Origin: Pseudanabaena yagii GIHE-NHR1
GTDB taxonomy: Bacteria > Cyanobacteriota > Cyanobacteriia > Pseudanabaenales > Pseudanabaenaceae
Length of the DNA stretch: 64,000 bases
Reading direction: 5' to 3'
NCBI RefSeq assembly: GCF_012863495.1
Contig: NZ_JAAVJL010000003.1
Span: 62,001-126,000 of the forward strand
Shown here: positions 1 to 64,000 of the stretch, in pieces
Position numbering within the stretch: position 1 is the stretch's first letter
Layout of the letters: each line of letters opens with the position of its first letter
Notes under the pieces: generated by a model
Seen by the model: only the letters and a program-made list of their open reading frames with translations
Told to the model about the DNA's origin: nothing
Databases searched by the model: none
Translations under genes and position numbers: made by a program

Positions 1-149
1 AATTCTTTGGTCGTAAAGGTGCCAATTGGTTTACCGTAGCCAACTTTGTAACCCTTGGCTTGCAAATGATATGTTAAACCCAAAATTGTTGCTGATTTCC
101 CACTACCTGCTCTGGTAGAACCAATCAACAAATGCTTAGCCTGTGGCAC
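1..149 (-). CDS. Phosphotransacetylase-family protein, BioD-like N-terminal domain (partial)
   Basis: Only the first 49 codons lie in the window; the rest runs off the left edge. The reading frame opens at a GTG, with an in-frame TAA eight codons upstream, so the start is well bounded. Residues 8-19 (LLIGSTRAGSGK) form a P-loop, followed by YHLQAKGYKVGYGKPIGT. This resembles the start of the cyanobacterial phosphotransacetylase-family proteins, which carry an AAA_26/BioD-like ATPase domain before a DRTGG domain. The family's biochemical role is not settled, and the downstream domains cannot be checked here. The gene points away from folP, with a gap of about 140 bp in which I see no other gene. 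Confidence 0.7.
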   Translation of the reverse strand, partial: MPQAKHLLIGSTRAGSGKSATILGLTYHLQAKGYKVGYGKPIGTFTTKE

Positions 150-291
150 GTCTTGCCCTCTAAAAAATGATTACAAACTTTACAAGATTGTATTAAAGCC
201 TACATCCTGTTTGGTTATTGTAACTGATGGACTGTAACTGATAGTTTTTGTTCTGTGCTAATTGTGCATAGAAATGATGCAGTTTATGGGA

Positions 292-1170
292 TTACCGCCA
301 AATGGCATCGCCTAAACGACAAGCATCAGCGATTTCTTTGGGATCATGAACGCGCAAAATATCTGCTCCGCCTGCAATACAGGCAGTACAGGCAGCGATT
401 GTTCCATAGAGGCGATCTTTAGGCTCAGGGCGATCGCAAAGTTTACCAATAAAGGTTTTGCGAGATACCCCTAGCAAAAGTGGTGCTGGGAGCGTTTTAA
501 AAGCACTTAAATTCTTGATAAGTTCAAGATTATGATCTAAGGTTTTACCGAAACCAATACCAGGGTCAATTCCGATTAAATGTTGAGGAATTCCCCAAGC
601 TTTAGCAACCAAAATTGCGTCTGACAGAAATTGCTTTACATCCCGCACGACATTACTATATCTAGGATTTTCCTGCATTGTGCGCGGTTCCCCTTGCATG
701 TGCATCAAAAAAATTGGGACTTGCAGCTTTCCTACTAAAGGCAGCATATCGAGATCAAATCTGCCTGCGGAGACATCATTGAGTATATCTGCACCTGCGG
801 CGATCGCTGACCTTGCTACACTCGCCTTTACGGTATCTACAGAAATCGGTAAATTCGGATATTCGGAACGGATGGCTTCGATAATCGGCAAAATGCGATC
901 GCTTTCTTCCGCCGCACTAACAGGTTGAGCATTCGGTCTTGTCGATTCGCCACCAATATCGAGGATGTCAATATAGGGCAACATCTGCGCCACCTGTTGC
1001 AGTGCCGCATCCCGTGAGTTAAATTGACCGCCATCGCTAAAGCTATCGGGCGTAACATTCAAAATGCCCATGATGTAGGTGCGATCGCCCCAAATAAATT
1101 GGCGATCGCGAATTACCCAAGGTTCAGCAACGGGCTTAGTGATACTTGGTTCCAACTTAATAAACCTCAA
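292..1170 (-). CDS. folP: Dihydropteroate synthase
   Basis: This cytoplasmic enzyme condenses 6-hydroxymethyl-dihydropterin diphosphate with p-aminobenzoate to give dihydropteroate in folate synthesis. The 292-residue protein is normal length for the family. It shows the full motif set: MGILNVTPDSFSDGG at 34-48, DIGGESTRP at 71-79, ISVDT at 109-113, DPGIGFGKT at 202-210 and GVSRKTFIG at 234-242, which covers the pterin- and phosphate-binding loops. The start lies 7 bp after the stop of the bcp gene on the same strand, so the two are probably cotranscribed. The next folate-pathway enzyme's partner, folK, is also in this window (60.7 kb) but unlinked. No anomalies are seen. Confidence 0.97.
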   Translation of the reverse strand: MRFIKLEPSITKPVAEPWVIRDRQFIWGDRTYIMGILNVTPDSFSDGGQFNSRDAALQQVAQMLPYIDILDIGGESTRPNAQPVSAAEESDRILPIIEAIRSEYPNLPISVDTVKASVARSAIAAGADILNDVSAGRFDLDMLPLVGKLQVPIFLMHMQGEPRTMQENPRYSNVVRDVKQFLSDAILVAKAWGIPQHLIGIDPGIGFGKTLDHNLELIKNLSAFKTLPAPLLLGVSRKTFIGKLCDRPEPKDRLYGTIAACTACIAGGADILRVHDPKEIADACRLGDAIWR

Positions 1171-1177
1171 ACATCCT

Positions 1178-1633
1178 TTAGATATCTGCTAAAACTTGGG
1201 CAGGATGTAACTCTGCCTTAACACCAAGATAAATCTTCTCAATATTACCCTCCGTATCGATCACAAAGGTATTACGGAAGACACCCACATATTCTTTACC
1301 CATGAATTTTTTAAGTCCATAGCTCTCATAGGCTGTGGCAACTTGACCATCAGCATCGGTGAGTAATGGAAAGGGTAGATCAAACTTTTGCGTGAATTTT
1401 TGATGAGACTTTGCATCATCGGTACTGACACCAAAAATCAAAGTATTTTTCGCTTGGAATTGGGCGTAATTATCACGAAAGCCGCAGGCTTCCTTGGTGC
1501 ATCCGGGGGTATTATCGCGAGGATAGAAATACAAAACTACACGGCTACCTTTGAGACTAGAAAGAGTCACAATATTGCCGTTAGTATCTGGCAAGCTAAA
1601 CTCTGGAGCGTGATCGCCAACCTTTAAAGCCAT
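1178..1633 (-). CDS. bcp: Thioredoxin-dependent peroxiredoxin, Bcp/PrxQ type
   Basis: A 151-residue peroxiredoxin that should reduce hydrogen peroxide and alkyl peroxides with electrons from thioredoxin. The motif TPGCTKEACGFRD gives the peroxidatic Cys45 and a second Cys50, the five-residue spacing typical of atypical two-Cys PrxQ/Bcp proteins. YFYPRDNTPGC and the later GVSTDD and FRNTFVID segments complete the thioredoxin fold signature. Length is normal. There is no signal peptide, so it should act in the cytoplasm. It is the first gene of a probable bcp-folP unit. A long hairpin of the 51-bp family (1705-1755) lies upstream, separating it from the DUF1537 gene. Confidence 0.95.
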   Translation of the reverse strand: MALKVGDHAPEFSLPDTNGNIVTLSSLKGSRVVLYFYPRDNTPGCTKEACGFRDNYAQFQAKNTLIFGVSTDDAKSHQKFTQKFDLPFPLLTDADGQVATAYESYGLKKFMGKEYVGVFRNTFVIDTEGNIEKIYLGVKAELHPAQVLADI

Positions 1634-1704
1634 AAATCTTCTTTACAAATAATCTTTACAATCGTTTACTCAAAGCATACAGCGCTTTGCGCTTACTGAA
1701 ACCC

Positions 1705-1755
1705 CAGAGAAATTTTTGAAAGCGCGGCGGAGCCGCGCTTTCAAAAATTTCTCTG
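1705..1755. repeat. 51-bp hairpin repeat, copy 1
   Basis: Perfect inverted repeat: 24-nt arms starting CAGAGAAATTTTTGAAAGCG around a GGA loop. The same arms recur at 7837-7887 and 24900-24950 with loop TTC, and in diverged form at 53823-53873 and 3318-3346. The right flank TACTAC is the complement of the GTAGTA that precedes copies at 7837 and 53823, so this copy lies inverted relative to them. A short palindrome (agcgctttgcgct) sits about 15 bp to the left. It lies in the 199-bp gap between bcp and the DUF1537 gene and could also act as a terminator. Confidence 0.85.
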
Positions 1756-1832
1756 TACTACTCAAAACCTCAATAGGCTGTAACGCTTGGTTCAGAAAAC
1801 CATGAAGTAATGCTAGGCAATGCTCCATGGTT

Positions 1833-3176
1833 TTAGTCCTCAATGCCCATTGCCAATCTTGTATAAACCGTCGCTAGAGCATTCGCGTCACCCACATTTC
1901 CGGGGAACAAGACCACAGGTAAATCAGGAAAACGGGGATGATCGGCGGGAGTCCGCACCACGGAGCAACCTGCCAAAATTTGACCTAATAGCCTTGCTGT
2001 GGGCAGATTTAAGCCTGTACTCAAGACATCATTAGAAGTAATGCCACCTTTGCTAATCAAAAAGCCAATATCGGTAGGTAGTTTCTGCACGATCGCCATT
2101 AGTAATGCCGATACCGACTGACCAAAAGCGAGGCGAGTGGAGATATCCGCAAATTCTAATTCTTTACGACTGGTAAACACGACGGCAGTTTTCCCTGCGG
2201 CATGAGCCTGTGCAACTTGGGCTAAGGCTTCCTGTTTGAGAATTGCCGATTGGGCTTCCGTATCGCTCAATAAACGCGCCACGTCAATTTCAACGGGAAC
2301 GGTATTGGGAGCCTTGAGTAGATTCTCCAACTGCTCGGTGGTCTTTTTGACATGGGAGCCAACAATCGCAACACCAGCTTTGTGCGATCGCATATATTTG
2401 GACATTTCTTCCGCAGGAATGGGTTGCGGTGGGAGCTTAGCAAGGGCAGTCAATAAACTCGCCGCACTACGGAAGAGAAAGCGCTTGCCAGTTGCGGCGA
2501 TCGCCAAAACATCGGAGGCAAATTGATTGAGGTCAGCTTGATTTTCGGCATCGACCACACCACATTGATTGTTGCGGAGTCTCGCTAGGCGCAACCGAAT
2601 TCCCGCTCGGATATCCCCTAATAAAAATCGTTCTACCTGATCCGCAGGAATGCGCCCCTGAGTTTTTTCTTCGACATAATCGGGTAAGTAACTGTGCTTA
2701 TAGCCAAATACCGAATCCTTGGCGAATTCGGTCTCATGTACAGGTGTAGGCACACCATTAACTACTAAATAATGCACACTTGATTTGGTAAAGCGTCCAC
2801 CTTCAAAAAATGCTGGCACAAGGAAATGCGCGTCAAAGTTACCTAACTCCTCAGCGATCGCATCGGTCTCAACTGGATAATGTCCCCGCAAAGTCGAGTC
2901 CGAACGACTGACGATCAAAAATTCATGGATACCTTCTGCTTCCAGAGCAGGTTTGAGATTGCGGCAAACTTCGCGGGTGACTTTGGTTGCATCTTCGGGA
3001 GTCAGCGATCGTGTATTTGTCAACACAAACATAATTGGAGATTCATCGGCTAGCCCAATCCGTAGGGTTTCCACATCCCATTTTGTAAGCAATAGGCAGC
3101 TATGCACAGTCTGTGAACCCGTCGGATCGTCATCAAGAACAATAATTTTCGGCTTTGGGGAAGAAGTAGCTGCCAT
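1833..3176 (-). CDS. Four-carbon acid sugar kinase family protein (DUF1537)
   Basis: A 447-residue protein with the two-domain layout of the DUF1537/OtnK-type kinases, which phosphorylate four-carbon acid sugars such as erythronate or threonate. The N-terminal substrate-binding domain has DDDPTGSQTVH at 15-25 and SRSDSTLRGHYP at 90-101, both diagnostic. The C-terminal nucleotide-binding domain has a glycine-rich KGGITSNDVL segment near residue 380. Characterised members usually sit in catabolic operons with PdxA-like or aldolase genes; none is nearby, so the true substrate in this cyanobacterium is unknown. The gene stands alone, flanked on both sides by hairpin repeats. Family assignment is firm, substrate is not. 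Confidence 0.9.
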   Translation of the reverse strand: MAATSSPKPKIIVLDDDPTGSQTVHSCLLLTKWDVETLRIGLADESPIMFVLTNTRSLTPEDATKVTREVCRNLKPALEAEGIHEFLIVSRSDSTLRGHYPVETDAIAEELGNFDAHFLVPAFFEGGRFTKSSVHYLVVNGVPTPVHETEFAKDSVFGYKHSYLPDYVEEKTQGRIPADQVERFLLGDIRAGIRLRLARLRNNQCGVVDAENQADLNQFASDVLAIAATGKRFLFRSAASLLTALAKLPPQPIPAEEMSKYMRSHKAGVAIVGSHVKKTTEQLENLLKAPNTVPVEIDVARLLSDTEAQSAILKQEALAQVAQAHAAGKTAVVFTSRKELEFADISTRLAFGQSVSALLMAIVQKLPTDIGFLISKGGITSNDVLSTGLNLPTARLLGQILAGCSVVRTPADHPRFPDLPVVLFPGNVGDANALATVYTRLAMGIED

Positions 3177-3317
3177 TACGTTTCATCTAAGTGTTTGCTT
3201 CTCAGTCTACTAAAAAAGCGATCATTCAGATGATGATTACGCTCTCTTACAATAGAACAAGCTGACTAGCAATATTTAGGTAAAGCGCGTTGCGCTGAAT
3301 TAAGGACCAGAGAAATT

Positions 3318-3346
3318 TTGAAAGTGTGACTTCGCCACACTTTCAA
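3318..3346. repeat. Degenerate copy of the 51-bp hairpin repeat
   Basis: An inner stem (ttgaaagtgtg / cacactttcaa) around a CTTCG loop is preceded by CCAGAGAAATTTTG, as in the full copies. The outer right arm has decayed. A small AGCGC-type palindrome lies about 35 bp upstream, the same neighbour as at 1681 and 24843. It occupies the 238-bp gap between the divergent DUF1537 gene and the 3415 gene. Confidence 0.65.
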
Positions 3347-3414
3347 ATACAGACTGCATGAGGCAATTGCTAATCGGGGAACCGCTATAAAAACACCAAT
3401 AGGCTAAATAAAAT

Positions 3415-3792
3415 ATGGCTAATATCAGTGGTAGTTGGCTTGGCACTTACTGGCAACAGGGTAATCAAACTCGGTTCGAGGCAACCTTTGTCCAAAATGG
3501 CAATACTATTTACGGGAATATTCTTGATGATGGGCATTTAGGCGAAGCTACAATTCACGGAGAAGTGATTGGGCGACATATTAGCTTCGTCAAAAGCTAT
3601 CGGGGAAATAATAAAAAACTTGCTGCGGTTAACTATAACGGTGCGATCACTGAAGATGGTAATTCCATGTCTGGCAAGTGGGATTTTTTCGGTATGTTCG
3701 GCTTTGAAGAATGGGAAGCCCACCGCAGCGATCAAAATCTAGAATCTGAGCTAAAAAATTACTTAACCAATAAAGAACCTGTTTACAAATAG
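3415..3792 (+). CDS. Conserved hypothetical protein, predicted small beta-barrel
   Basis: A 125-residue protein I do not recognise by name. It starts MANISGSWLGTYWQQG and has regular alternation of short polar and hydrophobic strands with Gly/Asp turns (NGNTIYGNILDDG, EDGNSMSGKWDF), which suggests a lipocalin-like or other beta-barrel fold of about 105 residues with a charged tail. It has no signal peptide or membrane segment, so a cytoplasmic location is likely. The last four codons lie inside a perfect 49-nt hairpin shared with the convergent homoserine dehydrogenase gene. The reading frame has normal cyanobacterial composition and no overlapping alternative, so I think it is real. Function unknown. 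Confidence 0.75.
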   Translation: MANISGSWLGTYWQQGNQTRFEATFVQNGNTIYGNILDDGHLGEATIHGEVIGRHISFVKSYRGNNKKLAAVNYNGAITEDGNSMSGKWDFFGMFGFEEWEAHRSDQNLESELKNYLTNKEPVYK

Positions 3793-3829
3793 AAAAACGG
3801 CACAAAGTGCCGTTTTTCTATTTGTAAAC
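3781..3829. terminator. Bidirectional hairpin terminator
   Basis: Perfect 23-bp stem (gtttacaaatagaaaaacgg then cac) with loop AAA. The left arm contains the last codons and TAG stop of the 3415 gene; the right arm ends exactly one base before the stop codon of the convergent hom gene at 3830. The T-run in each direction fits a rho-independent terminator serving both genes. Confidence 0.85.
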
Positions 3830-5125
3830 TTATAAAACTCGTAATATTGTTGGGATGCTATGCAATGTGGGTAACTCCCGAATGGCAGCGATCGCCTGCT
3901 GGAAATTCAACTCGCTCACTTGTTGAGTGACCACCACGATTTCGGCTAAGCCGTCGTGAATCGTATTTTTTTGCAAAATTGCATTCAAACTAACATGGTG
4001 ATGACCAAAGGCAGTACCAAGATCACCAATTACCCCCGGTTTATCGTGGGTGAGCAATCTGGCATAGAACTGCGTCACCGTATTTTCAATGGGCGCAATC
4101 TTGGCATAGTGTTCATGGGAACAGCCCATCAGTTGATTGATGTTATTAGGGACGGACTTCAAAGCTGCGACAACATTGATAATGTCGGCAACTACAGCAC
4201 TAGCGGTTGCTCCTGAGCCTGCCCCAGGGCCCGAAAATACCACTTCACCAACTGGATCACCTTCAATACGCACCGCATTAGTGACTCCATGAATATTGGC
4301 AAGGGGATGCTGGATCGGGATGAGGGTAGGATGTACCCGAATTTCCAAATCGCTCTCTTCTTTTCCTGCGGCTCTTCTCGCAATACCGAGGAGCTTAATC
4401 GTAAAGCCTAACTCTTTGGCATAGCCAATATCCGCACTGGTGATCGAGCGAATTCCTTCACGGTAAATATCCTCAAGATTAACGCGATCGCCAAAGGCAA
4501 GACTTGCTAAAATCGCCATCTTATCGGCAGCATCATAACCATCGACATCCGCAGTGGGATCGGCTTCGGCATAGCCCAATTTTTGAGCTTCAGCAAGGGT
4601 ATCGCCGAAGTCTGCCCCCTCAAAGTACATACGGCTGAGAATGTAATTGGTTGTGCCATTGACAATGCCCGTCAATTCAGTAATACGATTAGCACCGAGA
4701 CTCTGTTTTAAGGCTTGAATTACGGGAATACCGCCACAAGCGGCAGCTTCTAACATTACATATACGTTTTTTTGTTTGGAAGCAGAAAAAATCTCGTTGC
4801 CATGTCTGGCGATTACAGCTTTGTTTGCAGTAACCACATGCTTACCATTGGCGATCGCTTTTAAAATTAAACTTTTTGCTGGCTCGATCCCGCCGATTAC
4901 CTCAACTACGATATTGATCGCAGGATCATTAACAATAGACTCCAAATCATCTGTGACTATATTGGGATCGAACGCCACATCACGCTGCTTATTGAGCGAT
5001 CGCACACCAACACGTGCGATTTCGATATCAGGGAGTAAGGGATGGCGACCATTAGGGTCTTGGAGAATTTTGGCAACACCAGCGCCAACGGTTCCTAATC
5101 CGAGAAGTCCAACTTTATATGTCAC
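3830..5125 (-). CDS. hom: Homoserine dehydrogenase
   Basis: This enzyme reduces aspartate semialdehyde to homoserine with NAD(P)H, the branch-point step towards threonine and methionine. The 431-residue protein has the Rossmann motif GLLGLGTVGAGV at 6-17, TANKAV at 99-104, the catalytic-domain signature GIVNGTTNYIL and YAEADPTADVDG, and a C-terminal ACT domain from about residue 350 that normally mediates threonine feedback. It is the monofunctional form with no aspartokinase fusion, as is usual in cyanobacteria. The start codon is GTG. The gene is convergent with the 3415 gene across the shared terminator, and a 36-bp perfect palindrome lies just upstream. Confidence 0.97.
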   Translation of the reverse strand: MTYKVGLLGLGTVGAGVAKILQDPNGRHPLLPDIEIARVGVRSLNKQRDVAFDPNIVTDDLESIVNDPAINIVVEVIGGIEPAKSLILKAIANGKHVVTANKAVIARHGNEIFSASKQKNVYVMLEAAACGGIPVIQALKQSLGANRITELTGIVNGTTNYILSRMYFEGADFGDTLAEAQKLGYAEADPTADVDGYDAADKMAILASLAFGDRVNLEDIYREGIRSITSADIGYAKELGFTIKLLGIARRAAGKEESDLEIRVHPTLIPIQHPLANIHGVTNAVRIEGDPVGEVVFSGPGAGSGATASAVVADIINVVAALKSVPNNINQLMGCSHEHYAKIAPIENTVTQFYARLLTHDKPGVIGDLGTAFGHHHVSLNAILQKNTIHDGLAEIVVVTQQVSELNFQQAIAAIRELPTLHSIPTILRVL

Positions 5126-5202
5126 AGTCTTAATTTCTTTTAAGTTATCGTCAATTACTATTGGCTCCTATTGTAGTTTTTTTCGGGACGCGATGATTCA
5201 CC

Positions 5203-5238
5203 AAAGAGAAAGAGAGCGCTAGCGCTCTCTTTCTCTTT
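5203..5238. terminator. Perfect 36-bp palindrome between hom and the DUF1830 gene
   Basis: The sequence aaagagaaagagagcgct is followed at once by its exact reverse complement, with no loop. It lies between two minus-strand genes, upstream of hom and downstream of the DUF1830 gene. A terminator for the latter is likely; a protein-binding palindrome is the alternative. Confidence 0.6.
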
Positions 5239-5271
5239 AATATTGATTAGGTTGCTCATCAATAAATATGC

Positions 5272-5634
5272 TTAGGCAACTTTAGCCAATATACCTTGTG
5301 AATTCTTCGACAATTCATGATGAGGTGCTTTTGAGTTTATGTGACTTGGAGATTTATCAATATCGGCAGCGATCGCTAGTTGATAGCAAGGAATCGTATC
5401 CGCATGAACTAAGCCCGACATTATGCCTTCATAAACCTCTAATAAGGCATCCATTGATGTAGAAAAATGAATGTATTGATTTGGCAAAATGGATCTTTCA
5501 AAGAACGCAATACTAGGTTGAGATATACGTACAATCTGAATAACTGAACTTTCGTTACGATAAATACAAGTTAGTTGCTTAGCCTGATTGTGTAGGTTGT
5601 TCGGATTAGTTTTGCGCTCTTGAATATCTAACAT
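5272..5634 (-). CDS. DUF1830 domain protein
   Basis: A 120-residue protein. Residues 22-88 fit the cyanobacterial DUF1830 family: an initial Cys (TCIYRNESS), IQIVRI, FFERSILPNQYIHF, a Glu/Gly-rich middle (LEVYEGIMSG) and the closing DTIPCYQL. The function of DUF1830 is unknown; members are small soluble proteins restricted largely to cyanobacteria. The 30-residue tail after the domain is polar and has no recognised motif. It is a single gene between two palindromic regions. No signal peptide or membrane segment is seen. The family call is reliable from the conserved Cys, ERxxxPxQ and DTIPC elements. Confidence 0.8.
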   Translation of the reverse strand: MLDIQERKTNPNNLHNQAKQLTCIYRNESSVIQIVRISQPSIAFFERSILPNQYIHFSTSMDALLEVYEGIMSGLVHADTIPCYQLAIAADIDKSPSHINSKAPHHELSKNSQGILAKVA

Positions 5635-5758
5635 TGCCTTTACCTGTGAATAATCTTTATCTTTGCCAGTTCATGATCCCAGAGTAGGGGATCGTCTCAT
5701 GGCTAGCAGTGATATAGCGCACATATTCCAAGTTTCTTAAGCTTTGGGATCGCTGTTT

Positions 5759-5885
5759 TCGATCAATGCAAAACGAAGTTTTGCATTGATCGAGCTATTC
5801 TTTGCGATCGCTTGACCAAATGCAGATAAAAGTAAAAACTTCGTTTTGTACTTTTATCTAGCTACCCTTTGCGATCGCTTGACCA
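5759..5885. repeat. Two hairpins, each followed by the same 26-bp block
   Basis: Hairpin 1 (5759-5793) has perfect 16-bp arms around GAA. Hairpin 2 (5824-5859) has arms beginning AGATAAAAGTA around TTC, with one bulge. Each is followed by a near-identical 26-bp block (agctaccctttgcgatcgct plus tgacca; first copy near 5793, second near 5860). The second block encodes the C-terminus of the 5854 gene. The 3' end of that gene therefore seems to have been duplicated with a different hairpin attached to each copy. Confidence 0.75.
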
Positions 5886-6534
5886 TATATTTAGTGAGAT
5901 CAATAAAGGCATCACGGCGTAAATAGGGATAATCACCAACCCAAAGATTGTATTGCGGTATATAAGCATCCGAGGTTTGGCGACTAACACGACCAAAGCG
6001 ACGATCATTAGAAAACAACAACATATATACAGTCTGTTCTGGTCGTATCCGCTTGAGTTCGCGCCTCATTGGTAAACGTAAAGTCGTCACAAAATCCGTT
6101 TCATCCCCAAGCTCGATATTCAAAAAGCTTTCGGCATCATAACTAACATCCATTCTTCCCCGCGAATCAACCTTCTCTTCTCTTGCCAAGACCTCTTGGG
6201 AAACGTACACATCCAACACCTCTGCTTGCCAAAAACCACAATATGCAAAGCGCCGCAACTTAGCATTACGGATACTTGCTAAAGCTACAGGCTCCAACAT
6301 CCAATAGAGTCCTCCTAGTGCCGCACATACAAACATAGCTACAGCCGCAAAGCTATTAGGACTATTTTCGTTAACACGGTTATAGAGAATCGTGAAAATA
6401 ATCACACTAGCGATCGAAATTGCAACCCGCCGAAACACATTCTGTCCATTCCCCGAATAGTATTGGTACTGCTCAGAAGTGGGAACAGCAGGGATCAGTT
6501 CATCAAAATTTTTACGTTTGAGTGGAGTAATCAT
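5854..6534 (-). CDS. Conserved cyanobacterial membrane protein
   Basis: A 226-residue protein with two predicted membrane spans at about residues 36-52 and 62-85, followed by a soluble C-terminal domain. Conserved-looking segments are FAYCGFWQAEVLDVYVSQE and, near the end, YNLWVGDYPYLRRDAFIDL. It resembles a widespread cyanobacterial family that databases often label 'phosphate ABC transporter permease', but nothing in the sequence supports transport: there is no permease loop and only two spans. Its start overlaps the stop of the ribulokinase gene by 4 bp (ATGA), so the two are translationally coupled. Function unknown. Confidence 0.75.
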   Translation of the reverse strand: MITPLKRKNFDELIPAVPTSEQYQYYSGNGQNVFRRVAISIASVIIFTILYNRVNENSPNSFAAVAMFVCAALGGLYWMLEPVALASIRNAKLRRFAYCGFWQAEVLDVYVSQEVLAREEKVDSRGRMDVSYDAESFLNIELGDETDFVTTLRLPMRRELKRIRPEQTVYMLLFSNDRRFGRVSRQTSDAYIPQYNLWVGDYPYLRRDAFIDLTKYMVKRSQRVAR

Positions 6535-7808
6535 AGGGGTATTTTAGCCAATAACGCCGCACCATAAGCCGCTTCGGTTTGTACAGACTTTTGCATCGGG
6601 ATCTGAAGATAGCGATCGCGAATTTTTGTCCATACTTGATTTTGCGCCCCACCACCTGCGGTATAAATTTGTTGAATGGGTGAAGCACCTAACTCTTGCA
6701 AAAGTTTATAGCCTTGCGCCTCGATTCTTGCCATACTTTCCAGTAACCCATGTAAAAATTCTACGGGATCATTAGGGCGTGGTTCTAAACGTGGGGCAAG
6801 GTTAGGATCATTAATAGGAAAGCGATCGCCTATTTTCGGCAAAGGATAATAATCAAGGGGGCTAGGAAGATCGGGATTAATGCGATCGCTTAGCTCTTGC
6901 AATTCCTGATCACTAAAAAACTGTCGTAATACTGCCCCACCGACATTTGATGCTCCACCCACAAGCCATAGACATCCTAACTTGGGATGATCAAAGCGAT
7001 GGCTATATATGCCATATGTGGAATTGTTGACGGGGCGATCGCTTAAAACCTTAAGTACCATCGTGGAACCAAGAGATGTCACGGCTGTGCCGATCTCAAG
7101 CTCGGTTGTCCCCACACAAGCTAAAAAAGCGGCATTACTATCTGTTGTTCCTGTCCCAATTTCACAATCTTGGGGCAAGCCTAACTGCGTAGCGATTCCT
7201 TCTTGAATCTGACCTACAGTTGTACTAGGTGCAAATACTTCTGGCAAGACTAAATTAGGATTTTTTAAGCTCCAATCCTTGAACCAATCAGGATAGGTTA
7301 ATGCTGCGGGATCGTAACCCAACTTCAGAGCATTGTGATAATCACTAACGCCTAATTTGCCATGGAGCAAATAACTTAGCCAGTCAGCTTGATGCAGGAA
7401 ATATATCAATGAAGAGTTTTGCTCTTTATTGACAAGTAAAGAAATTAATTTGGCAAAACTTGAAGTAGCGCTACAAACTGAATGCTGAAGTGGTGCAATT
7501 TTTTTTACTTGCTCTAAAATTTCAGGTTTACAGGCATCACTATAAATCATCGACGGAGTAATTACTGTGCCATTGAGATCGCAAATTAAAACCGTTGCCG
7601 AAGTCCCATCAATGACAATTTTACGGATATTTTGTTTGATATGCTTCGGCAAGCTATTAATTGCTGCATAAAGCACATTTTGCCATGATGAGCAATCCCG
7701 TATCTTGTATTCAGAGCGAGCTATATCAACGATTTCACTATTTATGTCAATCGCGATCGCTCGTATCCCTGAAGTCCCAAAATCAATCCCTAAAAAATAA
7801 TTCATCAA
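6531..7808 (-). CDS. FGGY-family carbohydrate kinase, D-ribulokinase-like
   Basis: A 425-residue sugar kinase of the FGGY/ASKHA fold. Phosphate-1 motif FLGIDFGTSGIRAIAID is at the N-terminus, DGTSATVLICD follows, then GTGTTDSNAAFLA and an adenosine-binding AGGGAQNQVW near the C-terminus. The short length and sequence pattern match the cyanobacterial and plant SePSK/XK1 group, which phosphorylates D-ribulose, rather than glycerol or xylulose kinases of about 500 residues. By analogy it would salvage free ribulose into ribulose 5-phosphate. It is the first gene of a two-gene unit with the 5854 membrane protein; a 51-bp hairpin repeat lies upstream. Confidence 0.88.
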   Translation of the reverse strand: MMNYFLGIDFGTSGIRAIAIDINSEIVDIARSEYKIRDCSSWQNVLYAAINSLPKHIKQNIRKIVIDGTSATVLICDLNGTVITPSMIYSDACKPEILEQVKKIAPLQHSVCSATSSFAKLISLLVNKEQNSSLIYFLHQADWLSYLLHGKLGVSDYHNALKLGYDPAALTYPDWFKDWSLKNPNLVLPEVFAPSTTVGQIQEGIATQLGLPQDCEIGTGTTDSNAAFLACVGTTELEIGTAVTSLGSTMVLKVLSDRPVNNSTYGIYSHRFDHPKLGCLWLVGGASNVGGAVLRQFFSDQELQELSDRINPDLPSPLDYYPLPKIGDRFPINDPNLAPRLEPRPNDPVEFLHGLLESMARIEAQGYKLLQELGASPIQQIYTAGGGAQNQVWTKIRDRYLQIPMQKSVQTEAAYGAALLAKIPL

Positions 7809-7836
7809 CTACAGCCTGTTAAAGTTTGAAGTAGTA

Positions 7837-7887
7837 CAGAGAAATTTTTGAAAGCGCGGCTTCGCCGCGCTTTCAAAAATTTCTCTG
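7837..7887. repeat. 51-bp hairpin repeat, copy 2
   Basis: Perfect 24-bp stem (cagagaaatttttgaaagcg plus cggc) with loop TTC. The left flank AAAGT.TGAAGTAGTA is shared with copies at 24900 and 53823, and the right flank GAGTTTCAAGTCAGCGC with the copy at 24900. It lies between the ribulokinase gene and the insertion elements. Confidence 0.85.
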
Positions 7888-8823
7888 AGTTTCAAGTCAG
7901 CGCTTTACACTGTAAATGTCTCATTAGTGAGAACAAGGGGCTTAGGGAGCATGTCACTTTTGCAAAAAGGGAGAGAAAGGAGGGAAAATAGAATAATTTA
8001 GAGACCAGTAAAAGCATGACACCAAAACAAGCCAAGAAATTACAAGAACATGTGCAGGAGATCGCCAAAATACTTTACGCAAATACCGAACTAGAAGCGC
8101 TAAAGACATTTTCAGGGATCGAACAAGCCGTGCGAGAACAGATGCAACAGCATGTGATGCCCGAAGTAGGAATTTTTTTGTCTCAACAAGTACAGGAACA
8201 ACAGAAGGACGAGAACGTAAGCTCAAAAGCATCCTTGGAGAGATAACTGTAACCACGCAACAAGCAGAGCAACTGGGAATTAAGGCACATACTCGTCTGA
8301 GTCCATATCTGGAGATGTGTTGTTTGCGAGTCAGTGCAAATAGCTCCTATGAACACACCGAAGCAGATGTGGCAATGTTTACAGGAATTCGAGTCCCAGC
8401 CAAGACCCAACAGCGTTTAGTCCATCGGCAAACCTTTGAATTACCCCAAGCAGAGCAAGAGATTACCGAACTGAGTGCAGATGGCGGTAAGATTCGCATC
8501 AGAACACCTGTGGGTGAAGAATGTCGATGGCTAGACTATAAAGGAGTGAGGTTGCATGAGTTTGCCACTGGAGCTTGCTTTCAGGACAATCAGCAGTTAG
8601 TCGATTGGGTACGTCAGCAACCTTTGAGTACGCCAATAACTTGTCTAGGGGATGGACATGATGGAGTATGGAATTTGATTAAGCCCATGGCTACTGAAGA
8701 GCAACGACGTGAAATTCTCGATTGGTATCATCTGATGGAGAATCTAGAAAAAGTGGGTGGTTCAATACGTCGCTTAAACGATGCGAAAGCTTTACTTTGG
8801 AAAGGTAATGTTGATGATACTAT

Positions 8824-10149
8824 GAGATTGTCAAGCAAAGTGTGTAAAGTCTAGAAACTAGAAGTGGAGACGATCCTCGAAAAGGATAGCAAAGCGATTG
8901 AGTGCAGGTTTCCAGTCACGAATGGGCATCGTCCATTTCTTAGAAAATATTCCGCATTGCCAAATAAAACCAGCTTGAAAGCAGCTTCGTCGGTCGGAAA
9001 AATCTGTTGAGACTTAATCACCTTCCGCAAACTGCTATTCATCGACTCAATGGCATTGGTGGTATAAATCGCCCTACGAATCTCAGTGGAGAAAGCAAGA
9101 AGGGGATAATGTTCGCCAATGACTACGCCAAGACTTGGAGATTGATGGATATTGCTTGTCCCACTTTTCAGCAAACAACTCAAGGTTAAACTCAGCCTCC
9201 GACTCCGTTGCAGCGCTATAAATAGCCTTGAGGTCAGCACAAACTTGCTTGCGCTGTTGCCAAGGTACAAAAGCGACTGAATTCCTGACCATGTGGACAA
9301 TGCATAACTGCACCTGAGTTTTCGGAAATACCGTCTCAATGGCATTAGGGAAACCAGTCAAGCCATCGACACATGCAATCAAAATATCTTTGATGCCACG
9401 GTTGTGAATTTCGGTCAGTACTGACAGCCAGAATTTCGCACCTTCATTGGGAGAAATCCACATACCCAGTAATTCCTTGTACCCATCCATATTCACCGCC
9501 AAGGCAAAGTACAGGGACTTATTAATTACCCTGCCATTGTCTCGGACTTTAATGACCAGACAGTCCAGAAATACGATTGGATAGACCGCATCAAGGGGAC
9601 GATTTTGCCATTGCTTTACCTCATCAATCACGGCATCAGTGACATTGGAGATTAATGTCGGTGATACTTCGACTCCATACATTTCCTGCAACTGGGCTTG
9701 AATATCCCTGACACTCATGCCTCGTGCGTAGAGAGCAATGATTTTTTCATCTAGTCCTGACAAGCGGCTTTGTCCTTTCTTCACCAGATGTGGTTCAAAC
9801 TCACCACTGCGATCTCGCGGTACTGCAATTTCTGCTACGCCAAAGTCCCCTTGGACTTTTTTCTGGCTATAACCATTGCGACTGTTGGTTTGTCCTTCTG
9901 GTCTGGGTTCATGTTTGCCGTAGCCAAGATGGTTTGATAGCTCTGCTTCCAACGCCCGTTCCACCAACGCGGTCGTCAGTTGCTTCAGGATTCCTCCTTC
10001 TCCGAATAGGTCAGGTGGAGTTTTACATTCTTGCAACAATTCGTTTAGCAATTCTTTGCGTATATTCATCTTTTGGGTGTTAGTTATTGTGTGTCTTGAT
10101 TATCTCTCTGTATACTTCCTAGACTTTACACAGATTACTTTACACTCTC
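8824..10149 (-). mobile_element. IS256-family insertion sequence nested in the ISKra4-like element
   Basis: A 1326-bp element. The left end GAGATTGTCAAGCAAAG and the inverted right end GAGAGTGTAAAGTAATC form imperfect inverted repeats that become identical over TGTGTAAAGTCTAG. It is flanked by an 8-bp target duplication GATACTAT (8816-8823 and 10150-10157), the size usual for IS256. It lies inside the ISKra4-like transposase gene, in the opposite orientation, so it arrived second. Its transposase has frameshifts, which makes this copy non-autonomous. Confidence 0.9.
8858..10069 (-). pseudogene. IS256-family (mutator-type) transposase with at least two frameshifts
   Basis: The first 300 or so codons are intact (9083-10069, start MNIRKELLNELLQECK). 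They contain the catalytic Asp residues in FLDCLVIKV and CVDGLTGFP and the HMVRNS segment. Near 9140-9150 the frame changes after SKSWRSHW; the continuation [20 protein letters not shown], which carries the third catalytic acid, is in another frame. A second shift near 8955-8975 moves [20 protein letters not shown] to a third frame, ending at a TAG at 8858-8860. The full protein would have about 400 residues. Two independent frame breaks mean it is decayed, not programmed. Confidence 0.88.
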
Positions 10150-10480
10150 GATACTATTGCTCTTATTGAACAGTGTAAACGTAGGCAGGCTGTTAATTTC
10201 TGTGCCTATCTCCGAAAACATAGACACCGTATTGTCAACTATGATTACTATCAGCGTCAGCTGATTTGTTCTATCGGTTCAGGTGCAGTTGAGTCTGCGG
10301 TAAAGCAGATTGACCGTCGCACTAAAATCTCTGGTGCTCAGTGGAACAAAGATAATGTCCCTCAAGTGCTTGCCCATCTTTGTGCTTATCTCAATGGTTT
10401 ATTGGCTTGCTAGACTATCCCAAAAAAGTGACATGCTCCCAGGGGCTTAAGCCCCTTGTCTGCTTCAACAATTTTTATAA

Positions 10481-10885
10481 TCAGACTTTCTTGAGGGAAA
10501 TATATTTTTCTAAGCAAGTTCTTAGAACATTTACATCAAATAAAATAGGCAAGAAATGAATACTTTTTATCTCTTTAAAATAGAATAAAACTGGAAATCC
10601 GAACCAAAATACTTTCCAGTCTTGCCATTCTTGATAGGGGAAAGTACGGAATTTTTCTTGCGATCGATAAACCTCTAAATCTGTTTCCGTAAATACTAAA
10701 CGAATGGTCGCTGCTTGATAAACTAAAAACAATCCAAAAATTGAAACTACTCCCGCAGCAATTGGTTCTACCCAAATTAGCGGTATACTTGCCAGCACTA
10801 GTACAGCAGGTATTGCATAGCTTGGATTCAGTTCTGTAGCCTGTGATGCAGTCTTGGGATCAATAAAAGGATTTGAAGTAGTCAT
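10481..10885 (-). CDS. DUF3119 family protein
   Basis: A 134-residue membrane-anchored protein. Residues 24-60 hold two short hydrophobic spans (AVLVLASIPLIWVEP and VVSIFGLFLVYQAATI). A soluble part follows with the family pattern TIRLVFTETDLEVYRS, RTFPYQEWQDWKVFWFG and FYFKEIKSIHFLPILFD. This is DUF3119, found in cyanobacteria and plastids; function unknown. Its 3' flank was a palindromic hairpin that the ISKra4-like element has split, so its natural terminator is now divided. No other gene is coupled to it. The call rests on the FPYxEWQxWxxFW and SIHFLPILFD elements. Confidence 0.82.
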   Translation of the reverse strand: MTTSNPFIDPKTASQATELNPSYAIPAVLVLASIPLIWVEPIAAGVVSIFGLFLVYQAATIRLVFTETDLEVYRSQEKFRTFPYQEWQDWKVFWFGFPVLFYFKEIKSIHFLPILFDVNVLRTCLEKYISLKKV

Positions 10886-11076
10886 TATGATTTAAATAAT
10901 TGATTTCTATCTATAGATATACATTTAATTCTAAATCTATGGCTACTTTATTGAAGTGATAAAATCAATAATAGCCACTGAATCCATTCTAGTTAATTCA
11001 TTCTTAAACCTAATTATTTAACTAAATGTATTTTTGGCAAAACTCCGTAATATCTACACAAGCTTAGGAAATCTCT

Positions 11077-11307
11077 ATGAACTTATCCTCAACAGTGAAT
11101 GACTTGGCTCTACCTTTGCGCGAAGCTACCAAAGATCCTAAGGTCTGGAGCGATCTCAAACAAGCGATCGCCACAAGTTCAGGATTTGACAAATGGCAGC
11201 GCTCCCGTCATGGTGAACCTAAAGAAATTTTGGTGGCACAAGAAGGCGTTCTGGATGATCTCGTGCGTAGCTACTTACGTGAGACACTAGAAACGTTAGC
11301 GTATTAA
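11077..11307 (+). CDS. Small conserved protein upstream of an NblB-like gene
   Basis: A 76-residue soluble protein (start MNLSSTVNDLALPLREATKD) ending in DDLVRSYLRETLETLAY. This type of short protein, with its conserved YLRETLETLAY tail, is in my recollection regularly found directly before nblB-like HEAT-repeat genes in cyanobacteria; the function is unknown. The stop codon is 15 bp before the GTG chosen for the NblB-like gene, so the two should be cotranscribed. A role in phycobilisome handling is inferred from this neighbour only. No Cys, metal motif or membrane segment is present. Confidence 0.75.
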   Translation: MNLSSTVNDLALPLREATKDPKVWSDLKQAIATSSGFDKWQRSRHGEPKEILVAQEGVLDDLVRSYLRETLETLAY

Positions 11308-11322
11308 TTGCGAGATTTTCTT

Positions 11323-11988
11323 GTGAGCGAAACCTTTGAAAATTTAAGAGAGCAACTGGCTAAGGATGACATCGGTCTACGAATGAAAGCAATCCATGCT
11401 AGTCGCTCTCTTCCCATGTCTGAGCGATTTAGTTTGTTGGTAATTGGTGCAACCGACTCCAATGCCCGTATTCGTTATGATGCAGTTAGTCAGATCGGTA
11501 CGGTTGGTACGGTTGATTTAGACAAATCTTTAGAAGTTTTAAGCGATCGCCTGCGCGTTGATTCTGAGTTAGATGTTCGTGCTGCTGCCGCTGCTTCCCT
11601 TGGTTCCCTACAGCTTAGCCAAGCTTTTGACCTTCTTCAAGCTGCCTACGAAGCTACCAATGATTGGATGCTGCAATTTAGCATTGTTGCAGCAGTCGGT
11701 GAGCTAGGTGCACCCCAAGGATTAGACTTTCTTACACAAGCTTTGCAAAGTCCTAATGACCTTGTAAAAATCGCTGCGATCGGCTCTCTTGGAGATCTAG
11801 GTAATCCTGATGCTGTTCCTCTTTTACTACCGCTTATCGACGATCCTGATTGGCAAGTACGACATCGTGTATCCCAGTCCTTAGCTCATCTTGGTAGTGA
11901 TGAAGCTAAGTCAGCTCTAGAAAAGCTTGCTAATGATCCAGTGCCTCAGGTAGCTGAATCCGTCAGATCATTTTTAAACGCTCTTTAG
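11323..11988 (+). CDS. HEAT-repeat protein, NblB/phycobilisome-degradation type
   Basis: About 221 residues made almost entirely of HEAT-like helical repeats (for example NARIRYDAVSQIGTVG, DVRAAAAASLGSLQ, LVKIAAIGSLGDLGNPDAV, DWQVRHRVSQSLAHLG). NblB and related bilin-lyase-like HEAT proteins bind phycobilin chromophores or phycobiliproteins and act in phycobilisome breakdown or assembly. I chose the GTG at 11323 because a GAGA lies eight bases upstream; a TTG directly after the previous stop (11308) would add five residues. It follows the 76-residue gene in a probable operon and is closed by the terminator at 12088. Several cyanobacterial paralogues exist, so exact orthology to NblB is unproven. 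Confidence 0.75.
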   Translation: MSETFENLREQLAKDDIGLRMKAIHASRSLPMSERFSLLVIGATDSNARIRYDAVSQIGTVGTVDLDKSLEVLSDRLRVDSELDVRAAAAASLGSLQLSQAFDLLQAAYEATNDWMLQFSIVAAVGELGAPQGLDFLTQALQSPNDLVKIAAIGSLGDLGNPDAVPLLLPLIDDPDWQVRHRVSQSLAHLGSDEAKSALEKLANDPVPQVAESVRSFLNAL

Positions 11989-12087
11989 TAATAAGTTGTG
12001 ATTTTAAATCTAAACTTTTTGGTATAGCGATCGCATCACATTTCAAACTTTGATACTTTATTTCACAACTATAATTTTTAAATACAT

Positions 12088-12122
12088 AAAAAAGGAGAGG
12101 CGCTTTGCACCTCTCCTTTTTT
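12088..12122. terminator. Bidirectional terminator between NblB-like and porin genes
   Basis: Stem AAAAAAGGAGAGG / CCTCTCCTTTTTT with a CGCTTTGCA loop. It sits between two convergent genes, with A- and T-runs at both ends, so it can terminate in either direction. Confidence 0.85.
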
Positions 12123-12142
12123 AAGACGGTATCAACTAAATC

Positions 12143-13762
12143 CTAGAAGGAGAAAGTGGTACGGATTACACCAACAGTTGCAGTACCGTTAGCGGTGTTG
12201 CTACCTTGGTTGAATACAAAGAAGACACCAGGGGTAATGCTAATGTTCTTAGAAACACGGAAGCGGTATAAAGCTTCAAGTTGGTAAGGGGTGCTAGGGC
12301 TAGCAGCAATTCCACTTACGCTGCTTGTGAATAGAGGCTGACCAAAGGTAATAGCAGCGAGGTCACCTTCGCTAAACAAGTCTTTACCAGAAAGAGCAGC
12401 ATTCCAGCTAGTGAGAGTTGCAGAACCAGCAGTAAAGTTAGCAAAAGTCCAAGAACCCCAAGTGTTGAAGGTGAACTTCTTGGTGATATCCCAGATCAAG
12501 CTACCAACAACGGTATCGCTATTAATACCAGAACCTGCTAATGTGCCAAGTGCAGTACCATCACTGTTTAGACCAGTTCCAAGCCCAGTGAAGTTCGCAG
12601 CAACACCAGTAGAGAAGCCACTATTAGTGTAAGCATTTGCGTAACCAAGACCAAAAGTCAAGTTTTCAGAAGGCTTAAGAACAAACTGAGCAGCAATCTT
12701 GGTATCACCACCAGTTACACCACCAGCACCTGTCGCAGCAGCAGCATTAGATGCACTGTAAGCAGCTTGGAAATTAATCTTATCAGAAAGCTTCCAATCG
12801 AAACCAGCAACTGCTAGACCAGTAGCACCACCGTTAGATGCGATGCGAATTAGAGGGCTGAAGCGACCGAAGCGAGAGATTGTTCCTTGGGAATCGCTTT
12901 CAAGGGGATTGAGAGGATTGAGGATATCTTCAGTTTGTCCAATTGGGGCAACATAAGCAGTGAAGCTGTCACCAATTGGGAATCTGTAGTACAAGCGATT
13001 AAGTTCAAATGTGTTAGCATTGGCTGCGGAAACACCATCATAGGAAAGACGAGTGCTTCCGTCGTTAGCCAAGTTGTTGAAGCTAGTAGTATTACTTGCT
13101 TGCAAACGAGTTCTCAACAAGTCCTTACCAGTGAAGCTGGTATCCAAGTTAAGACGAACACGGTAATTGAAAACAACGTTAGTCTTGTCTACACCAGGAG
13201 CAGTTGCAACACCGTCAGAACCAGCAGCTAGACCGAAGATTGCTTCGCCGCGTAGTTTGGTGGTGGTTGAGAACTGTTGAGCTTCGAGCTTGGTGACTTT
13301 AGCGTCAAGAGCATCTACACGACCGCGAAGAGTTGCAAGTTCAGCCGCAAATTCTTCTTGAAGCTTTTGCAAGGTAGCGAGATCTTCTTTGCTTACCTTG
13401 TCAGCTAGACCTGCGGAGATGATTTCATTAATTTTGTCCAAGCAAGCATTTAAGCCAGCAGCAAATTCGTAACGGCTGGTTGCTTGTCTGCCACGGAAAG
13501 TACGATCAGGGTAGCCAGCGATGCAACCATAACGCTCTACCAGGGATTGCAATGCGGTGAAAGCCCAATCGGTAGGCTTAACATCGCTAAGTTGAGATAC
13601 TGAAGTAACGTTTTGAGCTACAGCACTAGGACGCAACTGTAATTGATCAACGGAAGAAGACTGTGCGTTAGCAGCACCGCTCATCATTGCGGATGCAGCA
13701 ACAGCAGCTGAGATTACTACAGGAGTAACTAAGCTTTGATTTTTCTTAGAAAACTTAGACAT
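12143..13762 (-). CDS. Iron-uptake porin (SLH domain plus OprB-type beta-barrel)
   Basis: A 539-residue outer-membrane porin. It has an N-terminal signal peptide (VVISAAVAASAMMSGAANAQ) and then one SLH domain: SQLSDVKPTDWAFTALQSL, then YGCIAGYPDRTFRG and RYEFAAGLNACLDKI. A short coiled coil follows (LAATLRGRVDALDAKVTKLE region), then a long beta-barrel ending in Phe. This is the cyanobacterial SomA/iron-uptake-porin family, which carries inorganic ions across the outer membrane. An ATG four codons upstream (13774) directly abuts a GAGGA ribosome site, so the second ATG, 11 bp from that site, is the better start. The gene has a long upstream region, consistent with strong regulated expression. 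Confidence 0.92.
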   Translation of the reverse strand: MSKFSKKNQSLVTPVVISAAVAASAMMSGAANAQSSSVDQLQLRPSAVAQNVTSVSQLSDVKPTDWAFTALQSLVERYGCIAGYPDRTFRGRQATSRYEFAAGLNACLDKINEIISAGLADKVSKEDLATLQKLQEEFAAELATLRGRVDALDAKVTKLEAQQFSTTTKLRGEAIFGLAAGSDGVATAPGVDKTNVVFNYRVRLNLDTSFTGKDLLRTRLQASNTTSFNNLANDGSTRLSYDGVSAANANTFELNRLYYRFPIGDSFTAYVAPIGQTEDILNPLNPLESDSQGTISRFGRFSPLIRIASNGGATGLAVAGFDWKLSDKINFQAAYSASNAAAATGAGGVTGGDTKIAAQFVLKPSENLTFGLGYANAYTNSGFSTGVAANFTGLGTGLNSDGTALGTLAGSGINSDTVVGSLIWDITKKFTFNTWGSWTFANFTAGSATLTSWNAALSGKDLFSEGDLAAITFGQPLFTSSVSGIAASPSTPYQLEALYRFRVSKNISITPGVFFVFNQGSNTANGTATVGVIRTTFSF

Positions 13763-14447
13763 TTGATTTATCATTCCTCACAACGTGACTATTCTACATC
13801 TAGTCTACCTAAATGTATCAATGTTGGCAGCAAAAAGTTAAGTATTGGGGAACACATTAGCTGTGTACTTATTATAAAAATCCCATAAAACACTACTTAC
13901 GACATATGTAGCAAGATAGATATAGTGGGTTTTGAGTGAATATCCTGTTGGCTATCTCTCAAAAAGCTCCATCAAGCAAAATCATCAACTAAGAAAATTG
14001 ATCTATAAAGATATTTGCTGGAGCAATTGGGCTAAAATACTACAAGTAGGGGAACACTATCCAAGCTGACTCTGCAAATTCGTAAGCCATCTAAGTCTCA
14101 TAAACATTACAAGGAAATAGTGCTAGACACCCTATTCAGCTCGTAGACATTTATCTTGGAAAGTTCTTCAGGATGTCAGACAGAGGTATGCGTTTCGATC
14201 CATATATTTCTAGACAAACTGTAGTTTGAGTTTACAAGAATATTTTCTGAGCTACCAAGGGCATCTCTACAAAGATCCGTCAGCTCTCATTGTATGGATA
14301 GGTATCGAAAATCCTTACTTGTGATGATTGACGATGTTTATCTGTGTTTCTCAGTTTATGTTTCTGAATGTGTTTGTAGTTTGTTGTTGTGTAGCCCCTC
14401 GTTTGCTTTAATTTGCTCACCTTAAACCATCGCTCGAACCTCGCCTC
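13763..14447. other. Long intergenic region between porin and RNB gene
   Basis: About 685 bp between two divergent genes. I see no tRNA, convincing ORF or hairpin of the families found elsewhere. The octamer-like GGGGAACAC occurs twice (near 13849 and 14050). It must hold the promoters of both the porin and the RNB gene, but I cannot place them with confidence. Confidence 0.6.
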
Positions 14448-16766
14448 ATGGAATTCTCGATTACTCAACTGTTAGATAACTTCTCTGATGACAAGCTAGT
14501 TACGCCTAAAGCGATCGAAAAAAAACTTGGAATTAGTGACGATAGCAAAAGCGTCCGTAAGCTCCAAGTTGCCCTTGATGCTCTCGAAAAAATTGGTATT
14601 CTCGAAAAAGATAAAGGACGTTACCGCCGCATCCATGAGGAAGGCTTGGTGGAAGGTCGCTTGCGTTGTTCCAGTAAAGGCTTTTGCTTTGCCATCCAAG
14701 ATGTTGAGGGGGCAGAGGATATATATGTACGAGAGAGCCGTTTGAGTAATGCTTGGAATGGCGATCGCGTATTGGTGCGAGTTACTAAAGATGGAGTCAG
14801 AAGGCGATCACCTGAAGGTGAGGTTCGCTTAATTCTAGAGCGTTCTAATCCCACATTACTATCGACAGTAAAATTGACCGAAGGCAGCTATCGTGCAGTC
14901 CCGCTTGATGATCGCCTGTTGTTTGAAGTTGAGCTAGTACCTGATGAGGAAACGCCTGATCTGAGTGTGGCTGTTGGGAAATTGGTACATTTGGAAATGG
15001 TGAGATTTTCCCTAGGTAATCATTTGCCATTGGGTCGCATTTTACAAGTTTTAGGAGATGATGCTGAATCAACGAATGATATTGATTTGGTCTGTTGCAA
15101 GCATAATTTACCCAGAAGATTTAGTGCTAAGGCTTTGACTGCGGCAGCGAGCTTGCCAAGGGGAGTGAGAAAAGCCGATCTCAAACATCGTCTAGATCTT
15201 CGCAAAACTCTCACCGTCAGAATTGGTAACGCAGCAGCAATTTCCATCGTTCAGAGTGAAACAGGTTGGGAATTGGGTGTCCATATTCCTGATGTTGCTA
15301 CCTATGTAACAGCAGGCTCACCTTTAGACTTAGAAGCACGTAAGCGACTAAGGTCTTTTTTCTTGGGCGATACGATTCTGCCAATGTTGCCTGAGATGAA
15401 TGTTTTTAATCAGCCTGAATATCTCACGATGTCAGTGCTCGTTAAATTAGATCATGATGGTAATGTGCTTTCCTTTGAGATTCAACCTTCTGCAATTTTG
15501 GTGCGAGCAAATCTCAGCTATCAAAGAGCGCAACAAATCCTTGATGGTAAGTTGACTGTTGATGAAGATGCACCAAGTCAAGAAATTGATACAGAAGTAG
15601 AAGAGTTAGTGCATTTAATTGCTAAAGTGGGTGCGCTACTTCAAAACCATTCCAGTGCAATTAGGTTAGTCTTGCCGCAGATTCCTTCTCAAGAAGCTGA
15701 TGAAGGTGTTAGGGGTTTGACAGTAGTGCCTTTGACGCTGCCTATTTCTGGCACTGTGACGGAAGTGATGATTTTGGCTAATAAGGCGATCGCGTTGCAT
15801 TTGCAATCCTTGGCGATTCCTGCCATTTATCTACGCCAATTTCCTCCCGATCAAGGCAAAGTGGATGATTGGATTAAGTTATTAGAGAGTATGGGTATTT
15901 CTGCTCAGTTAGAAACTCCTGAACAGATCCAGATTGCTGATCTACATAGTATTTTGCGTCAGGTAAATCAGCTAGAGCAAGAGGCAACTCGCGATATTCT
16001 CAAATATCTCTTGTTGTCGATGTTTAAGCCTAATGAATATGTGCTTGCACCGACTCTACATTTTGGTTTGGGATTAATCGATCAACCTTACATACATGGC
16101 GTATTTCCCCAACACCATTATGGAGACCTATTAATTCAGCGGACATTGCACACGGTGTTTGAGGAAGGTCGCGATCGTCGCAGCATTCGGATTAAAGATG
16201 GTGTAAATTTGCGAAGTTCTACCGCTCATGGTCAAGTCAATTGGAGCGTCTTGCCTCCCGAAACGGAACGCCAGTTAATTGAAGATTTAGAAGCCATTTT
16301 GCCAAAGCTCAATCAAGCTGATGCTTTGTATCACCGTTCAATTTCTGATTTAGATGGATTGCGTAAGGCGGAATTTATGCGATCGCATACAGGCGGTAAC
16401 TTCTATGGCATCATTACTAGCGTTCAATCCTATGGCTTCTTTGTCGAGATTGAGTCTCTATTAGTAGAGGGCTTAGTTCATGTCAGCTCCCTCAAGGATG
16501 ATTGGTACGAATTCCCCTTAATTAATGGTAAAGGTCGGGCAAGAGCTTCGACTTTACTAGTGGGTCGTCGTAGTGGTCGTCAATATTGCTTGGGTGATCG
16601 CGTTGAAGTACAGGTCAAGGGTGTTGATTACTATCGCCAACAAATTGATTTGGTAGCAGTTGTAACCCCTGAAGGTGATCGTGACTCGTCCACTTCGGAA
16701 TTAGTCTCTATTTCAGAAGCTGATTTAGAGATTCCTGAGGACATCGAGGCAGCAAATATAGAATAA
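14448..16766 (+). CDS. RNB-domain protein, Zam-like, with degenerate catalytic motifs
   Basis: A 772-residue relative of RNase II/R. It has an N-terminal winged-helix-like region (1-65), a cold-shock/OB segment (about 66-200), an RNB domain (about 245-590) and a C-terminal S1 domain (about 640-720, GIITSVQSYGFFVEIESLLVEGLVHVSSL). The RNB scaffold is clear (GWELGVHIPDVATYV, TEVMILANKAIALHL). However, the position of the active-site Asp cluster (DxxxxxDxDDA in active enzymes) reads VRIGNAAAISI (about 257-267), and the SPIRRYxDL box reads VFPQHHYGDL. Length and pattern suggest the cyanobacterial Zam protein, named for acetazolamide resistance. Exonuclease activity looks unlikely; RNA binding remains plausible. 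Confidence 0.82.
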   Translation: MEFSITQLLDNFSDDKLVTPKAIEKKLGISDDSKSVRKLQVALDALEKIGILEKDKGRYRRIHEEGLVEGRLRCSSKGFCFAIQDVEGAEDIYVRESRLSNAWNGDRVLVRVTKDGVRRRSPEGEVRLILERSNPTLLSTVKLTEGSYRAVPLDDRLLFEVELVPDEETPDLSVAVGKLVHLEMVRFSLGNHLPLGRILQVLGDDAESTNDIDLVCCKHNLPRRFSAKALTAAASLPRGVRKADLKHRLDLRKTLTVRIGNAAAISIVQSETGWELGVHIPDVATYVTAGSPLDLEARKRLRSFFLGDTILPMLPEMNVFNQPEYLTMSVLVKLDHDGNVLSFEIQPSAILVRANLSYQRAQQILDGKLTVDEDAPSQEIDTEVEELVHLIAKVGALLQNHSSAIRLVLPQIPSQEADEGVRGLTVVPLTLPISGTVTEVMILANKAIALHLQSLAIPAIYLRQFPPDQGKVDDWIKLLESMGISAQLETPEQIQIADLHSILRQVNQLEQEATRDILKYLLLSMFKPNEYVLAPTLHFGLGLIDQPYIHGVFPQHHYGDLLIQRTLHTVFEEGRDRRSIRIKDGVNLRSSTAHGQVNWSVLPPETERQLIEDLEAILPKLNQADALYHRSISDLDGLRKAEFMRSHTGGNFYGIITSVQSYGFFVEIESLLVEGLVHVSSLKDDWYEFPLINGKGRARASTLLVGRRSGRQYCLGDRVEVQVKGVDYYRQQIDLVAVVTPEGDRDSSTSELVSISEADLEIPEDIEAANIE

Positions 16767-16807
16767 TCTCACTAGCCACAATTACCTCATACCACGAGTT
16801 CCCCACC

Positions 16808-18862
16808 ATGTCGCTTTCCCGCTTATTGGTGACTTTCTTAAACCGTCTTCAGCCATCTGCGGAGACGGTCATGCTTGTGTCTGCGATCGCTGTCGGTGTG
16901 ATTAGTGGCACTGGCGTTACCTTATTTCGCAAACTGATTTTAATTACCCAAGAAATCTATTGGCATGAACTAGCTGTAGCTCTGAGTAACCAATGGCATT
17001 GGGCAATTATCTTTATCCCAATGTTGGGGGCATTAGTTGTCAGCTTAGTACGCTTGCGACTTGATCAAGTAGAAGCGAAAACCTTGGGCAAAGCGCAGAT
17101 AGTCAGTGATGTGGGGCAATTACCCTATTCGCAGGTTTCTCTTAAAACAGTGGCAGCCGCACTTTCCTTAGGTTCTGGGGCTTCCCTAGGTCCCGAGGGA
17201 CCCAGCGTTGAGTTAGGTAGTAACATTGGTTCCATTCTCGGACAAATGTTGCAGTTTTCTAGTGAACGCATTCGGCTATTGATTGGCGCAGGAGGAGCCG
17301 CAGGGCTAGCCGCAGGATTTAATGCACCGATCGCAGGCGTATTTTTTGCTCTTGAGGTATTGCTCCGTGATTCCTATCGCACTAATAAATCTAGTCCTAA
17401 CTCCGACGTTAGTGTGGTCGTTATTGCCTCCGTTATTTCGGCTTTAGTTTCACAAATTAGTCTCGGTGAGCGTCCTGCTTTTAGCTTGCCTGTATATGAA
17501 GTCCGTAGTTATTGGGAATTACCGATCTATTTGGGTTTAGGGGTGTTAGCTAGTGTGGTTGCCCTCATGTTTACTAGCGCGATTAAACAGGCTAAGAAGT
17601 TTTTTGCAGGGGAATGGGCGATCGCTACATTTATGCAAAAACTGTCCATGCCCGTTAAACTCCTGATTGGTGGGCTATGCGTCGGCATTATCGCTTTGAC
17701 TTTCCCTGAAGCGATCGGCATAGGTTATGAGACCGTTGAATCAATTTTGCAAGATACTCCTTTCACGATTCCTTTGTTAGGTATTTTGCTAGTTATCAAA
17801 CTATTGCTAACGGCGATTAGTTCCGCTAGTGGCTTTGTGGGTGGACTGTTTGCGCCTTCGATTTTTTTGGGGGCAGTACTGGGCAGTTTGTATGGACAGG
17901 CGATCGCCAGTTTATTACCTGCTTCAATTCCGATTGCGGCTTCCCCTGCCTATGCGCTAGTGGGTATGGCAGCAGTACTAGCAGGTACGGTACGCGCTCC
18001 TCTCACATCAGTACTATTACTGTTTGAAATGACCCGCGACTATCGTATCGTTTTGCCTCTGATGGCAGCCGTCGGGCTTTGTGCATGGATACTCGATCAG
18101 CTAGATATATCTAAGACCGATCGCATGATCATGCAATGGTCAAATTTACCCGCCGACATCGAAGTCCTTGAAAAAATCAAAATTGCGGAGGTCATGACCT
18201 TAAATCCTGCGTCAGTCAAATATTCAATGCCCATATTACAGGCAGCCCAATTTATCACCAGTGGATACCATCACAGCGCTTTAGTTTTTGATGATGTCAA
18301 TCATTTGCAGGGCATCCTCACGACGCAGGACTTGAAGAGAGTCCTATCTGCACCTACGAGTGATTCTGCCTTTGAGGAAATGACTGTCCAAAATATTTGC
18401 ACAAGGGAAGTACTATATACCTTTGCTGATGAGTCGCTCGCTGAAGCCCTCAAGCGTATGGCAACAAGGGATCTGCGACAAATGCCTGTAGTCGATCGCA
18501 ACCAACCAAAACGAGTAATTGGCATGGTTGATCGGCTTGCTATTACAACAGCCTATAACACAGCGCTAACAAAACGAGCGATCGCTGCTAGAATTACAGC
18601 GACTAAACCGAATGCAAGCATTGCTAATAATGCCGCAGTCGTAACCAATACGCTAAATGCAGTTAATACCAGTGTTAATGCTAATGCCAGTAATGGCAGT
18701 AGTCGCCATAATGGTGATCATCGGCATGATGACATCTCTGGCAATAACTCTGGTAGTAATGGCTCTAGCAGTAATGGCAGCGATAATCCTCTCAATGCCC
18801 CTCTAAATAATAATTTAAAGAGAGAATTAGATATTCATAGCTCTGAGACAATTCCCTCCTAA
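16808..18862 (+). CDS. ClC-type chloride channel/antiporter with CBS pair
   Basis: A 684-residue inner-membrane protein. The membrane domain carries the ClC selectivity motifs GSGASLGPEGPSVELGSNIG (near residue 121) and GGLFAPSIFLGAVLGSLYG (near 345). A cytoplasmic CBS pair follows (about 455-600, MTLNPASVKYSMPI and ICTREVLYTFADESLAEAL). ClC proteins move chloride, often in exchange for protons. The PEGP glutamate, a feature of antiporters and gating, is present. The last 80 residues are low-complexity, rich in Asn, Ser, Gly and His, with no known function. The gene starts 41 bp after the RNB gene and 47 bp before the GUN4 gene, so a shared transcript is possible. Confidence 0.93.
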   Translation: MSLSRLLVTFLNRLQPSAETVMLVSAIAVGVISGTGVTLFRKLILITQEIYWHELAVALSNQWHWAIIFIPMLGALVVSLVRLRLDQVEAKTLGKAQIVSDVGQLPYSQVSLKTVAAALSLGSGASLGPEGPSVELGSNIGSILGQMLQFSSERIRLLIGAGGAAGLAAGFNAPIAGVFFALEVLLRDSYRTNKSSPNSDVSVVVIASVISALVSQISLGERPAFSLPVYEVRSYWELPIYLGLGVLASVVALMFTSAIKQAKKFFAGEWAIATFMQKLSMPVKLLIGGLCVGIIALTFPEAIGIGYETVESILQDTPFTIPLLGILLVIKLLLTAISSASGFVGGLFAPSIFLGAVLGSLYGQAIASLLPASIPIAASPAYALVGMAAVLAGTVRAPLTSVLLLFEMTRDYRIVLPLMAAVGLCAWILDQLDISKTDRMIMQWSNLPADIEVLEKIKIAEVMTLNPASVKYSMPILQAAQFITSGYHHSALVFDDVNHLQGILTTQDLKRVLSAPTSDSAFEEMTVQNICTREVLYTFADESLAEALKRMATRDLRQMPVVDRNQPKRVIGMVDRLAITTAYNTALTKRAIAARITATKPNASIANNAAVVTNTLNAVNTSVNANASNGSSRHNGDHRHDDISGNNSGSNGSSSNGSDNPLNAPLNNNLKRELDIHSSETIPS

Positions 18863-18909
18863 AATTTAGAGATTGTCTTAATCTAGTAACTAGCCCACAC
18901 AAGGATGTC

Positions 18910-19494
18910 ATGAATAGCGAAGAAATACTCATAGAATTTGTGGCAAATAGCGCTCGCTCTAATGGTGAGTCGATCAAGTCTCTCAGCACCAATAAGGTTA
19001 AAGAGAGTATTCAGAAAATTGCCAACCTCGTCCAACAACTCGCAACTGAAAGTACTCCCAACCAAACTAATGGGCTAGCTCTAGATGAAGTTGAGGTTGC
19101 CATTAAGCTCACCGAGACAGGTGAAGCAGTTTTATTGGGCGACGGGCAAAGTAATGGCGCAATTACATTAAGATTTCGTCGTCCGAGCCATGTAGTTAGT
19201 AGTTCATCGCCTACTAGTGCAAATGACCTGACGATTCCTAGCCAAGGAATTAGCTACCAGAAATTACAGGCTTTGCTAGCTAGCGGTAAGTGGCAAGAAG
19301 CCAATCAAGAAACATGGAATGTGATGTGTCAAGCCGCAAACAAAAATGTTGGCTCAGTTCTATCTCCAGAGGATATTAAGCAAATTCCCTGTGAAGTCTT
19401 ACAAACCATTGATAATCTATGGCAGAAGCATAGTCAGGGTCGCTATGGATTTAGCTCTCAAAATCAAATCTATATGTCATCAATCATGGGCTAA
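18910..19494 (+). CDS. GUN4-domain protein, apparently lacking the C-terminal half of the domain
   Basis: A 194-residue protein. Residues 1-95 form an N-terminal alpha/beta region (QKIANLVQQLATES, LDEVEVAIKLTETGEAVLL). After a linker, residues 113-190 match the first half of a GUN4 domain: ISYQKLQALLASGKWQEAN, LSPEDIKQIPCEVLQTIDNLW and GRYGFSSQNQIY. GUN4 domains bind porphyrins; in Gun4 itself this stimulates Mg-chelatase. The usual ending, with an F.DRVGWR segment and an AP.GHLP motif, is missing: the frame stops right after QNQIYMSSIMG. A matching C-terminal piece is at the end of the next gene, in the same frame. A ligand role is inferred only. Confidence 0.8.
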   Translation: MNSEEILIEFVANSARSNGESIKSLSTNKVKESIQKIANLVQQLATESTPNQTNGLALDEVEVAIKLTETGEAVLLGDGQSNGAITLRFRRPSHVVSSSSPTSANDLTIPSQGISYQKLQALLASGKWQEANQETWNVMCQAANKNVGSVLSPEDIKQIPCEVLQTIDNLWQKHSQGRYGFSSQNQIYMSSIMG

Positions 19495-19638
19495 GAATCA
19501 CGGTCTAAAAATTTCTGCTCTAGGCATCCTAATATAAGGAGCATAGGATCGAAAATTTGGGACAAGTGAGAAGTAAGGATATTTTGCTTCGCCCAGCCTT
19601 TACTAAGTATTAACTTTAAGATTACAGGGGTCATTGTC

Positions 19639-20778
19639 ATGGATCAGGATAAGCAAAAGCAGATTACGATGTACTTCATCGAAGAAGCCAAGGAGCATCT
19701 GCAAACCATTGAGTCAGGACTACTTGATTTACAAACGATCATGGGGAATGCGGAGTCGGTAAATGAGGTGTTTCGAGCAGCCCACTCGATTAAGGGGGGA
19801 GCAGCAATGTTGGGGTTTAGTAGTATCCAACATGTTGCTCATAACTTTGAAGATTATTTCAAAGTTATTCGGGAAAATAGCGACTTTGAGGTTGATCAGC
19901 ATCTCCAAACGCTGTTTTTACAAGCTTTTGACAAATTACAAGAACTAGTGGAACTGCTCCAAAGTCCCTATGGACTGACTAAGGATGCTGTTGACGCTAT
20001 TATGGCTGGCTCCGATCAAATCTTTGCTAACCTCAAAGACCATCTGCAAAATTTGGTGTCAGGTCAAAACGTTGATACACAAACAGTGGTTTTGTCAAAA
20101 TCGGGGTCAAAGGTTGACACTAGAGCTATGTTGGCAACATTTCAGTCTGAAGTACCTCTTAAGCTAAGGAGTATGCTGGAATTGTTCAAACAGCCCGATA
20201 GCCCACGCAGTCGTCAGAATCTAGAGAATATCTGTACCCAACTACAGGAAATGGGCGATCGCTTTGGATTAGTGGCTTGGTCAGTCATGATTCAATCAGT
20301 ACGTTCGGCTGTCACCAATCCCAATAATCAATTTCGCGTCCTTGCACCAATACTGATCAAAGAGGTTAAGCAGGCTCAAGAGCAAGTTTTAGGGCAAAAG
20401 GCAAATGAAATTAAAGTCTCTCAACAATTGTTGCAGTTAATTCCCGCAGATACGGCAAGGCAAGCGATACCAACTAAGACTCCTGTGGCAGTGAGAGCTA
20501 CTTCTTCATCCGATGAATTGAGTAATCTTTTAGGCGCAGTGATTGAAGAAGATAAGGCGCTGCAAGGTTGGCAAACCTTTAGCGATCGCGTTGGTTGGCG
20601 ACAAAACGGTTCTTGGATTGCCTCTAATACTGTTCAGCCCCAGACTCCACCTGACGGACATTTCCCCACACCATTATGGTTGTCATCGTGGCATCAATCT
20701 AAAGATACGAAGGCAAAAGAGTTTCAAGCCCAGTATTTAACTTTCTTAGCTAAACTGTCGAGCTGCAATTTGCCATAA
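19639..20778 (+). CDS. Hpt-domain phosphotransfer protein with a GUN4-like C-terminal segment
   Basis: A 379-residue protein. The N-terminal Hpt domain has the phosphoacceptor His49 in FRAAHSIKGGAAMLGF, as in CheA-type chemotaxis and hybrid kinases. A linker and a second helical region follow (about 155-265, KLRSMLELFKQPDSPRS). At about 310-340 comes WQTFSDRVGWRQNGSWI, then PPDGHFPTPLW, which looks like the second half of a GUN4 domain, the part missing from the gene before. It starts 144 bp after that gene in the same frame. It should relay phosphate in a two-component system; no kinase or response regulator is nearby. The terminator at 20777 begins inside its stop codon. Confidence 0.82.
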   Translation: MDQDKQKQITMYFIEEAKEHLQTIESGLLDLQTIMGNAESVNEVFRAAHSIKGGAAMLGFSSIQHVAHNFEDYFKVIRENSDFEVDQHLQTLFLQAFDKLQELVELLQSPYGLTKDAVDAIMAGSDQIFANLKDHLQNLVSGQNVDTQTVVLSKSGSKVDTRAMLATFQSEVPLKLRSMLELFKQPDSPRSRQNLENICTQLQEMGDRFGLVAWSVMIQSVRSAVTNPNNQFRVLAPILIKEVKQAQEQVLGQKANEIKVSQQLLQLIPADTARQAIPTKTPVAVRATSSSDELSNLLGAVIEEDKALQGWQTFSDRVGWRQNGSWIASNTVQPQTPPDGHFPTPLWLSSWHQSKDTKAKEFQAQYLTFLAKLSSCNLP

Positions 20779-20820
20779 AGAAAAGATTGTTAGTGGCTCA
20801 CCACCAACAATCTTTTCTTT
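20777..20820. terminator. Terminator of the Hpt gene
   Basis: Near-perfect 20-bp stem (AAAGAAAAGATTGTT.GTGG and complement) ending in a T-rich run. It begins within the TAA stop of the Hpt gene. Confidence 0.85.
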
Positions 20821-20833
20821 GTTAAATGGGTTT

Positions 20834-21036
20834 TATAGCTATATTCATCTGTATCATGACAAATCAAAACCCAAATAGTGTAAGGCGGCGCTTCGTGCCG
20901 CCTTACACTATTTGGGTTCAAGAATGGCGACAGCTATATGCGTTAACTCAAATGGCTATAGCTTATGAAGAGAAAGGTGGCGCGAAGCGCCACCTTTCTC
21001 TTCTTTTATGTCCTGATATACTTGGCGACAGCTATA
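20834..21036. repeat. Two adjacent MITE-like units with hairpin cores
   Basis: Unit 1 (20834-20938) and unit 2 (20955-21036) each begin with TATAGC and end with GCGACAGCTATA, so their tips are inverted repeats. The cores are different long hairpins: 20868-20918 has 24-nt arms with loop TTC, and 20967-21003 has a perfect 17-bp stem with loop GAA. Unit 2 also has TGTCCTGATATACTTGG before its right tip, resembling the TGTCCTAAGC of the element at 60452. Only hairpin DNA fills this gap between the Hpt and DUF3352 genes; open frames here are by-products. Confidence 0.7.
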
Positions 21037-21067
21037 CTATGCAATAAATTCTTAAGAGGGTTTATCA

Positions 21068-23110
21068 GTGAGGAGTTTGTTTGCCACGATTTTTGCGGTT
21101 ACAGCAAGTACGGCACTGCCTGCGATCGCTACCTCGATTAATCATCCATCGACATTCAGTCCCATCAACCCAAACTCAACATATGTGAGTGTTTTGCCCG
21201 TCCAGCAAACGGCTATTCAGGAAGCTCAGAATGCTGAACCGCATACATTTGCTCAAAGGTCTCTCAATATTGCGAAACAGATTCCCACCGATGCAATCGG
21301 ATTATTAGTTGTTGATATAGACCGAGGTTCGTGGCAAACCATTCAAAGATTTCATGGCAATTCGACCAGCCAGCTTGGGGCTATGGACAAATTGCTCGGA
21401 TTTTTGGGCAAGGCTTCTCAAATATCCTTCGCTAAGGATGTCCAGCCTTGGTTAGGGACAGAGTTGGCGATCGCTTTTTTGAATCATCCTGATCAAAAGG
21501 CAGAAATTATCTTTGCGGGAATGTCTGTAATCAAGGATCAACAGCAATTTGACGCTTTTATTAAGAAATTGAAGGGGCTTAATTTTCCCAAGGCTTCAGA
21601 AACGCTCTATCAAAATGTCAGAATTTGGGAATGGCAACTTCAGGAAGAAGATGATTCTAAGATGAACTCTTCACAGGTATCTGCATCTAATACTATTCAG
21701 GCGCTAAATCTCAAGCAGTCAAAACTATCACATAACCACAAACCTACTAAGGAACCTCAAATGGATCATGATCATCATGAGGAACCCAATGAGGATTTAC
21801 CAAAGTTCCCTAGTTTTGGATTTAAGCGTTTAGCGATCGCAAAGTTACCTAGTGGTGTTGCCGTAATTGCTTCCGATCGTCAGGCTATTCAGAAAATGAT
21901 CGATTTGGCGATCGCTAATGCTCCAAATCTCGAAGCATCTCAACCTCCACAGCCATTACCATCCCTTGCTGACAATGATCTCTTTTTGCGATCGCTGCAT
22001 AATCCTCTATGGAATCGCTCTCTAATCGCAGGGTATGGAAATTTTAAAAGTATCGGTCAATTTTGGGAATTGCTAGCGGCTGATTTACCAGAGACTACGG
22101 AAATTCCTGGATTCAGTCGTGATGACTATATCCAAAGCTTGAAATACACCATGAGTCAGTACAGTAGCTTTGATCTATTTACATGGTCAACGCCCAAGGG
22201 GATACGCAGTCAAAGTAATAGCTATTTCAGTTCCGTGCGATCGCCTCAGCCAAGAAGTACTGAACCACGTGATCGCCTGCTATCATTTTTGCCCCTCAAT
22301 GTTTATGGTGCGATTACCAGTCGTAACCTCAATCGTCAATGGCAATGGTTTGTGGAAGAGTCCAAGTCGCAACCAAGCTACAAAATTTTTGTGGAGGGTT
22401 TGCGAATGTTGGCTCCCTTAATTTTCGGTTCGGGATTGAAACTTGATATTGAGAAGGATGTGATCTCTTGGATGGATGGCGAATATGCATTAGTCGCATT
22501 TCCTAGTGATCGCGCTCCTTTTAAAGAAATTGGCATTGACCTGACCATAGGAGCTTTAATTCGTACTTCCAAACCTGAAGTTGCCAATGCGACTCTCAAT
22601 AAGCTGACTAAGTATTTTAGTGATTTGGATAAAGATTTTCTGCAAGTGAAGAAGCGTCAAGTCGGCACAACGCTGTTGACTAGCTTTGAATTTCCCGATC
22701 AGCGTGAACGGGGCAAAACGCAAAGTATTTTTGCTTACGGATGGCGCGATCGCCAAACTTTATTATTAACTTTGGGGGCAAATACCGCTTCAGCCTTTAT
22801 TCCGATTCCTAAGCCTGCCCTTGCGGAATCTGAGGATTTTCGAGATGCCATCGCGGAAATGCCACAACCAAATTTTGGCTATTTTTATATCAATGCTAAT
22901 GCGCTCGCAAAGCAAGTGGCAAATGCTTTCTTTCTCACAGGTTTAATTCCGCTTCCCAATGAGCCAATTGATGATCCTAAACAACCTCCTAAAATCGAGT
23001 TACCTGAACCAGTCCAAAAAATCATCAATAGACTCGGTGGTGCAGTTTTTGTCTATTCTGAAACTAGCGATCGCTTTCAATCAGATTTCTTTTTAGGCAT
23101 TAAACCTTAG
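21068..23110 (+). CDS. DUF3352 domain protein, exported
   Basis: A 680-residue protein that starts at GTG and has a signal peptide (MRSLFATIFAVTASTALPAI). The mature part fits the cyanobacterial DUF3352 family: IPTDAIGLLVVDIDRGSWQ near residue 75, LGKASQISFAKDVQPWLGTE, then repeated alpha/beta modules with AIAKLPSGVAVIASDRQAI and a conserved ending NRLGGAVFVYSETSDRFQSD. The family has no established function; its members are thought to lie in the periplasm or at a membrane. There is a His/Asp-rich insert (DHDHHEEPNEDLP) near residue 238 that could bind metal. Transcription probably ends at the hairpin overlapping its stop codon. Confidence 0.8.
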   Translation: MRSLFATIFAVTASTALPAIATSINHPSTFSPINPNSTYVSVLPVQQTAIQEAQNAEPHTFAQRSLNIAKQIPTDAIGLLVVDIDRGSWQTIQRFHGNSTSQLGAMDKLLGFLGKASQISFAKDVQPWLGTELAIAFLNHPDQKAEIIFAGMSVIKDQQQFDAFIKKLKGLNFPKASETLYQNVRIWEWQLQEEDDSKMNSSQVSASNTIQALNLKQSKLSHNHKPTKEPQMDHDHHEEPNEDLPKFPSFGFKRLAIAKLPSGVAVIASDRQAIQKMIDLAIANAPNLEASQPPQPLPSLADNDLFLRSLHNPLWNRSLIAGYGNFKSIGQFWELLAADLPETTEIPGFSRDDYIQSLKYTMSQYSSFDLFTWSTPKGIRSQSNSYFSSVRSPQPRSTEPRDRLLSFLPLNVYGAITSRNLNRQWQWFVEESKSQPSYKIFVEGLRMLAPLIFGSGLKLDIEKDVISWMDGEYALVAFPSDRAPFKEIGIDLTIGALIRTSKPEVANATLNKLTKYFSDLDKDFLQVKKRQVGTTLLTSFEFPDQRERGKTQSIFAYGWRDRQTLLLTLGANTASAFIPIPKPALAESEDFRDAIAEMPQPNFGYFYINANALAKQVANAFFLTGLIPLPNEPIDDPKQPPKIELPEPVQKIINRLGGAVFVYSETSDRFQSDFFLGIKP

Positions 23111-23146
23111 ATAGAATGGTGGCGCAAAGCGCCACCATTCTATCTA
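23108..23146. terminator. Hairpin terminator overlapping the DUF3352 stop codon
   Basis: Perfect 18-bp stem TAGATAGAATGGTGGCGC with loop AAA. The first three bases are the TAG stop of the DUF3352 gene. Core and loop type match the other long hairpins of the window. Confidence 0.85.
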
Positions 23147-23252
23147 CAATTCAAAAATATAAATGCTGACTGAGCGAAGTCGAAGTCAAAGCTTCTTACA
23201 AATGAATTAGGCAATTGATATTGTAAGATTTACAAAAAGCAATGGTTTAACA

Positions 23253-23864
23253 ATGTCTGAGATATCAAATCAACTACAAAAATTAGTGATTGCAAGTGGA
23301 AATGTTGGCAAAATAGAAGAGTTTCGTGCTTATTTAGCAGACTTAGGTGTGACTCTCATCGCTAAGCCTGACAGTATTGATGTAGAAGAAACAGGAGCAA
23401 CTTTTATTGAGAATGCTCATCTCAAAGCATCACAGGTTGCGATCGCCACTCAGGAATGGGCATTAGCAGATGATTCAGGGCTAGAGGTAATAGCGCTGAA
23501 TAGAGCACCGGGTGTGTTATCCGCAAGGTATGCGGAGACTGATCAAGCGCGAATTGATCGAGTTTTACAAGAACTCACTCACCACTCTAATCGCGAAGCT
23601 CAGTTTGTCTGTGCGATCGCGATTGCCTCACCCGATGGTGCGATCGCTGCTGATGCAGTTGGTATTTGCAAAGGCTTGATTGCTGATGCCCCAAGGGGAA
23701 CTCAAGGATTTGGCTATGATCCCGTCTTCCTAGTCCCAGAACTACATCAAACCTTTGGCGAAATCGAGCCTCAAGTTAAGGCTCAGATCAGTCATCGAGC
23801 CAATGCCCTCGCCATTTTACGCTCTAAGTTAGAGTCATTGGTTGCACCACGTTATTCCTTGTGA
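23253..23864 (+). CDS. rdgB: XTP/dITP diphosphatase
   Basis: A 203-residue member of the Ham1/RdgB family, which hydrolyses non-canonical purine nucleotides such as ITP and XTP to monophosphates and so keeps deaminated bases out of DNA and RNA. Motifs: VIASGNVGKIEEFRAYL at the N-terminus, EETGATFIENAHLKA, ALADDSGLEVIALNRAPG with the metal-binding acids, GTQGFGYDPVFLVP and ISHRANAL near the end. Length is normal. It acts in the cytoplasm. Its last 41 bp overlap the end of the convergent DHH gene, leaving no room for a separate terminator between them. Confidence 0.95.
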   Translation: MSEISNQLQKLVIASGNVGKIEEFRAYLADLGVTLIAKPDSIDVEETGATFIENAHLKASQVAIATQEWALADDSGLEVIALNRAPGVLSARYAETDQARIDRVLQELTHHSNREAQFVCAIAIASPDGAIAADAVGICKGLIADAPRGTQGFGYDPVFLVPELHQTFGEIEPQVKAQISHRANALAILRSKLESLVAPRYSL

Positions 23865-24786
23865 TGATGTCAATTAGCTCTTGCTGCACCTCATCTGCTT
23901 GGTCATTCGCAATCTGACAAGTTCCTGCATTAGCGTGACCACCTCCTTCGTACCTCAACATCAACTCACCGATATTGATTGGGCAGGTACGATTGAGAAC
24001 AGATTTTCCTGTTGCAAAAACGGTATTTTGCTGTTGTCTTCCCCACATTCTATGGATAGAAATGTTGCAATCAGGATAGAGCGCATAGACCATAAATCGA
24101 TTGCCCGCATAGATTGTAGATTCACCCTGCAAGTTTATGATCACTAACTTGTCGTGAACTTCTGCACAATGTTGAATTTGCTTTTTAAAGATTTCCTGTT
24201 GCACAAAATAAAGTTCTACACGCTCTTTGACATTGGGAAGTTCCATAATTTCCTCAATTGTCATGGTACGACAAGCTTCTACTAGTTCCATCATTAGAGC
24301 ATAGTTAGAGATGCTAAATTCGCGAAATCTTCCTAAACCCGTGCGTGAATCCATTAGGAAGCTCAGCAATACCCAGCCTTGGGGATGCAGAATGTCATCA
24401 ATGTCAAACTGTGCCGAATCGCATTTGTCTACGGCTTGCATCATTGCTTGTGAGATATTAGGAAATTTTAATTTCCCCCCGTAATAGTTATAAACAACTC
24501 TAGCGGCTGATGGGGCTTCACCTTCGATAATATGATTTTCTGGTGTGTCATATATCCGCATCGTCTCACTCATGTGGTGATCAAAAATTAAATGAGCACC
24601 TTCGATATAGGGTAGGTTTGTCAAAATATCGCGATCGCAGACTTCGACTTTCCCGTCTTGTACATCTTTTGGATGCACAAATAGGATGTCATTAATCATA
24701 TCTAGCTCTTTGAGTAATACCGCGCTCACAACACCGTCGAAATCACTGCGGGTAATTAATCGGTATTTTTTGGTTGTGACTGACAT
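23824..24786 (-). CDS. DHH-family phosphoesterase
   Basis: A 320-residue protein of the DHH superfamily. SDFDGVVSAVLLKEL (about 14-28) and LIFDHHMSE (about 86-94) supply the metal-binding Asp and DHH residues; the C-terminal DHHA1 domain ends with RYEGGGHANAGTCQI, the glycine-rich substrate motif. The family contains exopolyphosphatases, nano-RNases and related phosphodiesterases. The cyanobacterial form has not been assigned a substrate that I can name. The reading frame overlaps rdgB tail-to-tail by 41 bp. The upstream region (24787-25149) holds a 51-bp hairpin copy, and no other gene is coupled. Confidence 0.88.
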   Translation of the reverse strand: MSVTTKKYRLITRSDFDGVVSAVLLKELDMINDILFVHPKDVQDGKVEVCDRDILTNLPYIEGAHLIFDHHMSETMRIYDTPENHIIEGEAPSAARVVYNYYGGKLKFPNISQAMMQAVDKCDSAQFDIDDILHPQGWVLLSFLMDSRTGLGRFREFSISNYALMMELVEACRTMTIEEIMELPNVKERVELYFVQQEIFKKQIQHCAEVHDKLVIINLQGESTIYAGNRFMVYALYPDCNISIHRMWGRQQQNTVFATGKSVLNRTCPINIGELMLRYEGGGHANAGTCQIANDQADEVQQELIDIITRNNVVQPMTLT

Positions 24787-24842
24787 AAGCTGATGCCCCT
24801 AACCTAATAATCTTGCAAACACTAAGATGTTGCACATAACTA

Positions 24843-24976
24843 TAGCGCTTTGCGCTCTAAACGAAAACCCAATACAACCTGTTGAGGCTTAAAGTAGTAC
24901 AGAGAAATTTTTGAAAGCGCGGCTTCGCCGTGCTTTCAAAAATTTCTCTGGGTTTCAAGTCAGCGCAAAGCGCTGT
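24843..24976. repeat. 51-bp hairpin repeat, copy 3, with flanking AGCGC palindromes
   Basis: The core hairpin is 24900-24950 (24-nt arms, loop TTC, one arm mismatch). It is flanked by AGCGCTTTGCGCT at 24844 and CAGCGCAAAGCGCTG near 24961, and by TGTTGAGGCTTAAAGTAGTA on the left, which is identical in the copy at 53823. This gives the fullest view of the unit, about 130 bp with palindromic ends. It fills most of the 363-bp gap between the divergent DHH and TldD/PmbA genes; I see no gene there. Confidence 0.8.
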
Positions 24977-25152
24977 AATTTGTAAATTCATCTCAGAGCA
25001 ATAGGGAGGAAATTTAAATAAAAATAAGCTTTTCCGCTACTATTCAGGAATTTTTAGCTTTACCGACTTACAGGTTGTAAACACTATGGGGGGATTCTAA
25101 ACTCTAATGTTATCTTTGACAGCAACTAACTGTAACCAAGAATAGGATTTTG

Positions 25153-26508
25153 ATGATTAGAAATTTGGAAGAGCAAACACTGGAACACTCATTCTATCAA
25201 CTGGCTGATTATTTAATTGATAGTCTTCGTTACGGTGAATACCTAACTATTAGTTTAGCTAGTGAACGTAGTCAGTTCACTCGTTTTAACCATGCAAAGG
25301 TGCGTCAATCGGGGCTGGTTGCCGATGGGAATGTGACCATATCACTTATTTATAATCAACGTGAAGCCTATGCAGAATTCCCATTTACCAGCGATCGCTC
25401 AATAGATATTGCCTATGCCACCGCAAGTCTCAACTATTTACGGCAAGAAGTAGTCCAAATTCCTGAAAATCCTTATCTAGTCATCCCTGAAAACCAAGGC
25501 TCAAGTCGTGAAGTTTATCAAGGTAATTTATTGCCGCCAGACGAAGCGATCGCTACTATTCTTGAACCCATCAATAACATTGACTTTACAGGTTTCTATG
25601 CTTCGGGTTCGATCATTCGGGCTAGTGCTAACTCCGCAGGTCAAAGACATTGGTTTGCAACGGATTCATTTTTTGTCGATTATTCCATGTTTGTGCAGAC
25701 TAGTTCAGGCGAAAAAGCAGTTAAAGGAATTTATGCAGGCAAAGATTGGCAAAATCAAGATTACAAATTACAAATCGAGCGATCGCAACAACAATCTATT
25801 GCCTTACAAAGACCTAGTAAAACTATAGAGCGGGGACAATATCGCACCTATTTTGCCCCTGCGGCATCCTCAGAACTATTAGGATTTTTAACTTGGAGTG
25901 TGGGAGAAGCAAGTTTTCAGCAGGGTAGTAGTGCTCTTCTAAAGTTAAAAAATCAAGAACGAAATCTCTCTCCATTACTATCGCTCAGTGAAAACTTTAT
26001 TCACGGTAATGTACCGCGATTTAATGATCTCGGTGAGGTTGCTCCTGAATATTTACCAATTATTAGTAACGGCAAGCTAGTTAATACTCTCGTCAGTTCA
26101 CGCAGTGCTAAAGAATATAGTAAAAATGCCAATGGAGCAGGTAGTGGTGAATCGATGCGATCGCCTGAAGTTGCCACAGGTAATTTATCTGAAGCTGATA
26201 TTCTCAAACAATTAGATACGGGACTCTATTTATCCAATTTGCATTACCTTAACTGGAGCGATCGCACAGGCGGCAGGATTACAGGCATGACTCGCTATGC
26301 TTGTTTCTGGGTAGAAAACGGCGAATTTATTGCTCCGATTGAGAATCTCCGCTTTGATGATAGTATTTACGACTTCTTTGGCGATCATCTCGAAGATTTC
26401 ACTAATTTTCACGAATTTATTCCCGATACTGGCACTTATGAAAAGCGATCGCTAGGAGGCATTTTTGCACCTGGAATGTTAGTCAAAAAATTTACATTTA
26501 CTTTGTAG
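25153..26508 (+). CDS. TldD/PmbA family metalloprotease-like protein
   Basis: A 451-residue protein of the TldD/PmbA family, whose best-known members form a heterodimeric zinc protease that cleaves modified peptides and antitoxins. SERSQFTRFNHAKVRQSGLV near residue 35 is the typical N-terminal signature; the C-terminal domain contains NGAGSGESMRSPEVATGNL and ends GIFAPGMLVKKFTFTL. The ATG at 25153 is preferred over the TTG one codon upstream. I cannot make out a clear HExxxH zinc site, which would suit a PmbA-like subunit. Cyanobacteria usually carry a TldD partner elsewhere; none is here. Confidence 0.82.
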   Translation: MIRNLEEQTLEHSFYQLADYLIDSLRYGEYLTISLASERSQFTRFNHAKVRQSGLVADGNVTISLIYNQREAYAEFPFTSDRSIDIAYATASLNYLRQEVVQIPENPYLVIPENQGSSREVYQGNLLPPDEAIATILEPINNIDFTGFYASGSIIRASANSAGQRHWFATDSFFVDYSMFVQTSSGEKAVKGIYAGKDWQNQDYKLQIERSQQQSIALQRPSKTIERGQYRTYFAPAASSELLGFLTWSVGEASFQQGSSALLKLKNQERNLSPLLSLSENFIHGNVPRFNDLGEVAPEYLPIISNGKLVNTLVSSRSAKEYSKNANGAGSGESMRSPEVATGNLSEADILKQLDTGLYLSNLHYLNWSDRTGGRITGMTRYACFWVENGEFIAPIENLRFDDSIYDFFGDHLEDFTNFHEFIPDTGTYEKRSLGGIFAPGMLVKKFTFTL

Positions 26509-27089
26509 CTTCAAATAAAATAAGCAGCTCTAAGTAATAATTGAAAATGAATCACCTCATCACTTGTTGCGAGATGATTATGATACTGATGATAATTGCA
26601 GAAACCATCAATTACTTGCAGTAATTAATGGCTAAATGAATCAAGAAATTTTCAAAAGTATTGCACTGCAATGCTTTTGAAAATTTCTTGATTCGGATTT
26701 AAGCGCGAATTATTGAGGTGTTTTACTTGAAAATTTATTAATAATGCCTAAGAATTATATTTTCTAAATATTATTAGGTAATCGTCTAAAATATTTACTT
26801 GTAATACACAAGTCATTAGGATTTGATATGTTTTTAAGGCTAATTTTATTTTTGTCTGACATAACTTATAAATTTTTGAGCTTTACTAAATATGTATTTT
26901 TAATTACTAACTTTTGACTGTAATAAATATGACTGTGTATTGGAGTTGACATTGAGGTTAAATATTTCGCCCCCTCACCATGACATAAGCCATTTTGCCG
27001 TAGAAAAAGTTATTTAAAAGTTATATAAAGTCATATCTTTGTCAAAAATCGGGTAATATTTGAGAGTAGCTTATAGAGCCAGAATTAAT
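26509..27089. other. AT-rich gene-free region with a 55-bp hairpin
   Basis: About 580 bp with no supported gene. A hairpin at 26639-26693 has 27-bp arms (AATCAAGAAATTTTCAAAAG onward, one mismatch) and a single central base. From 26740 to 27050 the sequence is strongly AT-rich with stops in all frames; it probably holds the promoter of the small gene at 27090. Confidence 0.6.
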
Positions 27090-27302
27090 ATGTTGTTAAA
27101 ATCTTACAAAAATATTCTGCCAGCCTCTATTGCCTTCATCGGGGGGATGATGTTCGCTATTGGTCAACCAGAGCAGCTAATGGCAAATAATCAGGTAAGT
27201 TACACACCAACTGATAGACCACAACCTCAGCGTACTCAAGGCGGGGGATCTCGCTTACATGAGAACGTCAAGACTGTAACTTTCACAGCTACTAGTTTCT
27301 AA
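27090..27302 (+). CDS. Small exported protein, possibly a DUF928 remnant
   Basis: A 70-residue protein from the ATG at 27090. It begins with a hydrophobic signal-like segment (ILPASIAFIGGMMFAIG), then NNQVSYTPTDRPQPQRTQGG. This Pro/Arg/Gly pattern resembles the start of mature DUF928 proteins, which often neighbour CHASE2 genes in cyanobacteria, and a CHASE2 gene follows here. The usual conserved domain of about 150 residues is absent: the frame stops after VKTVTFTATSF, and a strong terminator follows at 27396. It may be a truncated DUF928 gene or an unrelated small secreted peptide. No paralogue is visible in the window. Confidence 0.45.
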   Translation: MLLKSYKNILPASIAFIGGMMFAIGQPEQLMANNQVSYTPTDRPQPQRTQGGGSRLHENVKTVTFTATSF

Positions 27303-27395
27303 TGTTGGCTAAATTGCTAGCATTAGTTCTCATTAGTCTCATTAGTTGGTATATCAATCATGATAGGCATAGAGTTTAAGGCAAATGTCAAATCC

Positions 27396-27435
27396 AAAAA
27401 TAGAGAGGGATACAAAGTACCCCTCTCTATTTTTT
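27396..27435 (+). terminator. Terminator after the small exported-protein gene
   Basis: Stem AAAAATAGAGAGGG / CCCTCTCTATTTTT with a TACAAAGTA loop and a T-run. The rest of the gap to 27677 shows only a 30-codon open frame on the minus strand (27455-27547), which I do not call. Confidence 0.85.
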
Positions 27436-27677
27436 AGGCTAATTTTAACTAAGCTTACGACAAAGCGCTTGCATACATCAAAGCGGGAATTTGGTAGGAT
27501 AAAATCGCCTCAATTTTAGGATTAATATCTGATTGAGCTGCCATCATAATTTCTCAACCAGCCTATGCCCGTTGGAAATTGAAAATCAATTGTAGTAATC
27601 CTGTAAATTCAGCTATCTCAGGTTTTACACAAAAGAATTCTGGCTTAACGACAGCAAGTGAAACCAAACTTCTCTAA

Positions 27678-30278
27678 ATGATTGCTATTAAGACCTTAAA
27701 GTCCAGATGGGAAAAGTTGCCACGAAGGCTCCAGCAGTGGGGAGGATTTTTTCTGTCGAGTGGCAGCGTCTACTTATTAGTATTCGGACTACGTTGGTTA
27801 GGTTGGTTACAGCCTAGCGAGTGGGCAGCCTTTGATTTATACATGCAGTTGCGTCCCAATGAGCCAGTAGACGAACGAATTATTATTGTTGGAGTAAAGG
27901 AGTCAGATATTCGCTATTTGGGAAAATGGCCAGTATCTGACCAAGTATTAGCAAAGATTCTCCGCAAGATTCGTGCTCAAAATCCTAAGGTGATTGGGCT
28001 AGATTTATATCGAGATATTCCTGTTGGTGAAGGTTATACAGAATTAGAAACGGTCTTTAAAACTACACCAAATTTAATTGGTATCGAAAAGAGTATTGGC
28101 GATCGCTTTAATACGGTCATCTCGCCGCCACCTGCGTTAAAAGCCTTGGGGCAAGTGTCCGCAAATGATGTCATTGTCGATCCTGATGGGAGGTTGCGAC
28201 GCGCCTTTCTATACCCAATGCCAGCAGGTAATGAGGGACTACCCAGCCTTGGTTTAGCAGTTGCGCTTGCCTATTTCAAAGACCAAGGTATCGAACCCCA
28301 ATCCTCAGAAGTAGGAGGACATTTACAAATTGGGAAAACTGTTTTTAAACCTTTAGAAAGCAATGATGGTAGTTATGTTCGCACCGATGCGGGGGGCTAC
28401 CAAATTTTGATGAACTATCATGGCTCCTCCCTCAAATTTCGCCAAGTTTCACTGGAAGATATTCTCGAAAATCGAATTCCCACAGATTTAATGCGCGATC
28501 GCATTATCTTAATCGGCGCACAAACCCCCAGCCTTAATGATATTTTTTATACCCCCTATAGCAGTAACTTCATTACCTCTCCAAGTCAAATTTCGGGAGT
28601 AGAATTTCAAGCGAATGTTGTCAAAATGATTATAGGCTCTGTCCTAGAAAATCGTCCTCTTTTTAAAGTTTGGTCAGATGTTTGGGAAGAGTTATGGATT
28701 GCTGGTTGGTCGATTCTCGGAGCTTCTATTGTTTGGTTCTGTGCAACTAGACGTTTAGTGCTTTTAGTTAGTCTAGTCTTCATCTTTGCTGTAGTTCTGA
28801 TTGGGAGTACCTATTTTCTCTTCATTGCAGGTTGGTGGCTACCAATAGCCCCCTGTATATTTACTTATATAGTCTCCATGATCGTCATGCAGAGCTATAT
28901 TTATGTATCGCGATTGAGAGAACTCAATGCTGCACTTTCTGATTCGATCGAGATGCTAGCCCATGACGCTTCCCATGACTCACTAACAGGGCTACCCAAT
29001 CGCAATCTGTTTATGGATCGGGTAGAACATGCCATTAAATATAGCAAGCGCCACTCAGAATATCTATTCGCTATCTTTTTCATTGATCTGGATCGTTTCA
29101 AGATGATTAACGATAGCCTTGGTCACAATGTTGGTGATTTATTTTTACAAGAGATTGCAAAGATTTTACAGGGATGTTTACGCTCAATTGATACGGTGGC
29201 GCGGATTGGTGGTGATGAATTCACAATTCTCATTGATGATATTCAAGATGTGAGTGAAGCTTTGATTGTTGCTGATCGCATTTTGAATAAGTTTCTGTCA
29301 CCAATCATCATTCGCGGTGAAGCAATTTTTCCGAGTGCAAGTATTGGTATTGTGATCAATACACAGGACTATACGAATGGAGTGGATTTACTAAGGGATG
29401 CCGATATTGCGATGTATCGTGCTAAAGCCCTTGGTAAAGGTCGTTATACTCTCTTCGATCAAGAGATGTATGAACAAACTTTGCGATTGACACAGCTAGA
29501 AAGTGAATTGCATTATGCGCTAGAGCATGGAGAGTTTGAGCTTTACTATCAACCCATAATTGCTCTATCCACTAATCAACTATCTGGGTTTGAGGCTCTA
29601 ATCCGTTGGAAAAATCCGAAACGGGGCTTTATTTCCCCAATCGAGTTTATTCCACTTGCTGAAGATACAGGTCTAATTGTGGCAGTGGGTGACTGGGTTA
29701 TGAAAGAAGCTTGCCATCAATTGCAGGATTGGATGCGTCAATTTCCTGAAGCTGCACATCTTAAGATGAGCATTAATTTAGCAAGCCACCAAATCCGTGA
29801 GCCAGATCTTCTCGATAAACTAGATAGTATTCTAGCACAGACAGGAATTGATGGTAGTTCGATCCGTTTAGAAATTACTGAAAGTACGTTAATGGATCAA
29901 GGTGAACAGACTATTAAAAAACTTTCACAACTAAGGGCGCGGAATATTCAGCTTAGTATTGATGACTTTGGTCAAGGCTATTCTTCACTTAGCTATTTAC
30001 ATCGTTTCCCTATTAATATCCTCAAAATTGATCGCGCTTTTGTCAATCAAATGAGTGATGGTGGTGAGAATATCGAAATTGTGCGGACTATTACGGTGCT
30101 TGCCCATACTTTAAATATGAGTGTGGTTGCCGAAGGTGTGGAAACTCAACAGCAAGCGGAAATCTTAAAACAGCTAGGCTGTGAGTTTGGACAGGGTTAT
30201 CTCTTCTCCAGACCACTGACTGCTGCCGATGCGGAACTCGCGATCGCTAAAAGTATAAATTTATCGCAAGTTAGTTGA
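27678..30278 (+). CDS. CHASE2-GGDEF-EAL membrane protein (cyclic-di-GMP turnover)
   Basis: An 866-residue signalling protein. A short N-terminal helix is followed by a periplasmic CHASE2 sensor (about 50-330, GVKESDIRYLGKWP and VIGLDLYRD) and then three membrane spans (about 345-415). The GGDEF domain has an intact RIGGDEF motif near 507-513, preceded by DSLTGLPNRNLF. The EAL domain (about 610-860) has GFEALIRW, LEITESTLM, DDFGQGYSSL and LKIDRAF. Both catalytic signatures look intact, so it could make and degrade cyclic di-GMP; which activity dominates cannot be told. The signal sensed by CHASE2 is unknown. The nearest downstream genes are glycosyltransferases, but no functional link is shown. 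Confidence 0.93.
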   Translation: MIAIKTLKSRWEKLPRRLQQWGGFFLSSGSVYLLVFGLRWLGWLQPSEWAAFDLYMQLRPNEPVDERIIIVGVKESDIRYLGKWPVSDQVLAKILRKIRAQNPKVIGLDLYRDIPVGEGYTELETVFKTTPNLIGIEKSIGDRFNTVISPPPALKALGQVSANDVIVDPDGRLRRAFLYPMPAGNEGLPSLGLAVALAYFKDQGIEPQSSEVGGHLQIGKTVFKPLESNDGSYVRTDAGGYQILMNYHGSSLKFRQVSLEDILENRIPTDLMRDRIILIGAQTPSLNDIFYTPYSSNFITSPSQISGVEFQANVVKMIIGSVLENRPLFKVWSDVWEELWIAGWSILGASIVWFCATRRLVLLVSLVFIFAVVLIGSTYFLFIAGWWLPIAPCIFTYIVSMIVMQSYIYVSRLRELNAALSDSIEMLAHDASHDSLTGLPNRNLFMDRVEHAIKYSKRHSEYLFAIFFIDLDRFKMINDSLGHNVGDLFLQEIAKILQGCLRSIDTVARIGGDEFTILIDDIQDVSEALIVADRILNKFLSPIIIRGEAIFPSASIGIVINTQDYTNGVDLLRDADIAMYRAKALGKGRYTLFDQEMYEQTLRLTQLESELHYALEHGEFELYYQPIIALSTNQLSGFEALIRWKNPKRGFISPIEFIPLAEDTGLIVAVGDWVMKEACHQLQDWMRQFPEAAHLKMSINLASHQIREPDLLDKLDSILAQTGIDGSSIRLEITESTLMDQGEQTIKKLSQLRARNIQLSIDDFGQGYSSLSYLHRFPINILKIDRAFVNQMSDGGENIEIVRTITVLAHTLNMSVVAEGVETQQQAEILKQLGCEFGQGYLFSRPLTAADAELAIAKSINLSQVS

Positions 30279-30386
30279 TTGACGCGATCGCTTACTATCA
30301 ATGGTGATAATGTCAAGGGTCAATCACTTGATGTTATTGCTTCTAATAATAATAACTTCAGTTCATGGTAAGCTTGCGAGTTTTAC

Positions 30387-30474
30387 AACCCCATAATCAA
30401 AATCCTTGCTACGCATGGCTTTTGATTATGGGGTTTGAGAGAGGATTTGCGTAGTAACCACTCTCTCAAACCCC
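30387..30474. repeat. Two overlapping, mutually exclusive hairpins
   Basis: Hairpin 1 (30387-30435) has stem AACCCCATAATCAAAA. Hairpin 2 (30430-30474) has stem GGGGTTTGAGAGAG. They share the GGGGTT at 30430-30435, so only one can form at a time. Hairpin 2 resembles the hairpin at 52846-52888. They lie in the 384-bp gap between the CHASE2 gene and the first glycosyltransferase; no gene is seen there. Confidence 0.7.
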
Positions 30475-30662
30475 TTGTTTAATTATTCTCCACGAACGTT
30501 CTAATAAGTTTCAATACGTTCCTATACAACTCAAATATTCTAGAGGTTTAACTAGACATCATTTCAAACATCACTTCGTTATGTTGTCTTTAGTAAGATA
30601 ACAACCTTTAGATACAGTCGTTATCATCACCTGCGATACATTTTATAGACAGGAGATTCATA

Positions 30663-31739
30663 ATGAGAATTGCCCAAGTTTCACCACTATGGGAACAGGT
30701 TCCTCCCCCCGCCTATGGCGGTACTGAACTGGTAGTAAGTTTACTCACCGAAGAATTAGTTAAGCGTGGTCATGAGGTCACTCTATTTGCTTCAGGAGAT
30801 TCTACTACTTTAGCTAAATTAGAATCTGTGCATCCTAGAGCCTTACGTCTGGATACCAGCGTCAAAGATCCGAATATCTACGACATGCTGAATATGAGCC
30901 GTGTTTATGAGAATGCTGATCAATTTGATATTATCCATTCCCATGTCGGATGTGTCGCATTACCCTACACAAATTTAGTCAAAACTCCTACAGTACATAC
31001 GTTACATGGCATTTTCACGCCCGACAATGAGAAGTTATTTAGCCATGTACGAAATCAACCGTTTATAAGTATTTCTAATTCTCAGAGGGATACGAATTTG
31101 GGCTTAAACTATGTATCCACGGTTTATAACGGTATCGCTCCTAACACTTATAGCTTTTATCCCCAGCCAGAACATCCACCGTATCTGGCTTTTTTGGGTC
31201 GCATGTCGCCTGAAAAGGGAGCGCATTTAGCAATTGAGATCGCGAAACGTTCAGGATGGCATCTCAAAATGGCTGGAAAAGTTGATGCTGTGGATTTGGA
31301 ATATTTTGAGACGAAAATCCTTCCCCATATTGGTAGTAGTCAGATTGAATTCCTTGGCGAGGCTAATCACCATCAAAAAAGTGTGCTCATGGGTGGAGCT
31401 GTGGCGACGCTATTCCCGATTACATGGAAAGAACCTTTTGGACTGGTGATGATTGAATCAATGGTGACAGGAACGCCAGTCATTGCCATGAATTTAGGAT
31501 CAGCTTCTGAGGTGATTGCTCATGGAGTAAGCGGATTCCTCTGTGATACCGTAACGGAATGCGTAGATGCGATCACTTTGGCTGCTCAACTAGATCGGCG
31601 AGTTTGTCGAGATCATGTGCTGATGAATTTCACGGCAAAGCTGATGGCAGATAGATATGAAGCCGTGTATCAAAAGATTTTGGGAGAAAAGTATTCTCGA
31701 AATGGTCAGAAGCGCGATTTGGTAATGCAAACCCATTAG
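30663..31739 (+). CDS. Glycosyltransferase family 4 protein
   Basis: A 358-residue GT-B fold glycosyltransferase. The N-terminal domain has PPAYGGTELVVSLLTEELVKRGHEVTLF, cut here as PPAYGGTELVVSLL. The C-terminal domain has FLGRMSPEKGAHLAIEIAK and the donor-binding EPFGLVMIESMVTGTPVIA segment with the EX7E pair. There is no membrane span, so it should be cytoplasmic or peripheral. It is the first gene of a carbohydrate cluster with another GT4 enzyme and an amylo-alpha-1,6-glucosidase, all on the plus strand. The donor and acceptor are unknown. An AGGAG ribosome site lies 7 bp before the ATG. A hairpin overlaps its stop codon. Confidence 0.88.
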   Translation: MRIAQVSPLWEQVPPPAYGGTELVVSLLTEELVKRGHEVTLFASGDSTTLAKLESVHPRALRLDTSVKDPNIYDMLNMSRVYENADQFDIIHSHVGCVALPYTNLVKTPTVHTLHGIFTPDNEKLFSHVRNQPFISISNSQRDTNLGLNYVSTVYNGIAPNTYSFYPQPEHPPYLAFLGRMSPEKGAHLAIEIAKRSGWHLKMAGKVDAVDLEYFETKILPHIGSSQIEFLGEANHHQKSVLMGGAVATLFPITWKEPFGLVMIESMVTGTPVIAMNLGSASEVIAHGVSGFLCDTVTECVDAITLAAQLDRRVCRDHVLMNFTAKLMADRYEAVYQKILGEKYSRNGQKRDLVMQTH

Positions 31740-31773
31740 AGAATTAGTGGCGCGAAGCGCCATCAATTCTCTA
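31737..31773. terminator. Hairpin overlapping the first GT4 stop codon
   Basis: A 17-bp stem (TAGAGAATTAGTGGCGC, two mismatches) with loop GAA. Its first three bases are the TAG stop. It separates two genes of what would otherwise be an operon, so it may attenuate transcription or protect the upstream mRNA end. Confidence 0.75.
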
Positions 31774-31794
31774 GTCAAAAAGGAGAAAAATATT

Positions 31795-33090
31795 ATGTTG
31801 AGTTTGAATAGACAGGCGATCGCACTTATTTCTGATCATGCTGACCCTGCGGCGGAAATTGGCTCAGAAGAGGCAGGTGGACAAAATGTATATGTACGTC
31901 ATGTGGGTGAAACCCTTGCAGCGCTTGGTTGGCAAGTGGACATGTTTACGCGCAAAGCTCATGCCGATGATGAGTCGATTGTGCAGCATTCGCCCCATTG
32001 CCGCACGATCCGCCTCAAAGCTGGTGCGGAGGCTTATATCCCTAGAGATCGCTTATTTGAGCATATGCCAGAGTTTGTAGATTCATTTCAAACATTCCAA
32101 AGGACTCAGGGTATGAATTATCCCTTAATCCATACGAATTACTGGTTATCGGCTTGGGCGGGAATGGAATTACAAAAAACTAGTGGTATCCAGTTGGTGC
32201 ATACTTATCATTCCTTGGGAGCCGTAAAATATCAATCTCTAGTGGAGATCCCTCAGGTTGCGAATACTCGTTTGAGGATTGAACGAGAGATCTTAGAACG
32301 GGCTAATTGCGTTGTGGCAACTAGTCCTCAGGAACAAGAGACTTTGCGATCGCTGGTTTCGACTCGTGGTCAAATTGAAGTTATTCCCTGTGGTACTGAT
32401 ACGGCTAACTTTCGCCTAACCTCAAAGGCTCATGCTCGCGCTAAATTGAAACTCGATAGCCGCGAAAAAATCATCCTCTATGTTGGTAGATTTGACGAAA
32501 GGAAAGGGATTGAGACTTTAGTAAGAGCCTTTGCTCTACTCAAAAGCCATAATCTTCAAAATCTCAAGTTGATTATTGTCGGAGGTAGCTCGGCAAATAT
32601 GCCTGATGGTGATGAAAGGAATAGGATTGAGCATATTGTAGATGAATTAGGGCTTAAGGATTCTACGTTTTTTGCAGGTAGGATTGGGCATGATATTTTA
32701 CCGCTTTACTATACTGCGGCGGATGTATGCGTGATTCCGAGCTATTATGAACCCTTCGGATTAGTAGCGATCGAGGCGATGGCTTGCGGTGTGCCTGTCG
32801 TCGCTTCTAATGTCGGTGGTTTGAAGTTCACGATTATTCCTGAAGAAACAGGTTTATTAGTTGAACCAAAAGATATTGAAGGTTTTGCTAATGGTATTCA
32901 TCGAATTCTATTTGATGAATTATGGGTCAGGAAAATGCGGAAACAGGCTTCAGCAAATGTGAATCAGCGCTTTAGTTGGACTGGTGTGACAATCCAATTG
33001 AGCGAACTCTATCGGCATGTGTTAGCGCGATCGATTATGCATGAGCAGGCTTGGAGTTACAAAGTTCCAAGTATTACTAGATCTGCGTAA
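31795..33090 (+). CDS. Glycosyltransferase family 4 protein, sucrose-phosphate-synthase-like
   Basis: A 431-residue GT4 enzyme. The N-terminus carries ALISDHADPAAEIGSEEAGG and then QNVYVRHVGETLAALGWQVD, as in cyanobacterial GT4 proteins distantly related to sucrose-phosphate synthase. The donor site has YVGRFDERKGIETLVRAF and YEPFGLVAIEAMACGVPVVA with the EX7E glutamates. I chose the ATG at 31795 because a GGAG site lies 9 bp upstream; the longer frame would start inside the hairpin. It has no signal peptide. With the gene before it and the debranching-type enzyme after, it may belong to a soluble glucan or compatible-solute pathway, which is an inference. Confidence 0.88.
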   Translation: MLSLNRQAIALISDHADPAAEIGSEEAGGQNVYVRHVGETLAALGWQVDMFTRKAHADDESIVQHSPHCRTIRLKAGAEAYIPRDRLFEHMPEFVDSFQTFQRTQGMNYPLIHTNYWLSAWAGMELQKTSGIQLVHTYHSLGAVKYQSLVEIPQVANTRLRIEREILERANCVVATSPQEQETLRSLVSTRGQIEVIPCGTDTANFRLTSKAHARAKLKLDSREKIILYVGRFDERKGIETLVRAFALLKSHNLQNLKLIIVGGSSANMPDGDERNRIEHIVDELGLKDSTFFAGRIGHDILPLYYTAADVCVIPSYYEPFGLVAIEAMACGVPVVASNVGGLKFTIIPEETGLLVEPKDIEGFANGIHRILFDELWVRKMRKQASANVNQRFSWTGVTIQLSELYRHVLARSIMHEQAWSYKVPSITRSA

Positions 33091-33137
33091 ATTAGCGATC
33101 TAGAATTGGTGAAAGGAATGAGGGCAATCAAGAAAAA

Positions 33138-34076
33138 ATGATACTCATCCAAACATGGCGATTTATAGTATTGATAGTAGCTGTATTTGGCTTAGGTTTG
33201 TCTATGAACTATTTGCTGAAGTTACCACCAATTGCCATTATTAGCATTCTGTTCTTATCCCTATTGGTACTTGTGATTATTTACAGACGCAATCGCTGGT
33301 GGTCTGAGACTGATCAATTACGAGTCAATCTGATAAATGGGCAACAACCAATTCAGCCTAAAGTATATGACTCAAAAGAGATTGAAGGTCTACCAGATCC
33401 CGCACAGCGATTTTTTAAAACTGTACTTCAGGAAGGGCAAGCGATCATTACAAAGGTCGAATTCTCTCAGCATGGGCAGTTTAACATGAATGAAATGGAG
33501 GATAAATGGCATAAATTTAATGCTACGCAACTTGTGGTCACGCAAAGACAGGGGTTTGATTGGGATGCAAAAATTCAGATGATGCCATTCGTAAATGTAT
33601 TTGTTCATGATACATACCTGCTAGGAGAAGGGCATCTACAAGCTTCATTAATTGGTCTTTTTACGGTTGCTAAAATGCACAATATTCCTGAACTAAACCA
33701 AGGAGAATTATTACGCTTCCTTGCCGAATCGGTTTGGTATCCAACATCGTTGCTACCTAGTCAAGGTGTAATCTGGGAAGCGATCGATCAGCATTCTAGT
33801 CGTGCTACTTTGACCGATGGTAAAACAACAGCCTCGGTCGTTTTTCAGTTTGATACGGAAGGATTAATTACCAGTATGCGTGCTGAAGCCCGTTGTTATC
33901 GTGTGATTGGAGATAAATTGACGTTTATGCCTTGGGTAGGCAAGTTTGGGGAATATTCAGATCATAATGGAATGCGGATTCCCTTAGAAGGCGAAGTGGG
34001 TTGGGAGCATCCAGAAGGCGCTCGGCTTTATTTTAAAGGAAAAATCACCAAGATTAGCTATGAGTTTGCATCGTAA
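33138..34076 (+). CDS. DUF6544 family membrane-anchored protein
   Basis: A 312-residue protein with two N-terminal membrane spans (about 7-27 and 33-49), then a soluble domain of the DUF6544 type: GLPDPAQRFFKTVLQEGQ, FDWDAKIQMMPFVNVFVHD, RFLAESVWYPTSLLPS and a closing EVGWEHPEGARLYFKGKI. The function of the family is unknown. It lies 47 bp after the second GT4 gene and is followed by a terminator, so it probably ends the transcript begun upstream. Its placement within a carbohydrate cluster is the only clue to role. The family assignment comes from the ordered set of motifs, which I recognise from memory. Confidence 0.75.
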   Translation: MILIQTWRFIVLIVAVFGLGLSMNYLLKLPPIAIISILFLSLLVLVIIYRRNRWWSETDQLRVNLINGQQPIQPKVYDSKEIEGLPDPAQRFFKTVLQEGQAIITKVEFSQHGQFNMNEMEDKWHKFNATQLVVTQRQGFDWDAKIQMMPFVNVFVHDTYLLGEGHLQASLIGLFTVAKMHNIPELNQGELLRFLAESVWYPTSLLPSQGVIWEAIDQHSSRATLTDGKTTASVVFQFDTEGLITSMRAEARCYRVIGDKLTFMPWVGKFGEYSDHNGMRIPLEGEVGWEHPEGARLYFKGKITKISYEFAS

Positions 34077-34085
34077 TAGATTTAC

Positions 34086-34120
34086 AGAAACGAAGATGAG
34101 TAGTACGCATCTTCGTTTCT
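34086..34120 (+). terminator. Terminator after the DUF6544 gene
   Basis: Stem AGAAACGAAGATG with complement and a nine-base loop, followed by a T-rich stretch. It separates the GT4/DUF6544 group from the glucosidase gene. Confidence 0.75.
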
Positions 34121-34155
34121 ATAACTTTCACAAATAAATTTAACTAAATTATAAA

Positions 34156-36429
34156 ATGCCCAACACAACTAAATTAGCGATCATTGAACCTGCGACAATT
34201 GAAGTTGGAGGCAGGACATTTGTTCCTATTGATAAAAGTTTGATTTCTCCTTGGGTTTGTGTCACTGGTGAGCATCCGATCGCTACCTTGACCTTAAAGG
34301 ACGATGATTTATTCCTAATTACGGATACATTGGGCAATATCTCAGATCTAAGCTGCCGCCTTGGTGGTATTGAAGATAGCATGGGTTTGTTTTGTCGTGA
34401 CACTAGGTTTTTGAGCCGTCTAGAGTTACAAATTAATGCGCGATCGCCTATTTCCTTTAGTAGTACAGCGCGTAAAGGCTTTGCGATGACGGTGTTATGT
34501 GCAAATCCCGAAATTGACGATGAAAAGGGTGGTCACATTAAAGCAGAAACCATTGATATCCATCGAGAAATTGTGATTAAAGGTGGTTTCTTTGAGCAGA
34601 CCCAAGTAACTAACTACAATACACATCCAGTGAGCTTTATGCTCAGTTTAAGCCTAGATGCGGATTTTCTGGATTTATTTGAAGTGAGGGGAGCTAGGCG
34701 CGAAAAAAGAGGTAACTTCCTACGCTATGTTCCCAATCAAGATCAGAAATCTGCGGAAATTCTACCTAAAGAAATTGTACTTGCCTACGAGGGACTAGAT
34801 GGCGCTTTGATGGAATCACGGGTTCAGTTTCACTCTTTTCAGCCTCAAGAAATCCAAGGCTATACTGCCATCTGGCACGTAGAATTAGCTGCCCATGAAT
34901 CGAGAACGATTGGATATCGGATTCATTTGTTTACGAATAATTCTCCAACCTCGATAGTGAGTGTGCCTGAAACCTTTACGCAGGCGAAAACTGAGGAGTT
35001 GTTAGAAGAGAAACTTTGGACAGAACAAATTACGAAAATTCAAACTGACAATAAATCTCTGAATCATGTCATTGATCGCGCTGTACAGGATATTTATTTA
35101 CTCAGACAGACATCAGAAAAGTATAACTTCCTTTCGGCAGGAGTGCCTTGGTTTTCAACTTTATTTGGCAGAGATTCGATCATTTCTGCTTCGCAAACCT
35201 TGGCTTTAGATCCCACGATCGCCCGTGATACGCTCTCCCTTTTGGCTTACTTTCAAGGCAAAGTTGATAACGAATGGCAAGATGAGCAGAAGGGGAAAAT
35301 TCTCCATGAAATCAGGCTAGGAGAGATGGCGCGTTGTCATGAAGTTCCCCATACTCCCTACTATGGAACCGTAGATGCGACTCCTCTCTGGTTAATGCTC
35401 TATGCTGAATATTATGCTTGGACTGCGGATCAGCCCACCTTAGATCAGCTATGGCCGAATGCGCTCTCGGCAATGGCATGGATCGATCGCAACTGCCAAG
35501 AAACGGGATATCTCCGTTATTATCGTTCCTCGGACAAAGGTTTGCTCAATCAGGGTTGGAAAGATTCCGAAAATTGTATTGTCAATAGTAAAGGAGAAAT
35601 CGCAGAGGGCGCGATCGCTTTATGTGAAGTGCAGGGCTATGTCTATGCCGCCAAAATCCGCATGAGTGAGTTAGCGGAAAAAAGACAGTTGTTTGATCTT
35701 GCAGATCTTTGGCGATCGCAGGCACAGGATTTAAAATCAAGATTCAATCACGATTTTTGGATGCCCGATCAAGACTATTGCGCGATCGCCTTAGATGGAA
35801 AAGGTAAACAGGTTGATAGTATTACTTCTAATGCTGGTCATTGCTTGAATTTAGGGATTTTCGATTATGAAAAAGCAATCAGTGTCGCCGCCCGTTTAAA
35901 TGCCCCTGATATGTTCAATGGTTGGGGTATTCGGACACTGAGCAGTCTATCTCCCGCTTACAATCCGATGGGATATCACATTGGTTCCGTTTGGCCCCAT
36001 GATAATAGTCTGATCGCGATCGGGATGCGATCGCATAGTCTCGTCAAACAATCCCTGAGGATTGCTCAAGGCTTAATCGATATGACGATCGCTCAGCCCT
36101 ATCACCGCCCACCTGAGTTATTGTGCGGCTATGAGCATGATGGCTTTAGTTTTCCCGTCCAATATCCTGTCGCCTGTTCACCGCAAGCTTGGGCAACGGG
36201 AAGCATCTTCCAATTAATTGCGGTTATGGTAAATTTTGTCCCCGATGCACCTAATAATCAACTTAGAATTCTCGATCCCTGCTTACTTAACTCTATCAAT
36301 CGTTTGTCGATTCAAAACCTACGAATTGGACAAACATTACTAGATTTAGAGTTTGAGCGATTAGGCGATACTACTGCCTGTCGAGTCAATAAAAAACGCG
36401 GCAATGTCCGCGTCATCATTGAGGCATAG
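34156..36429 (+). CDS. Amylo-alpha-1,6-glucosidase (glycogen-debranching family)
   Basis: A 757-residue protein. The N-terminal beta-domain (about 40-300) has FCRDTRFLSRLELQIN and FEQTQVTNYNTHPVSFML. The C-terminal GH133-like (alpha/alpha)6 catalytic domain has GVPWFSTLFGRDSIISASQ, GWKDSENCI with an acidic pair and HIGSVWPHDNSLIA. Archaeal and bacterial relatives hydrolyse alpha-1,6 branches of glycogen, and others act on smaller glucosides in compatible-solute pathways. There is no signal peptide. It follows two GT4 genes and a DUF6544 gene on the same strand. Cyanobacteria mostly debranch glycogen with GlgX, so a role in a specialised glucoside pathway seems likelier, but this is inference. 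Confidence 0.87.
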   Translation: MPNTTKLAIIEPATIEVGGRTFVPIDKSLISPWVCVTGEHPIATLTLKDDDLFLITDTLGNISDLSCRLGGIEDSMGLFCRDTRFLSRLELQINARSPISFSSTARKGFAMTVLCANPEIDDEKGGHIKAETIDIHREIVIKGGFFEQTQVTNYNTHPVSFMLSLSLDADFLDLFEVRGARREKRGNFLRYVPNQDQKSAEILPKEIVLAYEGLDGALMESRVQFHSFQPQEIQGYTAIWHVELAAHESRTIGYRIHLFTNNSPTSIVSVPETFTQAKTEELLEEKLWTEQITKIQTDNKSLNHVIDRAVQDIYLLRQTSEKYNFLSAGVPWFSTLFGRDSIISASQTLALDPTIARDTLSLLAYFQGKVDNEWQDEQKGKILHEIRLGEMARCHEVPHTPYYGTVDATPLWLMLYAEYYAWTADQPTLDQLWPNALSAMAWIDRNCQETGYLRYYRSSDKGLLNQGWKDSENCIVNSKGEIAEGAIALCEVQGYVYAAKIRMSELAEKRQLFDLADLWRSQAQDLKSRFNHDFWMPDQDYCAIALDGKGKQVDSITSNAGHCLNLGIFDYEKAISVAARLNAPDMFNGWGIRTLSSLSPAYNPMGYHIGSVWPHDNSLIAIGMRSHSLVKQSLRIAQGLIDMTIAQPYHRPPELLCGYEHDGFSFPVQYPVACSPQAWATGSIFQLIAVMVNFVPDAPNNQLRILDPCLLNSINRLSIQNLRIGQTLLDLEFERLGDTTACRVNKKRGNVRVIIEA

Positions 36430-36473
36430 CAGTAGCGATCGCCTTGTTATAGCTAATTTAGATAAAAACTAAA

Positions 36474-36524
36474 GCTTCGACTTCGCTCAGCTAGCTTACA
36501 CCGAGGGCTGAGCGAAGTCGAAGC
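36474..36524. repeat. GCTTCGACTTCGCTCAGC inverted repeat, copy 1
   Basis: Perfect 18-bp arms around a 15-base loop. The loop and the next 30 bp (CCCCTCTACAAATTATTTAA onward) recur almost unchanged at 63171, and the arms recur at 49970-50013. This is a dispersed repeat; similar units are common in cyanobacterial genomes. A half-unit is at 23166. Confidence 0.8.
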
Positions 36525-36587
36525 CCCTCTACAAATTATTTAAAACAACTATAATTCGTAATGCTGTAATTTCTGAAATAGAATCAA

Positions 36588-37952
36588 TCAAATTAGAGAG
36601 ATTAATGGCTTAGTAGCATTGATGTAGAGGAAGCGATCGCTTGTTTGTTCTTTCACAACCGTGAATCCCCAACTGGTGATCAAATCTAGCAATTCTTGTT
36701 TTTTATCTATCCATCGGCTGATGGTTTCTGCAATCAATAAACTGCCGCCACCTTTGAGGGTGCGATGGGCTTCTTGGAGATAGTCGGCATAGTTTAAGCC
36801 CATGAGGGATAGAGAAAAGATGGCGACATCGAGGGTTGCATCGGGGAGAGGTGTATGGGCGATGTCACAGGCTTGTACTTTGGCGTTGATGGCGATGTGG
36901 TCGAAGGAATGGACTTGGTGATTGGGAAGTAATTCGGCTAGTTTGGCTTCACCGCAACCAAAGTCACCGATTTGGAGATTGGTATAGTTTTGGAGCTTTT
37001 CGGCGATTTTTTTGTAGGGAATTTCTTGCCATGTTTCACGGGCGGCGCGATAGAGGTGGTGGTATTGATACCATTCTTCGGGATGTGCTTTGAGGCGATC
37101 GCCTGTGGTGTGGCTGTAGGAATTATTGAAGCGGTTGTTCATCGCTGAGAAGTCCCCAAAGCGGCGTTGTAGGATTTTAGCGATCGCGGCGGGTAAGGGA
37201 ACGCGCAATTCTTCGCGGTTGATTTCATAGATGTCGCCACTTTCGACGCGATCGATCCATGTTTGCAGGGCTTCTCCTGCTTTTTGGAGGACGACTTTTT
37301 CCGATGCAAGTTCGCCCTTGGGAATTACGCCATCGATCGCCGTGTCAGCGAGGGATTTTTTCCATTGGATGCGACTCCATCGGTATTGGCGATCCCATGA
37401 CCAGATATCGCCTTGATGGTCGAGGATGACTTGGGGAATGATTACTTCTACTTTGGCAAATGATGATTTTTGGCGATAGATGCGTCCGACTAGTTGCTCG
37501 TATTCGGCATGAGTCCAAGGAAGGCTGGCGATAATCAGGCGATCGCATACATATTGCAATCCATCTACGCCTGTACCGATGGGAGCCGTGCCGATGAGAA
37601 TGTCGATTTCTCTGGCGATGAATTTCTGTTTGGCGGAATCACGTTCTTTGGTGTCTTCTACGCCTGTGAATAAGCCCACCTTGTAACCTGCGGCGGCGAT
37701 CGCTTTGCGGAGTGGTTCGACCATGCCTTCGACATAGTGGGTATAGATGAGGGTTCCTGTTTTGAGATGGGTGATGATTGTGTCGATTTTGGCTGAGAGG
37801 AGGACTTGCTCGACGGCGAGGGGGCTGGTTTTGATGGCGGCGATGAGTTGGGGGCGCAGGTGTTCACCTGAGATTTCGGGAAAGCTTTCGGCGATCGCAA
37901 TCTTGTAATTGGGACGATAGCGGATGCCATAGAGCATCAGTTTTTCGTGCAT
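36588..37952 (-). CDS. 5'-truncated helicase C-terminal domain fused to Rrp8-like methyltransferase
   Basis: A 454-residue frame. Residues 1-180 match only the second RecA lobe of an SF2 helicase: TGTLIYTHYVEGMVEPLRKA, then AREIDILIGTAPIGTGVDG and HAEYEQLVGRIYRQ (motifs V and VI). Residues 300-450 form a class I methyltransferase with LQIGDFGCGEAKLAELL, VQACDIAHTPLPD and FSLSLMGLNYADYLQEAHRT, close to the Rrp8 type. The first lobe with the Walker A and DEAD boxes is absent. The frame is open only ten codons above the ATG, next to the unknown 37970 gene. It is probably the 3' remainder of a larger gene cut when the methylase pair arrived. A truncated but expressed protein is possible. Confidence 0.7.
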   Translation of the reverse strand: MHEKLMLYGIRYRPNYKIAIAESFPEISGEHLRPQLIAAIKTSPLAVEQVLLSAKIDTIITHLKTGTLIYTHYVEGMVEPLRKAIAAAGYKVGLFTGVEDTKERDSAKQKFIAREIDILIGTAPIGTGVDGLQYVCDRLIIASLPWTHAEYEQLVGRIYRQKSSFAKVEVIIPQVILDHQGDIWSWDRQYRWSRIQWKKSLADTAIDGVIPKGELASEKVVLQKAGEALQTWIDRVESGDIYEINREELRVPLPAAIAKILQRRFGDFSAMNNRFNNSYSHTTGDRLKAHPEEWYQYHHLYRAARETWQEIPYKKIAEKLQNYTNLQIGDFGCGEAKLAELLPNHQVHSFDHIAINAKVQACDIAHTPLPDATLDVAIFSLSLMGLNYADYLQEAHRTLKGGGSLLIAETISRWIDKKQELLDLITSWGFTVVKEQTSDRFLYINATKPLISLI

Positions 37953-37969
37953 GGCGAGGGCGTTGGCAA

Positions 37970-38572
37970 TTATATATGTTTACTAAGTGGGTCTAACACC
38001 TCTTCCTTGAGCATATATATCGCTTCTTTTACAGCTTGTGTTAGAGAATCTATATCTTTAAGCACATGGTTAAGATAGCCTGTATTTAAAGCAATGTGTG
38101 CATGTGGCCAAATATGACAATGTGGATAGCAAGACGAATCTGAACATTCTATATGTAGATGCAAACTTTGCTTGTATTTTGCATGAGCGGCGTTATCTGG
38201 TTCATTTGGATCACAATGGAGAAGCGCAAACTCTTTCTCTTCGGATATAGATGGTTCAATCATGTAAAAATGAAGATAAGCTCTATCTAGATAGAATAAT
38301 TCTTCTCTATTCTGAGAAATTTTGTACCATCTTTCGTAATACATAGCGCGTAATTCACCAATAGTCCTAAATCTCATCTCATCGTAACGAGCATTAGGCT
38401 TTGATATATTATCTTTTGCCGCGACTATATGCTCCGTTGAACTACGACCAATAGGAGATACATCTAGTCTTTGGTAGTTTAAAGCAAGAGGTTTAAGTAA
38501 TGGCTTTACGACATTATGTCTATTTCGCAGTTTTTTATAATCAATTAAAATTCGCTTATCTTGAGTTGCCAT
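37970..38572 (-). CDS. Unknown protein coupled to an Eco57I-like methylase
   Basis: A 200-residue protein from the ATG at 38572 (MATQDKRILIDYKKL); a longer start at 38593 would overlap the methylase more. I do not recognise the family. It has an arginine/tyrosine-rich middle (RTIGELRAMYYERWYKIS) and a Cys/His-rich block, HLHIECSDSSCYPHCHIWPH, that could bind metal, followed by HAHIALNTGYLNHVLKDID. It starts inside the end of the methylase gene (17-bp overlap), so the two are translationally coupled. A cognate nuclease, specificity or regulatory role for the methylase is possible but unproven. Composition is AT-rich and free of HIP1 sites, like the methylase. Confidence 0.65.
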   Translation of the reverse strand: MATQDKRILIDYKKLRNRHNVVKPLLKPLALNYQRLDVSPIGRSSTEHIVAAKDNISKPNARYDEMRFRTIGELRAMYYERWYKISQNREELFYLDRAYLHFYMIEPSISEEKEFALLHCDPNEPDNAAHAKYKQSLHLHIECSDSSCYPHCHIWPHAHIALNTGYLNHVLKDIDSLTQAVKEAIYMLKEEVLDPLSKHI

Positions 38573-41222
38573 ATATAGCCAGTTCTTCCTCACTAAATCC
38601 GTATAAATCAGCTACAATATGGTCAATTTCTGTCTCGATATCTATAATTTCAGAGCCTGAAGCAAGCAGACGTTTATCAACGAGAAGTAGCAAGTTGTGC
38701 ATGGTAGAAGAATTTACTTTTGTTGGATCTGGAACAGGAGTCTTAAGCAAGCTTTTAGGTTCTAACATAGAATACCCACTGCCATATTTATGAGAATGTT
38801 CGGAGATGTAACGATAGCAAACACTCGAATTTAAGACAGCAGCAAAGTATCGCAGTAGCTCACTTTCAACATTGCGCTCCTTAGGAAAAATCACTGGAGA
38901 TCGAACAACAGCAAATTTACCCGCACTATCAATTGAAAATCTAGGCATAATCGCTAAGTGTGGACTAACAATTTTTGCTTGCTGTAAATATTCAGATCGA
39001 GATCTTTCTAATTCCCACCAAAGAACTTGATTTTTTCGCACTGCGGCACGAGCCTCTAACTTTACTTTATGTTGTAATAAGTACTCCCATGTTTTTGGAT
39101 ATCTTAGTTTAAGATCATCTTCATTAAGCTTTTTACCTTCAGCATATGGATAAAACAAATAACTTTCTGTCTGTTTAGGAGTAGTATAAGATTCCATTTC
39201 ACGATCTGAAAGAAATGGAATAAAAATACCATCTTCTCCTTTTGGTATTTGCCATCTTGGAACTATAAATACCTCGTTACTACCAGTTTGAACGCCTACT
39301 CGAATATTCATAAACTCACCAATAGTTGGGAGTAATTTTAATTTGCGTTCGATACTAGCAGTTGTAGGAGTTTGTATTATCCATTCATCAGATTCAAAAA
39401 CATCTTGATTCACATTGAAAATATTGTAAAATTTGGTTTCTGACTGACGACCTTCGACTATATCTTGTAACGCTTTCCCCAATAATTCTTGGCATTGAGC
39501 AATAGTAGCCATAGGTGCTTGATCCAAACTATAGCGTTTCTGGAAAATCAGAAGAATAACATAAGTATTGACATCCCCGAAAACTTGAATAGCGGAAAGA
39601 TCTACTAAACAACGAATCCAAGCTGTTTGAGAAATAAGGTTGCGAATTCCAGAATCACTTTTTGACAAAAGGAATTTATGGGGTAAAACAAATAGACCAT
39701 ATCCACCAGGTTTCAAGGATTCTATCGCTATCTTTAAGAAAGCTAAAGATAAATCTACTTTTCCCTGAGAAGTAGTTCCCATAAAATCAGCAACTCTCGC
39801 TCTTGTTGCTTCATTTTGATCTCCTAATGATACAAATGGTGGATTAGCAATAACAGCACCAAAACTATTTTTTAATTCTGGATGGTCTTGAGTATACTTA
39901 ATAGCTTCCTCCACTTTTATTTCAAGATTAGATGGTAATTTATCTGTAAGAACTAAATAGAGCAAAGAAAGTGATAAGAGAGCTGAATGGCATGCATTGG
40001 GATCAATATCTAGACCAGTTACATTGCTAAATGCTGTTTCGATAAATTCAGTTGTTATGCCACCTTGGGTAGGATCGCATTGAATCTCCAAAAGTGTTCT
40101 CAAAAAAATACCAGAACCGATAGCAGGTTCCAATGTACGCAATCTCTTAAACTCCATCGGTGGCATTTGCTCACGTAGATATCTTGCAAAAAAACCTGCT
40201 ATAAATTGAGGCGTATAAACACTACCATGAGCTTTGTTTTGTATTTCATCTGGTAAAGGTGGAAAGAAACTAAGCTGATCGGCATCATTTTCTGTAAATC
40301 TTAAAAGACTGGTATATCTTTCATAAATACGACTCAGAGCATGTTTGGATATGAGAGAGAAGTCATATTTATAGGGCTTTGCGTATTTGATTCTATAAAA
40401 ATCTCTTACAAGAACTTCTAGGGTTTGTCCATCTAGACCATCAAAAACACTAAGTAAAGATTCATCTATTAGATATTGTGGTATTTCTTTTTGATCAAAA
40501 TATTCGAGAGTTCTAAAAATTGCTTTGCGAATTGTTAATTGTTCACCTCTAGATTGAATAACGTTCTCAAACAAAGCTTGCGAATTTGAAAACTCCTCAG
40601 CCCTAAATGGGTAAAGACGACGAAAATTATCTTCAACCGCTCTAGTAAATATAATTGCATTAAACAGAGCAGACAACTCTCTATTAGAGATTGAGTTTCC
40701 CATCTCAGAATATAAATTGCGCTTCCAAAATGAAATTGTATTGATTAGGGCATCATCTAGAGCAGGAAGATTAGGATTTTGTCTCTTTCCTGAAATTTGC
40801 TCAAATGCTTTGCTTCTCAAATTATCTAAATTATCATGAGAAATATGACGAGTTTCTACAATTTTCTCTGGATCACAACGGTTAAAAATATACGAAATTT
40901 GGTCAGATTCGATCTGAATATGCCAATCAACTAAATTGTTATAGGATATGTTGAGTAATCGTTTTCTTTCTTCATAATTCAGATCCGAATATCTTCTTTG
41001 GAGGAAAGTTATGACAGCTTGGTTTTCTAGACCATGTTCAATTATTAAATGAGCTTTTGCAAATTCATTGGTTGAGGGTATTTCTAAAATATCACTTGGA
41101 GTCCACCCAAAATTGTGAGCAAAATCATTCAAAATTCTTGCACGGTCAGTGGTCGGCAGTTTTGATGCCGATGTAAGTTGCAAAACAGTGCTGTACAACC
41201 CAGAAACCATTCCCATCCTCAA
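38556..41222 (-). CDS. Eco57I-like N6-adenine DNA methylase (probable type IIG or BREX/PglX-like)
   Basis: An 888-residue protein. An N-terminal helical region of about 330 residues precedes SVYTPQFIAGFFARYL, the AdoMet motif I LRTLEPAIGSGIFLRTLLEI (about 360-380) and the catalytic NPPF tetrad in GAVIANPPFVSLGDQN (near 460). A C-terminal target-recognition-like region follows (VGVQTGSNEVFIVPRW, then SGYSMLEPKSLLKTPVPDP). The overall pattern is that of N6-adenine methylases with Eco57I/TaqI-type domains. I do not see a clear PD-(D/E)XK site, so cleavage may need a partner. No HIP1 site occurs from about 37.9 to 41.5 kb, which points to recent acquisition. It probably serves phage defence. Confidence 0.85.
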   Translation of the reverse strand: MRMGMVSGLYSTVLQLTSASKLPTTDRARILNDFAHNFGWTPSDILEIPSTNEFAKAHLIIEHGLENQAVITFLQRRYSDLNYEERKRLLNISYNNLVDWHIQIESDQISYIFNRCDPEKIVETRHISHDNLDNLRSKAFEQISGKRQNPNLPALDDALINTISFWKRNLYSEMGNSISNRELSALFNAIIFTRAVEDNFRRLYPFRAEEFSNSQALFENVIQSRGEQLTIRKAIFRTLEYFDQKEIPQYLIDESLLSVFDGLDGQTLEVLVRDFYRIKYAKPYKYDFSLISKHALSRIYERYTSLLRFTENDADQLSFFPPLPDEIQNKAHGSVYTPQFIAGFFARYLREQMPPMEFKRLRTLEPAIGSGIFLRTLLEIQCDPTQGGITTEFIETAFSNVTGLDIDPNACHSALLSLSLLYLVLTDKLPSNLEIKVEEAIKYTQDHPELKNSFGAVIANPPFVSLGDQNEATRARVADFMGTTSQGKVDLSLAFLKIAIESLKPGGYGLFVLPHKFLLSKSDSGIRNLISQTAWIRCLVDLSAIQVFGDVNTYVILLIFQKRYSLDQAPMATIAQCQELLGKALQDIVEGRQSETKFYNIFNVNQDVFESDEWIIQTPTTASIERKLKLLPTIGEFMNIRVGVQTGSNEVFIVPRWQIPKGEDGIFIPFLSDREMESYTTPKQTESYLFYPYAEGKKLNEDDLKLRYPKTWEYLLQHKVKLEARAAVRKNQVLWWELERSRSEYLQQAKIVSPHLAIMPRFSIDSAGKFAVVRSPVIFPKERNVESELLRYFAAVLNSSVCYRYISEHSHKYGSGYSMLEPKSLLKTPVPDPTKVNSSTMHNLLLLVDKRLLASGSEIIDIETEIDHIVADLYGFSEEELAIYGNSR

Positions 41223-41389
41223 ATTTTTTCAAGACTTCTCATAGTAACACCTTAACAACAAGCATATACCACAAAAAATAGTGTTGCTATTAAAATAATC
41301 ATGATCTAGAACAATTGCAATATTTATCATTAAAAACTTAGTATGAATTCACTGTAATCTCAAAGAGCGTAGTATTTTGGTATTCCCTT

Positions 41390-41610
41390 ATCGCTGTTTG
41401 GTTTTGAGTAAATAGGTGATCGGGTTTTGGGTTGTGAGGGGCGATCGATGTTTGATGTTGAATTTAGGCGATCTTTTGTGGGTGATGAAGGAGCGATCGC
41501 TGTTTGATGTGGGGAATAGGCGATCGGGTTTTGTGGGTGAAGAAGGTGCGATCGATGTTTGATTTGAGGGAAAAGGTGATCGGTTTAGGGTGATGAGAGG
41601 CGATCGCGCT
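41390..41610 (+). repeat. A/B repeat array 1 (four A-B pairs)
   Basis: Alternating units of 24-28 bp: A-type (GCGATCGCTGTTTGATGTGG...AATAG) and B-type (GCGATCGGGTTTTGTGGGTG...). The array begins with a partial A unit at 41390 and ends with GCGATCGC just before the BrnA gene. It lies in the 395-bp gap downstream of the methylase, where I see no gene. Confidence 0.85.
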
Positions 41611-41617
41611 CAATTAT

Positions 41618-41851
41618 TCACACCTTACCCTGCTTTGCATAAGCATCCACAAGATTGGAGATCATCTCTTGATATGAAGAATTGCGGCGTTTAGCCTCGC
41701 GCTTAAAAAACTCAATACTTTCTTGAGTAAATTCCATCGTAATTGTTACCGTCTTTTGCCTCGGAATTAACTGATTCACTGGAGGCAAAAAATCTTTAAC
41801 AATAGTGACATTCCCAATTGGTTCAGCAGGATCAGGAATTGTGTTGTTCAT
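41618..41851 (-). CDS. BrnA-type antitoxin
   Basis: A 77-residue protein from the ATG at 41851. It begins with an acidic, proline-rich stretch and ends with a ribbon-helix-helix-like segment (KTVTITMEFTQESIEFFKRE, then SSYQEMISNLVDAYA). It lies directly downstream of, and overlaps by 20 bp, a BrnT-type toxin gene. The toxin-first order is the normal BrnTA arrangement. BrnA binds and neutralises BrnT and usually represses the operon. A longer start at 41887 would overlap the toxin far more and is not needed. The pair is one of the small modules bounded by A/B repeat arrays. Confidence 0.8.
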   Translation of the reverse strand: MNNTIPDPAEPIGNVTIVKDFLPPVNQLIPRQKTVTITMEFTQESIEFFKREAKRRNSSYQEMISNLVDAYAKQGKV

Positions 41852-42110
41852 AAAATTTCCTCCATTTACGCCATTGAGCAGCTCCAAATATCCGAATCAC
41901 TCCATCTCGATAAGTAAAACGCACTGTCAATACAAGATCATCTACTTTTCCGATACAAAACCAACGTTCCTCCAACTCACTATGTTCCGAATCATGGACA
42001 ATCAATCGGTTGGGATCGAAAAAAGCATATTGAGCAGTTTCAAAATCTAAGCCATGCTTTGCCTTGTTATCAGCATCTTTTTGCTCATCCCACTCGAAAG
42101 TGGTACTCAT
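41832..42110 (-). CDS. BrnT-family ribonuclease toxin
   Basis: A 92-residue protein of the BrnT family (RelE-like fold): FEWDEQKDADNKAKHGLDFE at the N-terminus, HSELEERWFCIGKVDDLVL in the middle and FTYRDGVIRIFGAAQWRKWR at the end. BrnT toxins cleave RNA and stop growth when free of BrnA. The usual C-terminal RxISAR.A..ER pattern is only partly kept here (RIFGAAQWRKWRK), so activity could be altered. It is the first gene of the BrnTA module, and A/B repeats lie upstream at 42200. No other gene is attached. Confidence 0.85.
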   Translation of the reverse strand: MSTTFEWDEQKDADNKAKHGLDFETAQYAFFDPNRLIVHDSEHSELEERWFCIGKVDDLVLTVRFTYRDGVIRIFGAAQWRKWRKFYEQHNS

Positions 42111-42199
42111 ATCATATAAACCATAAGCATTTTAATCGACAATTTACAACTGCTTGGAGACATTTAAATTTTACAACCACTTTTAGCTTTTTGGTGTGA

Positions 42200-42366
42200 A
42201 ATCGCTGTTTGATGTGGGAATAGGCGATTGGGTTTTATGGGTGTTGAGGGGCGATCGCTGTTTGATTTGTGGGAATAGGCGATCGGGTTTTGGGTGTTGA
42301 GGGGCGATCGCTTTTGATTTGGGAAATAGGCGATCGGTTTTTGTGGGTGATGAAGGTGCGATCTCT
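42200..42366 (+). repeat. A/B repeat array 2 (three A-B pairs)
   Basis: Three A-B pairs in the same orientation as array 1. The last unit runs into GCGATCT, four bases before the stop codon of the MazF-type gene. Here the first half-site has lost its leading GCG (AAATCGCTGTTTGATG). Confidence 0.85.
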
Positions 42367-42369
42367 GCC

Positions 42370-42693
42370 TTACAAACTTAAATCCAATGCAAAAATAATC
42401 GCTTGCTTGATTTGTAACATCACATCACTTGGCAAATCTCCCAACTTGCGTTCTAATCTTGCAGTAGGAATAGAAGCAATACCCTGAACATTAGCTATAG
42501 ATGATTGATTGAGAAACTTCAAGTTAGGAAGTACGACTTCATACTCACTATTTCTATACTGAGTCGTCAGAGGAACATAAATTGCTAAAACTCTTGGAGG
42601 ATTTGCATCATAACGAGAAACAATGACAACAGGACGAGTCTTCGCAGCTATGCCTAAATCCGCTAACCAAACTTCACCCTGCTTAATATTCAT
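42370..42693 (-). CDS. MazF/PemK-type toxin, intact copy
   Basis: A 107-residue protein of the MazF/PemK/CcdB fold: MNIKQGEVWLADLGIAAKTR with the RPVVIVSR strand, YVPLTTQYRNSEYEV and a closing DLPSDVMLQIKQAIIFALDL. These toxins are sequence-specific endoribonucleases. The start overlaps the stop of the 58-residue antitoxin gene by 11 bp. A nearly identical pair lies at 45401-45889, where the toxin is frameshifted, so this is the only intact copy. The module is bounded by A/B arrays on both sides. Conserved Arg and Thr residues of the active region are in place. Confidence 0.9.
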   Translation of the reverse strand: MNIKQGEVWLADLGIAAKTRPVVIVSRYDANPPRVLAIYVPLTTQYRNSEYEVVLPNLKFLNQSSIANVQGIASIPTARLERKLGDLPSDVMLQIKQAIIFALDLSL

Positions 42694-42859
42694 CCAGCAA
42701 ATCCAATACCTCTTGTTCCACAGACCGCGATCGCAAAATATCTAACGCATCCCGATCAGCTAAATCAATTATTTCCAAAATGAACTGTCTCGCCAATTCA
42801 GCAACATCTGGTTGCCATTTGGCTAATCTTACACTTAATGTTTCCGCTAAAGTATCCAT
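42683..42859 (-). CDS. Antitoxin of the MazF-type pair
   Basis: A 58-residue protein read directly from the minus strand: it starts MDTLAETLSVRLAKWQPDVA and ends EQEVLDLLDEY. It is acidic and helical, as expected of an antitoxin C-terminus, but I do not recognise a named DNA-binding family. It precedes the MazF gene and overlaps it by 11 bp (42683-42693), the normal antitoxin-first order. A copy with few substitutions is at 45713-45889. Function is inferred from position and size. Confidence 0.75.
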   Translation of the reverse strand: MDTLAETLSVRLAKWQPDVAELARQFILEIIDLADRDALDILRSRSVEQEVLDLLDEY

Positions 42860-42911
42860 ACTTTACCTTTGCTTAAATCATCAATCTAACCTAGATTAAC
42901 ATACTTGATGA

Positions 42912-43059
42912 GAGGCGATCAGGTTTATGTATGGTGTGGTGCGATCGCTGTTTGATGTGGGGAATAGGCGATCGGGTGTTGGGTGGTGAGGGGAGATCAC
43001 TGATTGATTTGGAGAAATAGGCGATCGGGTTTTGTGGGTGGTAAGGGGCGATCGCTGTC
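42912..43059 (+). repeat. A/B repeat array 3
   Basis: It starts with a B-type unit at 42914 (GCGATCAGGTTTATG), then A-B-A-B, and ends GCGATCGCTG against the VapC stop codon. One A unit has a degenerate AGATCACTG head. Orientation is the same as in the other arrays. Confidence 0.85.
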
Positions 43060-43060
43060 C

Positions 43061-43450
43061 TTACCAATGCTCTATCACCAAACCATCCACATAATCAAAA
43101 TCTGAATCATCAGTCACAAGCACCCAACCACGTTCCAAACAATGCGCCGCAATCCAAACATCATTCATCGGAATTGGTCGCCCCTTTCGCTTCAAAGCCA
43201 AACGGGTTTGTGCATAAACAACCGCCGTTCTTCTCTCAATCGGAACAACTACACAAGCCTCAATAAACTCCAAATAGCGAGGTAAATTTTTTAATGCGCG
43301 GGTAGAGTTCTCAGCGCCAAACAATAACTCGCCCGCCACAATCGCCGATAAAAATATCTCTGGCAATGCCAAAACCCTTGAAACAACTTCAGGATCACCA
43401 TTCAAAAAACGAACTGCAACAGAAGTATCTAGCGCAATTTCACCACTCAT
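43061..43450 (-). CDS. VapC-type PIN-domain toxin
   Basis: A 129-residue PIN-domain ribonuclease. Acidic metal-binding residues are visible: Asp8 in IALDTSVAVRFL, a Glu in IVAGELLFGAE, Asp in PMNDVWIAAHC and Asp in VTDDSDFDYV. VapC toxins cut tRNA or rRNA and are held by VapB. Its start (ATG AGT GGT) lies inside the end of the upstream antitoxin gene, an 11-bp overlap, so translation is coupled. The module is bounded by A/B arrays at both ends. All four acidic positions are intact, so it should be active. Confidence 0.9.
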   Translation of the reverse strand: MSGEIALDTSVAVRFLNGDPEVVSRVLALPEIFLSAIVAGELLFGAENSTRALKNLPRYLEFIEACVVVPIERRTAVVYAQTRLALKRKGRPIPMNDVWIAAHCLERGWVLVTDDSDFDYVDGLVIEHW

Positions 43451-43649
43451 TTATATCCACCTGACGGCAATCAGTTCTAATTACGTTCTGCAAATCAGCC
43501 GCCTCATCATCACTCAAAATACCTGCAAATTTGGCTAATGGATGATGAATACGTGTCGTCTTAACCCGATGCAAAAAATCTAAAACTACTTTGACTAACT
43601 CATCTGGAACCTCTGTAAGTTCTTGGATAAGCTGCTCCCGACTAGTCAT
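43440..43649 (-). CDS. VapB-type antitoxin (DUF2281-like)
   Basis: A 69-residue protein. The ATG at 43649 is chosen because a GAGGG ribosome site lies 8 bp upstream; the frame extends further up without support. The N-terminal half, REQLIQELTEVPDELVKVVL, resembles the DUF2281-type antitoxins; the C-terminal half is acidic (FAGILSDDEAADLQNVI), which should wrap the PIN toxin. It overlaps vapC by 11 bp. DNA binding and autoregulation would be typical but are not shown. Confidence 0.8.
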   Translation of the reverse strand: MTSREQLIQELTEVPDELVKVVLDFLHRVKTTRIHHPLAKFAGILSDDEAADLQNVIRTDCRQVDINEW

Positions 43650-43724
43650 ATATTTGACCCTCTTTAGCAAAGTTATGGCTAATATTATAACGAATCAGCA
43701 TCAAAATGAAATATCCATAATTCA

Positions 43725-43868
43725 GGCGATCGCTGTTTGATTTGAGGGAATAGGCGATCGCTGTTTGATGAGAGGAATAGGCGATCGGGTTTGTGGGTGG
43801 TGAGAGGCGATCGCTGTTTGGCGTGAGGGAAAAGGCGATCGGGTTTGTGGGTGGTGAGGGGCGATCAG
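43725..43868 (+). repeat. A/B repeat array 4 (A-A-B-A-B)
   Basis: Two consecutive A units, then B-A-B and a closing GCGATCAG. The array ends 40 bp before the ATG of the plus-strand antitoxin gene, so here the array lies between the starts of two divergent modules. Confidence 0.85.
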
Positions 43869-43907
43869 TTATAATTATGATTAATCCAGTAAGTTATATT
43901 GGCTGCT

Positions 43908-44114
43908 ATGACTAACGCATTACAATACATCTGTGATTCAGAAGGACAAACAGTATCGGTAGTTGTCCCTATCGACTTTTGGCGAGAACTAATGGCAGAG
44001 AGAGAAACTGCCTATTTACTCAGTAGTCCAATCATGAGAGAAAGACTACTTGCAGCCAGAAAACGTCAAGATGGAATCTCTTTGGAAGCAGCCTGTGAAA
44101 AACTTGGAATTTGA
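43908..44114 (+). CDS. YefM/Phd-type antitoxin
   Basis: A 68-residue protein from the ATG at 43908 (MTNALQYICDSEGQTVSVVV), with VPIDFWRELMAERETAYLLS and a closing DGISLEAACEKLGI. This is the pattern of small cyanobacterial antitoxins paired with YoeB/RelE toxins. The toxin gene starts at 44071, inside its last 44 bp in another frame. It is one of only two plus-strand modules in the repeat-separated region, and its operon promoter would lie within or next to array 4. Confidence 0.8.
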   Translation: MTNALQYICDSEGQTVSVVVPIDFWRELMAERETAYLLSSPIMRERLLAARKRQDGISLEAACEKLGI

Positions 44115-44352
44115 TGCAGATACTTTTGAGGACTTAGCTTGGTGGATTGAAAATGATCGTAAAAAAGCTTTAAAAATCATCAAACTGATTCGTGAAGTCC
44201 AACGTAATCCATTTGAAGGCACAGGACAACCTGAAGCTCTAAAACACGATCTATCTGGTTGTTGGTCACGCCGTATCGATCAAGAACATCGTCTAGTTTA
44301 TGAAGTCCTAGACGATAAAATTAGAATTCTCGCTTGCCGTTTTCACTACTAG
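44071..44352 (+). CDS. YoeB/Txe-type mRNA interferase toxin
   Basis: A 93-residue YoeB-family toxin from the ATG at 44071 (MESLWKQPVKNLEF). Conserved features: FEDLAWWIENDRKKALKIIK, NPFEGTGQPEALKHDLSG, WSRRIDQEHRLVYEV and the terminal CRFHY, which supply the Arg, Glu and His-Tyr pair of the active site. YoeB cuts mRNA in the ribosomal A site. It overlaps the antitoxin gene by 44 bp. A paralogue is at 61233. Array 5 starts immediately at its stop codon. Confidence 0.92.
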   Translation: MESLWKQPVKNLEFDADTFEDLAWWIENDRKKALKIIKLIREVQRNPFEGTGQPEALKHDLSGCWSRRIDQEHRLVYEVLDDKIRILACRFHY

Positions 44353-44523
44353 AAATCGCTGTTAGATGTTGAGATTTAGGCGATCGGGTTTTGTGGGTGG
44401 TGAGGGAGCAATCGCTGTTTGGTGTGGGAAATAGGCGATCAGGTTTGTTGGGTTTGATGGGCGATCGCTGTTTGATGTGGGGGAATAGGCGATCGGGTTT
44501 TATGGGTGGTGAGAGGCGATCAC
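44353..44523 (+). repeat. A/B repeat array 5 (three A-B pairs)
   Basis: It begins one base after the YoeB stop codon with a worn A unit (AAATCGCTGTTAGATG), then B, and closes with GCGATCAC before the DUF4926 gene. Both ends of the array are thus directly at gene ends. Confidence 0.85.
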
Positions 44524-44532
44524 TCTAAAATC

Positions 44533-44793
44533 CTAAGCCGCAGCAAGCTCATATTGCAAAGTAAGAAATTCATTAGCCTTCAAATAGGCGATCGCAAACT
44601 CACATCCATCAGAATCCGCAAACTCCACCAAATAATCAGCCCCCTGATTATCCTGATGAATATCCACAATCGTACCAACTAAACCCACTGGCAAAGCTGA
44701 ATTAAAATCATATTCTGCTTCCATCAGAGAAAGTCTATCTATAGAAATTGGTTTTAAAATAGCGATCGTATCGAGTAACTGTGGAGTTTTCAT
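44533..44793 (-). CDS. DUF4926 domain protein
   Basis: An 86-residue protein. The pattern LLDTIAILKPI ... LPVGLVGTIVDIHQ ... YLVEFADSDGCEFAIAYLKA matches DUF4926, a small beta-rich (SH3-like) family common in cyanobacterial accessory DNA. Function unknown. Its ATG shares the base A at 44793 with the end of the DUF6883 stop codon, so the two genes are tightly coupled. The position of the pair between A/B arrays, among toxin-antitoxin modules, suggests a two-gene system of the same kind, which remains a guess. Confidence 0.8.
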   Translation of the reverse strand: MKTPQLLDTIAILKPISIDRLSLMEAEYDFNSALPVGLVGTIVDIHQDNQGADYLVEFADSDGCEFAIAYLKANEFLTLQYELAAA

Positions 44794-45131
44794 TATTTCT
44801 CTCTCTTTAAAAAAGCACTAATCAATCGTGGATAACCAGATTCTATACTAACTTCCCAAATAGTTCTTAGTTCAGCACCTCCTGTATTAGGAATTTCCCA
44901 ATCCACCTTGTATTCTTTACCAAATCTTGTATTACTCTCCTGCACAACTTCACCTTCAACTGCCGCAACTTGAATTAATTCAACCAAACTATCAGCATTT
45001 TGAATTGTAATACCCAGTCTGGATTCAAACACCCTTGCCTTGTCTTTACCCTTATCATGGTTGATGTTTAAGCAATATCCTAAAATCTTTTGCATAGAAA
45101 TTTCAGGGCGATCGCCATTTGGTAATTTCAT
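44793..45131 (-). CDS. DUF6883 domain protein
   Basis: A 112-residue protein: MKLPNGDRPEISMQKILGYC, NINHDKGKDKARVFESRLGI, VAAVEGEVVQESNTRFGKEY and VDWEI near the end. This fits the DUF6883 family; the GKDKARVF...LGI and G..Y.VDW motifs are diagnostic. Function is unknown; some annotation places it with toxin-like polymorphic proteins. It is the first gene of a pair with DUF4926, whose ATG overlaps this stop by one base. The charged GKxKARVF segment could be an active or binding site. Bounded upstream by array 6. Confidence 0.78.
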   Translation of the reverse strand: MKLPNGDRPEISMQKILGYCLNINHDKGKDKARVFESRLGITIQNADSLVELIQVAAVEGEVVQESNTRFGKEYKVDWEIPNTGGAELRTIWEVSIESGYPRLISAFLKREK

Positions 45132-45175
45132 AGGCAGAAGTCAATACTAAATTAATCTTAGTATACCCAACTGTG

Positions 45176-45399
45176 AGGCGATCGCTGTTTGATTTGAAGG
45201 AATAGGAGATAGGGTTTTGTTGTAGTGAGGTGCGATCGCTGTTTGATTTGAGGAAATATGCGATCGGGTTTTAGGTGGTGAGGGGCGATCACTGTTTGAT
45301 TTGAGGGGAAAGGAGATCGGTTTAGTGTGATGAGAGGCGATCGCTGTTTGTTTGGGAATAGGCGATCGGGTTTGTGGGTGGTGTGAGTGCGATCGCTGC
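45176..45399 (+). repeat. A/B repeat array 6 (four A-B pairs)
   Basis: Four pairs ending in GCGATCGCTGCC at the stop of the frameshifted MazF copy. The first B unit is degenerate (GAGATAGGGTTTTG). The last 10 bp are shared with the end of array 2, which precedes the intact copy. Confidence 0.85.
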
Positions 45400-45400
45400 C

Positions 45401-45723
45401 TTACAAACTTAAATCCAATGCAAAAATAATCGCTTGCTTGATTTGTAACATCACATCACTTGGCAAATCTCCCAACTTGCGTTCTAACCTTGCAGTAGGA
45501 ATAGAAGCAATACCCTGCACATTAGCTATGGATGATTGATTGAGAAACTTCAAGTTAGGAAGTACGACCTCATACTCACTTTTCTATACTGAGTCGTTAG
45601 AGGAACATAAATCACTAAAACTCTTGGAGGATTTGCATCATAACGAGACACAATAACAACAGGACGAGTCTTTGCAGCTATCCCTAAATCCGCTAACCAA
45701 ACTTCACCCTGCTTAATATTCAT
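45401..45723 (-). pseudogene. MazF/PemK-type toxin, frameshifted second copy
   Basis: Nearly identical to the gene at 42370-42693 over its whole length. One base is lost: CTCACTATTTCTATAC in the intact copy reads CTCACTTTTCTATAC here, at about 45580. The frame breaks after roughly 45 codons, near the YRNSEYEV segment. Other differences are scattered single substitutions. The antitoxin copy upstream is intact, so this module now has an antitoxin without its toxin. Confidence 0.88.
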
Positions 45724-45889
45724 CCAACAAATCCAATACCTCTTGTTCCACAGAACGCGATCGCAAAATATCTAACGCATCCCGATCAGCTAAATCAATT
45801 ATTTCCAAAATGAACTGTCTCGCCAATTCAGCAACATCTGGTTGCCATTTGGCTAATCTTACATTTAATGTTTCCGCTAAAGTATCCAT
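45713..45889 (-). CDS. Antitoxin of the MazF-type pair, second copy
   Basis: A 58-residue protein, almost identical to the antitoxin at 42683-42859 (differences include Ser-to-Asn near residue 9, from ACATTTAATG against ACACTTAATG in the plus-strand text). The frame is complete, and it overlaps the broken toxin by 11 bp as in the intact pair. It may still neutralise the intact toxin from the other copy, which is an inference. The upstream 40 bp, up to the array edge, is also conserved between copies. Confidence 0.75.
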   Translation of the reverse strand: MDTLAETLNVRLAKWQPDVAELARQFILEIIDLADRDALDILRSRSVEQEVLDLLDEY

Positions 45890-45942
45890 ACTTTACCTTT
45901 GCTTAAATCATCAATTTAACTTAGATTAACATATTTGCTAGG

Positions 45943-46197
45943 AGGAGATCGCCGTTTGATTTGGGGAAATCGGCGATCGGGTTTCGGGTGGTGAGGGGCG
46001 ATCGCTGTTTGATGTGGGAAATAGGTGATCGGGCTTGTGGGTGATGAAGGGGCGATCGCTGTTTGATTTAGGAAAATAGGTGATCGGGTGTTGGGTTTTG
46101 AGGGTGCGATCGCTGTTTGGCGTGAGGGAAAAGGCGATCGGGTTTATGGGTGGTGAGGGGCGATCGTCGTTTGGTGTTTAGGGAATAGGCGATCACA
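45943..46197 (+). repeat. A/B repeat array 7 (five A, five B-type heads)
   Basis: The longest array together with number 9, about 255 bp. The first A unit is GAGATCGCCGTTTGATT, and the last B head is cut to GCGATCAC followed by AAAATCCTAGC. The ending closely resembles the end of array 5 (GCGATCACTCTAAAATCCTA). Confidence 0.85.
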
Positions 46198-46251
46198 AAA
46201 TCCTAGCTTAATTGCTAAAATACCTACACAACAATTAATCCTATAAATACC

Positions 46252-46833
46252 ATGTCCGAAAACACTATCACCCTAGACGACATCTTTGCTCTCTTCCGCG
46301 AAAGCGAACAACAACGCCAAGAATATCAGCACCAAGCCGAACTAGAAATGGCGGAACTCCGAAAGACTATTGAACAAACAAACAAACAAATTGAGCAAAC
46401 TAACAAACAAGTTGGGGGACTAACCAGCAGATGGGCAGAATTTGTCGAAAACCTAATCAAGCCTGCTGCCGCTAGAATTTTTAGAGAACAAGGAATTGAT
46501 GTTCATTACACAGCCATGCGGGTGAAAGGAGATGATGATCGTGGCTCAATGGAAATTGATATTCTGGTAGAAAATGGTAATGAAATAGTAGCAATTGAAG
46601 TGAAGTCCCATTTAGAAATTCGCAATGTGAAGCGATTTTTGGAAGTATTAGCAAGATTTAAAGAAGCATTTCCCAAATACAAAAACTATAAAGTTTATGG
46701 AGCCGTAGCAGGAATAAAAATTGATGAAAAGGCAGATGAATATGCAACACAAGAAGGACTATTTTTAATCGAACCCGCAGGAGATTCTGTCATTATTGCC
46801 AATAGTCAGAATTTACAGCCGAGAATCTGGTGA
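46252..46833 (+). CDS. DUF3782-like protein with PD-(D/E)XK nuclease fold
   Basis: A 193-residue protein. Residues 18-56 form a coiled coil with a repeated QTNKQIEQTNKQ motif. The rest has the PD-(D/E)XK layout: Asp103 in GSMEIDILVENGN and Glu116/Lys118 in EIVAIEVKSHL, followed by helices with RFKEAFPKYKNYKVYGAVAG. Many such proteins are encoded in cyanobacterial accessory DNA; their substrate is unknown. The active-site triad looks intact. It stands alone between arrays 7 and 8 without an obvious partner, and is the second plus-strand gene in the repeat-separated region. Confidence 0.82.
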   Translation: MSENTITLDDIFALFRESEQQRQEYQHQAELEMAELRKTIEQTNKQIEQTNKQVGGLTSRWAEFVENLIKPAAARIFREQGIDVHYTAMRVKGDDDRGSMEIDILVENGNEIVAIEVKSHLEIRNVKRFLEVLARFKEAFPKYKNYKVYGAVAGIKIDEKADEYATQEGLFLIEPAGDSVIIANSQNLQPRIW

Positions 46834-46848
46834 TTTTTATTGATTGAT

Positions 46849-46913
46849 AGGCGATCGGGTTTATGGTGATGAAGGGCGATCGCTGTTTGGTCTGGGTGAA
46901 TAGGCGATCGCTA
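46849..46913 (+). repeat. A/B repeat array 8 (one B-A pair)
   Basis: The shortest array: B (GCGATCGGGTTTATGG), A (GCGATCGCTGTTTGGTC) and a closing GCGATCGC. It fills the gap between two convergent genes, the PD-(D/E)XK gene and the HEPN gene. Confidence 0.85.
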
Positions 46914-46916
46914 ATT

Positions 46917-47294
46917 TTAAGAAAGTAGCATTTTAACTTCAGAAATAAAAGTTTGAGCGTTAGAGATGGCATTTTTCGCCATTTCCTCATCCTCAGTCAT
47001 ATCAAATTCATAATCACAAGTTTGTCTGGCATCGTAAGCTTCCCTCAGCAAGTCTGCAACACTTGGAGTTATTTTCCCTGTTTTCACAAAATGTAGACTA
47101 AGCATCTTAAGAACTCCTTTATGAGTAGAAGTATCCAATCCCTCAGAGAGAAGTAAATATTGAGTCATATAAAAATAATAAGCACGTGATATAGCAGAAC
47201 GATAACGTCCAGAATCGCAGGGCAATTGAGCAGTTTCCAGATCATCATTGGACAATAGCAAGAACTTTGCTAATTCATATCTCAATACCTTCAC
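46917..47294 (-). CDS. HEPN-domain protein (UPF0332-like) of a HEPN/MNT pair
   Basis: A 125-residue helical HEPN protein: LSNDDLETAQLPCDSGRYRS, SRAYYFYMTQYLLLSEGL, STHKGVLKMLSLHFVKTGK and EAYDARQTCDYEFD. HEPN proteins of this type are toxins or RNases, controlled by a nucleotidyltransferase partner. The R-x4-6-H RNase motif of classical HEPN toxins is not present; the corresponding site reads RQTCDYE, which is usual for the UPF0332 subgroup. Its start overlaps the MNT gene by 20 bp, so the genes are coupled. The module lies between arrays 8 and 9. Confidence 0.85.
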   Translation of the reverse strand: MKVLRYELAKFLLLSNDDLETAQLPCDSGRYRSAISRAYYFYMTQYLLLSEGLDTSTHKGVLKMLSLHFVKTGKITPSVADLLREAYDARQTCDYEFDMTEDEEMAKNAISNAQTFISEVKMLLS

Positions 47295-47610
47295 GCTTAA
47301 CCACTCTCAGAAAAGAAATTTCACCTGCTAAAAATCGAGATTTTGATATTGGGATAATTGAGATTAATTCATCGTATTCCCTCGAGAAGTACCAAAAAAG
47401 ACTAGACATTCTTGATCGCTCCTCAACTGCGTTAACAGGATCTGCCAAAACTACCATCCCATCAATATCTGATTCAGAAGTAGCCTCTCCTCTTGCATGA
47501 GAACCAAAAAGAATCAACGAAAACAATCTGTCTCCATAGAGTTCTACCAGACCACACTTTAGCTCATTCAACAAAACAAATAATTGCTTGTTCTTAATAG
47601 TTGTAATCAT
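47275..47610 (-). CDS. MNT-type minimal nucleotidyltransferase (antitoxin of HEPN/MNT pair)
   Basis: A 111-residue protein with the polymerase-beta nucleotidyltransferase signature GSHARGEATSESDID at 36-50: the GSxARG loop and the DxD-type acids. MNT antitoxins inactivate HEPN partners by adding AMP residues, as shown for some pairs, or by binding. Only the first acidic motif is easy to place. It is the first gene of the module and overlaps the HEPN gene by 20 bp. Array 9 begins about 60 bp upstream. No second domain is present. Confidence 0.88.
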   Translation of the reverse strand: MITTIKNKQLFVLLNELKCGLVELYGDRLFSLILFGSHARGEATSESDIDGMVVLADPVNAVEERSRMSSLFWYFSREYDELISIIPISKSRFLAGEISFLRVVKREGIEI

Positions 47611-47670
47611 AGATTTAAGGCTAAAGCAAGCATTATCAACACTATTCTAATCTAGGATCACTAACATGAA

Positions 47671-47930
47671 TAGGCGATTGTTGTTTGATTTGAGGGAATA
47701 GGCGATCGGGTTTTGGGTGGTGTGAGTGCGATCGCTGTTTGGTGTTGAGAAATAGGTGATCGGGTTTTGTGGGTGTTGAGGACGTGATCGCTGTTTGATG
47801 TGGGGAAATAGGCGATCGGGTTTATGGTGGTGAGGGGGCGATTGCTGTTTGACTTGGGGGAATAGGCGATCGGGTTTTGAGTTTGAGGGGCGATCGCTGT
47901 TTGATGTGGGGAAATAGGCGATTTGTCATT
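47671..47930 (+). repeat. A/B repeat array 9 (five A, four B plus a partial head)
   Basis: About 260 bp of alternating units, last full pair GCGATCGGGTTTTGAG then GCGATCGCTGTTTGATG, closing with GCGATTTG. This is the last clear array; a short degenerate trace (GCGATCGCTGTAAGAGTGATC) is at 48419. Confidence 0.85.
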
Positions 47931-47945
47931 TAATCTACTGTCATT

Positions 47946-48344
47946 CTATCGAGAAAACCCTTTAGCTTTTATCCATCTACGCTTAGACTTATCAACCACA
48001 GTAATTCCAGTTACAGAGAAAAAGCCACTATCTATATCATTAGACATCGCAGGAAGTAAAAGCCTCACATTGTTTTCATAGTTTAACTTCCAAATAGTAG
48101 ATAACTTCTCTCTTCCATCTTCATTCACATAGACTTTCTTATCTTTTGAAATTAATACCATCGCCACTGAACCCGAATTTTCTGTCACCACCAGCACAAA
48201 ATTTTCTCGATCAGCCTTCAAACCTGCGTACCATTCCTGAAGATGCTCCTCTAACTCAAATTTGTATAAATCATAATCCATCTGTCCTTGCTGTAGCAAA
48301 GCTTTGCTCAATAAATCTGATATTTCTTTTTCTCTTCTCGACAT
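47946..48344 (-). CDS. Hypothetical protein, last gene of the repeat-separated region
   Basis: A 132-residue soluble protein I do not recognise. The N-terminal third is helical and charged (MSRREKEISDLLSKALLQQG); the middle has strands FVLVVTENSGSVAMVLISKD and LSTIWKLNYENNVRLLLPAM; the end is basic (DKSKRRWIKAKGF). The size and position next to an A/B array suggest another cassette gene, but no partner gene is seen. The 280 bp upstream contain only degenerate repeat traces and no other gene I can support. Confidence 0.6.
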   Translation of the reverse strand: MSRREKEISDLLSKALLQQGQMDYDLYKFELEEHLQEWYAGLKADRENFVLVVTENSGSVAMVLISKDKKVYVNEDGREKLSTIWKLNYENNVRLLLPAMSNDIDSGFFSVTGITVVDKSKRRWIKAKGFSR

Positions 48345-48644
48345 AATGTTAAGGTCAAGTTCTAAGTTGGGATCTAGTTTATCGCACTGTATTAAGTAGA
48401 TTAGAGATATAGAGATAGGCGATCGCTGTAAGAGTGATCGCTTCTCATTCTGAGGCGGAACAAAATTTAGATTTGCGATAGCAACAAGCGATCTCTGGTG
48501 TCGAGTTTAATCTTTACTAAAATTTTTGCAAAAATAGAACCTTAATGTGCGATTGCCAGTCTAAAGAAAAGTCATTCAAGAAATGTCATCAAGTTTGTCT
48601 CACCAAGCTTGGATTAATGCAACTTGCTTTATGGAAATAATTCT

Positions 48645-49883
48645 ATGGATCGCATCGTACTGAAAGGTCATTTTTTGAGACGGGCAGGATTTGGGGCAAC
48701 CCTCGACGAATTGAATAGTGACATTTCCCCTGAAATGTTGTTATCAACTTGGCTCAACGAATCACCAGTGCTGAATGTCCCTGCACCTCTACCCATAGTC
48801 AAAAAAGGTAAACAGGATCAATCGCGGGAAATGTGGCGCTGGTTATTAAAGCAAATGGTGAATGCTAATAATCCATTACATGAACGCATGGTTAACTTTT
48901 GGCGCGATCGCTTTGTGGTATCACTCCGCAAAATTGGCAGAGCGCAGTTCTTGCTAGACTACGAAAAAAGATTGCGAGCCTATGCGATGGGAGATTTTCA
49001 GGAATTGATGATGCAAGTAACTACTAGTCCCGCGATGCTCAACTATTTGGATAACGCTCAAAATCGGGCGGGCAAGATCAACGAAAACTATAGTCGTGAA
49101 GTGATGGAACTGTTTACCCTTGGGCAGGGGCAATATACTGAAAAGGATATTCAAGAGGGGGCGAGGGCATTGACGGGATGGCAGGTGAAATTACGTCCTG
49201 AGATGGGCATTGCTGATGTGACATTCGTAAAGCGCCGCCATGATGATGGAGTTAAGAATTATTTAGGACATTCAGGAAAACTCAGCACCCAAGATGTGGT
49301 GGAAATTTTAGTCAATCATCCTAGCACTGCCAGAAAATTAGCTGTCGATCTATGGAGTACCTTCGCCTATAGCAATCCTGAACCTGCGATCGTCGATCGC
49401 CTTGCACAGGTCTATAAACAGAACAATCGCAGCATCAGAGCCGTGGTTGCCGCAGTCTTCAATAGTCCCGAATTTTATAGTACCAAAGCCTACCGTAGCC
49501 ATCTGAAAACACCACTCTATTTTGTTTTGAGCAGTTTGCGTCAATTGCAAATTGACGCAGATAGCGATCGCGTGATTGGTGATTTACGTGCTATGGGACA
49601 AGTACCCTACAATGCTCCGTCGGTCAAAGGTTGGCAAGGAGATCAGGGTTGGTTGACTGCGCCTTCTTTATTAACGCGGCTCAATGTCGCGCGGCAGTTT
49701 ACTAAAGAGTATGGTGATGATGGGGGCTTTAAGTTCAATCCCGATCGCTACAGTGCCAAGGATTTAGTCACAGTTCTATTAGATGGTAATGGCGATCGCC
49801 AATTAGAAGAACAATTTACAAGTTTATCCAAACGCGAAATTGCAGCATTGATTCTATCTTCACCGATCTATCAACTGGCTTAA
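48645..49883 (+). CDS. DUF1800 family protein
   Basis: A 412-residue protein from the ATG at 48645 (MDRIVLKGHFLRRAGFGATL). The family pattern is clear: LRRAGFGAT at the start, NNPLHERMVNFWRDRFVVSL (the usual MxxFWHxHF site, here with Arg-Asp in place of His), NENYSREVMELFTLGQGQYT and DIQEGARALTGWQ. DUF1800 proteins are of unknown function and are nearly always paired with a DUF1501 protein, which follows 200 bp downstream here. I see no signal peptide. The upstream TTG start is possible but less likely. Confidence 0.88.
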   Translation: MDRIVLKGHFLRRAGFGATLDELNSDISPEMLLSTWLNESPVLNVPAPLPIVKKGKQDQSREMWRWLLKQMVNANNPLHERMVNFWRDRFVVSLRKIGRAQFLLDYEKRLRAYAMGDFQELMMQVTTSPAMLNYLDNAQNRAGKINENYSREVMELFTLGQGQYTEKDIQEGARALTGWQVKLRPEMGIADVTFVKRRHDDGVKNYLGHSGKLSTQDVVEILVNHPSTARKLAVDLWSTFAYSNPEPAIVDRLAQVYKQNNRSIRAVVAAVFNSPEFYSTKAYRSHLKTPLYFVLSSLRQLQIDADSDRVIGDLRAMGQVPYNAPSVKGWQGDQGWLTAPSLLTRLNVARQFTKEYGDDGGFKFNPDRYSAKDLVTVLLDGNGDRQLEEQFTSLSKREIAALILSSPIYQLA

Positions 49884-49969
49884 ATATAGCCAAGATTAAT
49901 GCTTGTTCCCATATGGATTTTTGTCGCTAAGACTCTTGCGGATAAAAAATGTCCCACCAAAGTTATCTA

Positions 49970-50013
49970 GCTTCGACTTCGCTCAGCTAACGTTGGCTGA
50001 GCGGAGTCGAAGC
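49970..50013. repeat. GCTTCGACTTCGCTCAGC inverted repeat, copy 2
   Basis: 18-bp arms (one mismatch, GAGCGGAGTC) around the loop TAACGTTG. Same family as 36474 and 63171, without their long shared right flank. Lies between the DUF1800 and DUF1501 genes. Confidence 0.75.
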
Positions 50014-50083
50014 CACAGATACTTTAATTAATAGCAAGTCCCTAACTCTCAATTTGCAAATAGAAGATTACCAATAGAAAATT

Positions 50084-51229
50084 ATGAATAGAAGAGATTT
50101 TCTCACCTTGATGTCTAGCACGGCGGCAATGGCGATCCTTGCTCCTAGTTGTACTAGTGCCGCCCAAAGTAGCGATCGCAAAACTCTTGTCGTTATTGAA
50201 CTGGCAGGGGGCAACGATGGCTTAAATACGATCGTTCCTTACAATGATCCTAATTACCGCAAATTGCGTCCCACTATTGCGATCAAGGATGGGATTCCTA
50301 TTTCTAATCAGGCAGCATTCCATCCCGCTCTCAAAGACTTAAAACCTGTTTTCGATAAAGGACGAATGGCGATCGTTCAGAATGTCAGCTATCCTAATCC
50401 TAATCTATCCCATTTCCGTTCTAAGGAAATTTGGCAAAGCGCCCATCCTCAAGGTGCATCGGATACAGGCTGGTTAGCGAGATATCTCAGCGATGTGCAA
50501 GCGAAAACCGCAGATGCCATCTTTCTTGGTGAAGAATATCCTCTAGCGCTCACAGGTGATGGCGATCGCTATTTGCAACTGTCTCCTCGCCTAGCCGTGC
50601 AGCAACGGGGCAAACTTGGCGAAGCAATGCGTGTGATTTATAACAATCCTCAAGGTTCAGAATTGGCAGAGCAAGTCCGTCGCTCCGTACTAGAGAGCGA
50701 AGCTGCTATAAAAAAACTGACTAAAGATATTGATAAACGGGTTGACGATCATAGCTATCCCAAAACAGCGATCGGTAGACAATTTGCACTGCTTGCTCGT
50801 GTTTTAGAGTCACAGCCCAAGGTGGTCTATCTCACCATCGGCGGATGGGATACACATACTGGACAGGTGCGCCGTCATCAACAGTTACTAAGTGACCTTG
50901 GCTCTGGACTCGCTGCCCTCGATCGCGATATTCAAGCGCATAATATGCAGAAAAATGTCTTAGTTATGGTGCAAAGTGAGTTTGGTCGTCGTCCTGCGGA
51001 AAATGGCAATGGTGGAACCGATCACGGCACGGCTGCCCCTGTGATGTTGTTGGGCAATGTTCGCGGTGGTCTCTATGGTGGTAGTCCTGCATTAGATAGT
51101 CTGGTGCAGGGGAATTTACCAATGCAAGTAGATTTCCGTAGTATTTACGCTGAGATTCTCAACCGTTGGGAAGGATTTAGCGCAGCGACTATTTTGGATC
51201 AAGATTTTGCAAAAATCGGTTTTTTATAA
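50084..51229 (+). CDS. DUF1501 family protein with Tat signal
   Basis: A 381-residue protein of the sulfatase-like DUF1501 family. The N-terminus MNRRDFLTLMSSTAAMAILA is a twin-arginine signal (RRDFL), and a Cys in the ILAPSCTSA region might be lipidated. The mature part has VVIELAGGNDGLNTIVPYND, NPNLSHFRSKEIWQSAHP, YLTIGGWDTHTGQVRRHQ and GGTDHGTAAPVMLLG, the metal-site pattern of alkaline-phosphatase-like proteins. It pairs with the DUF1800 gene. It should be exported folded to the periplasm. Biochemical function is not established. Its last 6 bp overlap the convergent 51224 gene. Confidence 0.9.
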   Translation: MNRRDFLTLMSSTAAMAILAPSCTSAAQSSDRKTLVVIELAGGNDGLNTIVPYNDPNYRKLRPTIAIKDGIPISNQAAFHPALKDLKPVFDKGRMAIVQNVSYPNPNLSHFRSKEIWQSAHPQGASDTGWLARYLSDVQAKTADAIFLGEEYPLALTGDGDRYLQLSPRLAVQQRGKLGEAMRVIYNNPQGSELAEQVRRSVLESEAAIKKLTKDIDKRVDDHSYPKTAIGRQFALLARVLESQPKVVYLTIGGWDTHTGQVRRHQQLLSDLGSGLAALDRDIQAHNMQKNVLVMVQSEFGRRPAENGNGGTDHGTAAPVMLLGNVRGGLYGGSPALDSLVQGNLPMQVDFRSIYAEILNRWEGFSAATILDQDFAKIGFL

Positions 51230-51760
51230 TAATAGAAAGTTCTTGATCATTTTAGCCGTTTCTCGATGCCACTCTTCATTACCAGTGTACGATAGATCTA
51301 GAAGAATAGATGTTCCGTTATTCAGCAAAACCACTACTTGATAAGCATCTGGCTCACCTTTTTGTTTAAAAATATCGACAGTCACATCATAAATTTCTGA
51401 TAGGAGATATTGTCTTTTGTCTAGATTTCTTGAAAAAAACCAATACTTCTCAACATTAAGTTGATTTTTCTCTAAATCAAAAACCACCCTTCTTGTCGAA
51501 ATCTGGAGGAATAAAAAAAGCCCTAAAGCAATCATCAAAATTCCAATCAAACTGCCACCAATATATTGCAGCATATTCGTAGAGTGAAAACTCATGAGAA
51601 TCTTATAACAAACCTTATCCCTCAAACACTCTATCAAGTTTGGAAATAGCAAAAGCAATAAAATAAGACCTCCTATAGTTACCACAAAACCAGCGAAAGG
51701 AACCCCACATGAATTTGATTTGCAAATTAATTTTTGCTCAGATTCTTGGATTAGTTTCAT
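51224..51760 (-). CDS. Hypothetical membrane protein
   Basis: A 178-residue protein with two hydrophobic spans (FAGFVVTIGGLILLLLLFP near 22-40 and IGGSLIGILMIALGLFLFLQ near 67-86), followed by a soluble, PH-like beta-domain: RRVVFDLEKNQLNVEKYWFF, LLSEIYDVTVDIF and VVLLNNGTSILLDLSYTGNE. I do not recognise a named family. The layout resembles other small two-span proteins in which a DUF304/PH-like domain faces the cytoplasm. It ends within the last codons of the DUF1501 gene, tail to tail. Function unknown. Confidence 0.7.
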   Translation of the reverse strand: MKLIQESEQKLICKSNSCGVPFAGFVVTIGGLILLLLLFPNLIECLRDKVCYKILMSFHSTNMLQYIGGSLIGILMIALGLFLFLQISTRRVVFDLEKNQLNVEKYWFFSRNLDKRQYLLSEIYDVTVDIFKQKGEPDAYQVVVLLNNGTSILLDLSYTGNEEWHRETAKMIKNFLLL

Positions 51761-51878
51761 AAATTTGATGTTACATGGAAAGATTTAGCTATAGCCAGCC
51801 AGTAAGTTAGGATACGGCAAGAGCAAGAACGGAGCCGATCACAAGGACATTATGGAGATTAACTGAATTGCGTAAGAG

Positions 51879-52760
51879 TTAACGCAGAAAACCCAAAGCT
51901 GCGCCGATTATTAAAAATATACCCATAATTAGTCGATACCAAACAAAGATCCAAGTGCTTTGCTTTTCTAAATAGCGTAATAGCCCAAAAATAGCCAGAA
52001 ATGCGGAAATACTAGCTGAGAGTAACCCTGTACCAAGAATTAACCAACCATTGAGGTCTAATCCTGCCTTGCTTAAGGAATGTAATTCCACGGCTCCTCC
52101 GAGAATAATTGCGGGTAATCCCAATAGAAAAGAGAATCTCGCCGCAGTTTCGCGTTCCATATTCAGGAATAGCCCTGCGGTGAGAGTAGAGCCTGAGCGC
52201 GATACTCCAGGGATTAAGGCAAGCGTTTGGGCTATTCCCACTAGTAGTCCATCTAAAAGTGCCAGTCTTTTAAAATCTCTTTTTCTACTGCCCCGTAACT
52301 CCGCGATCGCCAATAATATAGACATCACAATAGAAGCAATACCAATTACCGTAAGACTACGTAGAGGAGAGTTAGGCGCATCTAGAGTCTTTTTGAGCAA
52401 TAGCCCCACGATCACAATTGGTATTGTTCCAATTAATAATCCTAAAGTTAAGCGTAGAGATTGAGATTGATAGTCTTGATGGGCGATCGCTTTAATCGAA
52501 CTACCGACTAAGCTTTTGATATCTTGCCAAAAGTAAGCTAAAACTGCACCTAAACTCGCAAGCTGCATCGCTGCGGAAAAGGCTGTACCAGGGTCTTGCC
52601 ATCCCAGTAGACTGGGGACAATTCGCAGGTGAGCTGTGCTACTAATTGGTAATAGTTCAGTGATTCCCTGCACAATTCCTAAGAAAATCACTTTCAGCCA
52701 GCCTAGCTCCACAAAACCAAGGTCGATAGTCTCAGAAGCAGCTATTGCAGTTAAAAACAT
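51879..52760 (-). CDS. uppP: Undecaprenyl-diphosphate phosphatase
   Basis: A 293-residue integral membrane protein (BacA/UppP), which removes a phosphate from undecaprenyl diphosphate to recycle the lipid carrier of peptidoglycan and other envelope polymers. Both catalytic motifs are present: GIVQGITELLPISSTAHL near residue 31, with the (E/Q)-rich site, and IPGVSRSGSTLTAGLFL near 185. There are about eight predicted spans. Length is at the upper end of normal because of a 20-residue N-terminal extension. It is a single gene with no coupled neighbour; a hairpin lies upstream at 52846. Confidence 0.95.
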   Translation of the reverse strand: MFLTAIAASETIDLGFVELGWLKVIFLGIVQGITELLPISSTAHLRIVPSLLGWQDPGTAFSAAMQLASLGAVLAYFWQDIKSLVGSSIKAIAHQDYQSQSLRLTLGLLIGTIPIVIVGLLLKKTLDAPNSPLRSLTVIGIASIVMSILLAIAELRGSRKRDFKRLALLDGLLVGIAQTLALIPGVSRSGSTLTAGLFLNMERETAARFSFLLGLPAIILGGAVELHSLSKAGLDLNGWLILGTGLLSASISAFLAIFGLLRYLEKQSTWIFVWYRLIMGIFLIIGAALGFLR

Positions 52761-52845
52761 AATCTTTGGTCAAGATAGACAGGTAACAATATTAGATTAG
52801 TTTGGCAAAAAGTTAGCTAACAGGAGTTCAGGATAATTTAAAATA

Positions 52846-52888
52846 GGCTTTGAGAGAGGGTTTGCATAGCAAACCCTCTCTCAAAGCC
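52846..52888. repeat. Perfect hairpin of the TTTGAGAGAGG type
   Basis: 20-bp arms (GGCTTTGAGAGAGGGTTTGC) around a three-base ATA loop. The second hairpin at 30430-30474 is a diverged relative (TTTGAGAGAGGATTTGC). Lies upstream of uppP in the plus-strand text. Confidence 0.8.
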
Positions 52889-52949
52889 TCAGAGCAAAAA
52901 AGCCCTGCCTTTTTCCAGTATTGACAATCGAAGGAAGCGTTGCAAATAA

Positions 52950-53090
52950 GTCACGCCCCAAATCGATCAAGCTGTTGATCTAGGCTATACAGAATTATTA
53001 AAAGCAGTTTTAGAAGTAACTTCTCATAAAGAAAGACTAACCATCGTTCAACGCATAAATATAGAGCCACCAAACTATTTCTTACGTTAA
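52950..53090 (+). pseudogene. Possible 3' remnant of an unidentified gene
   Basis: A 46-codon open stretch with no plausible start. Its product ends YTELLKAVLEVTSHKERLTI, then VQRINIEPPNYFLR and a stop. The composition looks coding and helical, but an in-frame TAA lies directly upstream. It may be the tail of a gene lost from this site. I cannot name a family. Confidence 0.3.
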
Positions 53091-53123
53091 TAGAATTATC
53101 CTATAACTGAAAAGCGAACAGAT

Positions 53124-53744
53124 CTAGACATTGACAAGCTGAGGTACTGATTGCAAAGGTTCTAAGAATATTCCCAAAATCTTATCAACCTCACTGATAT
53201 AGTATTCCACCACATCGATTTGAACTAGATTTTGTTCTAACTTAATAAATCGCCAGTTTGTACCACTAGTAACAGCGCCATAAATAATTGGAATTTCATT
53301 ATGATGCTGTTCATTAAATATTTGAGCCGCAACCATTGCTGCAACACATTGACCGACACCACCAAAAATATCTTCTCGCTTTGCCTCAATAATAATCACC
53401 ACAGGCGCTGTAATTTCCAACTGTTCCTCAGATCTGCTTAACAAAAAATCGCAAAATCCCGTCAAGCCGCGATCGCGATCAACCGTAAACTCTGAGCCAG
53501 AAAACAATGAAATTTTATAATTCAATTGGCGGCGTACTTCGCTCAATACCTGAGCAATGATAAATTCTGATCTTGCCTTTTCAGTACCAACCGCAATTGC
53601 AAAAGATAGATTTTCTTGAAGCAGCGTAGTCAGGATTTGGGAAGGTTGAACTTTAGATGTATTAGCAAAAAGGTTAGTTTTTTCATCAATGGTTAATTGA
53701 AAAGCTTCTTTGACTTTGCTAAACGTGAAGTCACTGTATGCCAT
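53124..53744 (-). CDS. PD-(D/E)XK nuclease-fold protein
   Basis: A 206-residue protein. After a helical N-terminus (FTFSKVKEAFQLTIDEKTNL) comes the restriction-endonuclease-like core: Asp99 in LTGFCDFLLS, Glu120 and Lys122 in VVIIIEAKRED, and Gln132 in GVGQCVAAMVAA. That D-ExK-Q order is typical of the PD-(D/E)XK fold as found in HsdR-like and other nucleases. Similar stand-alone proteins are frequent in cyanobacteria, with no assigned function. It has no helicase or methylase next to it. Its downstream side holds the gene remnant; the upstream side a 51-bp hairpin. Confidence 0.82.
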   Translation of the reverse strand: MAYSDFTFSKVKEAFQLTIDEKTNLFANTSKVQPSQILTTLLQENLSFAIAVGTEKARSEFIIAQVLSEVRRQLNYKISLFSGSEFTVDRDRGLTGFCDFLLSRSEEQLEITAPVVIIIEAKREDIFGGVGQCVAAMVAAQIFNEQHHNEIPIIYGAVTSGTNWRFIKLEQNLVQIDVVEYYISEVDKILGIFLEPLQSVPQLVNV

Positions 53745-53822
53745 AAAAATCTACATTTTCGTGATGCTCTTATTTTACTTGTTTTGGATCGCCTATACTG
53801 CCTGTTGAGGCTTAAAGTAGTA

Positions 53823-53873
53823 CAGAGAAATTTTTGAAGGTGTGGCAAAGCCGCACCTTCAAAAATTTCTCTG
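53823..53873. repeat. 51-bp hairpin repeat, copy 4 (diverged arms)
   Basis: The outer arms CAGAGAAATTTTTGAA and the left flank TGTTGAGGCTTAAAGTAGTA match copy 3 exactly. The inner arms read GGTGTGGC / GCCGCACC instead of AGCGCGGC / GCCGCGCT, and the loop is AAA. Base changes on both arms keep most pairs. Lies in the 290-bp gap between two divergent genes. Confidence 0.85.
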
Positions 53874-54034
53874 GGCTTAAAGTCATTACAAAGCGTTGTA
53901 ATTAAGCACTGTAACAAAGCACAAATAGCTAGGACGCTTTCGGGGTTATTTTGACGAATAGACGAATAACTGTGCAGATGAAAGCGTAATCACGCTAAAT
54001 GTAGAATAGGTTTAGCTCATATAGTCATGAAACC

Positions 54035-56602
54035 ATGCCCGTACCCGTAGAACAGTTACTAACCCCTGAAATCCTGAAACCTGCCCGTTATTTGGGTAAC
54101 GAGTTTGGTGCAGTGCATAAGCCTTGGGATCAGGCGATCGTGCGTTGGTCGCTCACCTATCCTGAAATTTATGAGGTGGGCGCATCAAACTTGGGACATA
54201 TCATCCTTTACAGCATTATTAACTCTAAAGATGGGCAGCTATGCGATCGCGCCTATCTTCCTGCCCCCGATCTATCGGCAAAGCTCCGCGAAACTCAGAC
54301 TGCGTTGTTTGCCGTTGAGTCCAAGCGATCGCTGCGGGAATTTGACATTTTAGGCTTTAGCCTTAGCTATGAGCTAGGCGCAACCAATGTATTGGAAATG
54401 TTTGACCTTGCTCAAATTCCGATGACATGGCGAGAGCGTAGTGAGTTAAGTATTGAGGAATGTCCATTAATCTTTGCAGGCGGACAAACCGCTACTTCTA
54501 ATCCTGAACCATATGCCGATTTCTTTGATTTCTTTGCCCTCGGTGATGGCGAAGAATTATTACCAGAAATTGGGGAAGTCGTGAAAGCGGCGAAGCTAGC
54601 GGGCAAAACTCGCCGTGAGACTTTGCTAGATCTTGCCAATGAGATTGATGGAGTTTATGTTCCCGAATTCTATGATCTGGATGAAAGAACGGGAGCGATT
54701 AAACCTAATCGCAGAGATGTTTCGCCACGCATTCTGCGCCGTGTCGCCACCCCAAGCCCTGAGCATAGCATCGGCTTAGTTCCCTTAATTGAGACTGTCC
54801 ATGATCGCCTTGTGATCGAAATTAGAAGAGGCTGTACTCGCGGTTGTCGCTTTTGCCAACCGGGGATGCTTACCCGCCCAGCCCGTGATGTCGATCCTGA
54901 GAAGGTGGTCGATACGATTGAGAGAGCGATTCGGGAAACGGGCTATAACGAATTTTCGTTGCTTTCCCTCTCTTGTTCCGATTATTTGGCTTTGCCATCA
55001 GTGGGAGTGCAGATTAAGAATCGCTTCAAAGATGAACATGTTACTTTATCGCTTCCTAGTCAAAGGGTCGATCGCTTTGATGAAAATATCGCCCATATGC
55101 TCCGTAGTGGTGATGGTCGTCAGCAGAGGCTAACCTTTGCGCCAGAGGCAGGCACACAGCGCCTAAGGGATGTAATTAATAAGGGCTTAACTGATGAAGA
55201 ATTACTACAGGGCATTAAAACTGCCTATGTCGAAGGTTGGGATAAGGTCAAGCTCTATTTCATGATTGGATTGCCGACAGAAACCGATGAGGATGTAATT
55301 GGCATCGTCAATACAGTGGAGTGGCTACAACAGGAATGTTCGCAAAAGGGAAGAAAGAAAATCTCCTTTAATTTGACTATTTCTAACTTCACACCTAAGC
55401 CCCATACACCTTTCCAATGGCACACCGTTTCTAGTGGTGAATTTGTGCGGAAACAGCAGCTACTTCGCAAAGAATTCCGTCGCTTGAGTGGCGTGAAGGT
55501 TAATTACACCGAAGTTCGCATTAGTGCGATGGAGGATTTTGTCGGACGAGGCGATCGCCGTTTAGGTAAAGTTCTCTATCGCGCATGGCAACTGGGCGCA
55601 GGCATGGACTCATGGTTTGAGAATAGTGATAAAGCTTTTGGCGCATGGACACAGGCGATCGCTGAGGCGGATCTGGTTTGGGATGCGCCATCGTTAAAAA
55701 TTCCCGATCCCTTGCCTTGGGATCATATTGATACGGGCATTGACAAGCAATGGCTGATCGAAGATTGGGAAAGAGCGATCGCTGCTAAGGTAATTCCCGA
55801 TTGTTCCTTCGGTGGTTGCTCGGAGTGCGGTGTCTGTGGTCCTGAATTTGGTCATAACGAGGTGATCCCCCCCCCCGAAGTTCCGCCAATTTCTTTAGAG
55901 AAGCCCAAAGTTCCGCCAAGAGTGCAACGCATTCGCCTTAAGTTTGGCAAATTGGGCGATATGAGTTTGATTTCCCATTTAGATTTACAACGCTTCTTCC
56001 AGCGTGCGGCACGTCGTGCGGCTCTGCCCATTGCTCATACCGAAGGCTTTAATCCATTACCACGGATTTCCATTGCTAAGGCTCTGCCTCTAGGTCAAAC
56101 CAGTAGTGCCGAGTTTGTTGATTTTGAACTGACGCAAGTAATTCCTATTGAGGAATTTCAAGAACGCTTCAAGTCAGAACTAGACAATGATTTACCAATC
56201 TATGCCATTGAAGAAATTCCCGTGCATTCTCCTTCCCTAGACTCGATTCTAGAAGTTGCAGAATATACGCTCACCTGTGCCTTTATTACTCCTAAAGAAC
56301 GCAATGCTGCGGATATTATGGATTTACTCGAAGGTGCAAGTTATTGTGTACTAGCGGCTACTTCTATTCAAATGCCAAAGGTATCGAAATCGGGACGTAA
56401 TCAAATGCTGGAATTACGCGATCGCATTTTCACAATTAATGTCATCAACCCAGATCCCAATCTGCCCACAATTCACTTCATGGGAAGCTGTAAGCCCGAT
56501 AGCAATCTCAAGCCTGAGTATGTGGTCTATATGATGAATAAATATCTCCCTGAAGATGACGAGATTAAATTAGTCAAAGTCCATCGTGAATCAATGCGTT
56601 AA
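54035..56602 (+). CDS. B12-binding radical SAM protein (TIGR03960 family)
   Basis: An 855-residue protein. It has an N-terminal B12-binding-like region (about 35-200), the radical SAM core with the cluster motif RGCTRGCRFCQPGML near 265 (CxxxCxxC), and a C-terminal DUF2344/TIGR03936 domain (about 630-850, RIRLKFGKLGDMSLISHLDL). A Cys-rich SFGGCSECGVCGPEF near 590 may bind another cluster. The function is unproven; in some bacteria the DUF2344 part is a separate gene near rne/rng. A run of ten C (55867-55876) lies in the Pro codons of NEVIPPPEVPP between the domains, and any slip there would shift the frame. Confidence 0.9.
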   Translation: MPVPVEQLLTPEILKPARYLGNEFGAVHKPWDQAIVRWSLTYPEIYEVGASNLGHIILYSIINSKDGQLCDRAYLPAPDLSAKLRETQTALFAVESKRSLREFDILGFSLSYELGATNVLEMFDLAQIPMTWRERSELSIEECPLIFAGGQTATSNPEPYADFFDFFALGDGEELLPEIGEVVKAAKLAGKTRRETLLDLANEIDGVYVPEFYDLDERTGAIKPNRRDVSPRILRRVATPSPEHSIGLVPLIETVHDRLVIEIRRGCTRGCRFCQPGMLTRPARDVDPEKVVDTIERAIRETGYNEFSLLSLSCSDYLALPSVGVQIKNRFKDEHVTLSLPSQRVDRFDENIAHMLRSGDGRQQRLTFAPEAGTQRLRDVINKGLTDEELLQGIKTAYVEGWDKVKLYFMIGLPTETDEDVIGIVNTVEWLQQECSQKGRKKISFNLTISNFTPKPHTPFQWHTVSSGEFVRKQQLLRKEFRRLSGVKVNYTEVRISAMEDFVGRGDRRLGKVLYRAWQLGAGMDSWFENSDKAFGAWTQAIAEADLVWDAPSLKIPDPLPWDHIDTGIDKQWLIEDWERAIAAKVIPDCSFGGCSECGVCGPEFGHNEVIPPPEVPPISLEKPKVPPRVQRIRLKFGKLGDMSLISHLDLQRFFQRAARRAALPIAHTEGFNPLPRISIAKALPLGQTSSAEFVDFELTQVIPIEEFQERFKSELDNDLPIYAIEEIPVHSPSLDSILEVAEYTLTCAFITPKERNAADIMDLLEGASYCVLAATSIQMPKVSKSGRNQMLELRDRIFTINVINPDPNLPTIHFMGSCKPDSNLKPEYVVYMMNKYLPEDDEIKLVKVHRESMR

Positions 56603-56616
56603 GGTTTTGTGTAGTC

Positions 56617-56667
56617 CAGATAAACTTTCAAAAAGATAGCTAAACAATCTTTTTGAAAGTTTATCTG
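56617..56667 (+). terminator. Terminator after the radical SAM gene
   Basis: Perfect 21-bp stem (CAGATAAACTTTCAAAAAGA onward) with a nine-base loop. It starts 15 bp after the stop codon. The flanking GTAGTC and CTGAGTTT resemble the flanks of the 51-bp hairpin repeat. Confidence 0.8.
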
Positions 56668-56707
56668 AGTTTTAAGAAAGCGCAAGTTGATAACATTTCT
56701 AAAAAAT

Positions 56708-57787
56708 ATGACTCATCTATTTACTCCATTACAACAACGCGGCATAACTTTTCGTAATCGGATTGGAGTTTCGCCGATGTGTCAATATTCCAGTACCGAT
56801 GGATGTGCCAGTGACTGGCACATTACCCATCTAGTTAGTCGCGCGATCGGTGGTGCAGGGCTAGTATTTACCGAAGCTGCCGCAGTAGAACCTGAAGGTC
56901 GGATTTCACCCAAAGATTTAGGTATTTGGTCGGATCAACATATTGAAACACTTACCAAAATCACTCAGCAAATCCATCAAGCAGGTGCGATCGCAGGAAT
57001 TCAACTTGCCCATGCAGGACGTAAAGCAAGTTGTGCTGTGCCTTGGGAAGGAGGTAAGCCAATTGATGAGAGTCAAGGAGGTTGGCGACCTGTGTTTGCC
57101 CCTAGTGCGATCGCTTTTAATCATGCTAATAGCCCAGAGCCTCAAGCTTTAGATTTAGCGGGGATTGAGCGAGTCAAAGCCGCCTTTATCAATGGTGCAA
57201 AACGTTCCGTCGAAGCAGGATTTCAAGTTATCGAAATTCATGCGGCACATGGCTATTTGCTCCATGAGTTTCTCTCACCCTTGAGCAATCACCGTGAAGA
57301 TGACTATGGAGGTAATTTTGAGAACCGTATCCGTTTATTAGTCGAAATTGCCGTTGGTATTCGTGCTGTCGTTCCTGATCGCTATCCGATCTGGGTGAGA
57401 ATTTCGGCAAGTGATTGGACTGAAAATAGTTGGGATATTGAGCAGAGTATAGAACTTGCCCATAAACTGAAAGCATTAGGTATTGATGCGATCGATGCGT
57501 CTTCAGGAGGCATTCTCAATGGACTTGGTGCAAATATTCCCCTCGGTGCAGGCTATCAAACTGCTTTTAGCGATCACATCCGTCGGGAAACAGGTATTAA
57601 TACTGCCACTGTGGGTTTAATTACGGTTCCCGAACAAGCCGATCATATTGTGCGTACAGGTCAAGCTGATTTTGTGTTGATAGGTCGAGAATTTTTGAGA
57701 GATCCTTACTGGGCTGCCAGAGCTGCCAAACAATTAGGAATCAAGGACTTCGACTATCCTGTGCAATACCAACGAGCTTGGTTGTAG
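56708..57787 (+). CDS. Old yellow enzyme family NADH:flavin oxidoreductase (YqjM-like)
   Basis: A 359-residue FMN-dependent ene-reductase of the YqjM class, from the ATG at 56708 (MTHLFTPLQQRGITFRNRIG). Motifs: SPMCQYSSTDG with the Cys that tunes FMN in this class, GIQLAHAGRKAS, EIHAAHGYLLHEFLSP with the substrate-binding His pair, and FVLIGREFLRDPYWA at the phosphate site. Such enzymes reduce activated C=C bonds with NAD(P)H and are linked to detoxification of electrophiles. The long frame starts at a TTG 7 codons upstream without better support. It is a single gene. Confidence 0.92.
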   Translation: MTHLFTPLQQRGITFRNRIGVSPMCQYSSTDGCASDWHITHLVSRAIGGAGLVFTEAAAVEPEGRISPKDLGIWSDQHIETLTKITQQIHQAGAIAGIQLAHAGRKASCAVPWEGGKPIDESQGGWRPVFAPSAIAFNHANSPEPQALDLAGIERVKAAFINGAKRSVEAGFQVIEIHAAHGYLLHEFLSPLSNHREDDYGGNFENRIRLLVEIAVGIRAVVPDRYPIWVRISASDWTENSWDIEQSIELAHKLKALGIDAIDASSGGILNGLGANIPLGAGYQTAFSDHIRRETGINTATVGLITVPEQADHIVRTGQADFVLIGREFLRDPYWAARAAKQLGIKDFDYPVQYQRAWL

Positions 57788-57838
57788 TATTGGCTGCGCT
57801 TTGCGCCGCATTTAATCAATTATTTTGACATTTCACCT

Positions 57839-59530
57839 TTAACTAACTGCAACTTGAAATGGCGCAACTCTCCAGAGTTGTTCTAATTTTGTGGCAGGCA
57901 TCGTCAAATAGAGAATATCTCCTGCACTGAGAGAAGCTTCTAGCAAATTCCATCCGTGAATTGTTTGACAGGCAGTTTCAATATAAAGCGGTACAAAATC
58001 CGCAGTCATTGAAGCTTCACATACAGGTTTGCCGCAGAAGGGATGATTGGGCGTAATCATCGTAGCGATCGCTACCCAGAGACTATCGGCGACAATGCCA
58101 TTACCGAGAATACGTCCACCTAAAGCGGAGGAAGCAAAAGCAGGAGCCGCAATTTCAGGAGGACTAAGTACTGCCTCAAAATCAAATACTTCCTGCGCCA
58201 TACCTGCATAATAGGGATCGTCATAGCGCACAACTACACGACAACGGGGAGCAATTCCTTTGGCATTGAGAGCAATTTCAAGGTTCGCTGTATCGTTGCT
58301 GGTGACAGCAAGTAAACTTTCGGCTTTATCTAGATTGGCAGCTTTGAGCGTAGCAGGCAGACTCGCATCACCATGAATGACAGGGATATTATGCGATCGC
58401 ACCGTATCTAAAAAACGATTATTAGGATCGCGTTCGATGATGAGAACTTCGTAACCATAGTTCACTAATTGCATGGCTGTCTGTACACCCACACTTCCCA
58501 AACCACAAATCACAATATGATTACGTTGTGGTACTCGTGCAGCATCCCAGAAGTTCCGTAACCGTGAGCCGAGAATAAAATCATTGAGAATCGCGTAGAA
58601 AATTCCAATTACTGCTGTACCAATCAGCATCATGATGATTGTAAAAACTTTGATGCTATCAGTAGCATGTTCTACTACCTGCTCATTGCCGCCTGCTCCC
58701 GTAATCATTCCCACGGAAAAATAGAGGGCATCAACAAAGGAAATCTTTAATTGCAAACTCGTATATACCAAGGTTGCAGAAAAAATTGTTAGCAAAAGAG
58801 CGATCGCTGTAAATAAAACTGCTTTTCCATGTTCATGAAAATGACGAAAGCCCATAAACAACTTTGAGATTTTTTGCAAGATCGGACGCGAGGCAGTTCT
58901 GACGCTGGGTTGTGTGCCTAGCAAGAGGCGATCGCCGATCTGCAATGTGCGCCCACTGAGTACAGCACTTACGAGATCAACTCTAGCCTCATCGTAGGGA
59001 AGGTAATAGATCAACATCCGCGTCCGATCTTCCCAAAACTCTGATAAGGGCTTGCCACACCAAGGATGACGCTCATCGATATATTCTTCGTGAATTGGCC
59101 AAATTTGGTTAAAGAGGCGCAACTGCCCGATCGCTTCGCTTCCCATAGCGCTAAAGGCAAATACGGGAGCTGCCAGAGCCGCAACGCTCATAGTGACATG
59201 ATTAGGCAGGGTTAAATCTAAGCGTGTACCCAAACTAGAGTTAAACAGACGATTGATAATTCTGACATGGGGATTAAGTACTCTCGCCTGCATCAAGATG
59301 CTGAGATTACGGGTTTCATCGGCTCCTGCCAAAATCAAGGTCTGAGCATCTCGAATTCCTGCGGCTAGCAAAGTCTCCGCCGCCGCCAAATCTCCAATGA
59401 CAATTTCTGCATCCGCTTGGTGAATAGGCTTGTCATGAATGCCAATCACAAAACAACCTTGCTGCTTGAGCAGGGTCAAAATCTTATAACCCGTTCGGTC
59501 TAGACCACAGACGATAATGCGGGGTTTCAT
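57839..59530 (-). CDS. Two-RCK-domain ion-channel-like protein with atypical filter
   Basis: A 563-residue protein. There is an N-terminal TrkA-N domain (RIIVCGLDRTGYKILTLLKQ), a TrkA-C-like part, two membrane helices (about 240-262 and 292-315) flanking a pore loop, then a second RCK domain (HIVICGLGSVGVQTAMQLVN) and a second TrkA-C-like end. The pore loop reads YFSVGMITGAGGNEQV where potassium channels have T-V-G-Y-G. This could change ion selectivity, as in CASTOR-like channels with non-canonical filters. RCK domains bind nucleotides or calcium and gate the pore. The neighbour 59673 gene is also a membrane protein on the same strand, 143 bp upstream. Confidence 0.82.
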   Translation of the reverse strand: MKPRIIVCGLDRTGYKILTLLKQQGCFVIGIHDKPIHQADAEIVIGDLAAAETLLAAGIRDAQTLILAGADETRNLSILMQARVLNPHVRIINRLFNSSLGTRLDLTLPNHVTMSVAALAAPVFAFSAMGSEAIGQLRLFNQIWPIHEEYIDERHPWCGKPLSEFWEDRTRMLIYYLPYDEARVDLVSAVLSGRTLQIGDRLLLGTQPSVRTASRPILQKISKLFMGFRHFHEHGKAVLFTAIALLLTIFSATLVYTSLQLKISFVDALYFSVGMITGAGGNEQVVEHATDSIKVFTIIMMLIGTAVIGIFYAILNDFILGSRLRNFWDAARVPQRNHIVICGLGSVGVQTAMQLVNYGYEVLIIERDPNNRFLDTVRSHNIPVIHGDASLPATLKAANLDKAESLLAVTSNDTANLEIALNAKGIAPRCRVVVRYDDPYYAGMAQEVFDFEAVLSPPEIAAPAFASSALGGRILGNGIVADSLWVAIATMITPNHPFCGKPVCEASMTADFVPLYIETACQTIHGWNLLEASLSAGDILYLTMPATKLEQLWRVAPFQVAVS

Positions 59531-59672
59531 TGCTTATACGCGATCGCGATCGCTACCCATAGGACTATCGCAACTATTGTGAGCTATAGATGACATTGCG
59601 ACTGTAGCTCACAACACGAATCTGAATTAATGACGGGGTATTGCATCGCGCCACCTTTATATTTAATTACAT

Positions 59673-60182
59673 TTAATCGGATCCAAAAGCGGTAATCCAT
59701 TTGTGTTGAATCGCAGTTTCGATCAGTCCTTGTACGATCGCTAACCATGCAATATTTTCTCCTAACAAAATAGCGATCGCTAATGACATGGAAATAAAAG
59801 GCAACTGTATAAGTGAAGTTAATTCGTGATCAACTGTGGCAAAGGAACGAATACAGGCAAATGCTAAAATTGCCCCTGATTTGAGATGGGAGTTGCGATC
59901 GCGCCGCACAATGTAGCGATAGGTGACTGCAAACAAAAAACCTGCAAAGCCAATCATTGCTAGCTTGATCAACAAAATTAAGGGGTTACTAAGCTCGAAG
60001 CTGCTAATCAGTTGCACAGGTTCATTCGCCAGCATATTCTGCAAAAAGTGATGCAAAATTGCGATCGCAAAAAATGCGAAAACACTAGTGATCGCGCCAA
60101 GAAACCCTGCTTTAAAAGATTCAATGCGATCGGCAAGCGATAAATGCTCTGATTCAGTCGAAATAAATTTAGAAGATTGCAC
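59673..60182 (-). CDS. Hypothetical membrane protein
   Basis: A 169-residue protein with about four hydrophobic segments (FKAGFLGAITSVFAFFAIAI, LILLIKLAMIGFAGFLFAVT, SGAILAFACIRSFATV and ISMSLAIAILLGENIAWLAI). I recognise it only as the kind of short membrane protein found in many cyanobacteria. The charged loop YRYIVRRDRNSHLKSG between spans two and three looks cytoplasmic. It could be cotranscribed with the downstream channel-like gene on the same strand, 143 bp apart. No motif points to a function. Confidence 0.7.
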   Translation of the reverse strand: MQSSKFISTESEHLSLADRIESFKAGFLGAITSVFAFFAIAILHHFLQNMLANEPVQLISSFELSNPLILLIKLAMIGFAGFLFAVTYRYIVRRDRNSHLKSGAILAFACIRSFATVDHELTSLIQLPFISMSLAIAILLGENIAWLAIVQGLIETAIQHKWITAFGSD

Positions 60183-60451
60183 GCTCTTTAACTATATTTT
60201 GGTCTACAGCAATCCTACATGAGTTCAGAGGCAACAGAAAATCTCTGAACCTCACAACTTAAATTACCAAGCCTGTCAAGAAAAATGTACAACGCCCACA
60301 ACTTACCTGTTTTGGCTCTGACGGTAAAAACAAGATGTACTTGTTCAAGTCACATTTCGCTGTTGATGGTTTGCTGATTTCCCTCATTTTTGCTAAGGCT
60401 ATTGCTGGCTATTTCAAAACCCCTATTTTCTTCCTTTTGTCAATGCGTAAC

Positions 60452-60575
60452 TCCTATAGCAACGTAAGAGATAGCTAGGACAAATCAAAAAACAAATAAG
60501 TGAAGGCAGCACTTCGTGCTGCCTTCACTTATTTGTTTTTTATGTCCTAAGCAAGCCTTACATTGCTATATAGGA
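60452..60575. repeat. MITE-like element with a 26-bp hairpin core
   Basis: Outer inverted arms: TCCTATAGCAACGTAAG on the left and, inverted, TCCTATATAGCAATGTAAG on the right, each followed by a TAGGACA. The core (60487-60541) is a perfect 26-bp stem with loop TTC. The TATAGC tips and TGTCC block match the units at 20834-21036. About 120 bp in all, with no gene. The rest of the 505-bp gap (60183-60687) holds no ORF I would support. Confidence 0.75.
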
Positions 60576-60687
60576 ACCAATGTAAAGTAAGGGAAGCATC
60601 TTCAGATTTGCATGGATATATCGCGCTGTATAATTCAACAAAGACGTTGCTATGCAGCGTCTTTAATTGTTAATTAGATGAAACTTC

Positions 60688-61218
60688 ATGACAGAGCTTT
60701 GCGCGATCGCCCTCGGTAGTAACCTGAGCAGTGAAATCGGGGACTCCGAAAAAATTGTCCAAGCAGCGATCGCTCGACTCGCTAATCATCCCGAAATCGA
60801 GGTGGTTAAGGTTTCGCGTTGGTATCGCACCAAGGCAATTACCTTACCAAATTCTGCACCACAGCCTGATTACATTAATGGTTGTGCAATTTTAAAAACT
60901 ATTCTCAATCCGTTGCAGTTATTACGTGCTTTGTTTTATATAGAGCAAATTTTTGGACGCGAACGCCGTGAACGGTGGGGAGCTAGAACCCTTGATCTTG
61001 ATTTATTGCTGTATGGCGATCGCCTCATTGACTCGCCCGAACTAGTATTACCGCATCCTAGAATGAGCGATCGCGCTTTTGTTCTCTTACCCCTAGCCGA
61101 AATCGCCGCCGATTGGATTCATCCTGTTGCTGGTATATCGATCGCCGATCTCGCCCAAAATCCCCCTGACCTAGATTTAAGTCATCCCATAGCTATTGAT
61201 TTAGTCTTAAATAGCTAG
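60688..61218 (+). CDS. folK: 6-hydroxymethyl-7,8-dihydropterin pyrophosphokinase
   Basis: A 176-residue HPPK. It transfers diphosphate from ATP to 6-hydroxymethyl-dihydropterin, the step before dihydropteroate synthase in folate synthesis. Motifs: AIALGSNLSSEIGDSEKIV at the N-terminus, FYIEQIFGRERRERWGARTL, then DLDLLLYGDRLIDSPELVLP and HPRMSDRAFVLLPLAEIA, giving the metal-binding DLD and substrate loops. Length is normal. The gene is unlinked to folP in this window. It is followed, tail to tail, by a YoeB/YefM pair whose toxin gene ends 15 bp away. Confidence 0.96.
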   Translation: MTELCAIALGSNLSSEIGDSEKIVQAAIARLANHPEIEVVKVSRWYRTKAITLPNSAPQPDYINGCAILKTILNPLQLLRALFYIEQIFGRERRERWGARTLDLDLLLYGDRLIDSPELVLPHPRMSDRAFVLLPLAEIAADWIHPVAGISIADLAQNPPDLDLSHPIAIDLVLNS

Positions 61219-61232
61219 ATCAATAACACGAA

Positions 61233-61493
61233 CTAATCTTGATAATGATATCTGCGAGCAATAATGATGATGCTGTCATCCAGTACTTCATAAACGAGTC
61301 TATGTTCAGTGTTGATCCGTCTAGACCAATAGCCTGAGAGATTTGCTTTCAATCTTTCTGGTTTACCAATTCCTTCACAAGGACTGCGTAGAACTTCTTT
61401 GATTACAGTATTAATTCTTTTTAGAAGTTTTTTATAATTTTCCTGAAACCATAAATAATCATCCCAACCCTCTTCTGTAAATGTAAGTTTCAT
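61233..61493 (-). CDS. YoeB/Txe-type mRNA interferase toxin, second copy
   Basis: An 86-residue YoeB-family toxin: FTEEGWDDYLWFQENYKKLL, SPCEGIGKPERLKANLSG, WSRRINTEHRLVYEV and the terminal ARRYHYQD, with the Glu, Arg and His-Tyr active-site positions intact. It is a closer match to classical YoeB than the copy at 44071. Its start overlaps the antitoxin stop by 4 bp. Unlike the modules at 41-48 kb, it has no A/B repeats around it, so that repeat is not a general companion of toxin genes. Confidence 0.94.
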   Translation of the reverse strand: MKLTFTEEGWDDYLWFQENYKKLLKRINTVIKEVLRSPCEGIGKPERLKANLSGYWSRRINTEHRLVYEVLDDSIIIIARRYHYQD

Positions 61494-61744
61494 TCTTCAA
61501 TTAAAGCTCTCTCAGTTACTTTTTGAGACTTTGCGGATTGAATTGAACTGAGGAGACGTTTTGCATTGGCAGGATTTGACAGTAAATATAAAGTTTCTTG
61601 CCAAGCAGAAAACTCATCAAGAGAAATTAATACGGCTTTGTTGCCTTTGTCATTACAAAGAATCGTTGGTTGTACGTCGGCTATTACGCGATCAATTAAA
61701 CCATCTAAGTCATTACTTGCTTGCTGTGTTGTCATAGCATCCAT
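61490..61744 (-). CDS. YefM-type antitoxin
   Basis: An 84-residue Phd/YefM-family antitoxin. The N-terminal DNA-binding part reads MTTQQASNDLDGLIDRVI and ILCNDKGNKAVLISLDEFSA, followed by the toxin-binding ETLYLLSNPANAKRLLSSIQ segment. Two close ATGs (61744 and 61735) are possible starts. It comes first in the operon and overlaps the toxin gene by 4 bp, which is the classic order; it should repress its own promoter. The gap upstream to 61948 holds no other gene on this strand. Confidence 0.92.
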   Translation of the reverse strand: MDAMTTQQASNDLDGLIDRVIADVQPTILCNDKGNKAVLISLDEFSAWQETLYLLSNPANAKRLLSSIQSAKSQKVTERALIEE

Positions 61745-61893
61745 TTTTTATGCCCTTATTTTCATTGCTGAGATGAGAGTTGAGCTTTTCCTAAGCCTAG
61801 TCGAAAGTAATGAACTATAGCAGTTTTCATTTTATTTTAAACAAAGCGAAAACTTGGTAATCTTAGCCTGAATTGATTTTTGTTTTTAAAAGA

Positions 61894-61939
61894 TTCAATC
61901 TAATCAAAAGCACTCAGAGCGTCCTCTTGATTAGATTGA
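61894..61939. terminator. Hairpin downstream of the ferredoxin gene
   Basis: A 16-bp stem (TCAATCTAATCAAAAG with complement CTCTTGATTAGATTGA, one mismatch) around a 14-base loop, ending about 10 bp past the ferredoxin stop codon on the minus strand. A terminator is the likely role. Confidence 0.6.
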
Positions 61940-61948
61940 GATTAGGTA

Positions 61949-62284
61949 TTAGGCGCTCACGCTAGAGCCAAAGCGAATTGAATATACTTCCTGTTCCTTG
62001 TCGGTGTAGATTTCTACATCGGACTTGGGATAGGAAACACAAAGAAGAACATAACCCTTTGCATCTAACTCTTCACCCATACCGCCAATCCCCATGCCTT
62101 GGCTTTGATCAACTTCACCCTTCACAATTTGGGCAGCGCAAGTTGTACATACACCCGCATAACATGAGCAGGGCAAATCCACACCCGCAGCGATCGCGGC
62201 ATCAAGAATAGCTTGGTCTTCGGGGACAGGCACAATATAGGTTTGTCCGTGATGATGAAGGGTAGCTGTAAAGGTCTGAGTCAT
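61949..62284 (-). CDS. Plant-type [2Fe-2S] ferredoxin
   Basis: A 111-residue soluble electron carrier. Cluster ligands are Cys41, Cys46 and Cys49 in PCSCYAGVCTTCA, and Cys82 in YVLLCVSYP, the C-x4-C-x2-C...C order of plant-type ferredoxins. The N-terminal HHHGQTYIVPVPEDQAILDA and the short QSQGMGIGGMGEEL loop differ from photosynthetic PetF. This suggests one of the minor ferredoxins (for example the FdxH- or Fed4-like groups) with a specialised partner. It diverges from nusB with about 65 bp between the ATGs, in which both promoters must lie. Confidence 0.92.
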   Translation of the reverse strand: MTQTFTATLHHHGQTYIVPVPEDQAILDAAIAAGVDLPCSCYAGVCTTCAAQIVKGEVDQSQGMGIGGMGEELDAKGYVLLCVSYPKSDVEIYTDKEQEVYSIRFGSSVSA

Positions 62285-62350
62285 TTTTATAAGTTTTAGT
62301 GCGTAAAGTGAATGATAAGATATGCAATTGGCTTAATTTTATCTTCTCCT

Positions 62351-62992
62351 ATGCAACCCCGCCACATCGCCCGCGAACTCGCACTATTTAGTATTAACCA
62401 ATTACCTAGCCAATCCCAAAAGCTAGAGACGAAAACCCTTGATGACATCGTTACTGCGGTTGTGCGATCGCTGCATGATGAAACTAAAGAATTATTACAA
62501 ACCGCTAGTGCTGAGTTACAACGCAGTCAAGAACGCATATCCTCTAGCGAAATCCGCACAGGTGACATCCGTCAAGATATTCAAGCAGTCGAAGGTATGG
62601 TACGCGAGGCGATCGAGCTAACTAAAAATGCCATTAACAATATTGGCTCGGCGTTAGAGTTTCCCGTCACCCTAGTTTTGTCGCAAAGGGATGAGGTGCG
62701 TAACTATGCGATCGATATTCTCAAGACTGTAAATACTAAGCGAACGCAGATTGATGAAACTATCAGTAGTGCCTTGGTTAATTGGCAAATTGATCGCCTT
62801 GCCCAAGTAGATAAAGATATTTTGCGGATTGCCACTGCAGAAATGATGTTTTTGAATGTGGCAAGTAAAATCGCGATCGATGAAGCGGTGGAGCTAGCTA
62901 AGCGCTATAGCAGTGAAGATGGCTATCGATTTATCAATGGTGTTTTACGCCGCATTGACGATCAACTTAAAGAATCCCGTAAATCAAAATAG
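62351..62992 (+). CDS. nusB: Transcription antitermination factor NusB
   Basis: A 213-residue protein from the ATG at 62351 (MQPRHIARELALFSINQLPS); an ATG at 62312 would add 13 residues but is not typical. NusB with NusE binds boxA of rRNA leader RNA and helps antitermination. The family core is here: the N-terminal RELALFSINQL helix and, later, NWQIDRLAQVDKDILRIATA and EMMFLNVASKIAIDEAVELA, then YSSEDGYRFINGVL. It is longer than E. coli NusB (139) because of an insert in the middle, which is normal for cyanobacteria. It diverges from the ferredoxin gene. Confidence 0.94.
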   Translation: MQPRHIARELALFSINQLPSQSQKLETKTLDDIVTAVVRSLHDETKELLQTASAELQRSQERISSSEIRTGDIRQDIQAVEGMVREAIELTKNAINNIGSALEFPVTLVLSQRDEVRNYAIDILKTVNTKRTQIDETISSALVNWQIDRLAQVDKDILRIATAEMMFLNVASKIAIDEAVELAKRYSSEDGYRFINGVLRRIDDQLKESRKSK

Positions 62993-63170
62993 GCTATACA
63001 TTTTAGCCAAAATCAAGTCCCAAAATATGGCGTTTTTCACACAAGTGAAGTACAGAGAGTTTTTTCCACCGAAGGCTGCGAATCAACCTCATCCTTCACT
63101 CTTCACTAGACTGAAAAACGCTATATATTAGATTTTAGATTTTATAGATAATTCAAATAAGAACTACAGT

Positions 63171-63217
63171 TTCGACTTCGCTCAGCTAGCTTACACCGAT
63201 GGCTGAGCGGAGTCGAA
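63171..63217. repeat. TTCGACTTCGCTCAGC inverted repeat, copy 3
   Basis: 16-bp arms (one mismatch) around TAGCTTACACCGATG. This loop and the following CCCCTCTGCAAATTATTTAA up to ACAACTATA match the copy at 36474-36550 almost base for base. The two form one dispersed repeat of about 80 bp. Confidence 0.8.
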
Positions 63218-63263
63218 GCCCCTCTGCAAATTATTTAAAACAACTATATTTATATTTTAATTC

Positions 63264-63821
63264 CTACTCAAGGAAATTATCATCCAGTGATGTCTTCACA
63301 AAAAACATACAGCCTGCGATCGCAGTTGGTGCATGAATAGATCCAGCCTTGGAATAAAGATAGTCCCCTGCTTTGTAAGTAACGCCGCGATCGATTAACT
63401 CGCCTTGGAGCATAAAAATTTCTTCCCCCGTCGCATGGTGATGAGATGGATACTCAACATCTTGATCCGCACGGATTAAGGCTGATATCTCGCGTTTTTG
63501 GTGATCAATCTTTAACACAGTCATCATCAAACCTTTGACAGGATGAGGTTTCCACTTTAGTTCTCCCGATCGCAAAGCCACAAAATCTAAAACCTCTGTT
63601 TCCTGTTGGATGCGATTAAATAGTCTTTGTTTGAGACCAGCAGGAACATCTAAAGGAGTTTCAGTATAGGCTAGGGTCGCCGCAGTATTCTGGAGAGATC
63701 GCAGTTCTTGATCTATTTCTGGCGATGCGGCGGCAAGTTCTTCCACGGATTGGATTTCGTCAGGAGCGATCGCTGCAATGGCTGATAAGGCTAATAGATT
63801 TTGAAGTTCTTCTTGGTTCAT
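63264..63821 (-). CDS. ChrR-like cupin protein, probable anti-sigma factor
   Basis: A 185-residue protein. The N-terminal half (about 1-75) is a helical anti-sigma-like region: LLALSAIAAIAPDEIQSVEE, DQELRSLQNTAATLAY and VPAGLKQRLFNRIQ. The C-terminal half is a cupin with SHHHATGEE at 126-134 and a later SKAGSIHAP, a metal-binding set. ChrR-like proteins hold ECF sigma factors and release them under singlet oxygen or other stress. The zinc-binding Cys residues of classic ChrR N-termini are absent here. The end of a sigma-70 family gene lies just upstream on the same strand, which supports the pairing. Confidence 0.85.
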   Translation of the reverse strand: MNQEELQNLLALSAIAAIAPDEIQSVEELAAASPEIDQELRSLQNTAATLAYTETPLDVPAGLKQRLFNRIQQETEVLDFVALRSGELKWKPHPVKGLMMTVLKIDHQKREISALIRADQDVEYPSHHHATGEEIFMLQGELIDRGVTYKAGDYLYSKAGSIHAPTAIAGCMFFVKTSLDDNFLE

Positions 63822-63912
63822 GCAGTTTAGATCCTGATTTTTGGCTGTTAGCTATTGGCTATTAGCTGTTAGCTTTGTTGATATTTGGGTTAGTGGTTAT
63901 GGTTAGCTTTCC

Positions 63913-64000
63913 CTAAAAGTTAAACCATTCGTCGCCGATCGCTTCGCGTAATTTTTTTAGTCCCAGACGAATACGGGTTTTTACCGTGCCGAGGGAAATA
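63913..64000 (-). CDS. ECF-type sigma-70 family factor, C-terminal end (partial)
   Basis: Only the last 28 codons are in the window; the gene continues past the right edge. The frame reads SLGTVKTRIRLGLKKLREAI and ends GDEWFNF. The GTVKTRI segment is the recognition helix of sigma region 4.2, typical of ECF sigma factors. It lies 92 bp upstream of the cupin anti-sigma gene on the same strand, the expected order of a sigma/anti-sigma operon. The short gap has a directly repeated GCTGTTAGCT/GGCTATTAGCT tract. Confidence 0.85.
   Translation of the reverse strand, partial: ISLGTVKTRIRLGLKKLREAIGDEWFNF

Follow-up and report, generated by a model that had tools for sequence, protein, structure and literature searches.

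Two adjacent genes of Pseudanabaena yagii GIHE-NHR1, here called p1 and p2, appear to encode separate proteins that share one GUN4 domain, and the complex built on that domain probably couples an Hpt carrier to a Pepco protein. Both genes lie on the forward strand of the window (the whole stretch of DNA that was analyzed, 64,000 nucleotides of contig NZ_JAAVJL010000003.1), p1 at 18910–19494 and p2 at 19639–20778, where the original prediction had placed them, with 144 nt between them (19495–19638). In the arrangement that we favor, p1 would give the first ∼84 positions of GUN4 behind its Pepco domain and p2 the rest behind its Hpt module. The half-domains are predicted, from a structural model, to dock noncovalently into a complete GUN4 fold, and the rebuilt domain would act as an obligate coupling joint through which a phospho-accepting Hpt module, with a presumptive role in phosphorelay, is brought to the Pepco protein and its putative partners.

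Domain content of p1 and p2

The 194-residue p1 begins with a Pepco domain (residues 14–91, 18949–19182; PF24393, E 1.8e-9), which had been missed in the original prediction and which Pfam finds in 35/38 p1 orthologues at E ≤ 0.01; NCBIfam has no name for p1. The remainder of the chain (residues 112–194, 19243–19491) is the first half of a GUN4 domain, as originally proposed. PF05419 covers profile positions 4–84 of 141 with E 7.4e-26, after which the chain stops, and this N-terminal part of GUN4 is matched in 38/38 p1 orthologues. A Pfam search at E ≤ 10 found GUN4_N (PF16416) in neither p1 nor p2.

The 379-residue p2 carries an Hpt domain of the CheA P1 type (residues 12–101, 19672–19941; PF01627, E 5.2e-17) that is matched in all 38 p2 orthologues and aligns with CheA P1 structures at up to Z 16.6–16.7. 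The HSIKG motif is present in 38/38 p2 sequences, and its histidine, His49 (codon 19783–19785), is invariant; from what we know of CheA P1 domains, we take it to be the phospho-acceptor. A second helical bundle follows (residues 157–254, 20107–20400), whose HPt-like match to 1sr2 (Z 10.2, 88 residues, rmsd 3.1) is only suggestive, as befits a helical bundle. This bundle also resembles the HPt folds 1wn0 and YPD1, is by eye devoid of HxxKG, and may be a degenerate second Hpt. Next come a linker motif, DELSNLLG (residues 292–299, 20512–20535), which is like the linker motif of the large CheA of the order, and the second half of GUN4 (residues 308–379, 20560–20775), made up of profile positions 87–129 plus a C-terminal helix. 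Kinase, dimerization, ATPase, CheW, and receiver domains are absent from p2 in a Pfam search, and the NCBIfam CheA models match its N-terminus only, far below cut-off.

The original prediction had recognized the missing half of GUN4 at the end of p2, and this holds, with a signal that is weak in the window itself. PF05419 reaches E 0.045 on the whole protein (profile 87–124) and E 0.005 on the tail alone (profile 87–129), both below the curated cut-off. Among the p2 orthologues, 29/38 match GUN4 at E ≤ 0.01, the best at 2.2e-7, and the p2 of the window is one of the nine misses. We rely on a profile of the tail built without ordinary GUN4 sequences from 34 of the 38 p2 tails (G015, G020, G022, and G025 were omitted as close to others). 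Against the PDB, it retrieves 1z3x and 1z3y at E 0.0037 and 1y6i at E 0.33 (unrelated chains begin at 0.48); in 194 genomes of the class, the C-terminal halves of GUN4 that it retrieves outside the order have a best per-genome E of 5.3e-12. In all 10 fetched matches from outside the order, the first half of a GUN4 domain immediately precedes the matched segment, in one case (L194) across a frame change. The motif G(H/Q)(L/F)P(T/A)P(L/I/V/M)W is carried by all 38 p2 tails and by none of the 38 p1 proteins. An alternative raised with the original prediction was that this segment is a usual ending of the Hpt family. Outside the order, the segment was observed on GUN4 domains and was found neither on 14 stand-alone-type Hpt proteins (the tail profile matches 0/14 of their frames) nor on the CheA N-termini examined. 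On these profile comparisons, we regard the p2 tail as a genuine GUN4 half despite its own weak match. We note that the L194 gene, which is caspase-like, is cut in the middle of GUN4 by the frame change, and this may be a sequencing error or real.

A split conserved across the order

The survey set consists of 38 genomes from 8 genera of the order Pseudanabaenales, the order name being inferred from named contigs; where p2 found contigs in named genomes, 16/22 were named Pseudanabaena. The p1 gene is present in 38/38 genomes, and p2 lies directly downstream on the same strand in 38/38, with a gap of 8–201 nt. A GUN4 domain of this locus on one continuous polypeptide was not found in any of the 38, each of which has two open reading frames. 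The split point is constant: p1 ends behind a G(R/K/H)(Y/F/H)GF helix in 37/38 genomes, and the 38th is one letter off. Profile coverage of the two proteins is complementary, with the break between GUN4 positions 84 and 87.

The shared strand and reading frame of the two genes had also been pointed out. The strand is common to the order; the frame is shared in the window, as originally described, but only 12/38 genomes have a gap length divisible by three, and the shared frame is a matter of chance that carries no information. All 12 in-frame cases retain at least the stop codon of p1, and in G029 and G033 it is that stop alone. A single chain made by read-through or a programmed frameshift was rejected: the gap is in frame in only 12/38 genomes, those 12 keep a p1 stop, and in all 38 the open frame that contains p1 spans 163–231 residues, which leaves no fused frame.

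Both halves of GUN4 are under purifying selection. In 13 pairs that we picked among the 38 genomes, dN/dS (Nei-Gojobori) is 0.00–0.19 for the p1 half and, in the 12 of 13 pairs giving a value, 0.00–0.15 for the p2 half. Conservation of the split in 38/38 genomes, taken together with this selection, argues that p1 and p2 are not a broken gene. The locus also looks vertically inherited, since at least one of the two genes upstream of p1 is matched in 41/42 loci checked (the exception is L094, in G028). These two genes are presumably RNase R-like and CLC-like.

The complete proteins appear to belong to the order. In a profile search of 388 genomes, full-length p1 matches (starting at positions 1–7) are confined to the order among the matches listed; the match in one order genome, G027, starts only at 114. 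Among the listed matches from outside the order, those to p1 start at position 78 or later, except in G088, G257, and G283, where they start at 35–36. Of the loci in this set, Pfam identifies L161 as a kinase-GUN4 fusion; L162 and L163 each consist of one long frame that ends in GUN4. Full-length p2 matches are likewise confined to the order among those listed, and those from outside end at ∼272–299 of 369, except in G226 and G161, where they reach 335. These two extended matches take in the linker only, and the GUN4 tail profile finds nothing in either protein.

A scan for a promoter between p1 and p2 was at background, with 5 found against 4.5 expected, and such a scan says little for cyanobacteria. 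Between p2 and the next gene lie two long palindromes with GC-rich cores, at 20870–20916 and 20967–21003. The genome has 10 copies of the core of the first, this site included, which marks it as a dispersed repeat; it is perhaps also a terminator.

Predicted reassembly of GUN4 and the alternatives

The pairing of the two halves was modeled with AlphaFold2 as one covalent chain, in which the read-through p1–p2 translation of the window, with stops entered as residues, provides an artificial linker. The alignment of 64 rows combined 12 read-through pairs with 26 p1 and 26 p2 sequences. Block means of confidence in this model are 80–95 for the p1 half (residues 111–190) and 69–92 for the p2 half (residues 551–620), and the pTM is 0.35. 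By prediction, a complete GUN4 fold is built from both halves within this single chain; a failure of the halves to pair, which would have spoken against the original prediction, is not what the model shows. With VIA-align 2, GUN4 structures align over model residues 108–622, the best being 4xkb and 4xkc (Z 17.7, 144 residues, rmsd 2.3), and further matches are 1z3x (17.2), 1y6i (16.9), 4ykb_B (16.2), and 7e2r_A (15.5). The aligned range of 4xkb ends at 233, its chain end, which indicates that the p2 tail would supply the C-terminal helix of GUN4 too. Foldseek listed only short GUN4 alignments (82–110 columns, E 0.023 or worse), in which the composite match did not stand out clearly.

The control was p2 modeled alone from the same 38 p2 sequences. 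The block means of its tail are 77, 67, 57, 64, 67, 80, and 69 (mean 68.7), as compared with 89, 87, 69, 92, 87, 88, and 87 (mean 85.6) when p1 is present; the Hpt blocks, unlike the tail, gain nothing from p1. No GUN4 chain is among the 50 matches listed by VIA-align for the p2-alone model, where absence is not exclusion according to the tool. AlphaFold2 may know GUN4 folds from PDB entries, and the docking is hence not independently proven by the model. Covariation of rates was considered as a sign of contact between the halves and rejected for want of specificity, with a partial r of 0.315 for GUN4N-GUN4C versus 0.390 for GUN4N-Hpt.

Two alternatives do without reassembly. After the split, the halves could have been taken into separate use, the p1 half as a small helical partner domain and the p2 tail as an unrelated docking tail. 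The p2 tail in the window has diverged from the consensus of GUN4 (Pfam E 0.045), and the GUN4N-GUN4C covariation is no higher than that of other pairs, as such separate use would allow; set against these points are the occurrence of the halves together in 38/38 genomes, a model that rebuilds the whole fold to the chain end of 4xkb, and the dependence of the confidence in the p2 tail on p1, and we consider separate use unlikely. To the second alternative, a remnant in which insertion of an Hpt gene into a GUN4 gene left both pieces decaying, or an assembly error, we give practically no credence. The p1 half does end abruptly in mid-domain, but the recurrence of the same split in 38/38 genomes of 8 genera refutes decay or misassembly, and against them also stand the dN/dS of 0.00–0.19 in the chosen pairs and the fact that p1 falls to 34–45% identity with the p1 of the window in other genera while both frames are still open.

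Tetrapyrrole sensing, by contrast, is compatible with the shared-domain complex that we prefer: the rebuilt GUN4 would bind a porphyrin or bilin and thereby set Hpt phosphorylation or the assembly of p1 with p2. GUN4 orthologues bind porphyrins and bilins, according to PMC8967248 and PMC10156173, and a role as tetrapyrrole sensor is suggested for GUN4 in fusion proteins in PMC7159879. Placed without gaps from GH(L/F)P against the canonical GUN4 of the window's own genome, the equivalents of Asn211 and Arg214 of the LxNxLR motif (Synechocystis numbering) are absent from 38/38 p2 tails, in which L/I/M/V stands for the Asn and A/S/E/P/V/K for the Arg. We take R211 of Arabidopsis to be the equivalent of Arg214. 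According to PMC8967248, that Arabidopsis residue matters for porphyrin binding; in PMC10156173, Asn211 is tied to bilin binding, and paralogues are reported to lack the motif and proposed to have lost bilin binding. The latter paper also reports that N219G in Chlamydomonas GUN4 leaves porphyrin binding intact, so a missing Asn leaves porphyrin possible for the pair. The original prediction had the halves reassemble as a porphyrin-sensing pair; the fold prediction and its control support the reassembly, and the substituted residues make tetrapyrrole sensing, and with it this kind of ligand control, rather doubtful.

We also entertain, tentatively, the possibility that the locus is a natural split-protein switch. 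Assembly of the GUN4 halves, perhaps gated by a ligand through a remodelled pocket, might then decide whether the CheA-related Hpt carrier is held by the Pepco protein, whose kind also occurs next to a caspase-GUN4 gene, and so link photosynthetic or conflict signaling to motility. Were this reading true, a 5′ CheA fragment would, by jumping into a GUN4 gene, have made a two-component coupling out of a single sensor domain.

Probable origin from the large CheA and relation to known proteins

The Hpt module of p2 is kin to the large CheA of the order. In a tree of 22 of the 38 p2 modules, 14 stand-alone-type Hpt loci, and 20 CheA-type N-termini, all p2 modules form one clade (support 98/95), which has seven large-CheA N-termini of the order as its neighbors; the support for this placement, 81/92, is below the tool's mark for strong support. 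Eleven of the 14 stand-alone-type loci form a clade of their own, and the other three fall among the large CheAs. The large CheA of the window's genome (2011 residues; Hpt, H-kinase_dim, HATPase, CheW, and receiver domains) is encoded beside MCP, CheW, and receiver genes. Its N-terminus in the order has the Hpt domain, second helical bundle, and linker motif seen in p2; p2 differs in having no dimerization, ATPase, CheW, or receiver domains and in ending in a GUN4 half. The linker motif, which follows the pattern (D/E)(D/E)(V/I/L)S.(I/V/L/F)(F/L) and was defined after the sequences had been inspected, occurs shortly before the GUN4 piece in 34/38 p2 proteins (absent in G030, G031, G059, and G060), in 6/7 CheA N-termini of the order, and in 0/27 other Hpt or CheA sequences. 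Its position in the six CheA N-termini is 18–20 residues into the searched stretch in three and 49–62 in the others. A Mg-chelatase-like gene (L220:12069–13592; Pfam Mg_chelatase, ChlI), which we assume to be of the ComM type, is found close to the large CheA cluster in the same genome.

These comparisons suggest that, long ago, a stop-less 5′ fragment of CheA probably landed in a GUN4 loop. Such a fragment has a start and no stop, so a single insertion would suffice to truncate the GUN4 front half and to fuse the back half to what was inserted. In the ancestor of the order, then, a copy of the large CheA 5′ end would have entered a loop of a Pepco-GUN4 gene, leaving p1 with a truncated GUN4 and p2 as a CheA fragment continued by the rest; we infer this event as the one that accounts for all the pieces together. 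Insertion of an Hpt gene within a GUN4 gene had been put forward as the simpler reading of the locus. It survives as an account of the origin, in keeping with the CheA-like Hpt domain and linker, and is incomplete for the present state, in which the split is kept in 38/38 genomes.

The locus is apparently a case in which two genes each encode part of a single globular signaling domain and this division has persisted throughout an order; the 5′ CheA fragment and its linker still allow the dividing event to be read. It offers a testable pair for the making of an obligate protein complex by gene insertion. In the open-access literature, no split GUN4 or GUN4-Hpt protein was among the matches listed; literature searches found no paper on Pepco and, among the matches listed, nothing relevant on split domains in cyanobacteria. 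GUN4 fusions with kinases, caspases, trypsin, and TIR are known (PMC7159879), and a phosphorelay protein would join this list of GUN4-bearing signaling proteins.

The window's genome has seven further GUN4 domains, each of which runs from profile position 2–6 to at least 124 in one frame. The GUN4 orthologue, the Mg-chelatase cofactor, shares its core-domain fold with the p1–p2 model (1y6i, 4xkb); an intact orthologue-like gene with GUN4_N (L001) is present separately in the window's genome, whereas p1 and p2 are without GUN4_N and p2 is without the LxNxLR residues. In other cyanobacteria, 7/12 fetched outside-order p1 matches, the best-scoring included, look like Ser/Thr-kinase-GUN4 fusions, an identity that Pfam confirmed in 3/3 tested. 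These fusions have a C-terminal W...L..C stretch that by eye is like the end of p2, but their GUN4 is one continuous chain, in contrast to the domain divided between p1 and p2. The 14 stand-alone-type Hpt loci of other cyanobacteria, of which at least L126 is cut by a contig end, encode proteins that are like p2 in length and in having Hpt plus a second bundle, and the matches of these proteins to the p2 profile end at 269–312 of 369. At one of the loci (L121), a GUN4 protein is encoded on the opposite strand.

The domain order of p1 has an operon-like relative in the same genome. At L002 (region C2:206726), a caspase-GUN4 gene is immediately preceded by a separate Pepco gene, and the stop-to-stop frames of the two overlap. 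Here, unlike in p1, which holds Pepco and half a GUN4, the two domains belong to different proteins and GUN4 is undivided; the neighborhood indicates that Pepco and GUN4 keep company elsewhere too.
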